From Agreia bicolorata (GTDB lineage: Bacteria > Actinomycetota > Actinomycetes > Actinomycetales > Microbacteriaceae): 64,000 nt of DNA. Below are positions 1 through 64,000 of this stretch, in pieces. Each line of letters starts with the position of its first letter. The stretch's first letter is position 1. The notes under the pieces were generated by a model. The model ran no database searches, was not told where the DNA came from, and saw only the letters and a program-made list of their open reading frames with translations. The translations under genes were made by a program, and so were the position numbers. The stretch covers positions 496,001-560,000 of the forward strand of contig NZ_JYFC01000002.1 in assembly GCF_000938265.1 (NCBI RefSeq), written 5' to 3'.

Positions 1-654
1 ACGGGGAGCCAGGGTTTCAAGGACTCTCTGAAGTTCGTGCAGGATGTGTACCAGGGCGGCCTGGGGCCGACCCCGCAGCAGGCGCTCGACCCGAACATCT
101 TCACCAACGTCACCGCCGAGTGGCTCCCGAAGAGCCAGCTGGCCATCGCGCTCGACGGCTCATGGCAGTCGGCCGCCTGGATTCCCACGGGAACAAACCC
201 CTGGCCCGAGTGGTCGACTGTTCTCTCCCAAGCTCCGATGCCGACTCAGCTCGGTGATGCTCCTGGCGTGAACAGCATGTCGGGTGGCTGGACGCTGGCC
301 GTCGGAGCGAAGACGAAGGCACCCAACCTGGCCTTCGACTTTCTGACCACCGCTCTCAACCAGGAGAACTCGAAGTCCTACGACATCGGCAACAGCCAGA
401 TCGCCGTGCGCAACGACGTGGCTACCGATCCCGAGTACACGGCGGCCAACCCCTCGTTCGGCTTCTTCTCCAGCCTCGTCGCCAACACGCATTTCCGCGC
501 CGCGACCGAGGACTATGCACAGATCTCCAACGCGATCACGGTCGCCATGGAGGCGGTCATGACCGGGCAACAGAGCGTTGACGATGCCGCTGCGGCATAT
601 GACCAGGCTGTTGTGGGCATCGTCGGGCAAGACGGCACGCAGTCAGCAAACTGA
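1..654 (+). CDS. Sugar ABC transporter substrate-binding protein, C-terminal part
   Basis: The open frame enters from the left edge and ends at TGA 652-654, leaving about 217 residues, so signal peptide and lipobox are outside the window. The visible part reads like the C-terminal lobe of a group 1 carbohydrate-binding lipoprotein: a stretch on selecting a sugar-site cleft, then a helical tail with a run near the end resembling the usual 'V..A.....A...YDQAV' ending of this family. Two MalF/MalG-type permeases follow at 3-base spacings and a GH38 alpha-mannosidase comes next, so the likely ligand is a mannose-containing oligosaccharide; the ligand assignment is inference from context. Confidence 0.85.
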   Translation, partial: TGSQGFKDSLKFVQDVYQGGLGPTPQQALDPNIFTNVTAEWLPKSQLAIALDGSWQSAAWIPTGTNPWPEWSTVLSQAPMPTQLGDAPGVNSMSGGWTLAVGAKTKAPNLAFDFLTTALNQENSKSYDIGNSQIAVRNDVATDPEYTAANPSFGFFSSLVANTHFRAATEDYAQISNAITVAMEAVMTGQQSVDDAAAAYDQAVVGIVGQDGTQSAN

Positions 655-657
655 GCA

Positions 658-1632
658 ATGTCCACAGCCTCGTCAACATCTGACGTCACGGTCGCGGGCG
701 GTCTGGTGCACCCGAGCACCAGGCCGCCCGGGGCCGGGCGGCCGCGGGCGAAAGCCGCTACCCGGCGCCGGAACGCAGTTGTGCGCACCATTCCTCTGCT
801 GCCCGCAACCGTGCTGCTCGCCGTCTTCCTGCTGGGCCCGATCCTCTCGTCGTTCTACGGCTCGTTCACCGACTCATCGCTGTCGGGAAGCGCTGCCGCC
901 GGCAGCAAATTCATCGGTTTTGACAACTACTCGGCACTCTTCGCCGACCCCGATTTTCCGACCGCCGTCATCCTGACTCTGCTTTTCGTCATCGGATCTG
1001 CTGTCATAGGTCAGAACGTGCTCGGCCTCGGCCTCGCCTTGCTGATGCGGTCGAGTGGTCGGCTGGTTCGATCTGTCGTGGGCACATTCGTCGTCGCCGC
1101 CTGGGTTCTTCCCGAGATCGTCGCCGCTTTCGCGTCGTACGCGTTCTACCGCGACACCGGAACCGCGAACTCGTTTCTGGCCCTGTTCGGCATCGCCGGG
1201 CCGAGCTGGCTCTACGTCTTTCCGATGCTGGTGGTGATTCTGGCGAATACCTGGCGAGGCACCGCATTCTCGATGCTGGTGTACTCCGCTGCGCTCGCGG
1301 ATGTGCCGGATGAGATTCAGGAGGCGGCGGAGATGGATGGGGCGAACGGCTGGAAGCGGCTGCGGCTCGTCACTCTGCCCATGATCCGGCAGAGCATCGC
1401 GACCAACGCGATGATCACGACACTGCAGACGCTCTCTGTCTTCACTTTGATCTTCGTGATGACGGGCGGTGGCCCGGGCGTGCAGAGCACCACACTTCCT
1501 CTTCTCGCCTACCAAGAGGCGTTCAAGTTCGGCCAACTGGGCTTCGGAACCGCCATCGCGACCATCATGCTGCTCGTGGGCGCGATCTTCTCGATCTTCT
1601 ACATTCGCGCTCTACGCACCGATCTGGAATAG
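658..1632 (+). CDS. Sugar ABC transporter permease, MalF/UgpA type
   Basis: A 324-residue polytopic membrane protein that starts three bases after the binding-protein stop, so the genes are co-transcribed. About six hydrophobic segments are visible, the first near residues 45-68 after a basic cytoplasmic N-terminus. The cytoplasmic loop carries the EAA motif (EAAEMDGANGWKRL, about residues 222-235) that docks onto the ATPase of binding-protein-dependent transporters. Length fits the MalF-like CUT1 family without the extra periplasmic loop of enterobacterial MalF. No ATPase gene is visible, so the pair probably uses a shared MsmK/UgpC-type ATPase encoded elsewhere, as is usual for CUT1 systems in actinobacteria. 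Confidence 0.93.
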   Translation: MSTASSTSDVTVAGGLVHPSTRPPGAGRPRAKAATRRRNAVVRTIPLLPATVLLAVFLLGPILSSFYGSFTDSSLSGSAAAGSKFIGFDNYSALFADPDFPTAVILTLLFVIGSAVIGQNVLGLGLALLMRSSGRLVRSVVGTFVVAAWVLPEIVAAFASYAFYRDTGTANSFLALFGIAGPSWLYVFPMLVVILANTWRGTAFSMLVYSAALADVPDEIQEAAEMDGANGWKRLRLVTLPMIRQSIATNAMITTLQTLSVFTLIFVMTGGGPGVQSTTLPLLAYQEAFKFGQLGFGTAIATIMLLVGAIFSIFYIRALRTDLE

Positions 1633-1635
1633 ACC

Positions 1636-2526
1636 ATGACAACCACTCTCGGCCCTGCCGTGCGGGCAGGTGCACTCTCCACACCCGGCCGATCCATGTC
1701 ATCGCCGACGAGGCGATGGATGAAGGCACTCTCGAGCATCACGCTCGCGATCATCGGGATCTGCTTCGCGGTTCCCCTGCTCTGGCTTGTGCTCGCCTCG
1801 GTCGATGCGCAGCCCAGTCTCTCCGTCAAGATCCCCGAGGTCTTCACGCTCGACAACTTCGGCCAGGTGCTGACGCCGAGTCTGACCTTCGTTCCGCTGA
1901 TGAACAGCGTGATCCTTTCGGGCGGATGCGCGGTGCTCACGGTCGTTCTCGCGATCTTGGCGGCCTACCCGCTCTCCCGATACCGGATGCGGATCACCAA
2001 ACCGTTCCTGTATGGGGTGCTGTTCGGAACGTGTCTGCCGATCACCGCGATGATGGTGCCGGTCTACAGCCTGTTCGTGCAGCTGAACCTGATCGATTCT
2101 CTTCCCGGCACGATCTTCTTTATGGCGGCGACATCGCTTCCCATGGCGATCTGGATGATGAAGAACTTCATGGACTCGGTTCCGGTCAGTCTCGAAGAGG
2201 CCGCCTGGGTCGATGGCGCGTCGTCGATGAAGACGTTGGCGAGGATCGTGGTTCCTCTGATGCGTCCCGGCATCGCGGTGGTGTTCATCTTCGTTTTCAT
2301 CCAGGCCTGGGGCAACTTCTTCGTTCCGTTCGTGCTGCTTCTGAGCCCTGACAAGCAGCCGGCGGCGGTGAGTATCTTCAACTTCTTCGGAGCGAATGGG
2401 GCTGTCGCCTACGGGCAGCTCGCGGCCTATTCGATCGTCTACTCGCTCCCCGTTCTCGCACTCTACGTGCTGATCTCACGGGGCCTCGGCGGATCGTCCG
2501 CTCTGGCCGGCGCAGTCAAGGGCTGA
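1636..2526 (+). CDS. Sugar ABC transporter permease, MalG type
   Basis: A 296-residue membrane protein, second permease of the transporter, starting three bases after the first. It has a long N-terminal segment before the first helix (about residues 33-55), six predicted helices and the EAA loop (EEAAWVDGASSMKTLARIVV region, about residues 189-208). It would form the translocation heterodimer with the preceding permease. A 59-base gap with a GAGAGG ribosome site separates it from the alpha-mannosidase, consistent with one operon for uptake and intracellular hydrolysis. Confidence 0.93.
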   Translation: MTTTLGPAVRAGALSTPGRSMSSPTRRWMKALSSITLAIIGICFAVPLLWLVLASVDAQPSLSVKIPEVFTLDNFGQVLTPSLTFVPLMNSVILSGGCAVLTVVLAILAAYPLSRYRMRITKPFLYGVLFGTCLPITAMMVPVYSLFVQLNLIDSLPGTIFFMAATSLPMAIWMMKNFMDSVPVSLEEAAWVDGASSMKTLARIVVPLMRPGIAVVFIFVFIQAWGNFFVPFVLLLSPDKQPAAVSIFNFFGANGAVAYGQLAAYSIVYSLPVLALYVLISRGLGGSSALAGAVKG

Positions 2527-2585
2527 CGCCCGCTCGTACCCCGCACACTTCATCTCTGGCCCGCCAGAACCCTGAGAGGTTTCTT

Positions 2586-5500
2586 ATGCACGACAGCCGA
2601 CTGCTCACCGAAGCGAGACTCGATCGTTTCATCACCGAACGCCTCAAGCCGGCCCTGTATCGCGACACTGTCGCCTTGACAGCCGAAGTCTGGTCTGCGC
2701 CCGGCGAGCCTGTCACCTTCGCCGAAGCTACGGCTCAGCAGTACTCGCCGTTCAGCAACGGTACCGCGTGGGGGAGACCATGGTCGACGTCGTGGTTCCG
2801 GGTGCGCGGAGTGGTTCCCCAGGCTTGGCGTGAACTGGCCGAGGGCGCGGATGCTGCCGTGCGCATCGAGCTGGTCTTCGACCTCGGCTTCGATGGCGGT
2901 CAGTCCGGCTTCCAATCGGAAGGGCTCGTCTGGGGCCTCGACGGGGTGCCCATCAAGGCGATCTCGCCGTTCAATGCCGCTGTCGTCGTTCCCATGGATG
3001 CCGACGGCCGGGTCGACGTGTTCGTCGAGGCGGCCGCGAACCCCGATGTCGGAAGCGACTGGTCGTTCACCCCGACGACCATCGGCGACCCGGCGACCGC
3101 CGGTGATCAGCCCACGTATGTGATGCGGCAGATGGACATCGCGCTCTTTGACGTGAACGTCTACGAGCTCGTCAGCGATATGGAGGTTCTGCGTGGCCTG
3201 ATGCGCGAGCTCGCGCCGACGTCGCCGCGCCGGGCTCAGATTCTGGCCGCGCTGGAGCGTGCACTCGACGTGCTCGACCCACACGCCGTCTCCGCGACGG
3301 CGGCCGCGGGCCGAGCCGAACTGGCGGAGGTGCTGGCGCGTCCGGCATCGGCCAGCGCGCATGTGCTGCACGCCGTAGGCCATGCTCACATCGACTCGGC
3401 CTGGCTCTGGCCGGTGCGGGAGACCATCCGCAAGTGCGCCCGCACGTTCTCGAACGTGATCGTGCTGATGGATGCCAATCCGGACTTCACCTTCGCGTGT
3501 TCATCGGCCCAGCAGCTGTCGTGGATGAAGGAGTACTACCCCGCGCTGTTCGAGAAGATCCGTGAGAAGGTGCGCGGCGGGCAGTTCATTCCGGTGGGAG
3601 GCATGTGGGTCGAGTCCGACACCAATCTGCCCGGGTCCGAGGCCTTGGCACGGCAGTTCATCGCCGGCAAGCGATTCTTCATCGAGGAGTTCGGCGTCGA
3701 CAACGAAGAGGTCTGGTTGCCGGATTCCTTCGGCTATTCCGGTGCTCTGCCGCAGATCGTCGCCGCCGCGGGCAGCAAATGGTTCCTCACGCAGAAGATC
3801 TCGTGGAACGAGACGAATGTGATGCCTCATCACACGTTCCAGTGGGAGGGCATCGATGGCACCCGTGTCTTCACCCACTTTCCGCCCGTCGACAAGTACA
3901 ACTCCGATCTGTGTGCCCCAGACATCCACCATGCCGAGCGCAACTTCCGTGACCACGGCCGAGCCACGATGTCCCTTCTGCCCTACGGCTACGGCGATGG
4001 CGGAGGTGGACCGACGCGCGAGATGGTGAGCATCGTGGAGCGCACGACCTCGCTCGAGGGGTCGCCGCGGGTGGTGCACAGTTCGCCTCGGGCGTTCTTC
4101 ACCGCAGCGCAGCAGGAGTACCCCGACGCTGACGTCTGGTCGGGTGAGATGTACCTCGAGCTGCACCGCGGCACGTACACGAGCCAGCTCGCCACGAAGC
4201 AGGGCAATCGTCGCAGCGAGCACCTTCTGCGCGAGGCAGAGCTGTGGGCGGCCACCGCCGCGGTGCAGGGTGCGCACGCGTATCCCTACGATCGGCTCGA
4301 AAAACTGTGGCACCTCGTTCTCCTCCAGCAGTTCCACGACATCCTGCCCGGCAGCTCGATCGCCTGGGTGCATCAGGATGCCGAGAGGAATTACGCTTAC
4401 ATCGCCGGAGAGCTCGAGGAGCTGATCGCAACGAGTCTTCGGCAGTTGGCCGGAGACGGTGAACGAACGCTCGTCTTCAACGCGGCACCGCACGAGCGGA
4501 ACGGGGTTCTGGCGCTGTCCGCTTCGGGGAACTCGGAGAGGCCAGAGGCCGACGGCTCGGCCGCGAGCCGTGACGAAACCGGCTTCATTCTGCAGAACGA
4601 TGCGCTCTTCGTGCGCATCGACGAGCGAGGCCTGGTCGTCGAACTCATCGACCTGGCTTCGGGCCGCGATGCGATTCCGCCGGGCGAGGTTGGCAATCTG
4701 TTCCAGCTGCACCGGGACACCCCTACCCAGTGGGACGCGTGGGACATCGATCGGCACTATCGGCACGTCTATACCGACCTGACGGCAGTCGACTCGATAG
4801 CGCTGGGCGATGACGGGTGCTCCGTCGTCGTCGAGCGAAGCTTCGGTCAATCGCATCTCGTGCAGACGATCTCGTTGTCCTCTGGTTCGGGCCAGCTCGA
4901 CCTCACTATCGAACTGGACTGGCATGAGACGCAGAAGCTGTTGAAGCTGGCGTTCCCCCTCGACGTGCATGCCGATCGCTTCTCGTCGGAGATCCAGTTC
5001 GGCCATATCGAGCGGGCCACCCATACCAATACCTCATGGGATGTCGCGCGGTACGAGACCAGCGCGCACCGCTGGATCCACGCGGGCGAGCCGGAATTCG
5101 GCGTCGCCATCGTCAATGACTCGACCTACGGCTATGACGTGACTAGGCAGGAGAGATCGGGCGGCGGGGCGTTCACGCTGGCGCGGCTTTCGGTCGTGCG
5201 GGCGGCCGTGTTCCCCGACCCGAACCAGGACCAGGGTCGCCACACCCTTCGAGTCGGCGTCGTGGTCGGCGCTGACATTCAGGATGCTGTCGAGGCCGGG
5301 TACCGGATCAACCTCGACGAACGCCATGTCTCCGGGGCAGCGGTGAACGCGGTCGACGCGCTCTTCTCCATCGACAACTCTGGCATCGTGATCGAGACGG
5401 TCAAGCTGGCCGAAGACCGCAGCGGGGACGTTGTTGTTCGGCTTTACGAATCGCTTGGGCGGCGCAGCACGGCCACGCTCGACGCTGCGTTCGGCTTCGA

Positions 5501-5642
5501 TGAGGTAGTGGCGACCGATCTGCTCGAGCGGGCGACCGCATCCGGTGCAGGACCGGCGCTGTCGGTCAGCGGGGCATCGGTATCGCTTTCACTGCGGCCG
5601 TTCCAGCTGGTGACCCTGCGCTTCGCGGTCGGCCGGAGCTGA
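2586..5642 (+). CDS. Alpha-mannosidase, glycoside hydrolase family 38
   Basis: A 1018-residue cytoplasmic enzyme (no signal peptide) predicted to release mannose from alpha-mannosides by the retaining GH38 mechanism. The zinc-site motif HAHIDSAWLW lies at about residues 266-275 (H268, D270), and the nucleophile motif WLPDSFGYS has its aspartate at about residue 380. A second metal-ligand region (HDILPGSSIAWVH) follows at about 581-593, and the C-terminal half is the beta-sandwich region typical of the family. Length matches cytosolic class II-like bacterial alpha-mannosidases. The start ATG has GAGAGG seven bases upstream. The upstream transporter genes suggest that imported manno-oligosaccharides are the substrate. 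Confidence 0.95.
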   Translation: MHDSRLLTEARLDRFITERLKPALYRDTVALTAEVWSAPGEPVTFAEATAQQYSPFSNGTAWGRPWSTSWFRVRGVVPQAWRELAEGADAAVRIELVFDLGFDGGQSGFQSEGLVWGLDGVPIKAISPFNAAVVVPMDADGRVDVFVEAAANPDVGSDWSFTPTTIGDPATAGDQPTYVMRQMDIALFDVNVYELVSDMEVLRGLMRELAPTSPRRAQILAALERALDVLDPHAVSATAAAGRAELAEVLARPASASAHVLHAVGHAHIDSAWLWPVRETIRKCARTFSNVIVLMDANPDFTFACSSAQQLSWMKEYYPALFEKIREKVRGGQFIPVGGMWVESDTNLPGSEALARQFIAGKRFFIEEFGVDNEEVWLPDSFGYSGALPQIVAAAGSKWFLTQKISWNETNVMPHHTFQWEGIDGTRVFTHFPPVDKYNSDLCAPDIHHAERNFRDHGRATMSLLPYGYGDGGGGPTREMVSIVERTTSLEGSPRVVHSSPRAFFTAAQQEYPDADVWSGEMYLELHRGTYTSQLATKQGNRRSEHLLREAELWAATAAVQGAHAYPYDRLEKLWHLVLLQQFHDILPGSSIAWVHQDAERNYAYIAGELEELIATSLRQLAGDGERTLVFNAAPHERNGVLALSASGNSERPEADGSAASRDETGFILQNDALFVRIDERGLVVELIDLASGRDAIPPGEVGNLFQLHRDTPTQWDAWDIDRHYRHVYTDLTAVDSIALGDDGCSVVVERSFGQSHLVQTISLSSGSGQLDLTIELDWHETQKLLKLAFPLDVHADRFSSEIQFGHIERATHTNTSWDVARYETSAHRWIHAGEPEFGVAIVNDSTYGYDVTRQERSGGGAFTLARLSVVRAAVFPDPNQDQGRHTLRVGVVVGADIQDAVEAGYRINLDERHVSGAAVNAVDALFSIDNSGIVIETVKLAEDRSGDVVVRLYESLGRRSTATLDAAFGFDEVVATDLLERATASGAGPALSVSGASVSLSLRPFQLVTLRFAVGRS

Positions 5643-5681
5643 ACCACGCAGCTGGGAAAGTGATTCGGCTTCGTGGCGTGG

Positions 5682-6599
5682 TCATGCGGTCCACGCCTCG
5701 TAGCCGTGATCGCCCGCCCTCAGGCGGGTAGCGATGTGGCCCGACATCCACGCGATGCCGCCCGCCTGGATGGGTTGGTTGATTGCGGCAGTCCACGTTC
5801 GGCCGTCGGCGGATTCGACGATGGTCGCGAACACGGTGGATTCAGCTCCCCGGTGAACCTTCTCGTGAACCCGGCCCGCCGCCGCGGCGGCGATCAACTC
5901 GCGAAGCTCGGATGCATGCTCGACGTCGGCAGGAAAAGCGAACTTGCCCTCGCCCAACGACACCGTGATGCCGTCAGCATCGACCGATGTGGGCCTCGTC
6001 CATGCGACGCCCGCGGTGCCCGAACGATGAGGCATGATCGCAACGGTGAAGCCTTCACTGTAACGCTCGATTCTTGCAACGGACGAGTATGCGGCTATGG
6101 CATCGTCGGCGATCGAGCCGAGCACAACACCCACCGCGTCGGCGCGCCGTTGCCGTGCGCGCTCCTGATCGGCGGCGGCACGCTCGGCGGCCGCGACACG
6201 TCGGTCTTCGCTCGCGACGTAGGACGGAAGGGCAGTCGCGTCGTCGAGGTCGATAAGAAGATGAAGATCACCGAATCCACCGGTGTCACGTGCTTCGACG
6301 CCGTCGAGCTCAGACGATGACACGATCGAGTCTCCTCTTTCGAAGACAGGATGCGGGCCCGGTCTGCGGCGCTGTTCGTAGCTCACCCCGGTGATCCTCG
6401 CGACTGTACCCGTCACATCCCATTGCGGTACGTCGGCGGGCGTTTGGCCGTGGTGCTCCTCGAGAAACCGGGCCGGGGCATCCGGCGCTTTCTGAGAGGG
6501 GTCGAGCGCGACGATCGAGACGGTCGCCGGCGTGCCCCGAGTGAACGCCTTGCCGCAGCAGTGTTGCTCCCACCCTGAAACCACAACCTCGATGCGCAT
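5682..6599 (-). CDS. Conserved hypothetical protein, DUF6578-like N-terminus
   Basis: A 305-residue soluble protein. The first residues contain a VSGWEQHCCGKAF-like stretch that recalls the DUF6578 family of actinobacteria, but I recognise this only from memory. A charged Ala/Arg-rich helix lies at about 130-150, and the C-terminal half looks like a separate small domain. No catalytic motif is evident. On its own strand a TAGGCT -10 box sits six bases before the ATG, so the message is probably leaderless. It is convergent with the alpha-mannosidase and divergent from the next hypothetical gene. Confidence 0.75.
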   Translation of the reverse strand: MRIEVVVSGWEQHCCGKAFTRGTPATVSIVALDPSQKAPDAPARFLEEHHGQTPADVPQWDVTGTVARITGVSYEQRRRPGPHPVFERGDSIVSSSELDGVEARDTGGFGDLHLLIDLDDATALPSYVASEDRRVAAAERAAADQERARQRRADAVGVVLGSIADDAIAAYSSVARIERYSEGFTVAIMPHRSGTAGVAWTRPTSVDADGITVSLGEGKFAFPADVEHASELRELIAAAAAGRVHEKVHRGAESTVFATIVESADGRTWTAAINQPIQAGGIAWMSGHIATRLRAGDHGYEAWTA

Positions 6600-6605
6600 G
6601 CGTCC

Positions 6606-6611
6606 AGCCTA
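6606..6611 (-). promoter_or_regulatory. -10 element, predicted leaderless promoter
   Basis: TAGGCT on the minus strand, exactly six bases before the ATG at 6599, so transcription would start at or next to the start codon. No Shine-Dalgarno sequence is seen. Confidence 0.5.
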
Positions 6612-6658
6612 AAGAGGTCGCGCGATGAGTTTGCTGCTGGGCTGCTCACGAATCGTCG

Positions 6659-6664
6659 TAGTCT
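6659..6664 (+). promoter_or_regulatory. -10 element, predicted leaderless promoter
   Basis: TAGTCT, six bases before the ATG at 6671. It faces the minus-strand box at 6606-6611, so both genes of this divergent pair are predicted leaderless. Confidence 0.45.
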
Positions 6665-6670
6665 GCTGGC

Positions 6671-7183
6671 ATGGACGAGACCCCCTCTGAGCAAGTGCGT
6701 CGCTTGGTGAGGCGCACTATCGAGGCGCTTGAAGCGCAGAGCGTGCACGACGAGGCCCTCGGCGTGATGCGTGAGCCGCGAGGTTTCTCGGTGTTCAGGA
6801 CCGCACCGATGATCGTTCCAGCCGGTCGAGCGTGGAGGCTCGGCGTGCTGCTGGTCGACCGTGCGGGCGGGGTCTACGAGACCGGCGATGTGACGCGAGC
6901 GATCGAGCCGCTGCGCGCGGTCACCAATCGTTCGGCCGAGGCCGAGGCACGACGCGATGACCGCCGGGCCGCCGCACGCGGAAAGTTTCCCGAGGGCGAG
7001 GTCGTGAACCACCGCTTCGCCCCGCTCGCCCTCGATGACGAGAGTCTGGCCGGCGGATCGGGCCCGCTGGAAGTGAACGACGGAATCGTCATGGTTCATT
7101 GGGATCGCACGAGCCCGGGGCGAGGAGTGTCGACCCTTGACCGCTACCTCGCCGACCGGGTGAGCGTGCTGACCCTCGACTGA
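6671..7183 (+). CDS. Conserved hypothetical protein
   Basis: A 170-residue soluble protein of unknown function. An N-terminal helix-rich part (residues 1-35) precedes a beta-rich part with a Gly/Ala-rich loop; a run of Glu/Ala/Arg at about 95-110 suggests a short charged helix. There is no signal peptide or membrane segment and no motif I can assign. The protein reads like a family restricted to Microbacteriaceae and relatives. The start is supported by the -10 box six bases upstream and by absence of a ribosome site. It ends three bases before the end of the convergent gluconolactonase-like gene. Confidence 0.75.
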   Translation: MDETPSEQVRRLVRRTIEALEAQSVHDEALGVMREPRGFSVFRTAPMIVPAGRAWRLGVLLVDRAGGVYETGDVTRAIEPLRAVTNRSAEAEARRDDRRAAARGKFPEGEVVNHRFAPLALDDESLAGGSGPLEVNDGIVMVHWDRTSPGRGVSTLDRYLADRVSVLTLD

Positions 7184-7186
7184 GGC

Positions 7187-8104
7187 TCAGCGGCGGATGG
7201 CGCCAGCGTCTCGATCCAGGCCAGGCAGAGGCGCTTTCACCCACGGGGTGGACGGGATGCCGCGCGCATCGGGGCGCGCGCCGAACAGCCCGCCCGCGTC
7301 GGGCCAGCGCATCCGTTCGGCCCCGTCGAGATCGCGCGACGCGCTCGTGATGACGAGCTGATCGAGCGCCGGCCCGGCGAAGGCGACACTCGACGAGTGC
7401 GGGGCCGGGATGCGCACGCCGAGTTCCGCGAGTTCGTCGCCTCGGTCGTCGAAGACGCGGACGCCGTGGCCGCCCCAGATGGCGACCCAGAGCCTCCCCG
7501 AGGCATCGACCGTGAGTCCGTCGGGGTAGACGCCCTCGTCGAACACGATGAACGGCTCGCGCGCGCCGATAGTTTCGGCGCCGTAACTGCGGCGGAAGAT
7601 GGTGCGAATCGCGGTGTCGGTGGAGTAGAACACGGCGCCATTCGGAGACCAGCCCAGGCCGTTGCTCAGACCGAGATCGTCGTCGAGCACGGTGAGCTCG
7701 CCCGTCGTCTCGAGCCGCAGCAGCACGTTGTCGTTCGCGTCTCCGGAGAGTGAGAGCGACCCCACGACGAGGCGACCCTGAGGGTCGATGGAGCCGTCGT
7801 TCAAACGTTGGTGGGCGGGAAGCAGCTCGGAGCCGCGTTCGACCAAGCCGTCGGCGCCGACGATCGCCAGGCTGTGGGTCAGGGCCACCAGTATCCGATC
7901 GCCGTCGAGCGGGATGGCGCAGCCCACGTATTCGCCCAGTTCGGTGCGGCGGGTCACGGCGACGCGCCCGCACTCATCGAGTTCGCCCCGCAGCACCAGG
8001 CCGGCCTCGATGTCGACCCAGACAAGCGTTTCGGTCGCTGCGTGCCAGATCGGGCCTTCGCTCAGAACGTAGTTCGGGGTGCCGGCGGGCCGGGCGTCGA
8101 TCAT
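7187..8104 (-). CDS. SMP-30/gluconolactonase/LRE family protein
   Basis: A 305-residue beta-propeller of the SMP-30 family, which hydrolyses sugar lactones with a single divalent metal. Typical motifs are visible: LSEGPIWH near residue 14 (metal-binding Glu), RLNDGSIDPQGRLVVGSL at about 100-118 (Asn/Asp substrate and metal site), LSNGLGWSPNG at about 143-153 and YPDGLTVDASGRLWVA at about 192-207. The start ATG overlaps the stop of the upstream dehydrogenase (ATGA), so the two are translationally coupled. A sugar dehydrogenase making a lactone followed by a lactonase is a sensible oxidative sugar pathway; the actual sugar is unknown. Confidence 0.9.
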   Translation of the reverse strand: MIDARPAGTPNYVLSEGPIWHAATETLVWVDIEAGLVLRGELDECGRVAVTRRTELGEYVGCAIPLDGDRILVALTHSLAIVGADGLVERGSELLPAHQRLNDGSIDPQGRLVVGSLSLSGDANDNVLLRLETTGELTVLDDDLGLSNGLGWSPNGAVFYSTDTAIRTIFRRSYGAETIGAREPFIVFDEGVYPDGLTVDASGRLWVAIWGGHGVRVFDDRGDELAELGVRIPAPHSSSVAFAGPALDQLVITSASRDLDGAERMRWPDAGGLFGARPDARGIPSTPWVKAPLPGLDRDAGAIRR

Positions 8105-9078
8105 CGATCGCGGTCGAATCCAGCGGCGGCGTAGATCGCGTCGATGGCCTGCATCTGCGCCACCGAGTCCTCGCCCTCGGTCAGGAGCTTCTCGCCGCTG
8201 GCCAGGCCGTCGACGATGGCGGCGAGCTGGTGGTCGTAGGTTTCGAGGCCGGCGATCGTCCAGTTGCGGGTGATGCCGTCGCGCGTCTCGCTGACGAAGT
8301 GGCCCTTCGACGGAAAGACCATATTGTCGACGTGCAGCGTGGCGAGCGTGCCGACCACGTCGAGCGACGAGTTCAGTTCCGCGCCATCGACCATGCTGCA
8401 GGTCATGCGGGCGGTCGCGCCCGATGCGAAACGCAGCGAAGCGTCCACGCTGAGATCGGCGCCGAGCGAATTGACCGTCGCCGTCGCATCCAGAACCTCG
8501 GGCTCGTCGGCCATCAGCGCTCGGAGCCAATGCACGGGGTAGCAGCCGAGATCCATCAGTGACCCGCCGCCGACGGCCGGGTTGTGCCGGATCGACGCCG
8601 GATCGAAAGGAATGGATGCGGTGAAGTCGGCGTGTGCCGACACGATCTCGCCGAGGCGCCCGGATGCGACCAGACGGTCGATCTCGGCGCTCAGCGGGTG
8701 GTACCGATCGTGAAAGGCCTCGATCAGGCGCAGGCCCGTGTCGCTGGCGGCCGCGGTCATCAGACGAGCCTCGTCGGCCGACATCGCGAACGGCTTCTCG
8801 CAGAGAACGTTCTTGCCGGCCTCGAGCGCGGCGATCGACCAGCGCGCGTGCTCAGAAGGCGGAAGGGCGTTGTAGACGAGGTCGATGTCGGGGTCGGCGA
8901 GCAGCTGCTCATAGCCTCCGTGGGAGCGCGGGATCGAATGCGTCGTCGCGTAGGCGCTCGCCGACGATGCGCTTCTGGATGCGACGGCCACGATCTCGAC
9001 GTCGTCGCGGCGGCGGGCCGGGGTGATGATGGCGTTGGGGGCGATCCCGGCTGCGCCGAGGATTCCGATTCTGAGCAT
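8101..9078 (-). CDS. Gfo/Idh/MocA family oxidoreductase
   Basis: A 325-residue NAD(P)-dependent dehydrogenase. The Rossmann motif GILGAAGIAPNA is at residues 5-16, and the family's EKP motif (NVLCEKPFAMSADEA, about residues 90-104) supplies the catalytic-site lysine. The C-terminal dimerisation domain includes the GGGSLMDLGCYPVHWLR stretch (about 163-179) with the conserved aspartate and histidine. I chose the ATG at 9078 because the Rossmann fold starts right after it, although the frame remains open upstream. It is translationally coupled to the SMP-30 gene; together they probably oxidise a sugar and open the lactone. Confidence 0.9.
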   Translation of the reverse strand: MLRIGILGAAGIAPNAIITPARRRDDVEIVAVASRSASSASAYATTHSIPRSHGGYEQLLADPDIDLVYNALPPSEHARWSIAALEAGKNVLCEKPFAMSADEARLMTAAASDTGLRLIEAFHDRYHPLSAEIDRLVASGRLGEIVSAHADFTASIPFDPASIRHNPAVGGGSLMDLGCYPVHWLRALMADEPEVLDATATVNSLGADLSVDASLRFASGATARMTCSMVDGAELNSSLDVVGTLATLHVDNMVFPSKGHFVSETRDGITRNWTIAGLETYDHQLAAIVDGLASGEKLLTEGEDSVAQMQAIDAIYAAAGFDRDR

Positions 9079-9132
9079 GCGTCCAGCGTGCCATGCGGGC
9101 GCGACGACCGCAGCCTCCGGCAGCCGTGAGCC

Positions 9133-9138
9133 TAGGAT
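9133..9138 (+). promoter_or_regulatory. -10 element, predicted leaderless promoter
   Basis: TAGGAT, six bases before the GTG start at 9145, with no ribosome site in between. Confidence 0.5.
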
Positions 9139-9144
9139 GGGGCC

Positions 9145-9948
9145 GTGAGTCGCATCCGAGATCTGCTCGACGAACTGCACGAGCCCCTGCTGAACGTCTC
9201 CATCCGCAGCGAGCCCCCTACTGGGGCGGACGCGCCCACGGTGGTGCTCATCCACGGCATCGCGTCGAGCTCGAGCACCTTCGACTTCGTCGTGCCCCTC
9301 ATTTCGCAGACCCATCGTGTCGTCGCCATCGACCTTCTGGGTTTCGGAGAATCGCCCTCACCCGACGACGCCGAGTACACGCTCGAGGAGCACGTCGCCG
9401 CGATCGCCCGCACGATCCGTCATCTGCATCTCGGTCACTTCGTGCTGGTCGGACACTCGCTGGGTTGTCTCATCGGCTCCCGCTATGCGGCGATGCATGG
9501 GCGCCACCTCGACAAGCTCGTTCTGGTGAGCCCTCCGGTCTATCCGGCACCAGCGGAGATCAGTGATCCTCTGACGCGGGCCCAGGTATCGGGCTACCTC
9601 GGCATATACCGGTTCCTGAGGAAGAACAAGGAATTCACCATCGCGCACGCGGCACGTGTGGCGAAATTGCTGCCGATCGAGCATGTTATGGAGATCACCG
9701 AGACGAATTGGACAGCGTTCGTGAAGACGTTGAAGAACTGCATCGAGACTCAGACGATCATCGCCGACCTCGCCGCCGTGGACGCGCCGGTCGAGATCGT
9801 CTACGGTCGCTTCGACGAATTCATCGTGCCGGGGAGCCTCGCGATCCTCTCGAGGATGCGCAACGTCACGACGCACCGGGTCGAGGCGAGCGACCATGTC
9901 ATTCGAAGGCCGATGGCCCGGGTCGTCGCCACGGCGATCGACTCCTGA
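9145..9948 (+). CDS. Alpha/beta hydrolase
   Basis: A 267-residue alpha/beta-hydrolase-fold protein without signal peptide. The oxyanion-hole motif HGIASSSSTFD is at about residues 36-46, the nucleophile elbow GHSLG (Ser) at about 107-111, and the acid and base appear as D in YGRFDEFIVPGS (about 214-225) and H in EASDHVIRRP (about 248-257). Substrate is not predictable. The GTG start is supported by the -10 box six bases upstream. It is divergent from the Gfo/Idh gene and convergent with the ferritin-like gene that ends the ether-lipid cluster. Confidence 0.88.
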   Translation: MSRIRDLLDELHEPLLNVSIRSEPPTGADAPTVVLIHGIASSSSTFDFVVPLISQTHRVVAIDLLGFGESPSPDDAEYTLEEHVAAIARTIRHLHLGHFVLVGHSLGCLIGSRYAAMHGRHLDKLVLVSPPVYPAPAEISDPLTRAQVSGYLGIYRFLRKNKEFTIAHAARVAKLLPIEHVMEITETNWTAFVKTLKNCIETQTIIADLAAVDAPVEIVYGRFDEFIVPGSLAILSRMRNVTTHRVEASDHVIRRPMARVVATAIDS

Positions 9949-9965
9949 GCCACGAGGACCTTCGA

Positions 9966-9981
9966 CAGGCTCAGGGAACGG
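9966..9981. repeat. Short dispersed repeat, copy 1
   Basis: The 16-mer CAGGCTCAGGGAACGG occurs here in the 40-base gap between convergent genes, in the longer context CCTTCGACAGGCTCAGGGAA. The identical 16-mer is found inverted inside lhr (39772-39787), and its 13-base core upstream of the rpoB promoter (51709-51721). The longer form resembles a repetitive extragenic element I recall from Microbacteriaceae genomes. Confidence 0.55.
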
Positions 9982-9988
9982 TGAGCTG

Positions 9989-10777
9989 CTAGACGCCCAG
10001 CGCGTTAAGAGAGTCGTCGACGATCGTGAGGCCCTCGAGGCCGGGAAGCCCGCTGATGGCGGTGTCGATCTTGCGAGCGGCCTTGCGACCGTCTTCGCCG
10101 CCCATGAGGTGGCCCATCACGTGCTTGACCTCGTTCTTCTCCATGATGCTGGAGCCGACCGGAGCCCAGAAGTTGCTCAAGGCGAAGCGGGCGAACTTCT
10201 GCGCCTTCGTGCTCTTTGCCAGACGATCGCGTGCCTGCGAGGTGTAGAACGCCACGTGGCGCGCCTCCTGCTTGGCGATGCGCTTGAGCAGCTCGGCGAG
10301 CACGGGATCTTCTTCGAGCGCGGCCATGCGGTTGTACGCGGTGATCGCCGACCACTCGTTGGCGGCGCCCCAGGCCATGTGCACAGCCACGAAGTCGGCA
10401 CCCACGACCTTGCCGATCACGGACTGCTTGATGGGGTCGAGTTTGTCGCGCCAGCCGAGCTTGAGGCGTTTGGCCTTGAGCTCGTCGAAGTCGACGACGA
10501 TGCCGTGGATGCCCAGAACGGTGGCGAGTGCCTCGCCGTGCCAGAACTCCTCGCGGTTCCACATGGTCATAAAAGCGCCCATCTCGGCCTCTTTGTGAGA
10601 GGGCGTGGTGAGCAGATCGCGGGTGTAGCAGACGGTGTGATATTCCACATCGGCCATATAACGCAGGGTGCGCAAAGAACCCTCGGGCAGAGGGTGCTCG
10701 CGGAATCGCTCGAGATCGAGATCGTCCCAGTTCACGCTGACCGAGGTGGCCGTGTATTTGTCTACGTCGAATGCCAT
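9989..10777 (-). CDS. Ferritin-like diiron protein, acyl-ACP-desaturase-like ligand set
   Basis: A 262-residue four-helix-bundle protein. All six ligands of a class II diiron site can be picked out: E45 (VEYH), E77xxH80 (EEFWH), E141 (NEW) and E171xxH174 (EARH). This E-ExxH-E-ExxH order is shared by soluble acyl-ACP desaturases, aldehyde-deformylating oxygenases and relatives. The last gene of a three-gene minus-strand operon, 14 bases after an acyl-CoA reductase/HAD fusion; a paralog lacking three ligands heads the operon. I use ATG 10777, where similarity to the paralog begins; the frame extends upstream. A desaturase or oxygenase acting on an alkyl chain fits the neighbours, but the reaction is inference. 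Confidence 0.85.
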   Translation of the reverse strand: MAFDVDKYTATSVSVNWDDLDLERFREHPLPEGSLRTLRYMADVEYHTVCYTRDLLTTPSHKEAEMGAFMTMWNREEFWHGEALATVLGIHGIVVDFDELKAKRLKLGWRDKLDPIKQSVIGKVVGADFVAVHMAWGAANEWSAITAYNRMAALEEDPVLAELLKRIAKQEARHVAFYTSQARDRLAKSTKAQKFARFALSNFWAPVGSSIMEKNEVKHVMGHLMGGEDGRKAARKIDTAISGLPGLEGLTIVDDSLNALGV

Positions 10778-10791
10778 GGTGTGGGGAGAGT

Positions 10792-13113
10792 TTACTCTCC
10801 GGTTCCCTTCGCGAATTGCGGCAGAGCGGATGCCCCGCGTGTGCCGCGTTTCCAGTTGTGGATGCTCCATCTTCTTCGGAGCGCCTCGCGAGAGAGATTG
10901 GTGTCCGGGTTGATCGCCGTTGGATTGCCGACGAGCTGTAGCCACACGAGGTCGGAGTGGCTGTCGCCGTAGCCGTACGATTTCGACAGATCCATGCCGT
11001 GCGTCTCGGCGTAGCGTCGCAGCCAGGCCGCGCGCGCCTCATCGACCAGGGGCGGCTGGGCGAGGTAGCCGGTCAGAATACCGTCGCGCTCATGCATCGA
11101 TCCGGCGACCACATCGTCGAAAAGCGCCGCGAGCGGCGAGGCCAGGATGCCGATGGATCCGGTGACAAGCACGGTGCGGTGCCCCGCGGCCCGGTGCTCC
11201 TGGATGCGCGCGATCGCCGAGGGCATCGTGTGCCGCAGCAGCGTCTCGCGGTATCCGCCAGACACGACCTTCTCGAGCCGCTTGGCGGGCATACCGCTGT
11301 AGCGCCGAAGGAACGCGCGAATGAATTCACCGCGGTCGCGGTGCTCGGCTTTGAGATAGCCGGGAAGCGATGTAAGAAGGCTCGCGACCTCGCCCGGCCA
11401 CGCAGCCTTTCGGAAGCCGGCCGAGCGCACCCAGAGGTACTGCTCGACGATGTTGGAGTCGACGACGGTGCCCTCGAAGTCGAAGACGGCGAGAACGTCG
11501 CTGCGCTTCGGGAACGCCTTCGCCACCCGTTCCGACGCGGCCGGGCGCAGCGCGAATGCCCGAGTCAGCGCCGTGATCGAGGGGAAGTGCACCTTCTGCA
11601 GGTAGTCCTCCCAGTCGATGGCGGTCACATCGAAGCCGATGTCGTCACGCAACTCGGCGGGCAGCGCGTTGTGCAGCGCACGTGTGTTGCGGTCGTCGAA
11701 GATGATCTCGGTCTGCACGTAGGCGCGATAGAGCTCCACGAAGGTGCGCAGATTCTCGAGGTCATCTTTGCGCTTCAGAGCCTTCTTCACGTGCACGCGG
11801 GTGCGTTCGGTCGAGGGCAGTCGTTCGAGGGCCCTCTCGAGCCGGGCGTTCCAGATCTCCTGGTTGTGCAGTACCCGGTCGACCTTGCGGGTTCCGGGGA
11901 AGGTCCAGTACGGAACCTCGATGTGCCCGTCGCTCTCGTGCGGCAGCGGGGTGGCCGTGAAGAACTCATTCATGTTCGTGAACATGCGGTGGATCGGCAG
12001 CGGGTTCCGGGCACCGGAGCTCACGTGGTAATACGCGGAGTCGACCTCGGCGTCGGCCGCAGCCGGGTTAGCGGCGACGGCGAGGATGACGTTGACCACG
12101 TAGTCGACGGGAATCACGTCGAGCACGGTGTCGGGCAGGGCCGGGAACTGCGTGAGGTTGCCGCGGGCGTAGGCAAGAACCAGGGGATCGGCAACCTTGA
12201 ACCCGTCGATCCAACCGGGATACGGGTGGCGCAGCGCGCTCTCGATGATGGCTGGACGCACGACCGACAGTCGGTGGCCGGCGTCGCGCCAGAGCTCTTC
12301 TGCGGCCCGCTCGGCGAACGATTTGGTGAGCGTGTAGACGTCGGTCCAGCCGAGGCTCTGGGCCCGGCTGCGCCCGTAGTCGACGAGTCGCTCGCGCACC
12401 CACTCGACGCGTCCGGTCTCTGCGGCGGTCGCCACCGCCTGCGGGCCTTCCTTGCCATGCACGGCGCGGGCATCGTTCATAAACGTGCGCAGCGTCTCGG
12501 GTTGGCGCGATGCCATCTCGACGCGCACCCGGGCATCCCGGGCGGCAGTGAGCTCTGCGCGCCAGTCGACCTCGTGCTTCAGCCGCCCCTCGGGCACGAT
12601 GCCCTTGCGCAGCCCGCCGACGTAAGCGGTCGAGACGTGCACGACGTGAGGGTCGCCGCCGGATTCGGCCAGAGCGGTGTAGAGGGCGATCGCGCCGCCG
12701 AGGTTGGTCTCGAAGGCCTGATCGATGGGCGGGTCGAACGACACGGTGGATGCGCTGTGGATCACGACGTCGAGATCGGCCGGCAGCGGGGGAACGTTGG
12801 CGAGGTCGCCCTCGATCACCCGCAGTCGCTCACGCACGGCGCGTTCGACCTCTTCTTCACCGACGCGCTCGCGCCACGGTCCGAAGACGGGCTTGCGCAG
12901 CAGGGTTCGCAGGCGGTCGTCGGCGGTGGTGCTGCCCTTGGTGCGGATGAGCAGCGAGATCGTGGTCGCCGGATGCGACGAGAGCAGCCGCTCGACGATC
13001 GCCTGACCCACGAAGCCGGTGCCGCCGGTGATGAAGACGTGGGCGTCGCCGAGATCGGAGGACGCGGTCCACGACAGCGCCTCGCTGACGGTGGTGGCCA
13101 CCGCGTCACTCAC
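10792..13113 (-). CDS. Fusion of fatty acyl-CoA reductase (SDR) and HAD-IB phosphatase-like domain
   Basis: A 773-residue two-domain protein. Residues 25-400 form an extended SDR of the thioester-reductase/fatty acyl-CoA reductase type: FITGGTGFVGQ (28-38), STAY (161-164), YTLTK (260-264, catalytic Tyr and Lys). Residues 540-773 form a HAD-IB domain: FDFEGTVVDS (544-553), VTGS (650-653), GYGDSHSD (714-721). In motif I the second acid, usually Asp, is Glu (D545, E547), which may alter phosphatase activity. The N-terminal domain could reduce acyl-CoA to the fatty alcohol needed for an ether bond. ATGA overlap with the upstream ferritin-like paralog. Product assignment from context is inference. 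Confidence 0.88.
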   Translation of the reverse strand: MSDAVATTVSEALSWTASSDLGDAHVFITGGTGFVGQAIVERLLSSHPATTISLLIRTKGSTTADDRLRTLLRKPVFGPWRERVGEEEVERAVRERLRVIEGDLANVPPLPADLDVVIHSASTVSFDPPIDQAFETNLGGAIALYTALAESGGDPHVVHVSTAYVGGLRKGIVPEGRLKHEVDWRAELTAARDARVRVEMASRQPETLRTFMNDARAVHGKEGPQAVATAAETGRVEWVRERLVDYGRSRAQSLGWTDVYTLTKSFAERAAEELWRDAGHRLSVVRPAIIESALRHPYPGWIDGFKVADPLVLAYARGNLTQFPALPDTVLDVIPVDYVVNVILAVAANPAAADAEVDSAYYHVSSGARNPLPIHRMFTNMNEFFTATPLPHESDGHIEVPYWTFPGTRKVDRVLHNQEIWNARLERALERLPSTERTRVHVKKALKRKDDLENLRTFVELYRAYVQTEIIFDDRNTRALHNALPAELRDDIGFDVTAIDWEDYLQKVHFPSITALTRAFALRPAASERVAKAFPKRSDVLAVFDFEGTVVDSNIVEQYLWVRSAGFRKAAWPGEVASLLTSLPGYLKAEHRDRGEFIRAFLRRYSGMPAKRLEKVVSGGYRETLLRHTMPSAIARIQEHRAAGHRTVLVTGSIGILASPLAALFDDVVAGSMHERDGILTGYLAQPPLVDEARAAWLRRYAETHGMDLSKSYGYGDSHSDLVWLQLVGNPTAINPDTNLSREALRRRWSIHNWKRGTRGASALPQFAKGTGE

Positions 13114-13928
13114 GATCGCAGCTTTCGGGCGACGGCGTCGCCAATCTGCGGGGTCAGGCCGGGAAGTTCTGCCACTCTGTTTCCGATCGTGGTTGCGCGC
13201 TGGAGTCCGTCGGTGCCGCCGAAGACGGTCTGTTCGAAAAAGGTTCTGTCGGTGTCGGAGCGGTCGACCGCTCCGATCGGCCAGGCCGCGTGGGCGAGTT
13301 GATTCGTCGCCTGTTTCACGGTCTTGGGAGATTCGGCGAGGCGGCGGCGGGCTTCCTCAGCGAAGAACGATTCGTGCCGGCTCTTGATGCTGCGGATCGT
13401 GTCGAGTGTCGCACCGAGCGTCGGGTGGTCGGCCAGAGCATCCAGCCGTTCGTAGGCCGTGGCCATGACCCACTCGTCGATCAAGCCCGCCGTCATATGA
13501 ACACCGGTGAGCGGCACACCCTGGCCCATGGCCAGGATGGCGCGTCGGATCGGCCCTCGGCGCTCGGCCGACTCGGAGCGGTCGGCCCTCGGCGCGCCCT
13601 CATGGCCAACTTGCGCGCCGGTGCTGCCGTTGGCGACGAGGATCTGGTCGATCGCGTCGGCGATCCAGAATTTCTCGAACGCCCAGGTGACGAGAAAGGC
13701 GGTGACTCGGGCATCTTTGTGGGTGGCGGTCACGAGAAGGTTGCGCAGCTGCTCCATCGTGGCGCTCTCGAGACGGCCGAGATAGCGAAGCAGATGCACC
13801 GCATCGGCCGAGAGCTGCGCGCCCTCGTAGCCCTCGAGTTGAAGCTCGGGTCTGAGGTTGCCGCGGGCCGTGCTGGCAAACTGTCGCACGTCGAACCGCG
13901 CTCGTGAGGTTGCATTTGTGGATGTCAT
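13110..13928 (-). CDS. Ferritin-like paralog with degenerate diiron site
   Basis: A 272-residue protein that aligns by eye along its length with the diiron protein at 9989-10777; both share an R-Y..x..E pattern, a TxxHK stretch, the FW pair and a xEW motif. Compared with the intact copy, E54 and E152 are retained, but the ExxH Glu and His are K86 and I89, and the second ExxH Glu is K182 (H185 remains). With three of six ligands gone it should not bind a normal diiron centre. It may be a structural partner of the intact copy. First gene of the minus operon; start ATG 13928 has CAGGG about seven bases upstream. Confidence 0.8.
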   Translation of the reverse strand: MTSTNATSRARFDVRQFASTARGNLRPELQLEGYEGAQLSADAVHLLRYLGRLESATMEQLRNLLVTATHKDARVTAFLVTWAFEKFWIADAIDQILVANGSTGAQVGHEGAPRADRSESAERRGPIRRAILAMGQGVPLTGVHMTAGLIDEWVMATAYERLDALADHPTLGATLDTIRSIKSRHESFFAEEARRRLAESPKTVKQATNQLAHAAWPIGAVDRSDTDRTFFEQTVFGGTDGLQRATTIGNRVAELPGLTPQIGDAVARKLRS

Positions 13929-13939
13929 GAAAGCCCTGC

Positions 13940-13949
13940 CGACCGGTCG
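13940..13949. promoter_or_regulatory. Palindrome in divergent ether-lipid promoter region
   Basis: CGACCGGTCG is a perfect 10-base palindrome in the 71-base gap between the two divergent operons, 12 bases upstream of the minus-strand start. It is a plausible operator for a regulator controlling both operons; no dedicated regulator gene lies next to it. Confidence 0.3.
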
Positions 13950-13987
13950 AAAACCCGCGTGCGTAAACGACGCCGTGAAGAGCAGAC

Positions 13988-13993
13988 TAACCT
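13988..13993 (+). promoter_or_regulatory. -10 element, predicted leaderless promoter of SDR-plsC-AGPS operon
   Basis: TAACCT six bases before ATG 14000. The bases between are CTAACCCC-like and carry no ribosome site, so the operon transcript is probably leaderless. Confidence 0.5.
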
Positions 13994-13999
13994 AACCCC

Positions 14000-14776
14000 A
14001 TGGCTGTAGCTCTCGTTACGGGAGGAACGTCTGGCATCGGTGCTGCGTTCTCCCGGTCCCTCGCTGCGCAGGGATATGACCTCGTTCTTGTCGCTCGAAG
14101 CGTTCCGCGACTGGAGGAGATGGCCGATGAAATCCGCGCGCTCGGTCGTTCCGTAGAGATTCTGCCGGCTGACTTGGCCGACCGCGCCGACGTCGCTCGG
14201 GTGGCCGAGCGACTCGAAGACCCGTCGAGGCCGATCGACATGCTGGTGAACAATGCGGGATTCGGCGTGCACACCTCTCTGATCGACGCCGATGTCTCGG
14301 CTCATGACCGGGCATTCGAGGTCATGTGCCGCGCCGTGCTCGTGCTCTCGGGTGCGGCGGCGCGGGGGATGCTGCCACGCGGCACGGGAAAGATCGTCAA
14401 CGTCTCGAGCACGGCCGGCTTCGTGACGATGGGCGCGTACTCTGCATTGAAGGCGTGGGTCACGTCGTTCACCGAGGGGCTCGCCGTCGAATTGCGCGGC
14501 ACGGGCATCGGTGTAACGGCTCTCTGCCCGGGCTGGGTTCACACCGAGTTTCATGTGCGCGCCGGAATCAAGGCGTCGAGCATTCCAAACTTCTTGTGGC
14601 TCGACGCCGAACAACTTGTCACGGCATGCTTGCGCGACGTCGACCGGGGCAGGGTAATCTCCATACCGACTGTTCGGTACCGAACCCTCATCTGGTTGGC
14701 TCGCCACGCACCGAGGAGTGCGATTCGCGCAGTCTCCGGGTCGATTTCCTCGAGTCGAAAGAAGCCGGTCACCTAG
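14000..14776 (+). CDS. Short-chain dehydrogenase/reductase, possible 1-acyl/alkyl-DHAP reductase
   Basis: A 258-residue classical SDR. The cofactor motif TGGTSGIG is at residues 7-14, NNAG at 84-87, the catalytic serine in VSSTAG (S137) and YSALK at 147-151. An Arg after the second strand (VARS, 31-34) suggests NADPH preference. The C-terminus is basic and may be membrane-facing. First gene of the plus operon: its stop TAG is immediately followed by the acyltransferase ATG. Next to an alkyl-DHAP-synthase-type enzyme and an acyltransferase, reduction of alkyl- or acyl-DHAP to the glycerol-3-phosphate form is the natural guess, though the family alone does not prove it. Confidence 0.88.
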   Translation: MAVALVTGGTSGIGAAFSRSLAAQGYDLVLVARSVPRLEEMADEIRALGRSVEILPADLADRADVARVAERLEDPSRPIDMLVNNAGFGVHTSLIDADVSAHDRAFEVMCRAVLVLSGAAARGMLPRGTGKIVNVSSTAGFVTMGAYSALKAWVTSFTEGLAVELRGTGIGVTALCPGWVHTEFHVRAGIKASSIPNFLWLDAEQLVTACLRDVDRGRVISIPTVRYRTLIWLARHAPRSAIRAVSGSISSSRKKPVT

Positions 14777-15526
14777 ATGGCTGAAGAAGAACCCGCCTCA
14801 GCAGGGCGCCCCAGCGAAATGGCCGGTGAGCGCGATCGCTTCAACTCGCCCAGCGTCGCGGCTGCCCGATTCCTGGTGCAGCGCGGGCTCTTGAAGCCCC
14901 TCATCTGGTCGCTCACCCGTGTCACGGTGATCGGCCGCGAAAAGCTCAAGGACGTGGCAGGCGGCTTCGTGGTCGTCGCAAACCACTCCAGTCATCTGGA
15001 TGCGCCGCTCATCGTCGGCTCGCTTCCCCGCCGCCTCGCGCGGTACCTGGCCACAGGGGCCGCCGCCGACTACTTCTTCGCAGTGTGGTGGAGGCGCGGT
15101 CTCACCGCACTGTTCTTCAACGCCTTCCCGGTGAAGCGCATGGAGTCGAAGGCCAAGTCGATCAGCGCCCGCTCACTGCTGTCGCGTGGAATTCCGATCC
15201 TGATCTTTCCCGAGGGAACCCGGTCGAAAGACGGCGAAGTCGGCACCTTCAAGCCCGGTGCTGCCGCGCTCGCGGCATCCTGCGACGTTCCCACCATTCC
15301 GATGGCCCTGATCGGCGCCCACGTGGCACACCCGCGAGGAGCGAACTGGCCCCGTCGGGGCCGTTACCCGGTCGGTGTGGTCTTCGGTGAACCGTTGAGG
15401 CCCGTTCCGGGGGAGACCCCGGGCCACTTCGCCGAGCGCACGAAGCAGGAGATCCTGCGCCTGCGCGACCTTCATTCGGCCACTATCCTTGGCCAGTCCC
15501 CACGATCAAGAGGAGCCCTGCAATGA
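14777..15526 (+). CDS. Lysophospholipid acyltransferase, PlsC family
   Basis: A 249-residue glycerolipid acyltransferase. The catalytic HxxxxD motif (NHSSHLD, H70 and D75) and the phosphate-binding FPEGTRS (144-150) are both present, and a third block (PVKRM, about 118-122) matches family motif II. It lacks a clear N-terminal transmembrane helix but has hydrophobic patches for peripheral membrane binding. It starts directly after the SDR stop and ends in an ATGA overlap with the flavoenzyme gene. In this operon it could acylate DHAP or a 1-alkyl-glycerol-3-phosphate. Confidence 0.9.
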   Translation: MAEEEPASAGRPSEMAGERDRFNSPSVAAARFLVQRGLLKPLIWSLTRVTVIGREKLKDVAGGFVVVANHSSHLDAPLIVGSLPRRLARYLATGAAADYFFAVWWRRGLTALFFNAFPVKRMESKAKSISARSLLSRGIPILIFPEGTRSKDGEVGTFKPGAAALAASCDVPTIPMALIGAHVAHPRGANWPRRGRYPVGVVFGEPLRPVPGETPGHFAERTKQEILRLRDLHSATILGQSPRSRGALQ

Positions 15527-17190
15527 GCGATGTCAAGCACATGAAATGGTGGGGCTGGGGCGTCGACGGCGTCGCCTTCCACCACGAGAACAAGCCGGGC
15601 TTCGCGCCCTTCGTGAAGAAGAATCTCGGACTCGACCTCAAAAAGACCAAGGGCGAACCGCCGGCATTCGCCGACATCGATGTTCCCTCCAGCCGGGCGG
15701 CAGAGTCCTTCGTTCTTCTCCTGGCCGGAATCGTCGGAGATGATCACGTCGAGACCGACGACATGTCCCGGGTCGTGCACACCTTCGGCAAGAGCATCCG
15801 CGACCTCATCCGCGTTCGAACCAGCGCGTTTCCCCGCGCCGTCGACGTCGTCGTGTACCCGGCCAACGAGGCCGAGGTTCGTCTGATCGTCGACGCGGTC
15901 GTCGCATCCGATGCCGTGGTCATTCCGTTCGGTGGTGGCAGCAATATCGCCGGCAGCCTCGAGCCCCTCGCCACCGAAGAGCGCACTGTGGTGTCGCTCG
16001 ACCTCGGCCGACTCAACCGCGTCATCGAGCTCGACGCCGATTCGAGCCTCGCGCGCATCCAGGGCGGCGCCCAGGGTCCCGACCTCGAGGCCGAGCTCAA
16101 CGCGGCCGGCTGGACCCTCGGACACTTCCCTGACAGCTTCACCCACTCCACGGTCGGCGGCTGGGTGGCGACGCGCTCGTCCGGCATGCAGAGCGACAAG
16201 TTCGGTGACATCGCCGACATCGCAAAGGGCCTGCGTGTCGTGCGCCCCGGTGGTGTGCTCGTTCTGCGCCCGCTGCCCAGCACCTCGACCGGGCCGAGTG
16301 TGCGCGAGATGATCCTCGGCAGCGAGGGGCGCCTCGGCATCATCACCGAGGTCACCGTGCAGATCCATCGCATCCCGGCCAAACGCGAGATCCTCGCCTA
16401 CCTCTACCCCACGTGGGATGCCGGACTCGCGGCCATGCGTGAGATCTCCGAGAGCGACGCCACGCCCTCGATCACCCGCGTCTCCGACGGCAACGAGACG
16501 CTGTTCTCGTTCGCCACGTCGAAGAAGAGCAAGGGCGTCTCCGCCCTCGCCACAAAAGGCCTCGGCGTCTTCCTGAAGGCAAAGGGCTGGGACACCGAGA
16601 AGATGTGCCTGTCGTTCGTCGGAAACGAGGGCGGCGAAGAGCTGGTTGCGACGAACCAGAAGATCATCGCCCGCATCGTCAAGAAGCACGGCGGCATCAC
16701 GGTGGGCAAGGGCCCCGGCGTGCTCTACGACCAGAAGAAGTTCGACACGCCCTACATCCGTGACTGGTTCCTCGACTGGGGCGGCTCGGCCGACGTGTCA
16801 GAGACGGCCGCGCCCTGGGCGAAGCTGCCCGAGCTCTACCGCAACGTGATCGCCAGCGCCAACCACGCGTTCGACGAGATCGGTGTCAAGGGCTGGATCA
16901 TGGCCCACCTCTCGCACTCGTACCACTCGGGCGCGTGCCTGTACTTCACGTTCGCGTACCTCGACGAGGGTGACGCCATCGCGCACTACGACGTGGTCAA
17001 GCAGGCCATCCAGCAGGCTTTCATCGACGCGGGCGGAACGCTGTCGCACCACCACGGAGTGGGCCTCGAGCACGCCCCGTGGATGGAGCAGGACATCTCG
17101 ACCGAGGGCGTCAAGATCATGCGTGGCCTCTTCGGAGCTGTCGACCCCGGTCGCCACTTCAACCCGGGCAAGGTTCTTCTCGACGAATGA
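15523..17190 (+). CDS. FAD-binding oxidase of the alkyldihydroxyacetonephosphate synthase type
   Basis: A 555-residue flavoprotein of the VAO/PCMH superfamily, close to AGPS. The N-terminal KWWGWG (8-13) parallels the eukaryotic AGPS 'KWNGWG' start. FAD-binding stretches include PFGGGSNI (135-142), HFPDSFTHSTVGGWVATRSS (201-220) and GSEGRLGIITEVTV (266-279). The C-terminal domain has HSYHSGACLYFTFA (465-478) and the histidine triplet SHHHGVG (508-514), required for ether-bond formation in AGPS. AGPS exchanges the acyl chain of acyl-DHAP for a fatty alcohol. ATGA overlaps at both ends couple it to PlsC and EamA genes. Main alternative: a glycolate/lactate oxidase subunit, which lacks the KWxGWG start. 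Confidence 0.9.
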   Translation: MSDVKHMKWWGWGVDGVAFHHENKPGFAPFVKKNLGLDLKKTKGEPPAFADIDVPSSRAAESFVLLLAGIVGDDHVETDDMSRVVHTFGKSIRDLIRVRTSAFPRAVDVVVYPANEAEVRLIVDAVVASDAVVIPFGGGSNIAGSLEPLATEERTVVSLDLGRLNRVIELDADSSLARIQGGAQGPDLEAELNAAGWTLGHFPDSFTHSTVGGWVATRSSGMQSDKFGDIADIAKGLRVVRPGGVLVLRPLPSTSTGPSVREMILGSEGRLGIITEVTVQIHRIPAKREILAYLYPTWDAGLAAMREISESDATPSITRVSDGNETLFSFATSKKSKGVSALATKGLGVFLKAKGWDTEKMCLSFVGNEGGEELVATNQKIIARIVKKHGGITVGKGPGVLYDQKKFDTPYIRDWFLDWGGSADVSETAAPWAKLPELYRNVIASANHAFDEIGVKGWIMAHLSHSYHSGACLYFTFAYLDEGDAIAHYDVVKQAIQQAFIDAGGTLSHHHGVGLEHAPWMEQDISTEGVKIMRGLFGAVDPGRHFNPGKVLLDE

Positions 17191-18071
17191 GCCGCGCCCG
17201 TCTCGGCGGGCCAGTCGGTGCGGCGGGTCTCGTCGTCGCCGGGCTGGCGTGCCAGGAGGTCGGCGCAGCCTTCGCCGTGCTGCTGTTCCCGAGCGTCGGC
17301 GCTCTCGGTATGGTGGCGCTGCGCCTCACGTTCTCCGCGCTCATCCTGCTCGCCATCGCCCGCCCGTCCGTGCGCGGCCGCAGCCGCGGCGACTGGATGA
17401 CGGTGGTGCTGTTCGGCGCGGCCCTCGCGGTGATGAACGGGTTGTTCTACGAGGCGCTGGCGCGCATCCCGCTCGGGGCGGCCGTGACCATCGAGGTTCT
17501 GGGGCCGCTCGTGCTCTCGGTGGCCACGAGCCGACGCGCATCCAGCTGGCTCTGGGCGGTGCTCGCCTTCGTCGGCGTCTTTCTGCTCGGGCAGGGCAGC
17601 TTCGGCGAGCTCGACCCCGTGGGCGTGCTGTTCGCCGCGGGAGCCGGTGCGACCTGGGCCGGCTACATTCTGCTGTCGTCGCGCACGGGCAGCCGATTCG
17701 CGCGCCTCGACGGCCTCGCCCTGGCCATGGCGATCGGGGCCGTTCTCACGCTGCCGCTGGGGCTCGCCGCAGCCGGCCCCGTGATCGTGCGTCCGGACAT
17801 CCTGCTTCTGGGCGCTGCCGTCGCCGTGCTGTCATCGACGATTCCTTACGCCCTCGAGCTGTTCGCGCTGCGTCGCATCCCCTCGTCGACCTTCGCCATT
17901 CTCATGAGCCTGGCGCCGGCGATCGCGGCCCTCGCCGGGGTGGTGCTGCTGGCCCAGCACATCACGCTCGTCGGAGTGCTCGCCATCGCGCTCGTGGTGA
18001 CCGCCAGCATCGGAGCGGTGCGCAGCGCGGGGCCGGGAGCTACTCCCGTCGCTCGTGCCGACGTGGTCTGA
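17187..18071 (+). CDS. EamA/DMT-family transporter
   Basis: A 294-residue membrane protein with about ten hydrophobic helices in two homologous halves, characteristic of the drug/metabolite (EamA, RhaT-like) superfamily. The start ATG overlaps the stop of the flavoenzyme gene, so it belongs to the same operon. Typical markers are the glycine-rich first helix and the PSSTFAILMSLAPAIAALAG stretch in the second half. Substrate unknown; a role in the lipid pathway is possible only by context. Its 3' end overlaps the convergent DUF4166 pseudogene by 32 bases. Confidence 0.88.
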   Translation: MSRARLGGPVGAAGLVVAGLACQEVGAAFAVLLFPSVGALGMVALRLTFSALILLAIARPSVRGRSRGDWMTVVLFGAALAVMNGLFYEALARIPLGAAVTIEVLGPLVLSVATSRRASSWLWAVLAFVGVFLLGQGSFGELDPVGVLFAAGAGATWAGYILLSSRTGSRFARLDGLALAMAIGAVLTLPLGLAAAGPVIVRPDILLLGAAVAVLSSTIPYALELFALRRIPSSTFAILMSLAPAIAALAGVVLLAQHITLVGVLAIALVVTASIGAVRSAGPGATPVARADVV

Positions 18072-18717
18072 GCCGCGCAGGGGCATCCTTCGCCTCGGGG
18101 AACGTGCACGTGAACGCGCCGTCGTAGCCGAAGAGAAAGCCGAATCGACGGTTGGTAACGGTGAGACTGATGCGGTAGACGCCGGCCTCATCGTCGAAGC
18201 TCTCGCGGAGCTCGGCCCGTCCGCTGAAGATCATCGGAAAGCGGAACGCAATCGGTCCCTCGTAGAAGCGCTGCGCATCTGAGCGCAGCAGCAGGGAGCC
18301 ATCGTCGTTCACCGTGAGGTCGAGGTCTACCGCCAAGTGCTGGTGCGTGCCGAGGTAGTCGATCACGCGCCCCGCACGCTCGCTTTAGATCATGGTGGCA
18401 TCGAAGCGATGCGGCCGAGAGACCGCGCCGTATGTGCGCACGAAGGTGATCGTTTCGCGCCCCAGCGGATCGAGGTAGGGATAGTTCTCGACAGTGAACG
18501 GAACGTCGGTGCCTTGGATGGGCACCAGGATGTTGCGGATGCGCCCGACCCACAGAAAGGGAATCGTCCACCAGGGTCCGCGCCGGATGCGGCTCATCAC
18601 GCCTGTTCCCACACACGCGTAGCCGGCCTCGAGGCCCACTCCGAACCGGCGCCGCATCATCGGGTGGAGCCTCGCGAAATCGTCGCCCAGGGCGGTTTCG
18701 AAGATACCCGTCATCAC
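18040..18717 (-). pseudogene. DUF4166 protein interrupted by one in-frame TAA
   Basis: Two consecutive open segments in the same frame together spell a full DUF4166 protein of about 225 residues. The first (18717 down to 18385) ends FDATMI followed by TAA at 18385-18387; the second continues SERAGRVIDYLGTHQHLAVD, and codons between stop and downstream ATG are sensible protein. Family members carry a tyrosine at about this place, so a single TAC/TAT to TAA change would explain the stop. The start overlaps the upstream SRPBCC stop (ATGA). No frameshift is needed. Either a recent nonsense mutation or a sequencing error; function of DUF4166 is unknown. Confidence 0.85.
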
Positions 18718-19361
18718 TCAACCAGTCCCGAGAGAGATGCTGGTGCGTCACTCATCGCGTCGTGCGAGCGCGGAGACCGTGCCGGGCGTGACAGGCAGCG
18801 TGAGGCCTTCGGACGCTCGGTTTTCCAGAGCGCGGCGACGGATGCGAGGGGCCAGGATTCCGGCGGTGTTCCGGTCTCGGCCCAGATGCGCAGCCGGTCG
18901 AAGCTCCAGGCTGTCATCCACCACACCACCCGTCGCAGCACTATGCGGTCGAGCAACGCTCCAGCCCGGCCAGCGAAGGGCACGTAGTCATAGCCCGTGG
19001 TGAAGGTGGTCGAGCCGTCGGTATTCGGCTGATAGCGCCAGTAACCGCGGCCGGATGCGAGTGGAGAGATGGGATCGTGGGTCGAGAACACGAGTGCCGA
19101 GGTTCGGGTGCCGCGCGCACCGGTGCGCTCGCCGAGGGAGACTCCGGTGCCCCGAATGGTGTGAAACGGCAATCGCCGTTCGTACCGGAACCGCGAGGGG
19201 GTGTCGGCCTCCGCCGGCGGCTCCGTGGTCTCGGGCGCGATCAGACTGAACCGTAGGTCCCAGCGCGAATGCAGTTGCGGGGTCTGAGTGAGCCGCCAGA
19301 CCTCGTCGATGTCGGCCCTGATCGTGGTCTCGACATACAGTGCGCGATTCTGTCGAACCAT
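18714..19361 (-). CDS. SRPBCC family protein (polyketide cyclase/START-like)
   Basis: A 215-residue protein starting [28 protein letters not shown], the typical first beta-strand and 'W.L..P' of SRPBCC lipid- or ligand-binding folds. The start at 19361 is supported by GGAGGAG seven bases upstream; the frame remains open further up but without such a site. Translationally coupled to the interrupted DUF4166 gene, so loss of that partner may leave this one without its functional context. Ligand unknown. Confidence 0.82.
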
Positions 19362-19437
19362 AGCGTGCTCCTCCAGAATCATTCTGCTTGCCAGCGTAGT
19401 GTCGGTGCAGCAGACCATCGACCCGGAGGACCCCCCC

Positions 19438-19881
19438 ATGCCACTGACAGGCGAGTACGAACCGAGCACGTCCGACTGGGCGCGCAAGCAGGTCGAGGAG
19501 TACGAAGGCTCGGGCGGCACGAGTGGCACCACGCTACGGGGCATGCCCGTGATCGTGCTCACCTCCGTCGGCGCGAAGTCGGGCAAGCTGCGCAAGACGG
19601 CCCTCATGCGTGTCGAGCACAACGGTGAGTACGCGGTCGTCGCCTCACTCGGAGGCGCCCCGAAGCATCCGGTCTGGTATTTCAATCTTCTGGCTCAGCC
19701 GCACGTCGAGCTGCAGGACGGACCGGAGAAGCGCGATTACCTCGCGCGCGAAATCACCGGTGAGGAGAAGGCCCTGTGGTGGCAGCGAGCCGTCGATGCT
19801 TACCCTGACTACGCCGATTACCAGAAGAAGACCGAGCGCGAGATCCCGCTGTTCGTGCTGACCGCGAAGGACTACGAATGA
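19438..19881 (+). CDS. Nitroreductase family deazaflavin-dependent oxidoreductase
   Basis: A 147-residue protein of the Ddn/F420H2-dependent reductase (split beta-barrel) family. Typical features are the N-terminal [14 protein letters not shown] helix, the core [21 protein letters not shown] (about 36-56) and [22 protein letters not shown] (about 74-95), the latter lining the F420 pocket. The ATG has GGAGGA about eight bases upstream. These enzymes reduce quinones or other acceptors with F420H2; the physiological acceptor is unknown. Overlaps the next gene by ATGA. Confidence 0.92.
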
Positions 19882-20495
19882 CGAACCAACAGCCTTTCGA
19901 CAATGTCACCCCTGCGGGCTGGTTCCCGGATCCTTCCGGTGGGCCGGGGAGCCGATGGTGGGATGGGCAGAAGTGGACGGAGCACGTCTCCGACCCCACC
20001 CTTTCGACCTTCGCTCCAGTAGGAGCGCCGCGACGAGTGGCTCAGGGCACTCCCGTCTACACGCCCTTCATCTGGCTGATCACGCTGCTTCCCCTCGTCT
20101 CGATCCTCGTCGTCGCCCTGTGGGACACCGATGCGTATATGCGCGCCTCGCTCAACTCCGCGAGCGATCCCTTTGCCCAATTCCGCGACCCGGGGTACCT
20201 GCTCATTCAGGCACTCGGGTTCGTCTTCTACGGCGTATCGGTGCTGCTTGCCTACTTCGACTTCAAGACGCTGAGTGCGCGAGGCTTCGACCGACCGTTC
20301 CACTGGGCGTGGACCTTTCTGGGCTCGACCGTGTACATCATCGGCCGAACGGTCATCGTTCGGCGTCGGGCGGGCGGCGGCGCGATGGTGCCCATCTGGA
20401 TCACCATCGGCGTCTTCGTTCTGTCGATGATCGTGGCGACGGTCAAGATCGTCGACATGGTGTCCGTCGCGATGTCGTACGTGAAATCGTACTGA
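19878..20495 (+). CDS. DUF2510 domain membrane protein
   Basis: A 205-residue protein. The N-terminal DUF2510 module ([23 protein letters not shown], residues 12-34) is a small tryptophan-rich domain common in actinobacterial membrane proteins. Four hydrophobic segments follow (about 58-76, 104-124, 140-155, 170-190). Translationally coupled to the nitroreductase-like gene. Function unknown; DUF2510 proteins often sit at the envelope. Confidence 0.85.
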
Positions 20496-20595
20496 CGCGG
20501 AATTCTCCCAAGTCGCCTGGATGGTCGGCCGGGCACACCCGCAGGGCCTATCGTCGAGTCAAGGGTCACCCGGGCTCTCGAAACGAGGATGCACC

Positions 20596-20733
20596 ATGGG
20601 CGAGAAATCAGCACGCAAGGCCGTTGCCAAGCCGGCAGCACGCTCTCTCAAAGAGAAGCGAGCAGACAAGAAGACGAAGAGCGGCGCGGCGAATCACTCC
20701 TCCGACGCCGTGACCAACGTCAAGAAGAAGTAG
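20596..20733 (+). CDS. Small lysine-rich protein, 45 residues
   Basis: A short, very basic protein with about eleven Lys and three Arg in 45 residues (KSARKAVAK, LKEKRADKK, ending VKKK). The ATG is preceded by ACGAGGA, a reasonable ribosome site, and codon third positions are G/C rich like real genes here. Similar short 'KSLKEKRAAK' proteins are, as I recall, common in Microbacteriaceae. No function assigned; nucleic-acid binding is possible from charge alone. It ends ten bases before the convergent peroxidase gene. Confidence 0.65.
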   Translation: MGEKSARKAVAKPAARSLKEKRADKKTKSGAANHSSDAVTNVKKK

Positions 20734-20743
20734 CGCCTCAGGC

Positions 20744-21934
20744 TCAGAACGACAGCGGCGAGCTCGCCGAGAATCCCGGCAGAATCAGGAATGTCGCACT
20801 GCCCGTCGGTGTGGCGTACTTCATCAGGTCGTCGTTCTCGTCGAGCCGCTGCTGCGTGACGACGAATGTGCGCAGGGTGTTTTGGAAGCAGATGAACGCC
20901 AGGCCCGCATCGGCCTCACCATTCGGCAGCAGCCCGTCGTCGAACGCGTATCCGCGCCGCAGCATCAGCGATGATCCGGTGAACGAGGGGTGTGCCGCGC
21001 GCGCGTGACTGCGCAGCGGGGTGATGAATTCGCCCTCTGGCGTCTTCGCGTTCAGATCGACCTCGCCGTCTTTCGGCCCACCCGAGAGCGGTGTTCCGTC
21101 GATGCGCTCGCGGCCGATGACGCGCTCCTGCGCGGGCGTACCCAAGGCAGCGAATCGGGCCGTATCGAGGCGCAGCCGCCGGATGACGCACACGGTGCCC
21201 GCTGCCAGCGCAGCGTCGGCGGCCCCAGACCCGATCCACACGTTCTCGGCGAGTTCCTCGTCGCCGTGCGGCACGATGACACCGTCGAGGAAGCCGAAGG
21301 GGTTGCGCACCACGCCACGTTCACCGTGGCCTCGGAACAGGCGCTGACGCCACCGCGGGGTCGCACCCGGCACCAGAGTGAGCAGATCGTCGCCCACAGC
21401 CGTGAGCACGCTCGGATCGTCTGAGTAGAGCGCGAGCAGAAGGTCTCCGCCACGACGGTGAGGCTCGATGGTCTCGTCGCCGGCAAAAGAGGGCAGGTCT
21501 TCGGCGCCGGGCAGCGACGCGTCGCGCGCCGCAACGATCCGCGGGCCCAGGCCGACCGTGACCGTGAGATCGCCCGGGCCGTCGGGCAGAACGTCTGTCG
21601 GCGTCGCCTTCGTCGTGAGCTCGAGGATGCGCTGTCCGAGTGCGCCGAGCCAGGAGGTGTCGGTGCCGTCGAGGTCGCAGACGAGCAGCAGGCCGAAATG
21701 CTGAGGAGTCGCGGGCCTGGCTATTCCCGCCTGATACCGGCCGCTGGCGAGCACCGGCTGGCCGGACGAACCAGCGGGCGTGCCACCGGCATCCGGTTGC
21801 TGTGTCTCGCCGGGCCAGGAGCCCGTGGCCGTGAGCGCGCCCGCGGCGCCGGCGGCACCAGCGCCCACCGCGACGCCGAGCGCTCCGAGCAGCGCGCGAC
21901 GGCTGGGGCCTTTGGCAGGTTCTGCGTCCGTCAT
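20744..21934 (-). CDS. Tat-exported DyP-type heme peroxidase
   Basis: A 396-residue protein. The N-terminus carries a twin-arginine signal (SRRALLGAL, residues 11-19, then an Ala/Gly-rich core to about 35). The DyP signature GFLDG is at 214-218 (distal Asp217); the probable heme-ligating His is H310 in RSHAR, and distal Arg lies in LMLRRGY (about 323-329). EfeB-like in length. DyP enzymes use H2O2 to oxidise dyes, phenols or porphyrins outside the membrane. Its start overlaps the stop of the upstream beta-helix lipoprotein gene, an unusual partner; no efeU/efeO or encapsulin gene is visible. Confidence 0.92.
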   Translation of the reverse strand: MTDAEPAKGPSRRALLGALGVAVGAGAAGAAGALTATGSWPGETQQPDAGGTPAGSSGQPVLASGRYQAGIARPATPQHFGLLLVCDLDGTDTSWLGALGQRILELTTKATPTDVLPDGPGDLTVTVGLGPRIVAARDASLPGAEDLPSFAGDETIEPHRRGGDLLLALYSDDPSVLTAVGDDLLTLVPGATPRWRQRLFRGHGERGVVRNPFGFLDGVIVPHGDEELAENVWIGSGAADAALAAGTVCVIRRLRLDTARFAALGTPAQERVIGRERIDGTPLSGGPKDGEVDLNAKTPEGEFITPLRSHARAAHPSFTGSSLMLRRGYAFDDGLLPNGEADAGLAFICFQNTLRTFVVTQQRLDENDDLMKYATPTGSATFLILPGFSASSPLSF

Positions 21935-23256
21935 CGGGTTCCGGTGCTGCTGACGAGCAGATCGGCGGCGGGAAGCGTGACGCTGGTCGTGTTGAAGGAG
22001 CCGGCGGGGCCGCTCGTCGGGAGTGCATCGGGAACAGCGGTCAGGTCGCCGTCGAGGTTGGGCTGAAGCACGGGCCGCCCCACCTTGAGGAAGGACACTC
22101 CGGCGGGCACCTGCACCTGGGGCAGGGCGGAGGCCGCTACGCCCGCAGAGGCACCGGCAGAGCAGGATGCCGCCAGGTCGCCGGGCAGCAGGCTGAGGCC
22201 GGTGTCCGGGGTGATGCAGGTGGTGGTCGTGGGGCTGCGCGTGGCCGCGACGTCGGCGACATCGACCCCGTTACCGGAGAGGGCGTTGTCGGTCAGGCGC
22301 GTTCCTGTCGTGGCGATGTCCTCGGTGTTCGACAGTTGCACGCCCGAGACGCTGTTGCCGGAGACGAGGTTGCGCTCGAGGGTGTCACTCTGTGCCCCTG
22401 AGAGACCCACGCCGATGCCGAACCCGCCCTGCGCCTGAGCGGGCGAATCCGCCGAGTTGTTGTCGGAGATCACATTGCCGACCACGGTTGCGCCGCGCTG
22501 AGGAACGAAGGCCTCCTGATACCAGCTGAGCAGGGTGAGCCCCACACGATTGCCCGAGAACCTGTTGCCCGTGATGACCACGGAGTCGGAGGCATTCGCG
22601 TTCTCATAGCCGATGGCATTGCGCTCCGCCACGTTGCCCGAGACCAGGATCGAGCAGTCCTGGCATTGGCCGACGTAGAAACCAGAATCCGCCGAACCGG
22701 AGGCGTAGTTGTTGCTGAGCACGCCGTTCTGCGAGTTGAAGGCGTAGATGCCGTAGAGGCCGTTGTTCGTGGCGGTGACGTGATCGACCTCGAAGCGCTG
22801 CAGGGGAGGGAACTTGGCCGGGTCGAGCTTCTGGTAGCCCGTGAGGTTGTGTGCCTGGGGGCCGTTCTCATCGTGCATTCCCGTGACGAGCACACCGTTG
22901 AATGTGTGCCTGGTGACCGTGAGGTTCTGCACGCGCACACCGTCGGCGATCACTTGGATTCCGTTTGCGCGGAGGCCCTCGCCATCGATGATCACTCCGT
23001 CGCGGTCGAGGCCGCGCAGGGTGATGTTCCTCGTCGACACGGTGACCTCTTCGGTGTAGGTGCCGGGGGAGATGAGCACCATGCCGCCCTCGGGCACCTT
23101 GTCGACCGCCTCCTGAATCGTCGCGGCATCGGCCGGAACACGCACGGTCGTCGACGACGAGCTCGTGGGGCCGGATGGGTTCTCACTGACGGCGCAGCCG
23201 CTCAGCGTGACAACGAGTGCGAGTGCCAGTACTGCGGGGAGGATGCGAAAATTCAC
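21931..23256 (-). CDS. Right-handed parallel beta-helix lipoprotein, NosD-like
   Basis: A 441-residue exported protein with a GTG start. The signal peptide ends in a lipobox (VTLSGC, Cys21), so it is anchored to the outer membrane face. From about residue 40 it shows the ATIQEAVDKVPEGG beginning and repeated N-G/N-V turns of pectate-lyase-like beta-helices (Pfam beta_helix, NosD group). The family ranges from polysaccharide lyases to copper-chaperone NosD; no catalytic residues can be assigned. A TAAACT -10 box six bases before the GTG suggests a leaderless message. Coupled to the DyP peroxidase by ATGA. Confidence 0.88.
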   Translation of the reverse strand: MNFRILPAVLALALVVTLSGCAVSENPSGPTSSSSTTVRVPADAATIQEAVDKVPEGGMVLISPGTYTEEVTVSTRNITLRGLDRDGVIIDGEGLRANGIQVIADGVRVQNLTVTRHTFNGVLVTGMHDENGPQAHNLTGYQKLDPAKFPPLQRFEVDHVTATNNGLYGIYAFNSQNGVLSNNYASGSADSGFYVGQCQDCSILVSGNVAERNAIGYENANASDSVVITGNRFSGNRVGLTLLSWYQEAFVPQRGATVVGNVISDNNSADSPAQAQGGFGIGVGLSGAQSDTLERNLVSGNSVSGVQLSNTEDIATTGTRLTDNALSGNGVDVADVAATRSPTTTTCITPDTGLSLLPGDLAASCSAGASAGVAASALPQVQVPAGVSFLKVGRPVLQPNLDGDLTAVPDALPTSGPAGSFNTTSVTLPAADLLVSSTGTR

Positions 23257-23262
23257 ATCGCG

Positions 23263-23268
23263 AGTTTA
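23263..23268 (-). promoter_or_regulatory. -10 element, predicted leaderless promoter of beta-helix/DyP operon
   Basis: TAAACT on the minus strand, exactly six bases before the GTG at 23256; no ribosome site. Confidence 0.5.
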
Positions 23269-23313
23269 TCGTCACAGAGGTGGCGACTTCGCTCGACTTT
23301 CTTGGCCGTCGGT

Positions 23314-24417
23314 TCAGACTCCGGTTGTGCCGAAGAGCAGACCGAGCAGATAGGTGACGGCGGCGGCCCCATAGCCGATGGCGAGCTGGCGCAGGCCGCG
23401 TTTCAGCGGAGAGGCGCCCGAGAGGATGCCCACGATGGCTCCGGTGCCGAGTAGCGCCAGGCCCACGAGCACCGCCGCGATCAGTAGCGCCGGAAGGCCT
23501 TCGATGCCGAACAGATAGGGCAGAACGGGAATGATCGCGCCCGAGGCGAAGAAGCAGAAGCTCGAAAGGGCGGCGCTCAGCCCTGTGCCGACAGCTTCGT
23601 GCTCATCGCTTTCTGCGTGAACGGTGGGGTCGGCCGTCAGAACGAGGTCGTGGGTGCGCAGCACTTCGCGTGCATGCTCCTCTGCTTCGGTCTCGCTCAT
23701 GCCCCGTGCTCGGTACACGAGAGCGAGCTCATTGGCATCCACATCGAGGTCGGCGACAGCCGTACGGGCCTCGGGGTCTGGAGTGGACGACTCCAAAAGC
23801 TCGCGCTGCGAGCGCACCGAGACGTACTCGCCGGCCCCCATCGAGAGAGCGCCGGCCAGCAGACCCGCAATTCCGGTCAGCAGCACCACGTGGGTTGGCA
23901 CGCCGCTCGCCGAGATTCCGATGACGAGGGCGAGATTCGACACAAGACCGTCGTTCGCGCCGAAGACTGCTGCCCGGAACGTTCCCGAGAGCCGCATGCG
24001 CCCCCGGGTCGCCAATCCACGCACGACCTCTTCGTGGATGCGCTCGTCTGCGGCCATCGCGGCCGTCGCGTCGGTGTCGGTGTCATAGGGCGACCGCCCC
24101 TCGGCTCGCTGCGCGAGAGCCAGTACGAAGACAGATCCGAAGCGTCGGGCCAAGAAACCGAGCACCCTGGTACGCAGGGCACCACGCATCGATGCCCCCG
24201 CCCGATCTCCGAGAAGGGCGCGCCAATGAGCTTCATGCCTGGCCTCGGCATCGGCGAGGGCCAGCAGAATCTCGCGTTCCTCACCCGTGCGTCGCTGGGC
24301 CAGATCGCGGTAGACGGCGGCCTCGAGCTGCTCGTCGGCGAGGTAGCGCCGCCAGCGCCGGATGTCGGCGGCACGCGGCGAGGCCGTGACCGGCCGTTCA
24401 GGAACCGATGCGCTCAC
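23314..24417 (-). CDS. VIT1/CCC1-family transporter with N-terminal ferritin-like domain
   Basis: A 367-residue fusion. Residues 15-130 form a rubrerythrin/ferritin-like domain with metal ligands in ADEQLEAAVYRDLA, EEREILLALADAEARHEAHW (ExxH) and MAADERIHEEVV. Residues 150-367 are a CCC1/VIT1 transporter: FGANDGLVSNLALVIGIS (about 149-167), MGAGEYVSVRSQRE (about 195-208) and three C-terminal helices. Similar fusions (MbfA) export Fe2+ or Mn2+. GTG start; its start is six bases from the end of the upstream DUF5997 gene on the same strand. Likely guards against iron or manganese overload. Confidence 0.92.
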   Translation of the reverse strand: MSASVPERPVTASPRAADIRRWRRYLADEQLEAAVYRDLAQRRTGEEREILLALADAEARHEAHWRALLGDRAGASMRGALRTRVLGFLARRFGSVFVLALAQRAEGRSPYDTDTDATAAMAADERIHEEVVRGLATRGRMRLSGTFRAAVFGANDGLVSNLALVIGISASGVPTHVVLLTGIAGLLAGALSMGAGEYVSVRSQRELLESSTPDPEARTAVADLDVDANELALVYRARGMSETEAEEHAREVLRTHDLVLTADPTVHAESDEHEAVGTGLSAALSSFCFFASGAIIPVLPYLFGIEGLPALLIAAVLVGLALLGTGAIVGILSGASPLKRGLRQLAIGYGAAAVTYLLGLLFGTTGV

Positions 24418-24423
24418 CGCAGG

Positions 24424-24861
24424 TCAGTTCGAAGCGGCGGCGGCGCGCTGGCTCTCCTGGCGCGCGAGATGGGCGGCCTTGCGGGCCTTCTCCTCGTTCA
24501 GCTGCTTGACGCGAGCCGCCTCGCGGCGAACCTCGGCCTGCGTTGCGCGCTCGCGCACGAGCCACTCCGGACGGTTCGCCAGCAGGTCCTGGATCTCTGC
24601 GGTGGTAAGTGGCTCCGTCACTCCGCCGCGGGCCAGGCCCGAGATGGTGACTCCGAGCTTCGACGCCACGATCTGGCGCGGATGCGGGCCGTTGAGCCGC
24701 AGCTGCACAACCCACTCCGGGGGCGTGGCGAGCAGCTCGTCGAGCTGGGTGCGCGACACCGTGCCCTGCTGGAAGTCGGCGGGCGTCGCATCCAGAAGCA
24801 CGCCGAGCTTCTTGGCCGCGGTGGCGGGCTTCATTGTCTGGGGGGTTTTCGCGGGCGTCAT
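24424..24861 (-). CDS. DUF5997 family protein
   Basis: A 145-residue soluble protein with the typical start MKPATAAKKLGV (residues 10-21) and the paired motif 'PPEWVVQLRLNGPHPR...NRPEWLVRERA' (about 47-106); a charged coiled C-terminus follows. The family is found mainly in actinobacteria and its function is unknown. Divergent from a LysR-type regulator with a 60-base gap; as I recall this arrangement recurs in actinobacteria. A TACCCT box seven bases upstream suggests a leaderless start. Confidence 0.88.
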   Translation of the reverse strand: MTPAKTPQTMKPATAAKKLGVLLDATPADFQQGTVSRTQLDELLATPPEWVVQLRLNGPHPRQIVASKLGVTISGLARGGVTEPLTTAEIQDLLANRPEWLVRERATQAEVRREAARVKQLNEEKARKAAHLARQESQRAAAASN

Positions 24862-24921
24862 GATGCCAAGGGTAGCCTGAGACCGCACCGGTTGCCCGGT
24901 CACAAGCCTTCGAGGAGCCCC

Positions 24922-25977
24922 GTGGACATCGACCCGACCACCCTGAGATGGTTTTCCGCCGTCGCCACGGAGCTGCACTTCGGCCGTGCAGCCCTCTCGC
25001 TGGGAATCGCCCGTACCCGCTTGAGCAAGGCGGTGGTCGATCTCGAGGCGCAGCTCGGCTACCCGCTGTTCGACCGCGAGCAGCCCAGCACGCAACTGAC
25101 GGATGCCGGTCGCTCGCTTCTCGAAGCCGCCCCCGAGCTGATCGTCGCCGCCGACGAGCGGGCCGCCATTGCCGCGGAAGAGGCGGCGCGGCCTGTTCCC
25201 TTCCGCATCTCCTTCGTCCCCGGCGTCACGATCACCAAGTGGACGACGGAGTGGGAGGCGCGCCATCCCGATGTTCCCCTTGTTGTGGTGCCGACGCCCG
25301 GCGACGAGGCAGTGTCTGTGCTGCGAGAGAGCGCCGTCGACGTGGCGTTCGTGCGCCTGCCCATCGACCGTGACGCGCTCAGCGCCATCCGGCTCTACGA
25401 CGAGGTGCCCGTCGTTGTGGTCGCGAAAGACAACCCGTTGTCTGTGCTTGAAGAGGTTCGCCTGGCCGAGCTGGCCGACGAGCACCTCGTGCAGCATCCT
25501 GACGAGGTCGAGGGCTGGTCCGAGATCGCCACCGAGATGATCGAGGGGACTCGGCCCGATCTGCCCGAGCCCGCCTCTGTAGAGGACGCGCTCGACCTGG
25601 TGGCCGCGGGAACGGGCATCGTCGTGCTGCCGCACTCCGTGGCCCGGTTGCACGCGCGCAAAGACGTGGTGGCACGGCCCGTGCTCGACCTTCCGGAGAC
25701 GCAGATCGCCCTGTGCTGGCTCACCGGCGACCCGAGCGACCGTATCGAGGAGTTCATCGGGATCGTGCGTGGTCGGCGGGCCACGAGCTCCCGCGCCGCG
25801 GGGCCCGGCGTCTCACCGAAGCCATCCACCGGTGAGAAGGCGCCCAAGGCGGAGCCCAAAAAGCCTCGCACGGGGGCGAAGGGCGGCGCGAAGGGCGCAG
25901 CCGCCAAGACCCCGCGCCCCCTGGGAACAGCGCGCAAGCCTCGGCCCTCCGGCGGCTACCGTCAAAAGGGCCGCTAG
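24922..25977 (+). CDS. LysR-family regulator with long basic C-terminal tail
   Basis: A 351-residue protein with GTG start (GAGGAG-like site upstream). Residues 1-60 are the LysR winged HTH (LRWFSAVATELHFGRAALSLGIARTRLSKAVVDLE region; the recognition helix is intact). Residues 85-285 form a periplasmic-binding-type effector domain with recognisable strands (FRISFVPG, VDVAFVRLP). From about 286 to the end runs a Lys/Pro/Gly/Ala-rich tail (KPSTGEKAPKAEPKKPRTG and more), unusual for LysR proteins and reminiscent of nucleic-acid-binding tails. Effector and targets unknown; the divergent DUF5997 gene is the obvious candidate target. Confidence 0.85.
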   Translation: MDIDPTTLRWFSAVATELHFGRAALSLGIARTRLSKAVVDLEAQLGYPLFDREQPSTQLTDAGRSLLEAAPELIVAADERAAIAAEEAARPVPFRISFVPGVTITKWTTEWEARHPDVPLVVVPTPGDEAVSVLRESAVDVAFVRLPIDRDALSAIRLYDEVPVVVVAKDNPLSVLEEVRLAELADEHLVQHPDEVEGWSEIATEMIEGTRPDLPEPASVEDALDLVAAGTGIVVLPHSVARLHARKDVVARPVLDLPETQIALCWLTGDPSDRIEEFIGIVRGRRATSSRAAGPGVSPKPSTGEKAPKAEPKKPRTGAKGGAKGAAAKTPRPLGTARKPRPSGGYRQKGR

Positions 25978-25981
25978 GCGC

Positions 25982-26014
25982 AAATCGAGTAATGGCTGCC
26001 CGAAACTGAGTAAT
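25982..26014 (+). promoter_or_regulatory. Direct repeat, possible operator upstream of LAxTG surface protein
   Basis: AAATCGAGTAAT (25982-25993) and AAACTGAGTAAT (26003-26014) are two imperfect copies of a 12-mer, 21 bases apart, i.e. two helical turns. They lie about 100 bases upstream of the GTG at 26117 in a 139-base gap. The layout fits a dimeric response-regulator site. Confidence 0.35.
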
Positions 26015-26116
26015 CGATCGGTGTACCGTGCGCGACGCTCACCCATAGCGTGGAGGAGCCCGCGATCGTCGTGAGGCAGCCTCGAGACTCGAGGCGAGCA
26101 TCCCGGGGGATCCACC

Positions 26117-27544
26117 GTGAAGAGAACACTGTCCGCCGTCGCGGCGCTGAGCCTGGCCGTTCTGGGGATAGCCGTCGCCCCGAGCGCCGCCTGGGCAGCG
26201 ACCACCACGGTCTCAGGCACCGTCACCGACGCTGCTCTCAACCCGATCGTCGGGGCAAAGGTGCGCTACCTGACCGCGAACTCGGAGTACGACTTCTATA
26301 CCGACTCCGCCGGCCACTACGGCGGATCCATCTCGCCGGAGAGCTATGTCGTCAAGTTTCAGGCCGCGGGCTTCGCCGCCGAGTACTTCGATGACTCCGT
26401 GACGCTGGCCGGTGCGACCCCGCGCGTGCTGGCGCAAGGCAGCGACACGGTGTCTGATGCGGTGCTCGGAGCCGAGTCGACTCTGTCGGGCACGATCACG
26501 GCGTACACCGGTGACCCGGTGCAGGCCGGAGTGCAGCTCTTCTCCGAGAACGACGGCTGGGAGTCCGTGGGTTACGTGCAGTCGTCGTCTGTCGACGGCG
26601 GCTACGACTTCGGCGGCCTCGCAGCGGGCAACTACAAGATCTCGGTCGTGAGTCCCGACTCCGACAACCTCGTCGACGAGTGGTATTCCGACAGGCTTAC
26701 CGAGGTAGAGGCGACGATCATCGCCGTTCCTCCCGTCGGCTCCGCAACGGCCGATGTGCAACTGGCCGAGGGGGCAAGCATCGGCGGAACCGTGAAGAAC
26801 ACCATCGGGTCACCCGTCGACATGCAGCTTTTCGCGAGCAATACCATCCAACCCGATGCTGTGCGGGCCATCACCTCGGGTGGTGTCTATTCGTTCTCCG
26901 GGCTCGCCCCCGCCAACTACACGATCAGCACGTATGAACACGACCTCGGGGGATTCTTCGCCGCGCAGACGCTGCCGCCCGTGGCGGCCGTCGTCGGCAG
27001 TCCGGCCACGGCAGACATCGTCGTCACGCCTGCGCTCCCCGCTGAGTCCGAGATAACCGATGAGATCGTGCCTCATTCCGGACCGCTTGTTGTCGCGCCG
27101 GGTGGAACGTACACGTGGACGGTGCCTTCCGACGAAGACAGCGACGTGTACGCCATTCTCTATTCGACCCCCGTGTACATCGGGGCAGCGCCGGCTGCGG
27201 TCAACGGCGTCGCCACCCTGACCCTCACCATCCCGTCGGACACGGCGCCGGGCGCGCACAAGCTCAGTATTTCGAGCTACTCAGACAGCCACGAGGGCAC
27301 ACAGATCGAGCGCGGATACTTCGCGCTCACGGTGCTGGCCGCGACGGGTCCCACCGTCGATCCCGGAACGGATCCCGCGACGGCAGTCGGTGCCGGAGGC
27401 GATCCTTCTGAGGGAACGGCTCCGCACGGGGCGGCGGCATCGCTCGCGAACACCGGCCTGCCGGCAGCCCCGATTCTCGCTGTGGCGCCGATGCTGCTTG
27501 TCGCCGGTGTCCTCCTACGCACAGTGCACCGCCGCCGCGCCTGA
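26117..27544 (+). CDS. Surface protein with carboxypeptidase-regulatory-like repeats and LAxTG sorting signal
   Basis: A 475-residue secreted protein with GTG start and GGGGGA ribosome site. The signal peptide runs to about residue 29 (cleavage after AWA). At least three beta-sandwich repeats of about 80-90 residues follow (TVSGTVTDAALNPIVGAKV, TLSGTITAYTGDPVQAGV, IGGTVKNTIGSPVDMQ), the CarboxypepD_reg-like/DUF2012 type. A Pro/Thr/Asp linker precedes LANTG (about 445), a hydrophobic helix and RRRA. LAxTG is the motif expected for class E sortases of high-GC Gram-positives. Likely covalently attached to peptidoglycan; role could be adhesion or sugar binding. Confidence 0.88.
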   Translation: MKRTLSAVAALSLAVLGIAVAPSAAWAATTTVSGTVTDAALNPIVGAKVRYLTANSEYDFYTDSAGHYGGSISPESYVVKFQAAGFAAEYFDDSVTLAGATPRVLAQGSDTVSDAVLGAESTLSGTITAYTGDPVQAGVQLFSENDGWESVGYVQSSSVDGGYDFGGLAAGNYKISVVSPDSDNLVDEWYSDRLTEVEATIIAVPPVGSATADVQLAEGASIGGTVKNTIGSPVDMQLFASNTIQPDAVRAITSGGVYSFSGLAPANYTISTYEHDLGGFFAAQTLPPVAAVVGSPATADIVVTPALPAESEITDEIVPHSGPLVVAPGGTYTWTVPSDEDSDVYAILYSTPVYIGAAPAAVNGVATLTLTIPSDTAPGAHKLSISSYSDSHEGTQIERGYFALTVLAATGPTVDPGTDPATAVGAGGDPSEGTAPHGAAASLANTGLPAAPILAVAPMLLVAGVLLRTVHRRRA

Positions 27545-27563
27545 GTAGGCCAGAATTGGGCGG

Positions 27564-28463
27564 GTGACTTCATCTCGCCGCCTCGGACTGCTTCTCGACG
27601 TCGACGGACCTATCGCCAGCCCGGTGACCAGATCCATCAACATCCCGTCGATCGGTCGTGATCTCGCGGCGTTGGCGAACGCGGGCGTTCCGGTGATCTT
27701 CAACACCGGGCGATCGGATGCGTTCATCGCCGACGAGGTCGTGGAGCCTCTGCTGGCCGCGGGACTCGAGGCGCACGCGCGTGTCTTCGCCATCTGCGAG
27801 AAGGGCGCGACCTGGTTCGCGATCACTTCGGAGGGCGCCGGCGAGTTGTCGATCGACACATCGCTCGCGCCGCCACCCGGATTCGGCGACGATGTGCGTG
27901 CCCTCGTGACGGAGCACTACGCCGACCTCGTCTTCTATGACGAGACCAAACGTGCCACGGTCACCTTCGAGCAGCGCCTCGACGTATCGAAGCACGCTTT
28001 CCTGGCGCGCCAGCTCGAGATCGACGAAGCCGCGATCGCGCTCCTGAACGAACGCGGTTTCGGGGCGCGACGAGGCTCGGCCGACTATCCCGACGCATCC
28101 GGTGCCGTGCAGTATCGGGCCGACCCGTCGATCATCTCGACCGACTTCGAGTCGATCAGAGTGGGCAAGGATTTCGGGGCCGAGCGCGCGCTGATGCTGT
28201 TGGAGGGTGCTGACCCGATGCCCACCGAGTGGCGCACGATGGGCGACTCCCGCGGCGACTACGCCATGGCCGCGTGGTTGCACGAGCGCGGCGAGACCGT
28301 GGCGCACGTCGACGTGCGCCCGGAGGACGGCATTCCCGAGACCGACTACCCGGTTCTCACGGCGGGCGACCTCATCCACGACGACGCGGGAGCGGCGTTC
28401 CTCGCCCGCTGGGTCGAGATGCTCGGTGACGACAGCCTCAGCGACGTCGATCTAGCCGGATAG
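27564..28463 (+). CDS. HAD-superfamily hydrolase
   Basis: A 299-residue HAD-like protein, GTG start. Motif I is LLLDVDGPIASP (residues 9-20, Asp nucleophile and D+2), motif II IFNTGRSD (about 50-57) and motif IV MGDSRGDYAMAAWL (about 226-239), with a cap domain in between like the phosphomannomutase/sucrose-phosphatase (HAD-IIB) group. Substrate unknown. It lies 19 bases after the surface protein gene; a CAGAAT sequence seven bases upstream could provide its own leaderless promoter. Confidence 0.8.
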   Translation: MTSSRRLGLLLDVDGPIASPVTRSINIPSIGRDLAALANAGVPVIFNTGRSDAFIADEVVEPLLAAGLEAHARVFAICEKGATWFAITSEGAGELSIDTSLAPPPGFGDDVRALVTEHYADLVFYDETKRATVTFEQRLDVSKHAFLARQLEIDEAAIALLNERGFGARRGSADYPDASGAVQYRADPSIISTDFESIRVGKDFGAERALMLLEGADPMPTEWRTMGDSRGDYAMAAWLHERGETVAHVDVRPEDGIPETDYPVLTAGDLIHDDAGAAFLARWVEMLGDDSLSDVDLAG

Positions 28464-28473
28464 CTTGCGATCG

Positions 28474-28971
28474 TCACAGGCGTCGGATGCGTGCGGCCGT
28501 TCCCCGAGTCACGGCCAGCAGATCTGCGGGTGCGAGCTCGATGTCGAAGCCGCGCCGCCCGCCTGACACGAGGATCGTGTCGAACTCCAGCGCCGAGTCG
28601 TCGAGCACGGTCGGCAGGGCCGTTTTCTGCCCGAACGGGCTGATACCGCCGACCACATAGCCGCTCTTGCGCTCGGCGAGGGCGAGATCGGCCATGGCTG
28701 CCTTCTTTCCGCCGAGGGCCGAGGCCAGCGCTTTGAGGTCGAGCATGCCGCTCACGGGCACGATGCCGATTCCTAGCCCCGCATCGGTGTCGACCATCAG
28801 GGTCTTGAACACTCTCTCGGCTTCGATTCCGAGCGCCGTTGCAGCCTCGATGCCGAAGTCGGTGACCGCGGGATCGTGTGTGTACGCGTGCGGAACGAAC
28901 TCAACACCGGCTCTGCTCAGCGCCGTGGTGGCAGCGGTCGTGGGGCCGGACGCAGACGATTTCTTGGACAT
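28474..28971 (-). CDS. ybaK: Cys-tRNA(Pro)/Cys-tRNA(Cys) deacylase, YbaK/EbsC family
   Basis: A 165-residue protein of the YbaK/ProX editing-domain family, which hydrolyses Cys mischarged on tRNA(Pro). Diagnostic stretches are THDPAVTDFGIEAATALGI (about 30-48), VFKTLMVDT (about 54-62) and GYVVGGISPFGQKTALPTVLD (about 104-124). The catalytic-site lysine of the family is in VFKTL. Five bases after the esterase gene on the same strand; probably co-transcribed. Confidence 0.92.
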   Translation of the reverse strand: MSKKSSASGPTTAATTALSRAGVEFVPHAYTHDPAVTDFGIEAATALGIEAERVFKTLMVDTDAGLGIGIVPVSGMLDLKALASALGGKKAAMADLALAERKSGYVVGGISPFGQKTALPTVLDDSALEFDTILVSGGRRGFDIELAPADLLAVTRGTAARIRRL

Positions 28972-28976
28972 CGTGC

Positions 28977-29675
28977 CTAGACCTCGGCCGCGACCAGCAG
29001 CGTCTGGTCGAGGAACTCGCGCACGGCGGTGATCTCGTCGCCCACGATGCCGTGCCCGGCGCCCGGATACAGGCGGGCATCGACCTCGGCATGTGTCTCG
29101 AGCCAGGTGGCCGTGCGTGCCACGGCCGACGGAGGAATGACGGGGTCGCGCTCGTCACGCCCCCAGAACACCCTGGGTCGCAGCGTCTCGAGCGCGGTGT
29201 CGGCGGGGGCATCGCCGGAGATGACAAAGCCCGACAGATTCACCGAGGAGGCGAAGCGTTCCGGCGCGTGGCGCACCAGCTGCAGGGCCATGGCGCCGCC
29301 CTGCGAGAATCCGAGGATGGACACGGCGGCGGGCGCCCCATAGGCGGTCTCGAGTCCGTCGAGCCAGGCGAGCACTCCGCGGGCCGCGGCATCCACCCCT
29401 GCGGGTTCGGGATTGCCCGGCTCGCCGATCTGGAACCAGGCGAAGCCGTTCTGAATCGGGGCCGGCGCGATGAGCGGCGCTCGCAGACTCGCGCAGACGA
29501 TTGTGCCGGGCAGATACGGCGCGAGCGAGATGAGATCGGCCTCGTGCGAGCCGTAGCCGTGCATGATCACCAGCAGGGGCGAGCCGGGCAGCCGCGTCGC
29601 CAGCTCGTCGCGGGGGATCGACCACATAATGGCCGAATCGTCGATCTGCGGCTGGGTCGAAGAGAAATCGGTCAC
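28977..29675 (-). CDS. Alpha/beta hydrolase, carboxylesterase/phospholipase type
   Basis: A 232-residue soluble hydrolase of the Abhydrolase_2 family. Oxyanion motif MHGYGSHEADLISLAP (about 38-53), nucleophile GFSQGG (Ser, about 139-144), acid in RDERDPVIPP (about 186-195) and base in GAGHGI (about 212-217). I use GTG 29675: TAACGT sits seven bases upstream, which would make the message leaderless, and the protein's first strand starts soon after. ATG 29708 in the same frame is an alternative. Substrate unknown. Confidence 0.85.
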   Translation of the reverse strand: MTDFSSTQPQIDDSAIMWSIPRDELATRLPGSPLLVIMHGYGSHEADLISLAPYLPGTIVCASLRAPLIAPAPIQNGFAWFQIGEPGNPEPAGVDAAARGVLAWLDGLETAYGAPAAVSILGFSQGGAMALQLVRHAPERFASSVNLSGFVISGDAPADTALETLRPRVFWGRDERDPVIPPSAVARTATWLETHAEVDARLYPGAGHGIVGDEITAVREFLDQTLLVAAEV

Positions 29676-29714
29676 GCCGACGACGTTACCGGATGCCCGT
29701 TCGGGCACCGCGGG

Positions 29715-29993
29715 TCAGGAGCGGTTGCGGCTGAGCTCGTAGATCTTGACGAGCTCGTCGATCGCGCCGTCGCGGGTCTCGCCGCCGGCCTCGAACATGT
29801 CGGTCACATGGGTCTTCAGATGGTTCTCGACCATCAGCTTGTTGAGTGATCCCAGCGACTTCTGAATGGCGAGCGACTGCGTGATGATGTCGAGGCAGTA
29901 CTCCTCGCTCTCGATCATCTTCTCGAGGCCTCGCAGCTGGCCTTCGAGAATTCGAGTGCGGTGCAGGGCACGCTTCTTGATGTCGTCGATCAC
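29715..29993 (-). CDS. Metal- or redox-sensing repressor, CsoR/RcnR/FrmR family
   Basis: A 92-residue all-helical protein, GTG start. The family signature is clear: LHRTRILEGQLRGLEKMIESEEYCLDIITQ. The metal/effector residues are C33, H58 and H62: copper-sensing CsoR proteins have Cys-His-Cys, so the second Cys is replaced by His (ENHLKTHV), closer to FrmR or RcnR. Effector could be another metal, formaldehyde or a thiol oxidant. TATTCT -10 box six bases upstream, and a GTACC/GGTAC palindrome just behind it suggests autorepression. No metal exporter gene is adjacent. Confidence 0.9.
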   Translation of the reverse strand: MIDDIKKRALHRTRILEGQLRGLEKMIESEEYCLDIITQSLAIQKSLGSLNKLMVENHLKTHVTDMFEAGGETRDGAIDELVKIYELSRNRS

Positions 29994-29999
29994 CCCGCC

Positions 30000-30005
30000 A
30001 GAATA
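30000..30005 (-). promoter_or_regulatory. -10 element of csoR-like gene, predicted leaderless
   Basis: TATTCT on the minus strand, six bases before the GTG at 29993. Confidence 0.5.
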
Positions 30006-30019
30006 CTCGCCTTGACCGA

Positions 30020-30036
30020 GTACCTCCCCGGGGTAC
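30020..30036. promoter_or_regulatory. Candidate CsoR-family operator
   Basis: GTACCTCCCCGGGGTAC is a 17-base near-palindrome with a GC-rich centre, the shape of CsoR/RcnR-type sites. It covers the expected -35 region of the regulator's own promoter, 14 bases upstream of the -10 box, so binding should block transcription. Confidence 0.55.
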
Positions 30037-30045
30037 TTTGCCGAG

Positions 30046-30831
30046 TTACGTCTGGCAGCGCGGGCACCAGTACACGTCGCGCAGCGTCAACTCGTCGGCG
30101 CCCAGCTTGCCGGCCCGGATGCGCGTGCCGCAGCGACGGCACGGCTGATTCTCGCGGCGATAGACCCAGCTCTGTCGACCCGCGCGCAGGTCTCCCGTCG
30201 TAGACCTCTCGGTGCGGTCGCGGTTCACCAGAATCGCGCGGTGGGCGAGGGCGATGAGCGGCGGCAGGTCGACCGACGAGACCGGCCTCGTGGGAAGAAC
30301 ACCTCTGAGGAAGCAGAGCTCGTTTGCATAGACATTGCCGAGGCCGGCCAGGTTGCGCTGGTCGAGGAGCGCGACGTGAATCTCCTTGTCGGGGGACGCC
30401 GTCATGAGGGTGGCCGCCCGGGCTTCGGATGCCGAGCTCCAGTCGGGCGCGAGAACATCCGGCCCCAGGTGACCGACGACGGAGGCCTCGTCGTCGCGGG
30501 CGACGACGTCTATGGTTCCGAGATCGAACCCTACGGCGACCCAGTTCTCGGTGGTGAGGATGAGCCGAGCTGTGGAGGCGGGACGCTTCCATCGTGAACC
30601 GGGTCGATAGAGATGCCAGGAGCCCTCCATCTTCAAATGGCTGTGGATGCTCACCTCGCCGACCCGGGTGAGCAGGTGCTTTCCGACGCTGATGACGCCG
30701 TCGATCGAGCTGCCGGAGAGGTCGATCTCTGCGTACCGGGGAACCCGGAAATCGGAGACCAGGAGAGTCTGGCCGGTCAGGGCCGCGTCGAGGTGCCGAG
30801 CCGTGCGATAAACGGTGTCTCCCTCGGGCAT
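30046..30831 (-). CDS. Endonuclease VIII-like DNA glycosylase (Fpg/Nei family)
   Basis: A 261-residue base-excision repair enzyme. The N-terminus MPEGDTVYRTAR supplies the Schiff-base Pro2 and catalytic Glu3; the start is therefore certain. A helix-two-turn-helix (about 165-205, NLAGLGNVYANELCF) and a C-terminal zinc finger with CRRCG and CPRCQ complete the fold. MPEGD and this motif set match the Nei/Nei2 branch, which removes oxidised pyrimidines, rather than MutM. TAGGCT six bases upstream indicates a leaderless message. Confidence 0.93.
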   Translation of the reverse strand: MPEGDTVYRTARHLDAALTGQTLLVSDFRVPRYAEIDLSGSSIDGVISVGKHLLTRVGEVSIHSHLKMEGSWHLYRPGSRWKRPASTARLILTTENWVAVGFDLGTIDVVARDDEASVVGHLGPDVLAPDWSSASEARAATLMTASPDKEIHVALLDQRNLAGLGNVYANELCFLRGVLPTRPVSSVDLPPLIALAHRAILVNRDRTERSTTGDLRAGRQSWVYRRENQPCRRCGTRIRAGKLGADELTLRDVYWCPRCQT

Positions 30832-30837
30832 GGTTCC

Positions 30838-30843
30838 AGCCTA
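30838..30843 (-). promoter_or_regulatory. -10 element, predicted leaderless promoter of nei-like gene
   Basis: TAGGCT on the minus strand six bases before ATG 30831, the same box and spacing as at 6606-6611. The 213-base gap behind it also holds the promoter region of the giant surface protein. Confidence 0.55.
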
Positions 30844-31044
30844 CGTGGGCCCGCAGTGACCGGTTGCGGGGGAAAACATCTCGGGACGGGGTGAATTCGC
30901 GGGTGAAATCGGCCCGGTTCGATGCTTGTGACCGATTTTCGGAGCAAAAGTCGGCATATTCTCAGCTTTTCAGTGAGAAAACCTCGCGTCTTCTCATCCG
31001 GGCGGTGCCGCCCTCAAATCAGACTCCCCACGGAAAGAACTGTC

Positions 31045-34000
31045 TTGCACTTCAGCGTCCAGAAAAACCCTCGAACCCGGGCACACAAGCGCGGAGCGGC
31101 GGCGATCGCCCTCTCCGTCGTCACAGCCCTCGTCGCCGGCGGAATGCTCGCAGGAGCGAGTACCCCCGCCTTCGCTGCCGACGGCAGCGTGTCTGGTCGT
31201 GTCTACCGCGACTTCAACTCAAATGGATCGTTCGACTCCGGCAACGGTCCCACGACCGGTATCGCGAACGACAAGGGTCTCGCCGGCGTCGTCGCAACGG
31301 CGACGGACGGCCACGGCAAGGTCTGGTCGGCGACCACCCAGGCAGACGGAACCTATTCGATTCCCGTGGTCGATGCATCCGGAACCGCGGTTCGCGTCGC
31401 GTTCACCGACGTGCCCGACGAGTACAAGCCGGCCAGTCACGGAGCGGACAACGGCACCAGTGTGCAGTTCGTCTCTGTCGGCGACAGCGGAGTCGACTAC
31501 GGGGTGAACGCTCCCGATGACTTTTCACAGGGCAACCCCCCGATCGTCACGGCGATCCAGTACGCGGGGCTCAGCTCCTCGCCCGGCCTGTCTGACACAC
31601 CGGCCATCGTGGCACAGCCCTGGGGCACGAGCTTCACGAGCAACCAGGCGCAGGGCACCGACAGCTATCCCGACCGAGTGGTTCTTGCCACGGTGCCGCA
31701 GGTGGGAAGCACATGGGGCTCCTCGTTCCAGGCGAGCACGGGCAGCCTCTTCGCTGCCGCCACCTACAAGCGTCACGCGGGCCTCGGCCCGCTGGGCCTC
31801 GGTGGCATCTACCGTGTCACCGGTGCGGTCGAGGCCGATGGCGACCTGGCCCCGTCCGGCTCCTCAGCCGTTCAAGAGTGGCTCGATGTCAGATCGCTCG
31901 GAATCGATGTGGGCTCCGTTGCAGCCGACGCGACGCCCACAGCTCAGGGAGGCCGCGGATTGGGCGGGCCAAGCACCCCCACGATCGACGCGGATGCGTT
32001 CGTGCAGGCGGGAAAGGTGGGCATCGGCGGTATCGCCGTGAGCACCGATCAGAAGTCGCTGTACTTCGTGAACCTCTTCGACAAGAAGATCTATCAGCTC
32101 GACATCAGCGATCCTGCTGTGCAGCCCACCGTCAAGAACGTCATCGACCTCGGCCTCGGCGACGGAGAACGACCTTGGGCTCTGACCGTGCACCGCAACC
32201 AGCTCTTCGCCGGCTACGTCGACAGCGGTGAGCAACTGCCCACCGGGTCATCGGCGACGTCCCTGCAGTACCACGTGCTGAGCGCCCCCGAGTCCGCGCT
32301 CAACGCCGACTCCACTCCGGCGGCCTGGACCAGTGTGCTCGACGGGTCGCTCGGCTACAAGAAGGGCGACCCGCTGACGGGCGCGAACGTGTCGGCGGAT
32401 GATCAGAAGGCTCTTCTGCGCTGGAACGCCTGGGTCGACGAATGGTCGGGATCGTGGGGATCGGTCGGTCGGTCGGCGTGGGGCTCTCCCGTGCAGGCAT
32501 ACCCGCAGCCCATGCTCACCGATCTCGACTTCGACACCGACGGATACTTGAACCTCTCGCTGGCAGACCGCACGAGCATCCAGGGCGGAAACCGCAACTA
32601 CGGCACCGACGACACGACCTACTACCAGACCGTCTCCAGCGGTGACCTCCTGGTCGCCGCCCCGACGGCAACGGGCTACGCGCTCGAGAACAACGGCACG
32701 GTCGGCGACCGGCCCGCCTCCGCCACCGCGGGCAACAACGAAGGCCCCGGCGGCGGCGAGTACTACAACGATCGCCAGGCGCTCGGCACGGGCGGCATCC
32801 ACCACGAGATCGGGTTGGGCGGTCTCGCCACCCTCGCAGGAGTCGACTCGATCGTCGCCACCACCTATGACCCGCTGAACGATGTTCGCGTCACCGGACT
32901 CAACTGGTTCCAGCCCTCGACGGGCAATGTGCTTCGCGGATACCAGCAGATCGCTGACGCGGGCGGCGGCTTCACCCCGGGAGCCTCGGGCACGTTCCAG
33001 AAGGGCGGCGGGCTCGCAGTTGTGCAGGCTCTTGCCCAGCTCGCCCCCGTGGAGATCGGAAACCGGGTCTGGTTCGACGCCGACCAGGACGGCATCCAGG
33101 ATGCCGACGAGCCCGCTCTCGACGGCGTGACCGTCGATCTCGTGAATGCAGACGGCAAGGTCATCGGAACCACCACTACGGCCAATGGCGGGGAGTACTA
33201 CTTCTCCACCACCGATCCGGCGCTCGAGGCAGAAGGCTTCGTTCCCGGCAGCGGAAGTTACACGGTGCGATTCACCAAGCCCGCAACCGGCAACGCCTTC
33301 ACTGACGACTCGCGCTTCGGCACTGTGAGCTGGAGCGACGTCAGATTCACGACACCCGACCAGGGTGATGACGACACCGTCGACTCCGACGCGATTCCCA
33401 CCCCCGGAGACGACTCGTCTGCCTCGATCTCGATCCCGACTATCGGAGCGCCGGGCGAGAACAACCACACCTTCGACGCAGGACTTCTTGCCGACGGCAC
33501 ACTCGCCGTGGTCAAGAAGATCTCGGAAGACGGAGGTGTCGCCCCTGCGGGAGCCACCTACACGGTCGATCTGGCCGCCACGGACTTCCGTGGCGACGCA
33601 CTCGACGTGGGTGCCAACGCGAGCATCGTCGTCGACCCGACTGATCCGGTCGGCAAGACGGTCACCCTCCCGGTCGGCTCGTCGGCCACGATCACCGAGG
33701 GGGCGGATGCCACGGTCAAGAGCTATTCGGTGAGTCCGAAGGATGCCGTCAAGGTGACCGGAACGCGCACTGCGCCGACCATCATCACCGTCACGAACAC
33801 CCTGTTCGCGGATGGCTTCTTCGAGGTCACCAAGTCGGTGACCGGCGCCGCCGCAGGGTCGGTCTCACCTCAGCAGCAGTTCACCGTCAGCTACACCTAC
33901 CCCGGTCTGGCCGAGCCCAAGACGCTCATCGTCACGCCGGGCGGCAAGGCCACATCGGATGCCATTCCGTACGGCACCGAGGTGACGATCAGCGAGGCGA

Positions 34001-35973
34001 TTCCCACGGGCGCGCCGGCGGACGTTCTCTGGGGAACGCCGATCTGGACGGTCGACGACGGTGCTTCGACTCCGGGCGCCTCGACCACTCTGACCATTGG
34101 CGACGGATCGACGATCGCCGTCGGCCTGGAGAACCCGACCACGCAGTTGGTCAACGGATTCTCGGTGACCAAGCTGGTCACGGGCGACGCTGCGGAGTCC
34201 GTGCCCGATGACTTCGCCTACACGGTGAACTACACCACACCCGGTCAGGCGGCCAAGCAGCTGACTCTGACCAAGGCCGATTCGGTCAAGACTGTGACGG
34301 GCCTTCCGCTCGGCACCGTGGTGACGCTCTCTGAGGATGCGCCTGGTGACGCGGCTCCCGACGTGAAGTGGGGAACCCCCGTGTTCTCCGGTGTCGGAGT
34401 CACGCCGAACCTCGATGGCACCGCGAGCTTCACCATCGGCGACGAGCCCGTGCAGGTCGTGCTCACGAACCCCACGGAACTCGTTCTCGGATCGTTCTCG
34501 ATCACGAAGCAGGTCACCGGCCCCGCAGCGGACACGCTGACCCCCGGCTTCACCTTCACCGGCACCTATCTGCCCGCGGGCGCAGCCGAGCCGAAGCCGT
34601 TCTCGCTGACGAACGGCTCGACCTTCACGAGCCCGGACCTGCCTGCAGGAACCGTCGTGACGCTCACGGAGGACGCCCCGCAGGGTGGCTTGCCTGAGCT
34701 ATCGGGCTGGGCGAAGCCGATCTTCCTGGTCGACGGCCAGCCGATCGGCACTGACGGACCTGTCACGATCACGATCGGCCAGAATTCCACGCTGGCCGTG
34801 ACTCTGGAAAACCCCACGACGGTGACCCCGAAGGTCTCCATCGTCAAGGGTGATGTCGTCGCTGGTGTCTTCCACAACGCCGACACCATGATCGACGGTG
34901 AGTTCTACGAGCCCGGTGAGACTCGCCAGATCAGCATCACGGCGACGAACACGGGAACCGACAGGCTGCGCGAGGTCGTGCTTCACGACGACACGCTCTC
35001 GGGTGCCGCCATCCAGTCCCTCGTCTGGACGTTCCCCGACGGCAGCACAGCCACGGCCAGCGTCGTCGACGGAGAACTCACGGCCCGTTGGGACGCCACC
35101 TTCGCCCCCGGTACGACCGAGTGGATGCCTGGCGCGACCATCACGGGAACGGCGACTCTCACGGTCGCCAACTCCGATGCAGCCGCTCACGTCGATCGTG
35201 TGACGGTAGACGCCAAGGGTTCCGCCACCGGAACTCCGGTGACCGACCATAACGACTACAACGCCTACACCGCGGCGATCCAGGTGATCAAGTACGACGG
35301 ATCTCTCGCCGACCCTGCGGTCAAGGACACGGCCGGAAACTGGATCGTGCCCACCAAGCCGCTCGCCTCTGCTGCGCAGGACGCGAACGACGCCGACCAC
35401 GCTGTGGTCTACGAGGCGGGCAAGGCCAAGCACGTGCGCTGGGTCGTGACCAACACCGGCAACACGTGGCTCACGGAGATCAGCCTCGCCGATGCGACTC
35501 TGTCGGGGCCGAAGGTCACGAACTGGACGAGCGACCTCAGCGCGTTCGGCGGACCGAGCTCGTACAGCTTCGAGAAAGACGGAACCTGGCACGGCATGCT
35601 GCCCCCCGGAGCATCGTTCTTCTCGGACGGCACTCTGACCCTCGGTGTCGCCGACTCGCATGCCGACGACGTGACCGTGGTCGGAACGCCGATCGTTCCC
35701 GAGGTCGACGAGAACGGCGTGCCCACGGGCAAGCCTCAGCTCGACGAGAACGACAAGCCGGTGCTGTCGCGGAACCCCGACGGAACGCCGCGCACGCTGA
35801 CCGATCACGACCCGTTCCACGCGGTCACCCCTGCGGCGGCTTCGGCTGCAGCGCTTCCGAACACGGGGCTCGACCTCGGGGCGGGCGTGCGAGTGGGTCT
35901 GCTCGCCCTCCTGACGGCGGTCGCAGGTCTTGGAGCCCTGCTGCTCGTGAGGCGGCGCCGAGTCCAGGAGTAG
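31045..35973 (+). CDS. Giant LPxTG-anchored surface protein with SdrD B-like and DUF5979 repeats
   Basis: About 1642 residues. I use TTG 31045, with GGAAAG seven bases upstream and a normal signal peptide starting soon after (cleaved near AFA, about residue 43); ATG 30922 in frame is the alternative but has no ribosome site. Order: an SdrD-B module ([17 protein letters not shown]), a large beta-propeller-like region of about 600 residues, a second SdrD-B module ([20 protein letters not shown]), three tandem DUF5979 repeats, a DUF11-like region and a C-terminal LPNTG, hydrophobic helix and RRRRVQE. Wall-anchored; adhesion is the likely role. A strong hairpin follows the stop. Confidence 0.9.
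33811..34818 (+). repeat. Three tandem DUF5979-type repeats within the surface protein
   Basis: Three units of about 110-113 residues, beginning [10 protein letters not shown] (about 33811), [11 protein letters not shown] (about 34153) and [11 protein letters not shown] (about 34489). Each contains a 'GT.VTL.E..P' block and an 'ENPTT' or 'TNPTE' ending. The DNA copies have diverged, so these are old protein repeats. Confidence 0.75.
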
Positions 35974-35994
35974 CCGGCTCTCGTAGCTGACAGA

Positions 35995-36033
35995 CGAGGG
36001 GCCCAGGGAACGACACGTTCCCTGGGCCCCTCG
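35995..36033. terminator. Bidirectional hairpin terminator, surface protein / lhr
   Basis: Perfect 18-base stem with a three-base loop (ACA) between the convergent genes, very GC rich. No T tract on either side, as common for actinobacterial terminators. Confidence 0.7.
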
Positions 36034-36037
36034 CGGC

Positions 36038-39000
36038 CTAGGAGGCGCGAAGCCGGAGACCTTGCGGAGTCGCACCGAATCCAGCGGACTCGAGGGCGCG
36101 CCCGATCTCGGTGCCCACGGCGTAGTGCCCATTGACCTTCTCGACGGTGAGTTTGGCGACGCGGCCGCTGATCACGGTCGACGCGAGGCTCGCACTAGCG
36201 CTCGCTAGTTCGTCGTCGTTCTCGGCGAACGAGAGCAGGGTCTTGCCCCCTCGTTCGACGTAGAGCACGAGTCGCCCGTCGACGAGCACCACGAGGGCGC
36301 CGGCCTTGCGGCCGGGGCGGTGACCGGTGCCTGAAGGCCAGGGCAGTGCCGCGCCATAGGGGTTGGCCGGGTCTGTCGCCGCCAGCGTTACAGCCCTGCC
36401 AGTCACATCCTTCTCGTCGCCCCTCGTGTCGTTCTTGCCTTGGCGCATCTCGGCCATCGCCTCGGCCGTGAAGGAGCGCAGACGATCGATCGTGCCGCCG
36501 GTGGCGAATTGGGATGCGCCGAGCGTCTCGACGAAATAGCCGCGCCGGGCACGTCCCGTTTCTTCGAAGCCTGAGAGCAGGCGATACGCAAGCGCGAAGC
36601 CGCCCACGATGCGTTCTGCCACGACGGCGCCCTTGGTGACGACACCGTAGCGCTCGAGCAGCATGTCGCCGAGCGCGTGCCCTCGAATCGTCGCATCCGT
36701 TTCGGGGGCGGGCAGCAGCGACCAACGGCCGCCGGCAGTGGGTGGGCCGACGCGGGTGGCCATGGTGGGACGCGCGTATGCGCGCCCTCGATAGAGCTTG
36801 GATCGGGGTGCGCTGCGTTTCGTGCTGTGGGCCGACCTGCCCCCGCCGGTGAGAGAACGAAGTGGAGCGAGCGTGTCGTTCGTGACGCGCCCCGCCCAGA
36901 CCAGATCCCACAGTGCTGTCACCAATTCGGCATCATCGACGGCCGATCCCAGCGCGGTGCCGACCGTGTCTGAGAGGGTGCGGAAGAAGAACGCGCCTCC
37001 GCCATCCAGAGCGCCGAGCACGGCGTGCTGCAGGGCTGTGGGTTCGAGCGGCTCGGCGAGGGGAATCGTGAGCGGCGCCGTCTCGGCGAGGTGCAGTGCG
37101 ACCCAGCCGTCGTTGCCGGGCAGCGATCCAGCGCCCGACCAGATGACCTCGCCCGTGGCCGTGAGCTCGTCGAGCATGGCAGGGCTGTACTGCCGCACGC
37201 GACTGGGCAGAATCAGGCTCTCCCACGCGGAGGCGGGAATCGGCACTCCGGCCAGCTGGTCGATGACGGCGGCCACGCCGTCGATTCCGCGCAGGGTGCC
37301 ACCGACGTGCTGCCACGACGGCAGGAAGCGGGCGAGGGTCGTGGTGTCGACGGGTTCGACCTCGTGCCTGAGGGCCGCGAGGGAACGTCGCCTCAGTCGA
37401 CGCAGCACCTCGACGTCGCTCCACTCGGTTCGCGCAGCATTCGGGGTGTCTGCGCCCAGCGGCCTGAACTCGCCCTCGAGCACGCGCCGGGCGCTCTCGA
37501 GCCGGCGCAGCGCATCCAGAACGACGGCGGAGCCCAGGCCGTATCGGACCGCCGCCTCGCTGACCGTGAACGGCGCATGTGTGCGGGCGTAGCGTGCCAC
37601 GAGGTCGGCGACGGGATCGGGCACGGGTTCGATGAACGCGTCGGGGACGCCGTAGGGAATGGGGGTGCCGAGCGCGTCGCGGAGCCGGCCCGCGTCTTCG
37701 ATGGCGGCCCAGCGCTCGTCGCCGGCAATGGTCACAACGAGTGCGCGACGTGCGTCGACGAGGTCGGCGAGCAGGGCGGATGCATGGGGTGCGGCTTCGT
37801 CGTCGAGCCTCGCCGTGACCTCGGCGAGAGACAGCGGGCCGAGCACTCGGATGAGATCGGCGACGCCTTCGATGTCGTGTGCTTTGCGGTCGGGGGCGAG
37901 TCTCTGCAGCTCGAGCTCGGTCTGCGCGATGACACCGGGATCGAGAAGCTCGCGCAGTTCGGCGCGGCCCAGCAGCTCTGACAGAAGGGTCGGGTCGAGC
38001 GACAGGGCGGCGGCGCGACGTTCTGCGAGGGGGCTGTCGCCCTCGTAGACGAACGAGGCGACGTAGCCGAAGAGAAGCGACTTCGCGAACGGCGACGGCT
38101 GCTGCGTCTCGGCCTCGACCACTCGGATGCGCCGCGCCTCGAGATCGCGGGCGAGACCGATGAGGGCGGGCAGGTCGTAGACGTCTTGCAGGCACTCGCG
38201 GATCGTCTCGAGAATGATGGGAAAGCTCGGGAACTTTCGGGCGACGTCGAGCAGCTGGGCGCTGCGCTGGCGCTGCTGCCAGAGCGGCGAGCGCTTGCCC
38301 GGGTTCTGCCTCGGCAGCAGCAGTGCTCGTGCTGCGTTCTCGCGGAAGCGCGAGGCGAACAGGGCCGAGCCTCCCACCTCTTGCGTGACGATCTGCTCGA
38401 GCTCGTCGGCCTCGAAGAGAAACAGTTCGGCGCCGGGCGGCTCGCTCTCGGTGTCGGGCAGCCGCAAAATGATGCCGTCGTCGTTGGCGACGGACGCACC
38501 GTCGATGCCGAAGCGCTCGCGCAGGCGCGCTCCGATAGCCAGGGACCACGGGGAGTGCACCTGCATACCGAAGGGGGAGTGCAGGATGACGCGCCAGTCG
38601 CCCAGCTCGTCGCGGAAGCGCTCGATGACGAGGGTCTTGTCGCTGGGCACATGCCCCGTGGCCTCGCGCTGTTCGGCCACAAAGGTGACGAGGTTGTTCG
38701 CGGCGCGCTCGTCGAGCCCCGCGCTGGTCGTCATGCGCGCGGACTCCTCGGCATCCGCCCCTGCCAGCTTGCGAGTGAATTCGCCGATGGCCCGGCCGAG
38801 CTCTGCGGGCCGCCCCTGGCCGTCGCCGCGCCAGAAGGGCAGACGCCCGGGCTCTCCGAAGGCCGGGGTGACGAGCACGCGGTCGTGCGTGATCTCTTGA
38901 ATGCGCCAACTTGTGGCGCCCAGCGCGAAGACGTCGCCGACGCGCGATTCGTAGACCATCTCTTCGTCGAGCTCGCCCACACGGTTGCCGCCCTTGGCTG

Positions 39001-40750
39001 TGGATGCTGTGCCCGAGGCCTGTTCGGATGCGGCGCCCCCGACCATAAAGACCCCGAAGAGCCCACGGTCGGGGATGGTTCCGCCGCTCGTGACCGCGAG
39101 TCGCTGAGCGCCCGGGCGGCCCGTCAGTGTGCCCTCATCGCGATCCCACACCAGGCGGGGGCGCAGCTCGGCGAACTCGTCTGATGGATATCGGCCGGCG
39201 AGCAGATCGAGCGTGGCCTCGTAGGCCGAGCGGGGGAGGCCGGCGAACGGGGCGCTGCGGCGCACCGTATCGAACCACTCCTCGACGTCGATCGGCTCGA
39301 GAGCGCAGGCCGCGACGGTCTGCTGGGCGAGGATGTCGAGGGGGTTCGTGGGCACCGAGAGCGACTCGATGAGCCCTTCTGCCATGCGCAGCGAGGCGAC
39401 GGCGGAGTGCAGCAGGTCGGCACGGTGCTTGGGGTACAGGATGCCGCGCGACACCTCGCCGACTTGGTGCCCGGCGCGGCCCACGCGCTGCAGCCCGCTG
39501 GCGACGCTGGGAGGGGACTCGACCTGCACGACGAGGTCGACGGCGCCCATGTCGATGCCGAGCTCGAGGCTCGAGGTGGCGACGACGCAGCGCAACCGGC
39601 CCGTCTTGAGGTCGTCTTCGATGACCGCCCGCTGCTCTTTGGAGACGGAGCCGTGGTGGGCGCGGGCGAGGATCGGCTCGTCGGCGCCGTCTCCCGCGCG
39701 GGCGCTGACGCTGGCGGGAAGGCCCTTCGTCTGACCTGCCTGCCCCATCATCTGCGCGGGTGGACGCGATCCCGTTCCCTGAGCCTGAGTGGCGTTCACG
39801 CCTTCGAGTCGTTCGAGATAGATCTCGTTGAGCCGGGCTGTGAGCCGCTCGGCCAGTCGGCGGGAGTTTGCGAACACGATCGACGAGCGGTGGGCGAGGA
39901 TGCGGTCGACGATGCTCTCTTCGACATGTGGCCAGATCGAACCCTGGCCGCCTCCGGCCCCGTCGTCCTCCCGCAAGGCCCCGGCCGCCGAGCCCTCTCG
40001 TTCGCCAGCCGAGGGGAGGGCGGTCATGTCGTCGACCGGAACAACTACCCGCAGGTCGAACTTCTTGGTGGAGACTGGTGCCACGATGGTGACGGGTCGG
40101 CCGCCGGCGAGAAAGCGCGCCACTTCTTCGCGAGGCCTCACTGTGGCCGAAAGCCCGATGCGTTGCGCGGGCTTCTCTAGGAGCCCATCGAGTCGCTCGA
40201 GCGAGACCGCGAGGTGGGCGCCGCGCTTGGTAGCGGCGACCGCGTGCACCTCGTCGATGATGACGGTCTCAACGGTCGAGAGCGACTCGCGAGCCGCCGA
40301 CGTGAGCATAAGAAAGAGCGACTCAGGCGTCGTGATGAGAATATCGGGAGGGTTCTTCGACTGGCTGCGACGGTCGGCCTGCGTCGTATCGCCGCTTCGA
40401 ACCCCCACCTGGATGTTCGGGGGCTCGGTGCCGAGACGCTTCGCTGTCTGTGTGATTCCGACGAGCGGGGAACGCAGATTGCGTTCGACGTCGACGGCCA
40501 ACGCCTTAAGGGGTGAGATATAGAGAACGCGAACGCCCGCCTTCGCCGGCGGAGGCTCAGAGGTGAGTCGGTCGATCGACCATAAGAAGGCGGACAGGGT
40601 CTTGCCTGAGCCGGTCGGGGCCACAACAAGGGCGTTCGCGCCTGACGAGACGGCCTGCCACGCTCCGAGTTGCGCGGGCGTGGGCGCGCTGAACGCCCCG
40701 CGGAACCACTGTTGCGTCGCGGGGGAGAATCTGTCGAGCACATCGCCCAT
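36038..40750 (-). CDS. lhr: Lhr-type ATP-dependent helicase
   Basis: About 1570 residues, the size of full-length bacterial Lhr. Walker A is APTGSGKT (about 45-52), motif II is DEVHAV (DEVH box, about 168), and motif VI QRVGRAGH (about 420) closes the second RecA domain. The winged-helix and beta-sheet core and a long C-terminal extension follow. Lhr translocates 3'-5' on ssDNA, and homologs remove deaminated bases with the C-terminal part; acts in repair. ATG 40750 is chosen because GGAG lies six bases upstream and homologs start nearby; ATG 40759 and GTG 40765 are possible. An insertion at about 320-365 holds a dispersed repeat. Confidence 0.93.
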   Translation of the reverse strand: MGDVLDRFSPATQQWFRGAFSAPTPAQLGAWQAVSSGANALVVAPTGSGKTLSAFLWSIDRLTSEPPPAKAGVRVLYISPLKALAVDVERNLRSPLVGITQTAKRLGTEPPNIQVGVRSGDTTQADRRSQSKNPPDILITTPESLFLMLTSAARESLSTVETVIIDEVHAVAATKRGAHLAVSLERLDGLLEKPAQRIGLSATVRPREEVARFLAGGRPVTIVAPVSTKKFDLRVVVPVDDMTALPSAGEREGSAAGALREDDGAGGGQGSIWPHVEESIVDRILAHRSSIVFANSRRLAERLTARLNEIYLERLEGVNATQAQGTGSRPPAQMMGQAGQTKGLPASVSARAGDGADEPILARAHHGSVSKEQRAVIEDDLKTGRLRCVVATSSLELGIDMGAVDLVVQVESPPSVASGLQRVGRAGHQVGEVSRGILYPKHRADLLHSAVASLRMAEGLIESLSVPTNPLDILAQQTVAACALEPIDVEEWFDTVRRSAPFAGLPRSAYEATLDLLAGRYPSDEFAELRPRLVWDRDEGTLTGRPGAQRLAVTSGGTIPDRGLFGVFMVGGAASEQASGTASTAKGGNRVGELDEEMVYESRVGDVFALGATSWRIQEITHDRVLVTPAFGEPGRLPFWRGDGQGRPAELGRAIGEFTRKLAGADAEESARMTTSAGLDERAANNLVTFVAEQREATGHVPSDKTLVIERFRDELGDWRVILHSPFGMQVHSPWSLAIGARLRERFGIDGASVANDDGIILRLPDTESEPPGAELFLFEADELEQIVTQEVGGSALFASRFRENAARALLLPRQNPGKRSPLWQQRQRSAQLLDVARKFPSFPIILETIRECLQDVYDLPALIGLARDLEARRIRVVEAETQQPSPFAKSLLFGYVASFVYEGDSPLAERRAAALSLDPTLLSELLGRAELRELLDPGVIAQTELELQRLAPDRKAHDIEGVADLIRVLGPLSLAEVTARLDDEAAPHASALLADLVDARRALVVTIAGDERWAAIEDAGRLRDALGTPIPYGVPDAFIEPVPDPVADLVARYARTHAPFTVSEAAVRYGLGSAVVLDALRRLESARRVLEGEFRPLGADTPNAARTEWSDVEVLRRLRRRSLAALRHEVEPVDTTTLARFLPSWQHVGGTLRGIDGVAAVIDQLAGVPIPASAWESLILPSRVRQYSPAMLDELTATGEVIWSGAGSLPGNDGWVALHLAETAPLTIPLAEPLEPTALQHAVLGALDGGGAFFFRTLSDTVGTALGSAVDDAELVTALWDLVWAGRVTNDTLAPLRSLTGGGRSAHSTKRSAPRSKLYRGRAYARPTMATRVGPPTAGGRWSLLPAPETDATIRGHALGDMLLERYGVVTKGAVVAERIVGGFALAYRLLSGFEETGRARRGYFVETLGASQFATGGTIDRLRSFTAEAMAEMRQGKNDTRGDEKDVTGRAVTLAATDPANPYGAALPWPSGTGHRPGRKAGALVVLVDGRLVLYVERGGKTLLSFAENDDELASASASLASTVISGRVAKLTVEKVNGHYAVGTEIGRALESAGFGATPQGLRLRAS
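39772..39787. repeat. Short dispersed repeat, copy 2 (inverted), inside lhr
   Basis: CCGTTCCCTGAGCCTG is the exact complement of the 16-mer at 9966-9981. Here it is translated, within a Gly/Gln/Ala-rich stretch of Lhr (region NATQAQGTGSRPP) that interrupts the helicase core between conserved blocks. Confidence 0.5.
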
Positions 40751-40827
40751 AGGCTCCATCCTCACGCATACCGCCGACAGCGTGTCCTGCGGCGTCCATG
40801 GCTGGCCACGTGGGGTAAGAATGGACT

Positions 40828-41424
40828 ATGAGCGTGAGAACTCCAGACCCCGATCCCGAGTGGACCCCCGAGGGCAGCAACATACCGCCCACGCCGTCAC
40901 AGAGTTCCAATCCAGGCTGGCTCAGCGATGTCGAGCTCGCCGAGATCAGAAGGCGTCTGCCGCTGCTCTACGTCGAGGCGGTTCCGGTTCGCGTCGATGG
41001 CCTGGGCCAGGTGACAGAGGTGGGCATGCTGCTTCGCGCGACTCCCACGGGGTCGATCACACGCACGCTGGTTTCCGGCCGCGTTATGTATGGCGAAACG
41101 GTTCGGGATGCCCTCTTCCGCCACCTCGAGAAAGACCTCGGGCCCATGGCTTTTCCTCAGCTGCCCGCCAGCCCGATCCCGTTCTCCGTGGCCGAGTACT
41201 TTCCGCTTCCGGGCGTCACCCAGTTCTACGACGAACGCCAGCACGCGGTCTCGCTTGCCTACGTCGTGCCGGTCACCGGAACCTGCGAGCCTCGCCAGGA
41301 TGCGCTCGAGGTCACGTGGATGTCTCCTCAGGAGGCGGCATCCGACGAGCTGTCCGCCGAATTCGAAGGCGGTCGCGGCTCGCTGCTGAGGGCCGCGCTG
41401 GCCTCCGTCGGACGACTGATCTAG
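40828..41424 (+). CDS. NUDIX-like protein, DUF4916 family
   Basis: A 198-residue protein. After a disordered 30-residue lead, residues 40-190 show a Nudix-like fold: LLYVEAVPVRVDGLGQVTEVGMLLR (strands), then GRVMYGETVRDALFRHLEKDLGP (about 88-110), where the Nudix box should be. The canonical REUXEE core is degraded (RDALFRHLEKD), which defines the DUF4916 group and casts doubt on hydrolase activity. A TAAGAA(T) sequence six bases upstream may be its -10 box. Divergent from lhr. Confidence 0.85.
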   Translation: MSVRTPDPDPEWTPEGSNIPPTPSQSSNPGWLSDVELAEIRRRLPLLYVEAVPVRVDGLGQVTEVGMLLRATPTGSITRTLVSGRVMYGETVRDALFRHLEKDLGPMAFPQLPASPIPFSVAEYFPLPGVTQFYDERQHAVSLAYVVPVTGTCEPRQDALEVTWMSPQEAASDELSAEFEGGRGSLLRAALASVGRLI

Positions 41425-41435
41425 ATCTCAACGCA

Positions 41436-41502
41436 GAACGGGCGGAGATTCCGCGTCACCGATACGCAGAGAGCGTCGGTGCGCAGGAATCTCCGCCCGT
41501 TC
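41436..41502. terminator. Bidirectional hairpin terminator, DUF4916 / RNA helicase
   Basis: Two perfect 17-base arms (41436-41452 and 41486-41502) with an inner CACCGA/TCGGTG stem in the 33-base loop. It fills the gap between convergent genes; no T tract. Confidence 0.65.
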
Positions 41503-41519
41503 AGGCGAAGCGCGGGCGA

Positions 41520-43061
41520 TTAGCCCTGGGCGCGGCGTCCCTGGCGACGAGCGCCGGCTCCATTGCCACCCGATGCGGCGGCGCCGGCAGCGTAGCCGCC
41601 CTGGCCGCCGGTCGACGTGGAGTAGGTGCGCGACGAGCCACCGGCGGGAGCCGCTGAGCGGCCTCCTCCGCTGCCGCCACGACGGGCTCCGCCGGCTGAA
41701 GCCGGGGCGCCTGCGGTCGCGGGACGACCCGAGCGGTCGCGACGGGGACGACCCTCGCCGCCGCTGGCGGACGGCGAACCGTCGCGCTGGGCGCGCTTGC
41801 GCTGGGCGTTGGCTCCCTGCGATCCGCCCTGGCGGCGCGGGGTGCCCTGAACCTGAACGGCGGCGCGGGGAGCGGGCTTGACCCACTCGGCCAGCTCGCC
41901 GACGAGCTCGGTGACGGCGGGGGAGTTCGCGGTGACGCGCTGCGGGGTGACCTGGATGGCCGCCTTGCGGAGCAGATCTGCCGTGTCCTTCTTCTGGGTC
42001 GGCAGCATCACAGTGACGACGTCTCCGGCGCTTCCGGCACGGGCGGTGCGGCCCGAGCGGTGCAGGTACGCCTTGTGCTCTGCCGGCGGGTCGACGTGAA
42101 TGACGAGTTCGATGTCGTCGACGTGCACACCACGGGCGGCGACGTCGGTGGCCACGAGAACCTTCACATCACCGGCGGCGAATGCGGCGAGGTTGCGGTC
42201 GCGGGCGACCTGCGACAGGTTTCCGTGCAGGTCGACGGCGGGGATTCCCGCGTCGATCAGCTGGCGGGCCAGCTTCTTGGCGTGGTGCTTGGTGCGCATG
42301 AACAGGATGCGACGGCCGGTGCCCGAGGCGAGCTTCTGAACGAGCTCGGTCTTGGCGGTGGCGCCGTCGACCTCGAACACGTGGTGGGTCATGAGCTCGA
42401 CGTGGCTGGTGGCCTCGTCGACCGAGTGCAGAACCTCGTTCTGCAGGAACTTGCGCACCAGCTTGTCTACGCCGTTGTCGAGCGTGGCCGAGAACAGCAG
42501 GCGCTGTCCGCCGCGAGGGGTCTTGTCGAGGATGCGCGTGACGACGGGCAGGAAGCCCAGGTCGGCCATGTGGTCGGCCTCGTCGAGCACGGTGATCTCG
42601 ATGGCGTCGAGCGACACGAAGCCCTGCTTCATGAGGTCTTCGAGGCGGCCGGGGCACGCGACGATGATGTCGACGCCGGCCTTGAGCGCGGCGACCTGGC
42701 GCTGCTGCGAGACGCCGCCGAAGATGGTGGTCGACTTCAAGCCGTATGCGTCGGCGAGCGGCTGGAGCACGGCCGAGATCTGGGTGGCAAGCTCACGGGT
42801 CGGCGCGAGCACCAGGCCGAGCGGGCGACCCGAGCGGCGCTGGCCGCCGGAGAGGGCGCCGCCGAGACGGGCGACCATCGGAATGGAGAACGCGAGCGTC
42901 TTGCCCGAGCCTGTCTTTCCGCGGCCGAGAACGTCGCGGCCGGCCAGGGTGTCGGGAAGGGTGTCGAGCTGAATGGGGAAAGGCTCGGTGATTCCGGCGT
43001 TCGTCAGTGCAGCGACGACGGGCGCGGGAACGCCGAGCGAGGAGAAGGTGGGTGTTGACAT
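41520..43061 (-). CDS. DEAD-box RNA helicase with RG-rich tail
   Basis: A 513-residue helicase: Q motif around FPIQLDTLP, Walker A GKTGSGKT (about 50-57), PTRELA, DEAD (VLDEADHM, about 164-171), SAT, and HRSGRTARAG (about 335-344). The C-terminal 110 residues are a low-complexity Arg/Gly/Ser/Ala tail (QGGSQGAN, RRDRSGRP, GGARRGGSGGG), an RNA-binding tail typical of CsdA/RhlE-like proteins in cold-adapted actinobacteria. Acts in RNA unwinding, probably ribosome assembly or cold response. ATG 43061 chosen from the protein start; a 243-base leader lies upstream. Confidence 0.92.
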   Translation of the reverse strand: MSTPTFSSLGVPAPVVAALTNAGITEPFPIQLDTLPDTLAGRDVLGRGKTGSGKTLAFSIPMVARLGGALSGGQRRSGRPLGLVLAPTRELATQISAVLQPLADAYGLKSTTIFGGVSQQRQVAALKAGVDIIVACPGRLEDLMKQGFVSLDAIEITVLDEADHMADLGFLPVVTRILDKTPRGGQRLLFSATLDNGVDKLVRKFLQNEVLHSVDEATSHVELMTHHVFEVDGATAKTELVQKLASGTGRRILFMRTKHHAKKLARQLIDAGIPAVDLHGNLSQVARDRNLAAFAAGDVKVLVATDVAARGVHVDDIELVIHVDPPAEHKAYLHRSGRTARAGSAGDVVTVMLPTQKKDTADLLRKAAIQVTPQRVTANSPAVTELVGELAEWVKPAPRAAVQVQGTPRRQGGSQGANAQRKRAQRDGSPSASGGEGRPRRDRSGRPATAGAPASAGGARRGGSGGGRSAAPAGGSSRTYSTSTGGQGGYAAGAAASGGNGAGARRQGRRAQG

Positions 43062-43304
43062 AGCTGTTTCGGTGCCTTTCAGGCATCGGATCCGCAGCGT
43101 GACACGACGGCATCGCACAGAGATACTGTTTCGCACAGACTCTCTCGGCCATGCCGCGACTGTGCGGAAATGATGGCGAAGGTGCCAGTAGGCACTTCCG
43201 TTCGCCGTGAGAAAGTTTTCGCGAATTTCAGGCACGAGGCCCGAACCGCAAGGTGCGTTCTACGACGCAGGGAGCGCACGATCGCGCTCGCAAGTGGTTA
43301 CAGT
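43062..43304 (-). other. Long 5' leader of the RNA helicase gene
   Basis: 243 bases without a gene. It contains a hairpin GTGCC-AGTA-GGCAC (43182-43195) and CGCACAG direct copies with an inverted CTGTGCG, while TAGACT on the minus strand at 43302-43307 could be a -10 box. If transcription starts there, the leader is about 230 bases, as in many cold-shock RNA helicase genes. The function is not proven. Confidence 0.35.
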
Positions 43305-43934
43305 CTAGCGCACATACATCTCGCCGACCGGAATGCCGCCGGATACGCGGTTTCCGAGCGGTGCCAGAGGGCACGCCCAGGCCGGGTCGTAGGCGCACGA
43401 TGGGTTGTAGGCGAAGTTGAAATCGAGCACCAGCGACCCGGGTGTGTCGCCATGCCCCAGGTGCGCTCCCTTGATCGAATCGATGAGGTATCGCCCACCT
43501 CCATAGGTTCCTCCCGTGGTGCCGGCGAGGCCGTCGCGAACGGGAATGAACAGTCCGCCGCCGTAGGAGCGCAGGCGCCAGACATCGAGCCTGCCCACCT
43601 CGGGGATGCTCGCGTGCCCGATGAGTTCGAACGGCACGACCCCGTCGGTGCCGGTCTCGAAATCGAAGCCGCCCGGCGCATCCGGGGCCGTGATCTCGAC
43701 CTCGAATCGCCAGGCCGGGTCGTAGGGCGCGACGGGCAGCCCGGTGAAGCCCGCCCGGTCTTCGGGCAGCAGGGGGGTCTGCGGATGCGTGCGGAACAGT
43801 TCGTCGCGCCCGTCGCGCCACACGCCGTGGGCGGCTTCGGCGTTCACCAGCGCGAGCACGCGCACCTCGGCGTAGAGGGCGAAGACGCGCTGGCGCCAGT
43901 CGGCGACCTGGATGGCGGATGCGGCGGAAGTCAT
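43305..43934 (-). CDS. DUF1684 family protein
   Basis: A 209-residue soluble protein. The DUF1684 hallmark is the C-terminal block GRYLIDSIKGAHLG followed by LVLDFNFAYNPSCAYDPAWACPLAP (about 172-196) and NRVSGGIPVGEMYV. A lead part (Trp-Arg...LF) is typical too. Function is unknown. It lies nine bases after an SRPBCC gene on the same strand; TAGCCT six bases before its ATG could allow an internal leaderless start, though that box includes the upstream stop codon. Confidence 0.9.
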   Translation of the reverse strand: MTSAASAIQVADWRQRVFALYAEVRVLALVNAEAAHGVWRDGRDELFRTHPQTPLLPEDRAGFTGLPVAPYDPAWRFEVEITAPDAPGGFDFETGTDGVVPFELIGHASIPEVGRLDVWRLRSYGGGLFIPVRDGLAGTTGGTYGGGRYLIDSIKGAHLGHGDTPGSLVLDFNFAYNPSCAYDPAWACPLAPLGNRVSGGIPVGEMYVR

Positions 43935-43943
43935 CGGATCAGG

Positions 43944-44477
43944 CTACGCGGCGATGTCGGGATCGACACCCTCTGCGCCGGAACCCGGAATCGGCTCAGG
44001 GTCGAACGCCCATGTCGGCGCGAGCTGGCGCAATCGCGCGCCCCGCCACTGCCAGAACGCCCACATGCCGTACCAGGCGGCCGGCGTCAGCAGGCCCGCG
44101 CCGATGATGAGCCGATCTCTGTACAGAGTCTTGCCGGTACCAGCGGGGTCGGGCGAGATCGCCATCTGGTGGTCCCACGTGGTGGGGATGGAAACGGCGC
44201 CCGAGACGCCGCGGCCCGAGTCGCGCACGATGCGCACCCCGTCGGGGCGCTCGAGGAAGGAGAGTCTGATGATCTGCTTGCCGAGGGGGATCAGGCCACC
44301 GCCCTCGATCTCGACGGGGTGCTGCCCGGGCTGCCAGATCGTGGGAAATCCGTCGGCGCTCAGCGAACGGATCTTCAGAAAAGGACTCGACACCTCGCGA
44401 AAGACGGCGGGGCTGCGGATGGCCCGCCATGCGGCATCCGGATCTGTATCGAGCACAAATTTCAGCAGAACTCTCAT
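43944..44477 (-). CDS. SRPBCC family protein
   Basis: A 177-residue protein beginning MRVLLKFVLDTDPDAAWRAIRSP, the first strand and helix of a START/polyketide-cyclase fold. The start ATG has GGAGG eight bases upstream; the frame is open further 5' but unsupported. Ends in an acidic tail. Probably binds a hydrophobic ligand. Divergent from the 2OG-dioxygenase gene across a 130-base gap with operator-like symmetry. Confidence 0.8.
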   Translation of the reverse strand: MRVLLKFVLDTDPDAAWRAIRSPAVFREVSSPFLKIRSLSADGFPTIWQPGQHPVEIEGGGLIPLGKQIIRLSFLERPDGVRIVRDSGRGVSGAVSIPTTWDHQMAISPDPAGTGKTLYRDRLIIGAGLLTPAAWYGMWAFWQWRGARLRQLAPTWAFDPEPIPGSGAEGVDPDIAA

Positions 44478-44538
44478 GTGGGGCCTCCTCAGCCCAGTCT
44501 GGGCGGTGCGGCAAATGACGACAAGTCGCGCTGGTGGC

Positions 44539-44571
44539 ATTGCACATGTGCTCAATACGTCGTAATGCAAT
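44539..44571. promoter_or_regulatory. Operator-like symmetry in the SRPBCC / dioxygenase divergent gap
   Basis: GCACATGTGC (44542-44551) is a perfect palindrome, and ATTGCA (44539-44544) is mirrored by TGCAAT (44566-44571). Both lie 36-70 bases upstream of the dioxygenase start, a position suited to a repressor. Confidence 0.3.
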
Positions 44572-44607
44572 TGGCGTTCTTGGCGTCGGAGTGCCAGCGT
44601 AGAACTC

Positions 44608-45612
44608 ATGACCAAGAGCCTTCCCGTTCTCGACTTCTCCCGTCTCGATGCCTCTGCCGAAGAGGCGGAGGGATTCCGTGATGATCTGCGCCGTGCAACC
44701 CACGACTACGGCTTCTTCTACCTCACCGGTCACGGGGTTCCGGAGTCGCTGGTGAGCCGCATTCTCGAGACATCGCGACGCTTCTTCGAACTGCCCGAGG
44801 CCGACAAACTCTCGATCGAGAACGTGCTGAGCCCTCAGTTCCGCGGCTACACGCGGGTCGGTGGCGAACTGACGCAGGGAAAGGTCGATTGGCGCGAGCA
44901 GATCGACGTCGGAAGTGAGCGGGAGACCGTGGAGCGAGGCGAAGGAGCTCCTGACTACTGGCGGCTCGAGGGCCCGAATCTCTGGCCCGAGGCCCTTCCC
45001 GAACTGCAGGATGTCGTCACCCGGTGGCACGACGAGTTGTCGGCTGTCAGCATCCGGCTTCTTCAAGCGTGGGCCCAGTCGCTCGGCGCCGATCCGCACG
45101 TGTTCGACGCGGCGTTCGCCGAGCGCCCGTCGACGCTGATCAAGATCGTGCGCTATCCGGGCAAGAGCGACCCGACCCCGAAGCAGGGCGTCGGGGCCCA
45201 CCGTGACGGCGGCGCGCTCACGCTGCTGCTCGTCGAACCCGGAAAGGGCGGCCTTCAGGTCGCCTACGGAGACGAGTGGATCGACGCTCCTCCGGTGCCG
45301 GGTGCCTTCGTCGTGAATATCGGCGAGCTGCTCGAGTACGCCACGAACGGCTACCTGAAGGCCACGGTGCACCGTGTGATCTCGCCCTCCATCGGCAGCG
45401 ACCGCATCTCGATTCCGTTCTTCTTCAACCCCGCCCTGGATGCGTCGATTCCGGTGATCCCGCTGCCCGCGGCCCTGCAGTCTGAAGCGACGGGAATCAC
45501 GCCCGATCCGGATGACAGTCCGATTCTCCAGGTGTACGGCGAGAATGTGCTGCGCTACCGACTGCGCGCCCATCCCGACGTCGCCGCGATCCACCACGCA
45601 GATCTGCTCTAG
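44608..45612 (+). CDS. Isopenicillin-N-synthase-like 2OG/Fe(II) dioxygenase
   Basis: A 334-residue non-heme iron oxygenase. The N-terminal DIOX_N part contains DYGFFYLTGHGVPESLV (about 34-50). Iron ligands are H198 and D200 (AHRDGG) and H255 (TVHRVI), and the 2-oxoglutarate-binding RxS is R266-I-S268. Homologs oxidise diverse small molecules, so the substrate is open. The SRPBCC gene is divergently transcribed and could be part of the same pathway. A strong U-tract terminator follows. Confidence 0.92.
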   Translation: MTKSLPVLDFSRLDASAEEAEGFRDDLRRATHDYGFFYLTGHGVPESLVSRILETSRRFFELPEADKLSIENVLSPQFRGYTRVGGELTQGKVDWREQIDVGSERETVERGEGAPDYWRLEGPNLWPEALPELQDVVTRWHDELSAVSIRLLQAWAQSLGADPHVFDAAFAERPSTLIKIVRYPGKSDPTPKQGVGAHRDGGALTLLLVEPGKGGLQVAYGDEWIDAPPVPGAFVVNIGELLEYATNGYLKATVHRVISPSIGSDRISIPFFFNPALDASIPVIPLPAALQSEATGITPDPDDSPILQVYGENVLRYRLRAHPDVAAIHHADLL

Positions 45613-45625
45613 CGCTGCTGGTCGA

Positions 45626-45684
45626 GATCCACAAAAAAGAGGGGCCCGTCGCGCGTAGCGACGGGCCCCTCTTTTTCGTGGATC
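45626..45684. terminator. Bidirectional rho-independent terminator
   Basis: Perfect 19-base stem (45634-45652 with 45658-45676, five-base loop) with an A tract on the left arm and a T tract on the right, so it works in both directions. Flanked by GATCCAC/GTGGATC which extend the stem. Serves the dioxygenase and the small membrane protein genes. Confidence 0.85.
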
Positions 45685-45949
45685 AGTAGGTTGTGGTGCC
45701 GACCATAGACGCGGCGGCCGCGAAGGAGATGATCGAGATGATGATGCCGAGAACGAACAGGACCGCTCCGACGATGATGCCGATCTTTGCGGGCGTGTTC
45801 TTGAATCCGGCGGCCTTCGACTGCTGCAGGGCGACGATGCTGATGATCAGGCCGATCAGGTTGAAGACGATTGCCAGTACGAGGCCGACAATGCCAAGTG
45901 TCTTTCCCGGATAGTCGGTGCCGGGCGTCGGGGTCTGGAGGTTGCTCAC
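45683..45949 (-). CDS. Small two-helix membrane protein, DUF4190-like
   Basis: An 88-residue protein with GTG start at 45949 and AAAGGA six bases upstream. After a short polar lead (YPGKT) two hydrophobic helices (about 18-37 and 55-82) flank a QQSKAAGFKNTPAKIG loop. This pattern matches DUF4190-type proteins of Gram-positives. Function unknown. Confidence 0.75.
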   Translation of the reverse strand: MSNLQTPTPGTDYPGKTLGIVGLVLAIVFNLIGLIISIVALQQSKAAGFKNTPAKIGIIVGAVLFVLGIIISIISFAAAASMVGTTTY

Positions 45950-46147
45950 GGTGCGTCCTTTGATCGGGGTGAAATGTCTGGAGTCGGGCATGGGCGCGCG
46001 GCCCGTACGAATCGCCCGCCTCGCTGTTGTCTCCATCTTTCTAGTGGAGGTGGGCTCCGGTCGTCAATCGTCATCCGCGAAATGGTCGTCATCAGCTTTC
46101 CGGGATATCGACTCGAGTCGATATCCGCAACGACCAATTGACTCCGC

Positions 46148-46153
46148 TACATT
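46148..46153 (+). promoter_or_regulatory. -10 element, predicted leaderless promoter
   Basis: TACATT, six bases before ATG 46160. The 210-base gap upstream otherwise holds a GA/TC-rich palindrome-like GATATCGACTCGAGTCGATATC sequence (22 bases long, at about 46104-46125), a near-perfect inverted repeat that may be an operator. Confidence 0.45.
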
Positions 46154-46159
46154 CGAGCA

Positions 46160-47323
46160 ATGACACGAGCCGACATGCGTTCGACGGGCCGGCGCCCGAA
46201 CACCTCGCCGCGAATCCGCTCGACACTCGGCAGGGCGCCCGGCCGACGAGCCGAACACGAGCGTGTGCCCCAGCGGCGCATCCGGTTCAACCCCTTTCTG
46301 ATCGGCCTGCTCGGAGCACTGGGTGCCTGTGTCGGGCTCGGGGTGTGGGGCGCCATCGGTTCGCTGTCGACCGTGTTCGTCTACATGGGGATCGCCTACT
46401 TCATCGCGCTGGCCCTCGAGCCGCTGATGAAACTGGCCGAGCGGCACAACGTTCCGCGCTGGGTGGCATCCCTGGCGGTCGCCCTGCTCGCGCTCGCGGT
46501 AATCGGCGGGGTGGCGCTGGCTATCATCCCGAACCTCGTGCGCCAGGTGAACTACCTGGTCACCCATGCGAGCGAACTCACCGATCAGCTGCTCGCTCAG
46601 CCGTGGGTGATCTGGATCAGCGATCAGCTGGGCACTTCGCTCGACGTCGACTCGATCATCAAGGACATCACGTCGTTCCTCTCCGACCCCGACAAGCTGC
46701 TCTCGATCGGCGGCGGTCTTCTCTCCGTAGGATCAGGGGTCTTCGAGGGCGTGACCGCGGTCATCGTCGTGACCGTGCTCACGATCTACCTGACCCTCAC
46801 TCTGCGCGGCGTCATGGCCACCGTCTACCAGGCGGTTCCGCAGTCCCGTCGCGCGGGCTTCATCGAGATCACCGAAGAGATCCTCGAGTCGGTCGGCAAG
46901 TACGTGGCCGGCCAGTTCGTGTTGGCGCTGGCCAATGCGACGATCACGCTGATTCTCGTCACGATCGTGGGTGGCCCCGCGCCGCTGCTGCTCGCCCTTG
47001 TCGCCTTCGTCTGTGCGCTGATTCCCGTGGTCGGCCCCATTCTCGGAACGACTATCGGTGCGGTGTCCGTTCTCACCGTGAACCCGATCGGCGCCTTGAT
47101 CTTCGCGATCATCATGCTGGTGTACCTGCAGGTCGAGGCCTACGTGCTTACTCCGAGGGTCATGGCCAAGGCCGTGGCCGTGCCCGGCGTTCTCGTGATC
47201 GTGGCGGCCATCGGAGGTGCTGCCCTCGGAGGCATCCTGGGAGCCCTCGTCGCTGTGCCCGTCGTCGCTGCGGGAATCCTGATCTTCCAGCGCGTGATCC
47301 GTCCGATTCAGGACGCCAGGTAG
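46160..47323 (+). CDS. AI-2E family transporter (YdiK/PerM-like)
   Basis: A 387-residue polytopic membrane protein. After a basic 42-residue N-terminus come eight hydrophobic segments, including a pair around 45-85, a soluble-looking region with amphipathic helices (about 125-210), then GGPAPLLLALVAFVCALIPVVGPILG and PRVMAKAVAVPGVLVIVAAIGGAALGG blocks typical of the family. Despite the name, most members are not autoinducer-2 exporters; ion antiport has been shown for some. Substrate not assigned. Confidence 0.9.
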   Translation: MTRADMRSTGRRPNTSPRIRSTLGRAPGRRAEHERVPQRRIRFNPFLIGLLGALGACVGLGVWGAIGSLSTVFVYMGIAYFIALALEPLMKLAERHNVPRWVASLAVALLALAVIGGVALAIIPNLVRQVNYLVTHASELTDQLLAQPWVIWISDQLGTSLDVDSIIKDITSFLSDPDKLLSIGGGLLSVGSGVFEGVTAVIVVTVLTIYLTLTLRGVMATVYQAVPQSRRAGFIEITEEILESVGKYVAGQFVLALANATITLILVTIVGGPAPLLLALVAFVCALIPVVGPILGTTIGAVSVLTVNPIGALIFAIIMLVYLQVEAYVLTPRVMAKAVAVPGVLVIVAAIGGAALGGILGALVAVPVVAAGILIFQRVIRPIQDAR

Positions 47324-47359
47324 CCCCGGAGGCGTAGCGTTGCTGCAGGAGGTTTCATC

Positions 47360-47662
47360 ATGAAAGCAGTCGTCAACGGCACCGTCATCGCCGAGGCACC
47401 CAAAGAAGATCTGATCGCCATCGAGGGCAATTGGTACTTTCCCCCGTCGAGCGTGAACTTCGACCTGCTCACGCCCACCGACACGCCGTACACCTGCCCA
47501 TGGAAGGGCGAGTGCCAGTACTTCAGCGTGAGCGACAGCGGCGTGAGCCTCAAGGATCGTGCGTGGAGCTACCCGAAGCCGTACCCTGCGTCGTTCGACC
47601 GCGTGGGCAAGGACTACAGCAACTACGTGGCGTTCTGGAAAGAAGTTCAGGTCACCGAGTAG
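47360..47662 (+). CDS. DUF427 family protein
   Basis: A 100-residue protein with the full DUF427 pattern: MKAVVNGTVIAEAPKEDLIAIEGNWYFPPSSV, CPWKGECQYFSV (about 49-60) and YPKPYP...YVAFWKEVQV. GGAGG lies eight bases upstream of the ATG. Small beta-barrel of unknown function. It follows the transporter by 36 bases and may be co-transcribed. Confidence 0.93.
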   Translation: MKAVVNGTVIAEAPKEDLIAIEGNWYFPPSSVNFDLLTPTDTPYTCPWKGECQYFSVSDSGVSLKDRAWSYPKPYPASFDRVGKDYSNYVAFWKEVQVTE

Positions 47663-47742
47663 TTCACGTCACCCAGTTAGGTGCGGCGGAATATCGTGGG
47701 AGGTTGGCCGGCCGGGCAGAGGTGCCCCGCCGGCCGGCTGAG

Positions 47743-47748
47743 TAGCGT
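47743..47748 (+). promoter_or_regulatory. -10 element, predicted leaderless promoter
   Basis: TAGCGT, six bases before ATG 47755. The upstream 90 bases also contain GGCCGGCC-rich symmetry that may end the DUF427 transcript. Confidence 0.45.
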
Positions 47749-47754
47749 CGGGGC

Positions 47755-48366
47755 ATGACAGAACTTCTGCAGCTGCCCACCGGTGACACCGCGCTTCGCG
47801 CACTCGACTGGGTGCAGCGCACCGAGGAGCGCTCGATCGCCAACCACAGCGTTCGCACCTTTCTGCACGCCCGGGTGGTGGCGGCATCCGATGGTCTTGT
47901 CTCGGGCCAGGACTACAACACCGAGCTGCTCTTTCTGGCGTGTGTGCTGCACGACATCGGAACGACGGATGAAGCCGACGGCGAGCTGCGCTTCGAGGTC
48001 GACGGTGCCGATGCGGCCGCCCGCTTTCTCGCCGCCGAGGGGATGCCCGCCGCCGAGACCGATCTCGTGTGGGAGGCGATCGCTCTGCACACCTCCCCTC
48101 AGATCGCCGAGCGGCGCGGGCCCATCACCCGGTTGACACGCCTCGGCGTGCGCGGCGACTTCGGCCTCGAGACGGTTGAGGCTGCAGAGCGCCAGGCGAT
48201 CGAGGATGCCTACCCGCGCCTCGACGTGGAGAAGCATCTCGGCGACGCGGTGCTCGAGCAGGCGCTGCGGAGACCGGAGAAGGCCCCGCGCAACTCGTGG
48301 CCGGCGAGCCTGGTGCGTGCCCATCTCGACGATCCGCACAACACGGGAGTCAGCGAGGCATTCTGA
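47755..48366 (+). CDS. HD-domain phosphohydrolase-like protein
   Basis: A 203-residue HD-superfamily protein. Metal ligands are visible as H in IANHSVRTF (about 31), HD in VLHDIG (about 64-65) and a later His in ALHTSPQIA (about 105). The family includes cyanamide hydratase-like (DUF/HD) proteins, which this resembles in size and the 'NHSxR.F..A' start; general HD hydrolases are the alternative. Leaderless start supported by the -10 box. Convergent with the SprT gene. Confidence 0.85.
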   Translation: MTELLQLPTGDTALRALDWVQRTEERSIANHSVRTFLHARVVAASDGLVSGQDYNTELLFLACVLHDIGTTDEADGELRFEVDGADAAARFLAAEGMPAAETDLVWEAIALHTSPQIAERRGPITRLTRLGVRGDFGLETVEAAERQAIEDAYPRLDVEKHLGDAVLEQALRRPEKAPRNSWPASLVRAHLDDPHNTGVSEAF

Positions 48367-48375
48367 ACTGCGGGT

Positions 48376-48441
48376 ATCCGCGCCCAATAGGTGCATCCGC
48401 TGCTGGTCGAGTTGGGGCGGATGCGCCGAACGGGCGCGGAT
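48376..48441. terminator. Nested hairpins between HD and SprT genes
   Basis: Outer perfect 10-base stem (48376-48385 with 48432-48441) and inner perfect 8-base stem (GCATCCGC 48393-48400 with GCGGATGC 48417-48424). Lies wholly in the 91-base convergent gap; likely terminates both. Confidence 0.55.
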
Positions 48442-48457
48442 GCGGTTGCGGGAGGCG

Positions 48458-48949
48458 TCAGCCTCGGGCCGCCGCCTGGCGGCGGTGTGCCGGGTCGATG
48501 TCGCGGCGCTGCCAAGTGATGACATTTGCCGCATCGAACCGCTTGGAGCAGGTGCCGCACGCGAGCGTGCGAGCCGGCTTGCGATAGCGGAAGTGCTGGT
48601 GGCCGGCAGGGCAGACACCGGCCCACGGCGCCAGTTCGTCGGCGACCGAGCCGGTGTGCGTGCGCGAGCCCACGTATCCGATGGATGCCGCGATGCGTCG
48701 CCATGACGGACCGTGCCCCGCGCGATGACCCGCCATCGCGTGGGCGACCTCGTGCAAGAGCACCTGGTGGATCTCGTCGTCGTCGAACGTGGCGGCAAGG
48801 TAGCGCGAGACCGTGATGCGCTTGGTGGTGAAGCTGCACAGCCCCGCGCGGGTCTTCGCATTGTCGAAGCCGAACGACCAGACGTGAGGGTCGAGGTGAA
48901 GCGCAATCAGCGCGTCTGCCCAGACGCGTACTTTCGCAAGATCAGCCAC
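48458..48949 (-). CDS. SprT-like zinc metalloprotease domain protein
   Basis: A 163-residue protein, GTG start. HEVAHAMAGH (about 65-74) gives the HExxH zinc site with the third ligand shortly after, and a C-terminal zinc ribbon is suggested by CPAGHQHFRYRKPARTLACGTCSKRF with Cys pairs. SprT/Spartan-type domains cleave DNA-protein crosslinks in eukaryotes; bacterial role is open. TAGTGT six bases upstream suggests a leaderless message. Confidence 0.9.
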   Translation of the reverse strand: MADLAKVRVWADALIALHLDPHVWSFGFDNAKTRAGLCSFTTKRITVSRYLAATFDDDEIHQVLLHEVAHAMAGHRAGHGPSWRRIAASIGYVGSRTHTGSVADELAPWAGVCPAGHQHFRYRKPARTLACGTCSKRFDAANVITWQRRDIDPAHRRQAAARG

Positions 48950-48955
48950 GCAAAG

Positions 48956-48961
48956 ACACTA
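48956..48961 (-). promoter_or_regulatory. -10 element, predicted leaderless promoter of SprT gene
   Basis: TAGTGT on the minus strand, six bases before GTG 48949. Confidence 0.5.
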
Positions 48962-49005
48962 ACCCGACCGTGCGACATCGCCTCGCGAGAGAGAGCGTTC
49001 GCCGC

Positions 49006-49521
49006 TCAGGACTCTGCGAGAAAGGACTCGGTGACGGCTACGGCCACGAGTGAACTCTCGAGCTGATCGAGCGAAGCGCCCATCTTCTCGTAGAGAAAGA
49101 CGGTGGCCTTGAAGTCGACCAGAGCGGCCTCGTAGTCGCCCATGTCGAAGAGCACCTTGCCTCGGGTGAGCTGCGATGCGGCCTCGAGCGGGCCCCACTC
49201 GTGCACCCTCGCCTCGTCGACGCACAGCGACAACTCGGAGAGGGCGGCCTGCAGTTTTCCCTGATATTGCTGCACCTGGGCCCGCCGGATTCGAGCTCCG
49301 AGCAGCTGCTCCCGGTCTCCCGAGAAACGGGTGTGACGCACGGCCTCGTTCGCCACGGTCCAGGCCTCGTCGAGGCGCCCGAGCAGACGGTACAGCCCGA
49401 CCTTCTCGTTGAGGGCCGAGAGGCTGCGCAGCTGGCCCAGCTCGCCGAGCCGTGCGGATGCCGCAGCGACGTCGATCTTCTCCCTGAGGTTGCGAGGGTC
49501 GTAGCCGGTGATGATGCTCAC
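49006..49521 (-). CDS. Tetratricopeptide-repeat protein
   Basis: A 171-residue all-helical protein with about four TPR-like units (for example LSALNEKVGLYRLLGRLDEAWTVANEA and ASQLTRGKVLFDMGDYEAALVDFKATV). No signal peptide or membrane helix. GTG 49521 chosen because it follows GGAG at a fair distance and the protein fold starts there; the frame is open upstream into the sugar dehydrogenase region. Protein interaction role; partner unknown. Confidence 0.78.
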   Translation of the reverse strand: MSIITGYDPRNLREKIDVAAASARLGELGQLRSLSALNEKVGLYRLLGRLDEAWTVANEAVRHTRFSGDREQLLGARIRRAQVQQYQGKLQAALSELSLCVDEARVHEWGPLEAASQLTRGKVLFDMGDYEAALVDFKATVFLYEKMGASLDQLESSLVAVAVTESFLAES

Positions 49522-49597
49522 TAGATCAGGTACTCCGTTGGTAGGCGCGTGGTGCCGCCGCGGCCGATGATCTCGGTCCCGCGGGCTGCGAACAACC

Positions 49598-50770
49598 CTA
49601 TCCGGAGGTCGCTGCGAGAGTGACTCGATACAGCGTGTCGTCCCCCGAACGGGGTTCTCCGCGACCATCGGTGTTGTTCGTTATCAGCAACAGGCTTCCA
49701 TCGCCGGCTGAGTGCACGTCGCGGATGCGCCCGAGCTGGCCTGCGAAGAACTCCCGGGACTGCGCTCCCTGGGTCGGATCGATCGTCCACAGCCTCTCGC
49801 CGCCGAGACCGGCCATAAAGACCGTGTCGCCGACGACGGCGATGCCGCTGGGGCTGGCGTCGTCGGTTCCCCACTGCGCGACGGGTGCCACGAACCGCGT
49901 ATCGGCGCTGTCGATGCCCTCGACCACGGGCCAGCCGTAGTTCGCGCCGGGCACGATGACGTTCAGCTCGTCCCAGGTGTCCTGGCCGAACTCGGCGGCG
50001 TACATCGTTCCGTCCGGGCCCCACGCGATCCCCTGCGGGTTGCGGTGGCCGAGGCTGTAGACCGGCGAGCCCGCGATCGGGTTGTCTGTGGGGACCGAGC
50101 CCGAGGCATCCAGTCGCAGGATCTTGCCGCCCAGATAGCCCGGGTCCTGAGCGCCCTCGCGCTGGTTCGCGTCGCCCGTCGTGATGTAGAGCATGCCGTC
50201 GGGGCCGAACGCGATGCGGCCCCCGTTGTGGTTCGACGCCTTGGGTAGGCCGGTGATGACCTCGGTCGCCGGTCCGAGTGCAAGGGATGCTCCGGCCCCG
50301 GTGAGCGGGAACGACACGACCCGGTTGTCGCCGTCGGTCGTGAAATACGCAAAGAGGCGGTGCTCGGCGCCGTCGCCGTGCACAGCGATGCCGAGAAGGC
50401 CACCCTCGCCTGCCGCCGCAACGCCGCCCACACCGCCGATGGCGCGTTTCTGCCCCGCAGGGTCGACGAGTACGATCTGCGCGGAGTCGCGTTCAGAGAT
50501 CAGGATGCCGTCGGCCCCGACGGGCGCGATCGACCATGGCGCCGCGAGGCCGTTGGCAAGCGCGGTCAGCTCGCCAGTGGGCGTATAGGAGCCTGTGAGC
50601 GGGGGAGTCGTGGGGGTGGTGGTCGGCGCCGACGTCGGAGTGGCCGACGCGGAAGCCGGCGGCGTCGCCGTCGCGACCGTGCGCTCGGGGCGCGGCGCCT
50701 CACATCCGGCCAGCACGAGCAGTGCGACGGCGCTCGCGGCGAGGGCCGAGGTGGTTCGTCGGATGCTCAT
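49598..50770 (-). CDS. Soluble aldose sugar dehydrogenase-like lipoprotein (PQQ type)
   Basis: A 390-residue exported protein. Lipobox VLAGC (Cys23), then a Thr/Pro/Ala-rich linker to about 65 and a six-bladed GSDH/sorbosone dehydrogenase beta-propeller: GLAAPWSIAPVG, GGVAAAGEGGLLGIAVH, ASNHNGGRIAFGPDGMLYITTGDANQ (about 213-238), YSLGHRNPQGIAWGPDG and the late ELNVIVPGANYGWPVVEG. The His and Asn of NHNGG and GHRNPQ line the PQQ/calcium site. Acts outside the membrane; AGGAG ribosome site. Electron acceptor and true sugar unknown. Confidence 0.9.
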   Translation of the reverse strand: MSIRRTTSALAASAVALLVLAGCEAPRPERTVATATPPASASATPTSAPTTTPTTPPLTGSYTPTGELTALANGLAAPWSIAPVGADGILISERDSAQIVLVDPAGQKRAIGGVGGVAAAGEGGLLGIAVHGDGAEHRLFAYFTTDGDNRVVSFPLTGAGASLALGPATEVITGLPKASNHNGGRIAFGPDGMLYITTGDANQREGAQDPGYLGGKILRLDASGSVPTDNPIAGSPVYSLGHRNPQGIAWGPDGTMYAAEFGQDTWDELNVIVPGANYGWPVVEGIDSADTRFVAPVAQWGTDDASPSGIAVVGDTVFMAGLGGERLWTIDPTQGAQSREFFAGQLGRIRDVHSAGDGSLLLITNNTDGRGEPRSGDDTLYRVTLAATSG

Positions 50771-50795
50771 GGTCGCTCCTGTCTGCGTGCCGTGG

Positions 50796-51686
50796 TCAGG
50801 GCTTGATCTGGAAGATGCTGCGCCCCGGCGGAGGCGACTTGACCGCGGTCTGGTCGGTGACGACGGGCGCACCGGCGATGAAGTTTCGCAGTTCGGCACC
50901 CGTGACGACCTTGGATGCGACGGGGTCGCCGGCCACGAGTCGCGGCATTCGCTCGAACGGCAGGGGAGAGTTCGACCCGAACATGACCACGTTGCCAAAG
51001 CGCTTGGCTTTCAGCATCTGAGAGTCGAGAACGATCGATACGTGCTCGAAGACGCTCGACAGGGTGGCCGCCTGCCCGCGGGCGAAGGCGAGGCCGGCGC
51101 CGTCGGCGACGTTCACCGCGACCATGCCGTCATCGGCGAGCAGCGTGCGGCCGAGAGTGTAGAACTCGGCGCTCGTGACGTGGGCCGGCGTGCGCGCGCC
51201 CGAGAAGACATCCACCACCAACAGGTCGACGTTGCCGACCAGCCCGGGCGGGAACGCGGCGAGCACCTCGCGCGCGTCGCCGTGCCGGATGCGGATCTGC
51301 GCGTCGCGGGGCAGGGGAAGCTCCCGGCGCACGAGATCGACGAGATCGCTTTCGTACTCGACGGCCTGCTGCCGCGAGCCGGGCCTCGTCGCGGCGACGT
51401 AGCGGGGGAGGGTGAGGCCGCCACCGCCGAGGTGAACGGCGGTGATCGCCTCGCCCTCGGGGCGCAGCAGATCGATGCCGTGGCCGATGCGGCGCACGTA
51501 CTCGAAGTTCAGGTGGGTGGGGTCGTCGAGGTCGACGTGCGACTGCGGCGTGCCATCGACGACGAGCAGAAAGCTGCCGGGCGAGTATCGATCGGACTCG
51601 ATCCGGGCGTGAAAGCCGCTTTTCGAGAGGGTGGCCGATGGATGCTCGGGCTCGGCCCGATCGGCGCCTCGCGTTGATCTGCTCAT
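50796..51686 (-). CDS. Spermidine-synthase-like protein, copy 1
   Basis: A 296-residue Rossmann-fold protein: SAM-type motif AVHLGGGGLTLPRYVAATRP (about 84-103), acidic strand QQAVEYESDLVDLVRREL, DLLVVDVFSGARTPAHVTSAEF (about 149-171). It lacks membrane helices and aligns closely by eye with the gene at 59445-60209. The catalytic Asp of true spermidine synthases corresponds to the VVDVFSG acid, but the Tyr-rich substrate loop is not clear. 'Fused MFS/spermidine synthase' or methyltransferase annotations are alternatives. GATACT six bases upstream may be the -10 box. Confidence 0.85.
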   Translation of the reverse strand: MSRSTRGADRAEPEHPSATLSKSGFHARIESDRYSPGSFLLVVDGTPQSHVDLDDPTHLNFEYVRRIGHGIDLLRPEGEAITAVHLGGGGLTLPRYVAATRPGSRQQAVEYESDLVDLVRRELPLPRDAQIRIRHGDAREVLAAFPPGLVGNVDLLVVDVFSGARTPAHVTSAEFYTLGRTLLADDGMVAVNVADGAGLAFARGQAATLSSVFEHVSIVLDSQMLKAKRFGNVVMFGSNSPLPFERMPRLVAGDPVASKVVTGAELRNFIAGAPVVTDQTAVKSPPPGRSIFQIKP

Positions 51687-51708
51687 GGTTCCAGTATCCC
51701 TGCGCCGT

Positions 51709-51721
51709 GCTCAGGGAACGG
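51709..51721. repeat. Short dispersed repeat, core copy 3
   Basis: GCTCAGGGAACGG, the 13-base core of the repeat at 9966-9981, 50 bases upstream of the rpoB promoter and in the same orientation. Confidence 0.4.
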
Positions 51722-51770
51722 GGGCGAACGCGGTTATACCGGAGATTCAGAAACTAATCAAGAAAAGCGG

Positions 51771-51799
51771 TGGACAGGCGCGTCGGATTCACCTATAGT
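51771..51799 (+). promoter_or_regulatory. rpoB promoter
   Basis: TGGACA (51771-51776), 17-base spacer, TATAGT (51794-51799): five of six matches to each housekeeping hexamer. The transcript would start near 51806 and carry a leader of about 170 bases with a GACCC-GACG-GGGTC hairpin (51945-51958) just before the GGAGG ribosome site at 51962-51966. Confidence 0.65.
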
Positions 51800-51974
51800 T
51801 GACCTTTGCGCTCCCAGTAAAACCATGCCCTCATATCGCGGTCGGCAGCCATGGTCTTACATCCCCGAACTTCTTGACAAATGTAGGTCGAAGCCGGGTG
51901 CGATCGCAAATGAAACATCCTTATTAGTCAACCGACAGTACTGAGACCCGACGGGGTCCACGGAGGTTATTTCC

Positions 51975-54900
51975 TTGGCTGCTGCGCGCAACGCAACCAC
52001 CAACTCACCCAAGACCGGGAGAAACGCATCGCGTCTCTCGTTCGCGAAGATCACAGACACTCTGACGGTCCCGGATCTGCTCGCCCTGCAGACCGAGAGC
52101 TTCGACTGGCTCGTCGGCAACGACATCTGGAAAGAGCGCGTCGCCGAGGCGAAGAAGGCCGGTCGTCAAGACCTCGCCAACAACTCGGGACTCGAGGAGA
52201 TCTTCGAAGAGATCTCCCCGATCGAGGACCTCGGCGAAACGATGCAGCTGAGCTTCACCGCTCCGTTCCTCGAGCCCGAGAAGTACACGATCGACGAGTG
52301 CAAGGAGCGCGGCAAGACCTACGCGGCGCCCCTCTACGTCGAGGCCGAGTTCATGAACCACCAGACCGGTGAGATCAAGACGCAGACCGTCTTCATGGGC
52401 GACTTCCCGCTCATGACCGAGCGCGGCACGTTCATCATCAACGGCACCGAGCGTGTCGTCGTCTCGCAGCTCGTGCGCAGCCCCGGTGTCTACTTCGAGC
52501 GCGCCCAGGAGAAGACGAGCGATAAAGACATCTACTCCTCGCGCATCATCCCGAGCCGTGGTGCATGGCTCGAGTTCGAGATCGACAAGCGCGACCAGGT
52601 CGGCGTTCGCATCGACCGCAAGCGCAAGCAGAGCGTCACCGTCTTCCTCAAGGCCCTCGGCCTGACGAGCGAAGAGATCCTCTCCGAGTTCAAGGGATAC
52701 GCATCCATCGAGGCCACCCTCGAGAAGGACACGATCCTCACAAAAGAAGAGGCGCTGAAGGACATCTACCGCAAGCTCCGTCCGGGCGAGCAGGTCGCTG
52801 CCGAGGCCGCGCGTGCGCTGCTCGACAACTTCTACTTCAACTCGAAGCGCTACGACCTGGCCAAGGTCGGTCGGTACAAGATCAACCGCAAGCTCGGCAT
52901 CGAGAGCGCGCTGAGCAACTCGGTGCTCACGGTTGAGGACATCATCGCCACGATCAAGTACCTGGTCGCCCTGCACGACAACCAGACGACGATCCCCGGC
53001 ACCCGCGAGGGCAAGAAGGTCGACATCCGTCTCGACGTCGATGACATCGACCACTTCGGAAACCGTCGCATCCGCGCCGTCGGCGAGCTCATCCAGAACC
53101 AGGTCCGCACGGGTCTGTCCCGTATGGAGCGCGTCGTTCGCGAGCGTATGACGACTCAGGACATCGAGGCCATCACGCCGCAGACCCTGATCAACGTGCG
53201 CCCCGTCGTCGCCGCGATCAAGGAGTTCTTCGGAACCAGCCAGCTGTCGCAGTTCATGGACCAGAACAACCCCCTCGCGGGTCTGACGCACAAGCGTCGC
53301 CTCTCCGCGCTGGGCCCGGGCGGTCTGAGCCGTGAGCGCGCCGGTGTCGAGGTGCGAGACGTTCACCCGTCGCACTACGGCCGTATGTGCCCCATCGAGA
53401 CCCCTGAAGGCCCGAACATCGGTCTGATCGGTTCGCTCGCCTCGTTCGCGCGCATCAACTCGTTCGGTTTCATCGAGACCCCGTACCGTCGCGTCGTCGA
53501 CGGCGTGGTCACGGCGACCATCGACTACCTGACCGCCAGCGAAGAAGACGAGTACATCGTCGCCCAGGCCAACGCGCCGCTCACCGGTGAGGCCCGCTTC
53601 GCGGAGAACCGCGTCCTCGCCCGCCGCAAGGGCGGAGAGGTCGACCTGTTCCCGGCCGAGGACATCGGCTACATGGACGTCTCGCCGCGCCAGATGGTGT
53701 CGGTCGCGACCTCGCTCATCCCCTTCCTCGAGCACGACGATGCCAACCGCGCCCTCATGGGTGCGAACATGCAGCGCCAGGCCGTTCCGCTGCTGCGCAG
53801 CGAGAGCCCGCTCGTGGGTACCGGTATGGAGGGCTACGCGGCCATCGACGCCGGAGACGTGGTCACCACGCTCAAGGCGGGTGTCGTCTCCGAGGTCTCG
53901 GCTGACGTCGTCACCGTGCAGCTCGACGAGGGCGGAACGCAGGACTACTACCTGCGCAAGTTCGACCGCTCGAACCAGGGCACCAGCTACAACCACCGTG
54001 TGATCGTCGCCGAGGGCGAGCGGGTCGAGGTCGGCCAGGTCCTGGCCGATGGTCCCGCCACCGAGAACGGCGAGCTCGCGCTCGGAAAGAACTTGCTCGT
54101 GGCATTCATGCCGTGGGAGGGCTACAACTTCGAAGACGCGATGATCCTGAGCCAGAACCTGGTGAAAGACGACGTGCTCTCCTCGATTCACATCGAGGAG
54201 TACGAGGTCGACGCGCGCGACACGAAGCTGGGTAAAGAGGAGATCACCCGTGACCTCCCCAACGTGTCGCCGGAGCTGCTCGCAGACCTCGACGAGCGCG
54301 GCATCATCCGCATCGGTGCCGAGGTCCGCCCCGGCGACATCCTCGTCGGCAAGGTCACGCCCAAGGGCGAGACCGAGCTCAGCGCCGAGGAGCGCCTGCT
54401 GCGCGCCATCTTCAACGAGAAGAGCCGCGAGGTTCGCGACACGTCGCTGAAGGTTCCCCACGGTGAGCAGGGCACGATCATCGCCGTCAAGGAGTTCTCT
54501 GCAGAGAACGACGACGAGCTGGGCTCGGGCGTCAACCAGCGTGTTGTCGTCTACATCGCCCAGAAGCGCAAGATCACCGAGGGCGACAAGCTCGCCGGCC
54601 GTCACGGCAACAAGGGCGTCATCTCCAAGATCCTTCCGGTCGAGGACATGCCGTTCCTGGCCGACGGAACCCCCGTCGACATCGTGCTGAACCCGCTGGG
54701 AATCCCCGGTCGAATGAACTTCGGCCAGGTCCTCGAGACCCACCTCGGCTGGATCGCCAAGCAGGGCTGGGAGGTCGAAGGCAAGCCCAAGTGGGCTGCC
54801 GAGCTGCCCGAGCAGGCCCGCAAGGCTGCTCCGAACACCAAGGTCGCGACCCCCGTGTTCGACGGTGCTTTTGAGGAAGAGATCGCCGGTCTGCTCGACT

Positions 54901-55463
54901 CGACGACCCCGACCCGCGACGGCGACCGTCTCATCGGCTCCTCCGGAAAGGCCCGTCTGTTCGACGGCCGCTCCGGTGAGCCGTACCCCGAGCCCATCTC
55001 GGTCGGTTACATGTACATCCTGAAGCTGCACCACCTCGTCGACGACAAGATCCACGCGCGTTCGACGGGTCCGTACTCCATGATCACGCAGCAGCCGCTG
55101 GGTGGTAAGGCACAGTTCGGTGGACAGCGTTTCGGTGAGATGGAGGTCTGGGCCCTCGAGGCCTATGGAGCCGCGTACGCGCTCCAGGAGCTCCTGACCA
55201 TCAAGTCCGACGACATCCTCGGCCGCGTCAAGGTCTACGAGGCGATCGTCAAGGGCGAGAACATCCAGGAGCCCGGTATTCCCGAGAGCTTCAAGGTGCT
55301 CATCAAGGAGATGCAGTCGCTGTGCCTGAACGTCGAGGTCCTCTCGGCAGATGGAACGGCAGTGAGCCTGCGCGACACGGACGACGAGGTCTTCCGTGCT
55401 GCAGAAGAGCTCGGCATCAACATCTCCACCCGGTTCGAGTCGTCGTCGATCGACGACATCTGA
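51975..55463 (+). CDS. rpoB: DNA-directed RNA polymerase subunit beta
   Basis: 1162 residues, normal actinobacterial length, TTG start placed by GGAGG eight bases upstream. Landmarks: the rifampicin-resistance region [21 protein letters not shown] (here D429, H439, S444, all wild type, so predicted rifampicin sensitive), [20 protein letters not shown], the [19 protein letters not shown] stretch and the C-terminal [21 protein letters not shown] that contacts beta prime. Ends in a flexible acidic tail. Operon with rpoC 48 bases downstream; rplL/rplJ are not upstream in this window. Confidence 0.99.
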
Positions 55464-55511
55464 TCCGGCTTAGTTACTTAGCTGACGCAACCTTCAGGAG
55501 AAGAGAAAACA

Positions 55512-59390
<3,879 letters not shown>

Positions 59391-59402
59391 GTAGCTCCTG
59401 CA

Positions 59403-59442
59403 CAGAAGAGCCCCTCGCCGTTCGCGGTGAGGGGCTCTTCTG
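59403..59442. terminator. Terminator of the rpoBC operon, bidirectional
   Basis: 18-base stem closed by a UUCG loop (59403-59420 with 59425-59442; one G-T pair), 12 bases after the rpoC stop and two bases before the end of the convergent gene. UUCG tetraloop makes it very stable. Confidence 0.8.
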
Positions 59443-59444
59443 CG

Positions 59445-60209
59445 TTACTGGGCCCGCCAGGCGACCGGATGCGGCCCAGCGGCCGCGAGGGCCGGCATCC
59501 GATCGATGACGGCCGGGTCGGACCCGGCAAGAAGCACGATGTTGCCCGCCTCGCGACCGTCGAGCACGGCGGACGGGCCGATCATCGCTACGACGGGGAA
59601 GACCTCGGAGAGCGCCGCGATCTGTGTCTCGCTCCGAGCCAGGTCTGCGTCGTCGGCCACGTTCACGAGAACGGTTCCGCCGGGGGCCAGAACGCTCCGC
59701 ACAGCCTCGAAGAAGGCCGGTGTCACGAGATGAGCGGGAGTCTCGAGGCCTGCGTACACGTCGCAGACCACGATGTCGGCACGCGCGCGCCACATCGATT
59801 CGGGTGCCGCGAGCGTGCGGAGCGCGACGAGCGCATCGTTCTCGATCAGCCCGATCTCCGCGGATCGGGGCAGGGGAGCTTCCTCGAGAACGAATGGCAC
59901 GAGCCCGCTCTCGTGTTCCACTGCGAGCTGGTGCGACCCCGGTCGAGTCTCGGCGACGTAGCGTGCAAGCGTGAGCGCCCCGGCCCCCAGATGCAGCACG
60001 CTGATCGGTTCGGCCGCGTGCGCGGCCAGGTCTATAGCCGTTCCCATGCGTCTCACGTAGTCGTAGAAGAGGTGACGTGGATCGCGCGGCGAGATGTGTG
60101 ATTGCGGCATCGAATCGAGGCTCAACGTCAGCGCTCCGGCGACGAACGGATCGGGTGTCAGCCGGGCGACCGTCTTCGACGGCAGCATCCTCTCAACAGC
60201 CTCTGGCAC
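59445..60209 (-). CDS. Spermidine-synthase-like protein, copy 2
   Basis: About 254 residues, paralog of the gene at 50796-51686: VLHLGAGALTLARYVAETRP versus its VHLGGGGLTLPRYVAATRP, and IVVCDVYAGLETPAHLVTPAFF versus LLVVDVFSGARTPAHVTSAEF. Start uncertain: TAGGCT on the minus strand (60217-60222) lies seven bases before GTG 60209, which I use; ATG 60236 in frame is the alternative. Cytoplasmic SAM- or polyamine-type Rossmann protein. Both paralogs are transcribed against rpoBC from either side. Confidence 0.82.
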   Translation of the reverse strand: MPEAVERMLPSKTVARLTPDPFVAGALTLSLDSMPQSHISPRDPRHLFYDYVRRMGTAIDLAAHAAEPISVLHLGAGALTLARYVAETRPGSHQLAVEHESGLVPFVLEEAPLPRSAEIGLIENDALVALRTLAAPESMWRARADIVVCDVYAGLETPAHLVTPAFFEAVRSVLAPGGTVLVNVADDADLARSETQIAALSEVFPVVAMIGPSAVLDGREAGNIVLLAGSDPAVIDRMPALAAAGPHPVAWRAQ

Positions 60210-60314
60210 AGGCACGAGCCTATGCCGTCGGTGCATCAACAGCGGTGACCTCCAACGTAATAAACTGAGCCGCGACAGGCGACGACGACCGTCGACGGTG
60301 GGGCGGGAGTTCAG

Positions 60315-61343
60315 GTGAGTGCTGGGTTGATGCGCGTCGAGTGGCACATGCCGGTGACGCTTCACATTCACCCCGATGTCATCGATCCGAAGGCGAGCCA
60401 GCTTCGACGATCGGCCGATGGCGTCGTGCAGCTGCTGGTGGGGGCCGAGGTATCTGTGAAGGTCTGGCTGCGGCATACCGGTATGCCGGTTTCCGCGCAC
60501 GTGGGCGAGGTCATCGGCGGCGTCACGTCGATGGAGCTCGACGACACGGCAGGCATCGACGACGACACGGTTCTTCACGCCGACGGAATCGTCGCCGCCG
60601 GCGACGCGGTGATTCAGCCGCTGATGCGAACGGGCAACGATGTCGACGACACGATCATCGGTCAGCCTGCCCTTGCGGGTGCCGAAATCAGACAGGCCGA
60701 CATCGACGACCAGACCATCCTGGGGCAGCCGGCCGCGATGGCCGACGTGATCGATGATCCGGATGCCTCCGCCGATACGGTCATCGGCCCGGGGCGATCC
60801 CGTCCGGAGTCACCGACAGGCGGCGCTGCACCTGCCTCCGCGCCCGTCGTGACCGGCACGCCCCTTCTTCCCCCTGCACTGCCAGCCATCCCGAGCATCT
60901 CGGCCAGTGCACACGTCAATGCCGGGGTTTCCCCGACCGGCAGCCGACGAACGCGGATCGAGCCGGCCGGGGCATCCGGCGGTGCCACAAGCATCCTCGC
61001 TGTGTCTTTTCCCGACGGCCGTACTGTCGCCCTCGACCGCGCCGTCTACGTCGGTCGATCCCCGAAGAGCCCGCGCATCACATCAGGTCTCGTGCCCGAA
61101 CTCGTCGCCGTGCCGTCGCCTCGGCGCGAGGTCAGCTCGACCCACGTCGAAATTCAGCAGGAGGGCCGTGCCGTCGTTGTGCGCGACCTCGGATCGACGA
61201 ATGGAACCCGGGTGCGTGCGCCCGGCGCCGCCCCATCGTTGCTCAGCCCCGGGGCGAGCCGCGTGGTCGCGGTCGGAACTCTGCTCGACCTGGGCGACGA
61301 CGTCGTGCTCGAGATCGTCGAGCGATCGGGCGCATCGTGGTGA
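60315..61343 (+). CDS. FHA-domain protein with repeated D-x-T motifs
   Basis: A 342-residue cytoplasmic protein, GTG start after GGGAG. The C-terminal FHA domain shows YVGRSPKSPRI (about 246-256), SSTHVEI (about 275-281) and DLGSTNGT (about 292-299), the phosphothreonine-binding fold. Residues 75-160 hold five threonines in similar acidic settings: T78 (LDDTAG), T85 (DDDTVL), T113 (DDTIIGQP), T134 (DDQTILGQP) and T155 (SADTVIGP), likely kinase sites. A Pro/Ala-rich linker joins the parts. First gene of the kinase/phosphatase operon. Confidence 0.88.
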   Translation: MSAGLMRVEWHMPVTLHIHPDVIDPKASQLRRSADGVVQLLVGAEVSVKVWLRHTGMPVSAHVGEVIGGVTSMELDDTAGIDDDTVLHADGIVAAGDAVIQPLMRTGNDVDDTIIGQPALAGAEIRQADIDDQTILGQPAAMADVIDDPDASADTVIGPGRSRPESPTGGAAPASAPVVTGTPLLPPALPAIPSISASAHVNAGVSPTGSRRTRIEPAGASGGATSILAVSFPDGRTVALDRAVYVGRSPKSPRITSGLVPELVAVPSPRREVSSTHVEIQQEGRAVVVRDLGSTNGTRVRAPGAAPSLLSPGASRVVAVGTLLDLGDDVVLEIVERSGASW

Positions 61344-62164
61344 GCGTTGCAGCCTCGACCGTGGGTGCGGCCACCATCGCGCTTCCTGACGGCGGAGGCC
61401 ACCTGGGGCTCTCGTGGGCCGCCCAGACGAACACCGGGCTGAAACGCGCCGGCAACCAAGACAGCTATCTTGCTGCGGCGCCCGTCTTCGCTGTCGCCGA
61501 TGGCATGGGAGGCCACGCTGCCGGCGACGAGGCGAGCGCGGCCGTCGTCGCGCGGCTCGCCGAGAACATCTCGGGCGACTTCGCTTCGACAGACGAGATC
61601 GCCCAGGCGCTCCGTCAGGCGAGTGACGACATCGGTGCGATCGCCGGCATCCATGACCGGGCCGGATCCGGTACGACCGTCACCGGAATCGCGCTCACCA
61701 TGCAGGGGCAGAAGCCGTACTGGGCGGTCTTCAATATCGGCGACTCCCGCGTGTACTCGCTCGTCGACGGGGTATTGACGCAGCTGACGGTCGATCACTC
61801 GGCCGTACAGGCGATGGTCGACTCGGGCCGAATCACCGCGATCGAGGCGGAGTCTCATCCGAACCGGAACATCATCACGCGAGCGGTGGGATTCGGCAAG
61901 AACCCTGTGCCTGATCTGTGGTTTATCCCGGTCTCGCAGGGCTCCCGGCTCCTGATCTGCTCCGACGGACTCACGAAGGAGGTCGATGTCGATCTCATCC
62001 GCCTGCTTCTGTCGGAGGCGACCGACGCCGACGATGCCGCCGGTCTGCTCCTCGAGGCCGCGCTTGCAGCGGGTGGACGAGACAACGTGACCACCCTCGT
62101 CGTCGAGGTGGTACGAAGCGACGATGACGCCGACGCCGACACCACTCTTCCCCGCTTCGACTGA
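61340..62164 (+). CDS. PP2C-family Ser/Thr phosphatase
   Basis: A 274-residue soluble PPM/PP2C phosphatase. Metal-site motifs are NQDSYLAAAPVFAVADGMGGHAAGDEAS (about 38-65, with DG and GDE), GSGTTVTGIAL (about 110-120), NIGDSRVY (about 132-139) and the late GRDNVTTLVVEV. GTG 61340 overlaps the FHA stop (GTGA) and 61337 is an in-frame alternative. Unlike mycobacterial PstP there is no membrane helix. It presumably removes the phosphates set by the kinase encoded next. Confidence 0.93.
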   Translation: MSVAASTVGAATIALPDGGGHLGLSWAAQTNTGLKRAGNQDSYLAAAPVFAVADGMGGHAAGDEASAAVVARLAENISGDFASTDEIAQALRQASDDIGAIAGIHDRAGSGTTVTGIALTMQGQKPYWAVFNIGDSRVYSLVDGVLTQLTVDHSAVQAMVDSGRITAIEAESHPNRNIITRAVGFGKNPVPDLWFIPVSQGSRLLICSDGLTKEVDVDLIRLLLSEATDADDAAGLLLEAALAAGGRDNVTTLVVEVVRSDDDADADTTLPRFD

Positions 62165-62313
62165 GTCGTGTCACCCTGATTGGGGGCACGCGGTTCGACG
62201 TTCGGAGTAGACCATGCCGGTGATGGCATAGGTACAGTGGGGGGACGGCTTTCGGGGGACAGTCAAGAGGTTTTCGCCCCGCCCCACGTACCCGTCTCGA
62301 AAGAGGAACACCC

Positions 62314-63741
62314 ATGGCTCGCAGGCTGCCGTCACAGCCGCCGGTTCTCGCGGGCTACACGCACCTTCGCGCGCTGGGCAAGGGTGGCTTCGCCGATGTC
62401 TTCCTCTATGAGCAGGCGCTGCCTCGGGCCGACGTCGCCGTCAAGGTTCTGCTGCCCGGCGTGGCCAGCAACAGCGTGCGCGCGATGTTCCTCTCCGAGG
62501 CGAATCTGATGTCGCAACTCGCGACGCATCCGTCGGTCGTCACTGTTCACGCTGCGAGCATCGCGCCCGACGGCCGCCCGTATCTCGTTATGGAGTACTG
62601 CCCGTCGTCGTTCGGCACGAGGTACAAGACCGAGCGCATTCCCCTGGCAGAGGTGCTCACCGCGGGAGTCAAGATCGGCAGCGCGCTCGAGAGCGCCCAC
62701 CGGCTCGGCTTTCTGCATCGCGACATCAAGCCGTCGAACATTCTCATCACGCAGTACAACCACCCCGTGCTCGCCGACTTCGGCATCGCGGCCACTGTGG
62801 CCGAGGCCGACCGCGATGAGGCCGAGGGCATGAGTGTGCCGTGGTCGGCGCCGGAGGTGCTGCAATCCGAGACACGAGGAACGGTGCGCAGTGAGGTCTG
62901 GTCGCTGGCGGCGACCCTCTACTCCATGCTGGCCGGCCGCAGCCCCTTCGAGTATCCGGGCAAGAGCAACACTCGCGACGATCTGCAGCGTCGCATCGTC
63001 GGTCGCGACCGGGTGCCGCCCACGGGCCGACCGGATGTTCCCGCCGAGCTCGAAAGGCTCCTCGCCTCGTGCATGAGCAAGAGCCCTGCAGCGCGCCCGG
63101 CGAGCGTGCTCGAAGTGGTTCGTGGCCTGCAGCTCATCGAGTCGACGCTCTCGCTTCCGCAGACGTCGGCCGACATCTCGAACGAGGCATTCCCGCGTGC
63201 ATCGCAGCGGGCAGCGACGGCGGCGCCGCTCACGAAGGCGGCGCAGGGCGGCGTTTCGGTGCGCGGTGCCGGCGAGGCACGCGCGCGTCACCGCGGACGC
63301 CGGGGAGACACGGTGCGAGACTCGACCGATTCGAGCGTGACCGTCATCAGGCAGGCGACGGCCGCCAGGGCACAGCCTCTGCGCAAGCCCGGGGTGATTG
63401 CGGCCGTCATCGGCAGCGCAGTGGTGCTGGTGGCTGCGGTCGTCGCGGCGGTCGTGCTCGTACTGGGTGCGCTCAACACGTCGATTCCGAACGTCAGCGA
63501 CATCCGCGCGAGTGCCGACGCCGGCACCATCGTCTTCTCCTGGCGCGATCCGGGCCTCGCAGACGGTGACCTCTACGTGATCCGCTCCGCGGACGGCTCG
63601 ACGTCGACTCAGTCGGCGAACGAATTCACGGTTCAGGCCGAGCCTCAGGTTCCCGAGTGCATCACCGTGCGCGTCTCGAGAGACGGCCGACTCGGCGATC
63701 CGTCGGCCGAGAAGTGCGCATCGGCCGGAGACGGCGGATGA
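62314..63741 (+). CDS. Membrane Ser/Thr protein kinase with FN3-like ectodomain
   Basis: A 475-residue Hanks-type kinase. Gly-rich loop GKGGFADVF (22-30), K44, E62, catalytic loop HRDIKPSN (135-142, D137), DFG (155-157) and APE (179-181) are all intact, so it should be active. A basic linker (about 300-355) leads to one transmembrane helix (about 359-387) and an external domain of about 85 residues with an FN3-like beta-sandwich pattern and two Cys (CITV, KCAS). Ribosome site AAAGAGGAA. About 150 bases separate it from the phosphatase gene. The next gene overlaps by ATGA. Confidence 0.94.
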   Translation: MARRLPSQPPVLAGYTHLRALGKGGFADVFLYEQALPRADVAVKVLLPGVASNSVRAMFLSEANLMSQLATHPSVVTVHAASIAPDGRPYLVMEYCPSSFGTRYKTERIPLAEVLTAGVKIGSALESAHRLGFLHRDIKPSNILITQYNHPVLADFGIAATVAEADRDEAEGMSVPWSAPEVLQSETRGTVRSEVWSLAATLYSMLAGRSPFEYPGKSNTRDDLQRRIVGRDRVPPTGRPDVPAELERLLASCMSKSPAARPASVLEVVRGLQLIESTLSLPQTSADISNEAFPRASQRAATAAPLTKAAQGGVSVRGAGEARARHRGRRGDTVRDSTDSSVTVIRQATAARAQPLRKPGVIAAVIGSAVVLVAAVVAAVVLVLGALNTSIPNVSDIRASADAGTIVFSWRDPGLADGDLYVIRSADGSTSTQSANEFTVQAEPQVPECITVRVSRDGRLGDPSAEKCASAGDGG

Positions 63742-64000
63742 TCTTCCGCTGGCTCCGCGCACACGCCTCCCAGGCGATCACCACGGCGAGTGTGCTCGTC
63801 GTCACCGCCGTCGTGCTCGCCATCGCGCTCGTGTCGACGGGCTACACCGAACAGAAACTCGAACTCGACGACGCGTCGGTCTGGGTGACCAACGGCTCGC
63901 GTCAGGTGGTCGGGCGTGCGAACACCGACGTTTTCGAGCTCAACACGGTGGTGACGAGCGAGGGCAGCGACATCGATGTGCTGCAGCGCGGCGAGACCGT
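63738..64000 (+). CDS. N-terminal part of a membrane-anchored Ig/FN3-like protein
   Basis: Starts ATG 63738 overlapping the kinase stop; 87 codons are visible before the window ends. A basic start is followed by one hydrophobic helix (about 15-35, SVLVVTAVVLAIALVS), then YTEQKLELDDASVWVTNGSRQVVGRANTDVFELNTVV, a pattern like the beta-propeller/Ig-like proteins encoded ahead of MoxR, DUF58 and transglutaminase genes in Microbacteriaceae. Function cannot be given from this fragment. Confidence 0.75.
   Translation, partial: MIFRWLRAHASQAITTASVLVVTAVVLAIALVSTGYTEQKLELDDASVWVTNGSRQVVGRANTDVFELNTVVTSEGSDIDVLQRGET

Follow-up and report, generated by a model that had tools for sequence, protein, structure and literature searches.

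The window, a 64,000-nucleotide stretch of an Agreia genome, holds at 9989-17190 a six-gene unit that, judged from its sequence, very probably makes ether-linked membrane lipids. The unit consists of two divergent operons, with FER1, FAR-HAD and FER2 facing SDR, PlsC and AGPS (Table 1), and forms a nearly complete candidate pathway in which the FER1/FER2 pair is named for the missing step, the conversion of alkyl ethers to the vinyl ethers of plasmalogens. This last step is plausible, and the statement as a whole, an ether-lipid pathway with a vinyl-ether step performed by FER1 and FER2, is put forward tentatively, at somewhat below an even chance. FER1 and FER2 are candidates for the enzyme that would form plasmalogens in air-breathing actinobacteria; were this true, the oxygen-dependent making of vinyl ethers would have a second kind of enzyme, a soluble one.

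Layout and distribution of the unit

Table 1. Features of the six-gene unit, in window coordinates.
Feature	Position	Strand	Remark
FER1, 262-aa ferritin-like protein	9989..10777	-	Complete diiron ligand set; proposed plasmanyl desaturase
FAR-HAD, fatty acyl-CoA reductase + HAD-IB phosphatase-like domain	10792..13113	-	PF07993, PF12710; proposed fatty alcohol supplier
FER2, 272-aa FER1 homologue, diiron site lost	13110..13928	-	Proposed non-catalytic FER1 partner
Intergenic region, 71 bases, presumed divergent promoters	13929..13999	.	Gene coordinates
SDR oxidoreductase, proposed acyl/alkyl-DHAP reductase	14000..14776	+	PF00106
PlsC-type acyltransferase, proposed DHAP or sn-2 acyltransferase	14777..15526	+	PF01553
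AGPS, alkyldihydroxyacetonephosphate synthase-like flavoenzyme, proposed ether-bond formation	15523..17190	+	phmmer to solved AGPS/ADPS

By gene coordinates, FER1 and FAR-HAD lie 14 bases apart and FAR-HAD overlaps FER2 by 4 bases; on the facing arm SDR and PlsC have no gap between them and PlsC overlaps AGPS by 4 bases, so these genes are tightly coupled. The start of FER1 was placed at the ATG common to its relatives (the longest frame would begin at 10945). The genes and motifs named in the original prediction (KWWGWG, SHHHGVG and NHSSHLD) are all present in the sequence. The two operons and their six genes stand as predicted, however, the span had been drawn to 18071, and the stretch beyond 17190 does not belong: the EamA/RhtA-like gene located there was matched next to the unit at no more than 5 of 80 loci, each from Agreia, and the unit therefore ends at 17190.

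A genome survey bore out the expected co-occurrence, with all six genes around 65 of the 80 named FER1 loci. For three of these (L155, L197 and L199) FER2 was counted from a second FER1-type match, and at L142, L187 and L194 the FER2 mark in the tally is a cross-match with FER1, the locus table containing no FER2 match. Among 150 genomes of the family, FER1 is present in 38 of the 40 with the AGPS clade compared with 6 of the 110 without it (Fisher p 9e-27, which overstates the association since the genomes are related). Taken with the 65 complete loci, this co-occurrence is more than chance. The FER1 count of 44 is what remained of 46 genomes matched at 1e-5 once G045 (33.6 bits) and G113 (matched through its FER2 only) were dropped. 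AGPS was matched in 66 genomes at 1e-20, and 40 of them (>500 bits, including G135, where it is in two pieces) were counted as the clade; the remaining 26 matches, at <340 bits, were not.

The FER2-FER1 pair also occurs at 11 of the 80 named loci (in Agromyces, Leifsonia, Glaciibacter and Humibacter) whose fetched flanks show neither FAR nor AGPS. A whole-genome AGPS search (E 1e-20), which took in 19 of 20 chosen genomes with L144 left out, detected none in Leifsonia flava or Humibacter sp. RRB41, and two Agromyces genomes gave matches of only 75 and 84 bits. The 150-genome sample contains five pair-only genomes, and in none of these is this FAR present; one of them (G142) has a distant AGPS (314 bits, 37%), so that "without AGPS" there means without the clade. 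The pair can thus serve without this AGPS. On the FER1 tree, however, pair-only loci are nested within unit-bearing loci, with 2 changes needed, and linkage to the ether genes therefore looks ancestral in this clade. One genome, which is 85% complete (G101), holds the four ether genes with FER1 and FER2 not found. Jiangella ureilytica (Jiangellaceae) carries AGPS, PlsC, SDR and FAR as a single cluster on one contig and, on another contig, a FER1 that is 71% identical to that of the window. In other actinobacterial families FER1-like proteins occur without the unit's neighbours, and no shared lipid gene was recognised among the unannotated, BLAST-clustered neighbours of pair-only and distant FER1-like loci.

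Enzymes of the ether-lipid pathway

The flavoenzyme is, on sequence evidence, a close relative of the solved alkyl-DHAP synthases and is predicted to make alkyl-DHAP. Its phmmer matches are led by ADPS (2uuu; E 9.5e-117, 394 bits, residues 25-551) and peroxisomal AGPS (4bby; E 7e-82, 279 bits), followed by the best glycolate oxidase (9qgz) at 80 bits. The catalytic residues of 4bby, which we take to be D303, T309, R419, R515, Y578 and H615-617, were counted across on the phmmer alignment to the window AGPS. Seven of the positions (D204, R319, R413, Y474 and H509-511) are invariant in 61/61 relatives, and at T210 a T stands in 59 relatives and an S in 2. Were the flavoenzyme a 2-hydroxyacid oxidase, or some other oxidase from that superfamily, the unit would not be an ether-lipid pathway; in favour of this reading, its FAD_binding_4 and FAD-oxidase_C domains are common to GlcD-type enzymes. 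We give this very little credence and have rejected the 2-hydroxyacid oxidase assignment because the AGPS scores are far higher than that of glycolate oxidase over almost the whole length, the AGPS residues are kept and the GlcD family model scores 123.8 bits, below its cut-off of 567.9.

The remaining enzymes are conserved alongside AGPS, which upholds the prediction of an ether-lipid pathway. FAR-HAD contains a NAD_binding_4 domain (PF07993, E 2.2e-45) and a HAD domain (PF12710, E 1.2e-32), with a C-terminal Sterile domain (PF03015, E 2.1e-8) at 34.7 bits, slightly below the cut-off of 35.4; in the PDB it matches the fatty acyl-CoA reductase 7eoz (E 6.7e-47). Y260 and K264 of the YxxxK motif are invariant in all 66 relatives, and HAD motif I reads DxE in 66/66. 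The SDR (PF00106, E 1.7e-45) keeps Y147 and K151 in 67/67, and its top NCBIfam model is mycolate reductase at 165.6 bits, under the cut-off of 380. PlsC (PF01553, E 1.4e-22) retains NHSSHLD in 59/59 except for S71, which is found in 57.

We accordingly read the unit as very probably a DHAP-type pathway for ether lipids, like that of animals and myxobacteria and operating aerobically, in which we infer the substrate of every step. FAR would convert acyl-CoA to fatty alcohol, DHAP would be acylated by either PlsC or a housekeeping acyltransferase, and AGPS would form alkyl-DHAP by putting the alcohol in place of the acyl group. The keto group could then be reduced by the SDR before sn-2 acylation. 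Finally, the soluble, O2-dependent diiron protein FER1, with metal-less FER2, may introduce a C1'-C2' double bond into the alkyl chain, which would yield a vinyl ether.

FER1, FER2 and the vinyl-ether step

Two ferritin-like proteins had been predicted, and both are present, however, only FER1 has a complete diiron site. Its ligands, E45, E77xxH80, E141 and E171xxH174, follow the E, ExxH, E, ExxH pattern of soluble acyl-ACP desaturases and all six are kept in 81/81 alignment rows. Of 20 homologues from across the phylum, 17 span all six positions (L250 reaches none of them, and the first is not covered in L246 and L247), and in these the ligands are again complete (17/17). The acyl-ACP desaturase family PF03405 is weakly matched by all 25 members scanned (best E 5e-5), with the window FER1 at 21.9 bits falling slightly below the gathering score of 22.7. 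The top Foldseek matches are the acyl-ACP desaturases 7t63 (E 1.1e-4) and 4v0j, with large rmsd, and sequence similarity to 1za0 is weak (E 0.0049). The top PDB sequence match of the FER1 profile, the designed helix bundle 9u78 (E 7e-8), consists of repeated short helices and was taken as meaningless. FER1 therefore appears to be a distant relative of the acyl-ACP desaturases and a plausible vinyl-ether-forming (plasmanyl) desaturase.

FER2 is a clear homologue of FER1 (hhalign probability 100, E 5.5e-51, 29% identity), in which K86, I89 and K182 occupy the positions that E77, H80 and E171 have in FER1. Three ligand columns are lost in 78/78 relatives, which rules out FER2 as a second active diiron enzyme, and as the FER1 site is complete the metal enzyme can only be FER1. 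The AF2 model of FER2 has a pLDDT of 89.4, and its fold matches are all weak (R2lox, E 4e-3); Pfam scans of 24 members gave no match in any, and a sequence search of solved structures found no credible relative. FER2 looks like an inactive partner of FER1, a point that is new here, and we infer that the two form a complex.

Dimethylacetals, named in the original prediction for some cold-living Microbacteriaceae, are indeed in print for four Subtercola species, Agreia (the genus of the window) and Frigoribacterium faeni (PMC5945732, PMC12823222), in the parts of those reports drawn on here. Among the matches from the open-licence literature, no further paper with such data for Microbacteriaceae came up. 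For Agreia the account is at genus level, with iso-C15:0 DMA at most 4% (PMC5945732). Carriers of the unit include Subtercola lobariae (L197) as well as five records of Agreia and two of F. faeni. It is also present in Frondihabitans (2 loci), said in the same portion of PMC5945732 to be without dimethylacetals, and in F. endophyticum (L188, a strain other than the one measured). The latter is, by the reference-strain list, with F. salinisoli one of the two other Frigoribacterium species compared, for which the section consulted says that dimethylacetals had not been reported (PMC12823222).

CarF/TMEM189, which the original prediction did not see here, was not found: PF10520 had 0 matches in the Agreia genome and in the 150 family genomes, with the control silent in both, and the same search gives matches in 12/296 phylum genomes. 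DUF2229 (PF09989), presumably the domain held by PlsA, was matched 0 times in the Agreia genome and in 1/150 family genomes (G062, which is without any of the unit's genes searched), with the control matched in 4/14. With 0/150 and 1/150, CarF and PlsA were rejected as sources of the dimethylacetals, which a vinyl ether made by FER1/FER2 would explain without CarF or PlsA/PlsR. That the pair is a new soluble vinyl-ether-forming enzyme is a guarded proposal, rated rather under even. Judged by title and abstract start, no paper among the matches listed from the open-licence literature links ferritin-like proteins to plasmalogens.

The plasmalogen step foreseen for a diiron protein remains plausible, however, it is weakened by the existence of the pair without ether-lipid genes. 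Acyl-ACP desaturase-class enzymes work on carrier-bound chains and not on membrane lipids, which counts against a vinyl-ether step by FER1, as do the PF03405 score under its cut-off, the large rmsd of the fold matches, the unit's presence in Frondihabitans and F. endophyticum, the ether genes without FER1/FER2 in G101 and the FER1-like proteins without ether neighbours. It is a real possibility, if again short of probable, that the unit makes alkyl ethers while FER1/FER2 desaturates or hydroxylates ACP- or CoA-bound acyl chains, feeding FAR or acting independently. This would suit the nearest folds of FER1 and its PF03405 matches, the persistence of the pair where the genome has neither this AGPS nor this FAR, the FER1-like proteins of other families and the 2-hydroxy C14:0 reported for S. 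lobariae, F. faeni and Frondihabitans, all carriers of the unit (PMC5945732, PMC12823222, in the portions used). Against it stand the nesting of pair-only loci inside unit loci and, in the tables of PMC5945732 available to us, the saturated branched main fatty acids of Subtercola, with 2-hydroxy C14:0 listed in one of four species.

Two further explanations leave vinyl ether formation by FER1 aside. CarF is a membrane histidine-rich enzyme, and a membrane histidine-box desaturase (PF00487), its gene lying elsewhere in the genome, could form the vinyl ether, with FER1/FER2 doing something else; the Agreia genome has one match (G000:C17:262953-263732), and at least one was found in 13/13 unit-bearing genomes tested, including S. 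lobariae, F. faeni, Frondihabitans and F. endophyticum. As this gene lies outside the unit and is equally present in the two latter taxa, reported without dimethylacetals, we consider it unlikely. Alternatively, FAR may give a fatty aldehyde and FER1 may be an aldehyde-deformylating or related oxygenase, the ferritin-like part making hydrocarbons or removing the aldehyde. The structure 6d9f, which has aldehyde-deformylating activity, is among the Foldseek matches of FER1 (E 3.6e-3), however, it ranks only 35th, beneath many acyl-ACP desaturases, AGPS, PlsC and SDR would be left without a role, and this FAR is missing from the five pair-only sample genomes, making such a function most improbable.

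Comparison with known systems

The animal peroxisomal pathway for ether lipids and plasmalogens comprises FAR1, GNPAT, AGPS, PexRAP and PEDS1/TMEM189, as given in the part of PMC9131029 drawn on here. Agreia has a candidate for each early step, namely an AGPS homologue with the presumed catalytic residues, a FAR, an acyltransferase and an SDR-type reductase. It differs in its single bacterial unit, the FAR-HAD fusion, the PlsC-type acyltransferase and, in place of a PEDS1/CarF homologue, of which none was found in Agreia, two ferritin-like proteins. In the same part of that source, the obligate aerobe Myxococcus xanthus (MXAN_1674-1676, elbA-E) likewise has genes for AGPS, FAR domains, an acyltransferase and an NAD-dependent reductase, and the HAD protein ElbB shares an operon with a FAR-containing protein; there, however, CarF carries out the desaturation, ElbD joins several domains, ACS and ACP among them, in one fusion, and a ferritin-like protein goes unmentioned for its ether-lipid genes (PMC9131029). 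The anaerobic PlsA/PlsR system, as described in the portion of PMC9702350 used, shares the end product, vinyl ether lipids, and includes Gram-positive bacteria, but reduces diacyl lipids directly without DHAP.

Soluble acyl-ACP desaturases (PF03405; castor stearoyl-ACP desaturase, M. tuberculosis DesA2) have the same helical diiron-type fold and E, ExxH, E, ExxH ligands as FER1, however, sequence similarity is weak and FER1 is accompanied by a paralogue without three of the ligands. Beside CarF/PEDS1 and PlsA/PlsR, FER1/FER2 might then, and we would put this more cautiously still, represent a third kind: a soluble diiron enzyme, in class an acyl-ACP desaturase, which, with its conserved metal-less paralogue, makes plasmalogens for aerobic actinobacteria.

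Layout and core enzymes of the unit

The six genes lie in two divergent operons, as originally predicted, with 71 bases separating them, and adjacent reading frames within the unit overlap or almost abut.

Genes of the unit in window positions
Gene	Positions	Strand	Transcription order in minus operon
FER2	13110-13928	minus	first
FAR-HAD	10792-13113	minus	second
FER1	9989-10777	minus	last
SDR	14000-14776	plus	
PlsC	14777-15526	plus	
AGPS	15523-17190	plus	

This is very probably an alkyl ether-lipid unit. The match of AGPS to the alkyl-DHAP synthase 2uuu spans residues 25-551 (E 9.5e-117, 394 bits), while the peroxisomal AGPS 4bby scores 279 bits against 80 bits for the best other flavoenzyme. 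The catalytic residues of 4bby, which we take to be Asp303, Thr309, Arg419, Arg515, Tyr578, and His615-617, were transferred to the window AGPS by counting along the pairwise alignment. With Thr309 set aside, they correspond to D204, R319, R413, Y474, and H509-511, all invariant in 61/61 relatives; T210, the equivalent of Thr309, is T in 59 of these and S in 2. FAR matches the solved relative 7eoz, named as a fatty acyl-CoA reductase (E 6.7e-47), and its Y260 and K264 are invariant (66/66), as is the replacement of the usual HAD motif, DxD, by DxE at residues 545-549 of the fused HAD domain (66/66). PlsC could act on DHAP or at the sn-2 position; a further enzyme would be required for one of the two acylations. 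The FAR-FER1 gap is longer in Subtercola, Labedella, and two sampled genomes (G007, G090). In S. lobariae (L197:6596-8859) it accommodates a gene for a lactate-racemase N-terminal (PF09861) protein and one for a further PlsC-like acyltransferase, the latter possibly the acyltransferase that the short version of the unit lacks; the gap is similarly long at L155, L199, and L112-L114.

The ferritin-like pair

FER1 is a paralogue of FER2, the two aligning in hhalign with probability 100 and 29% identity. Of the two ferritin-like proteins originally predicted, FER1 has the full diiron ligand set, with E45, E77xxH80, E141, and E171xxH174 kept in 81/81 rows, whereas FER2 lacks three of these ligands in all 78 rows, having K or R at E77, I, L, V, or M at H80, and K, R, or T at E171. 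It retains E45 in 78 rows, E141 in 59, and H174 in 61. Since this loss is consistent, extending to the distant FER2-like proteins L110 and L111 (four and five of six ligands gone), FER2 looks from its sequence like a conserved pseudoenzyme. We infer that it may form a complex with FER1. FER1-like proteins of other actinobacterial families have intact ligands in 17/17 cases covering all six positions; those fetched with their surroundings (L232-L251) are mostly single genes with no ether genes nearby.

AlphaFold models are of good quality, with pLDDT values of 85.8 for FER1 (below 50 at residues 105-117) and 89.4 for FER2. The top Foldseek matches of FER1 are acyl-ACP desaturases (7t63, E 1.1e-4; 4v0j, query TM ~0.62), shortly followed by R2-like oxidases, and as the matches mostly have rmsd 7-10, kinship with acyl-ACP desaturases is distant. 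The top match of FER2 is R2lox (E 4e-3).

Conservation of the unit and dimethylacetal records

A single scan of named genomes with a FER1 alignment found 192 relatives, and the analysis kept the best 80. All six genes are present in 65 of these 80 loci, including loci of Agreia, Glaciihabitans, Galbitalea, Herbiconiux, Frigoribacterium, Frondihabitans, Salinibacterium, Lacisediminihabitans, Labedella, Subtercola, and Pseudolysinimonas. In a few of them the retrieved sequence stops within the AGPS match (e.g., L185) or the match is split in two pieces (L133, L180). Two of the 80 (L157, L187) are interrupted by contig ends, and 13 are without the four ether genes across the flanks fetched. In 11 of these 13, FER2 adjoins FER1 (Agromyces, Leifsonia, Glaciibacter, Humibacter); the other two, L142 and L194 (Jiangella ureilytica), have FER1 alone, L142 coming from a metagenome bin that also contains the complete locus L141.

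A co-occurrence survey of 150 family genomes found the AGPS clade in 40, FAR in 41, and FER1 in 44. AGPS-clade genomes have FAR in 40/40 and FER1 in 38/40, and the Fisher value for FER1 with the AGPS clade (9e-27) shows, given the kinship of the genomes, simply that the association is strong. In one exception (G113) the contig stops inside FAR; the other (G101, locus L109; genome 85% complete) has AGPS, PlsC, SDR, and FAR, and neither FER1 nor FER2 was found. FER1 occurs without the AGPS clade in six of the 150 genomes. Five (G025, G057, G079, G102, G142) have the pair and no FAR match, G142 also having a distant AGPS (314 bits). The sixth, G107, has FAR and FER1; its FER2 lies 1.4 kb from the contig start, and AGPS may therefore be cut off.

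Dimethylacetals (DMAs), mentioned in the original prediction for some cold-living Microbacteriaceae, are on record in two reports, with iso-C16:0 DMA at 6.9-17% in S. vilae, S. frigoramans, S. boreus, and S. lobariae and low iso-C15:0 DMA in Agreia (PMC5945732), and anteiso-15:0 aldehyde/DMA in strain D8 and Frigoribacterium faeni (PMC12823222). Frondihabitans is reported to lack DMAs (PMC5945732), and none are on record for the two other Frigoribacterium species compared, F. endophyticum and F. salinisoli (PMC12823222). Of the taxa with recorded DMAs, S. lobariae (L197), Agreia (five records), and Frigoribacterium faeni (L176, L179) carry the unit. Frondihabitans (L172, L180) and F. endophyticum (L188) have it as well, and its presence alone is thus no predictor of recorded DMAs. 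The AGPS of Frondihabitans sucicola may be broken, as its match spreads over two reading frames (L180:2315-3963); L172, the other Frondihabitans locus, was not flagged incomplete.

Assigning the vinyl-ether step

That FER1/FER2 carry out the vinyl-ether-forming step is a tentative assignment, with the chances somewhat against it. In its favor, FER1 lies within the unit in 65 of the 80 loci (best 80 of 192). In J. ureilytica, a single contig (L260) carries AGPS, PlsC, SDR, and FAR as an uninterrupted run, with FER1 on a different contig, so both have been retained despite separation; no FER2 was found in this genome, and FER1 may therefore work alone. On a FER1 tree (92 rows, quick method, many inner branches poorly supported), pair-only loci are nested among unit loci, needing 2 changes, which suggests that the unit is ancestral in the clade and the pair-only state derived. 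Were the assignment true, G101 would be expected to make saturated ethers only. Against it, no AGPS was matched at 1e-20 in Leifsonia flava and Humibacter sp. RRB41, which both retain the pair, and there the pair must serve otherwise. Of ten phylum genomes with FER1-like proteins, six have an AGPS match at 1e-20, above 200 bits in only three of them, and within the stretches fetched none of these matches adjoins the FER1-like gene. The pair may instead be an acyl-chain desaturase or hydroxylase, a reading about as likely as the vinyl-ether one.

A rival candidate for the vinyl-ether step, which also counts against FER1/FER2, is a PF00487 membrane fatty-acid desaturase, present in 13/13 genomes tested, with a single match in the window's genome (L268, G000:C17:262953-263732). 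PF09989, which we take to be the PlsA domain, was found in 1/150 family genomes. CarF (PF10520), which the original prediction had not seen in the window, was found neither in the window's genome nor in the 150 family genomes, in searches whose control was silent in both cases, but the identical search was positive in 12/296 phylum genomes, the PF10520-domain proteins belonging to two actinobacterial families (L252-L255 and eight more genomes). According to PMC9131029, myxobacteria are an exception within the aerobes, and CarF is restricted to very few bacteria.

Among titles and abstract openings of the open-licence literature, we found no publication linking ferritin-like proteins or Microbacteriaceae with plasmalogens. 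Overall, what is new here is a new arrangement of a known pathway, together with a conserved diiron enzyme/pseudoenzyme pair of putative function.
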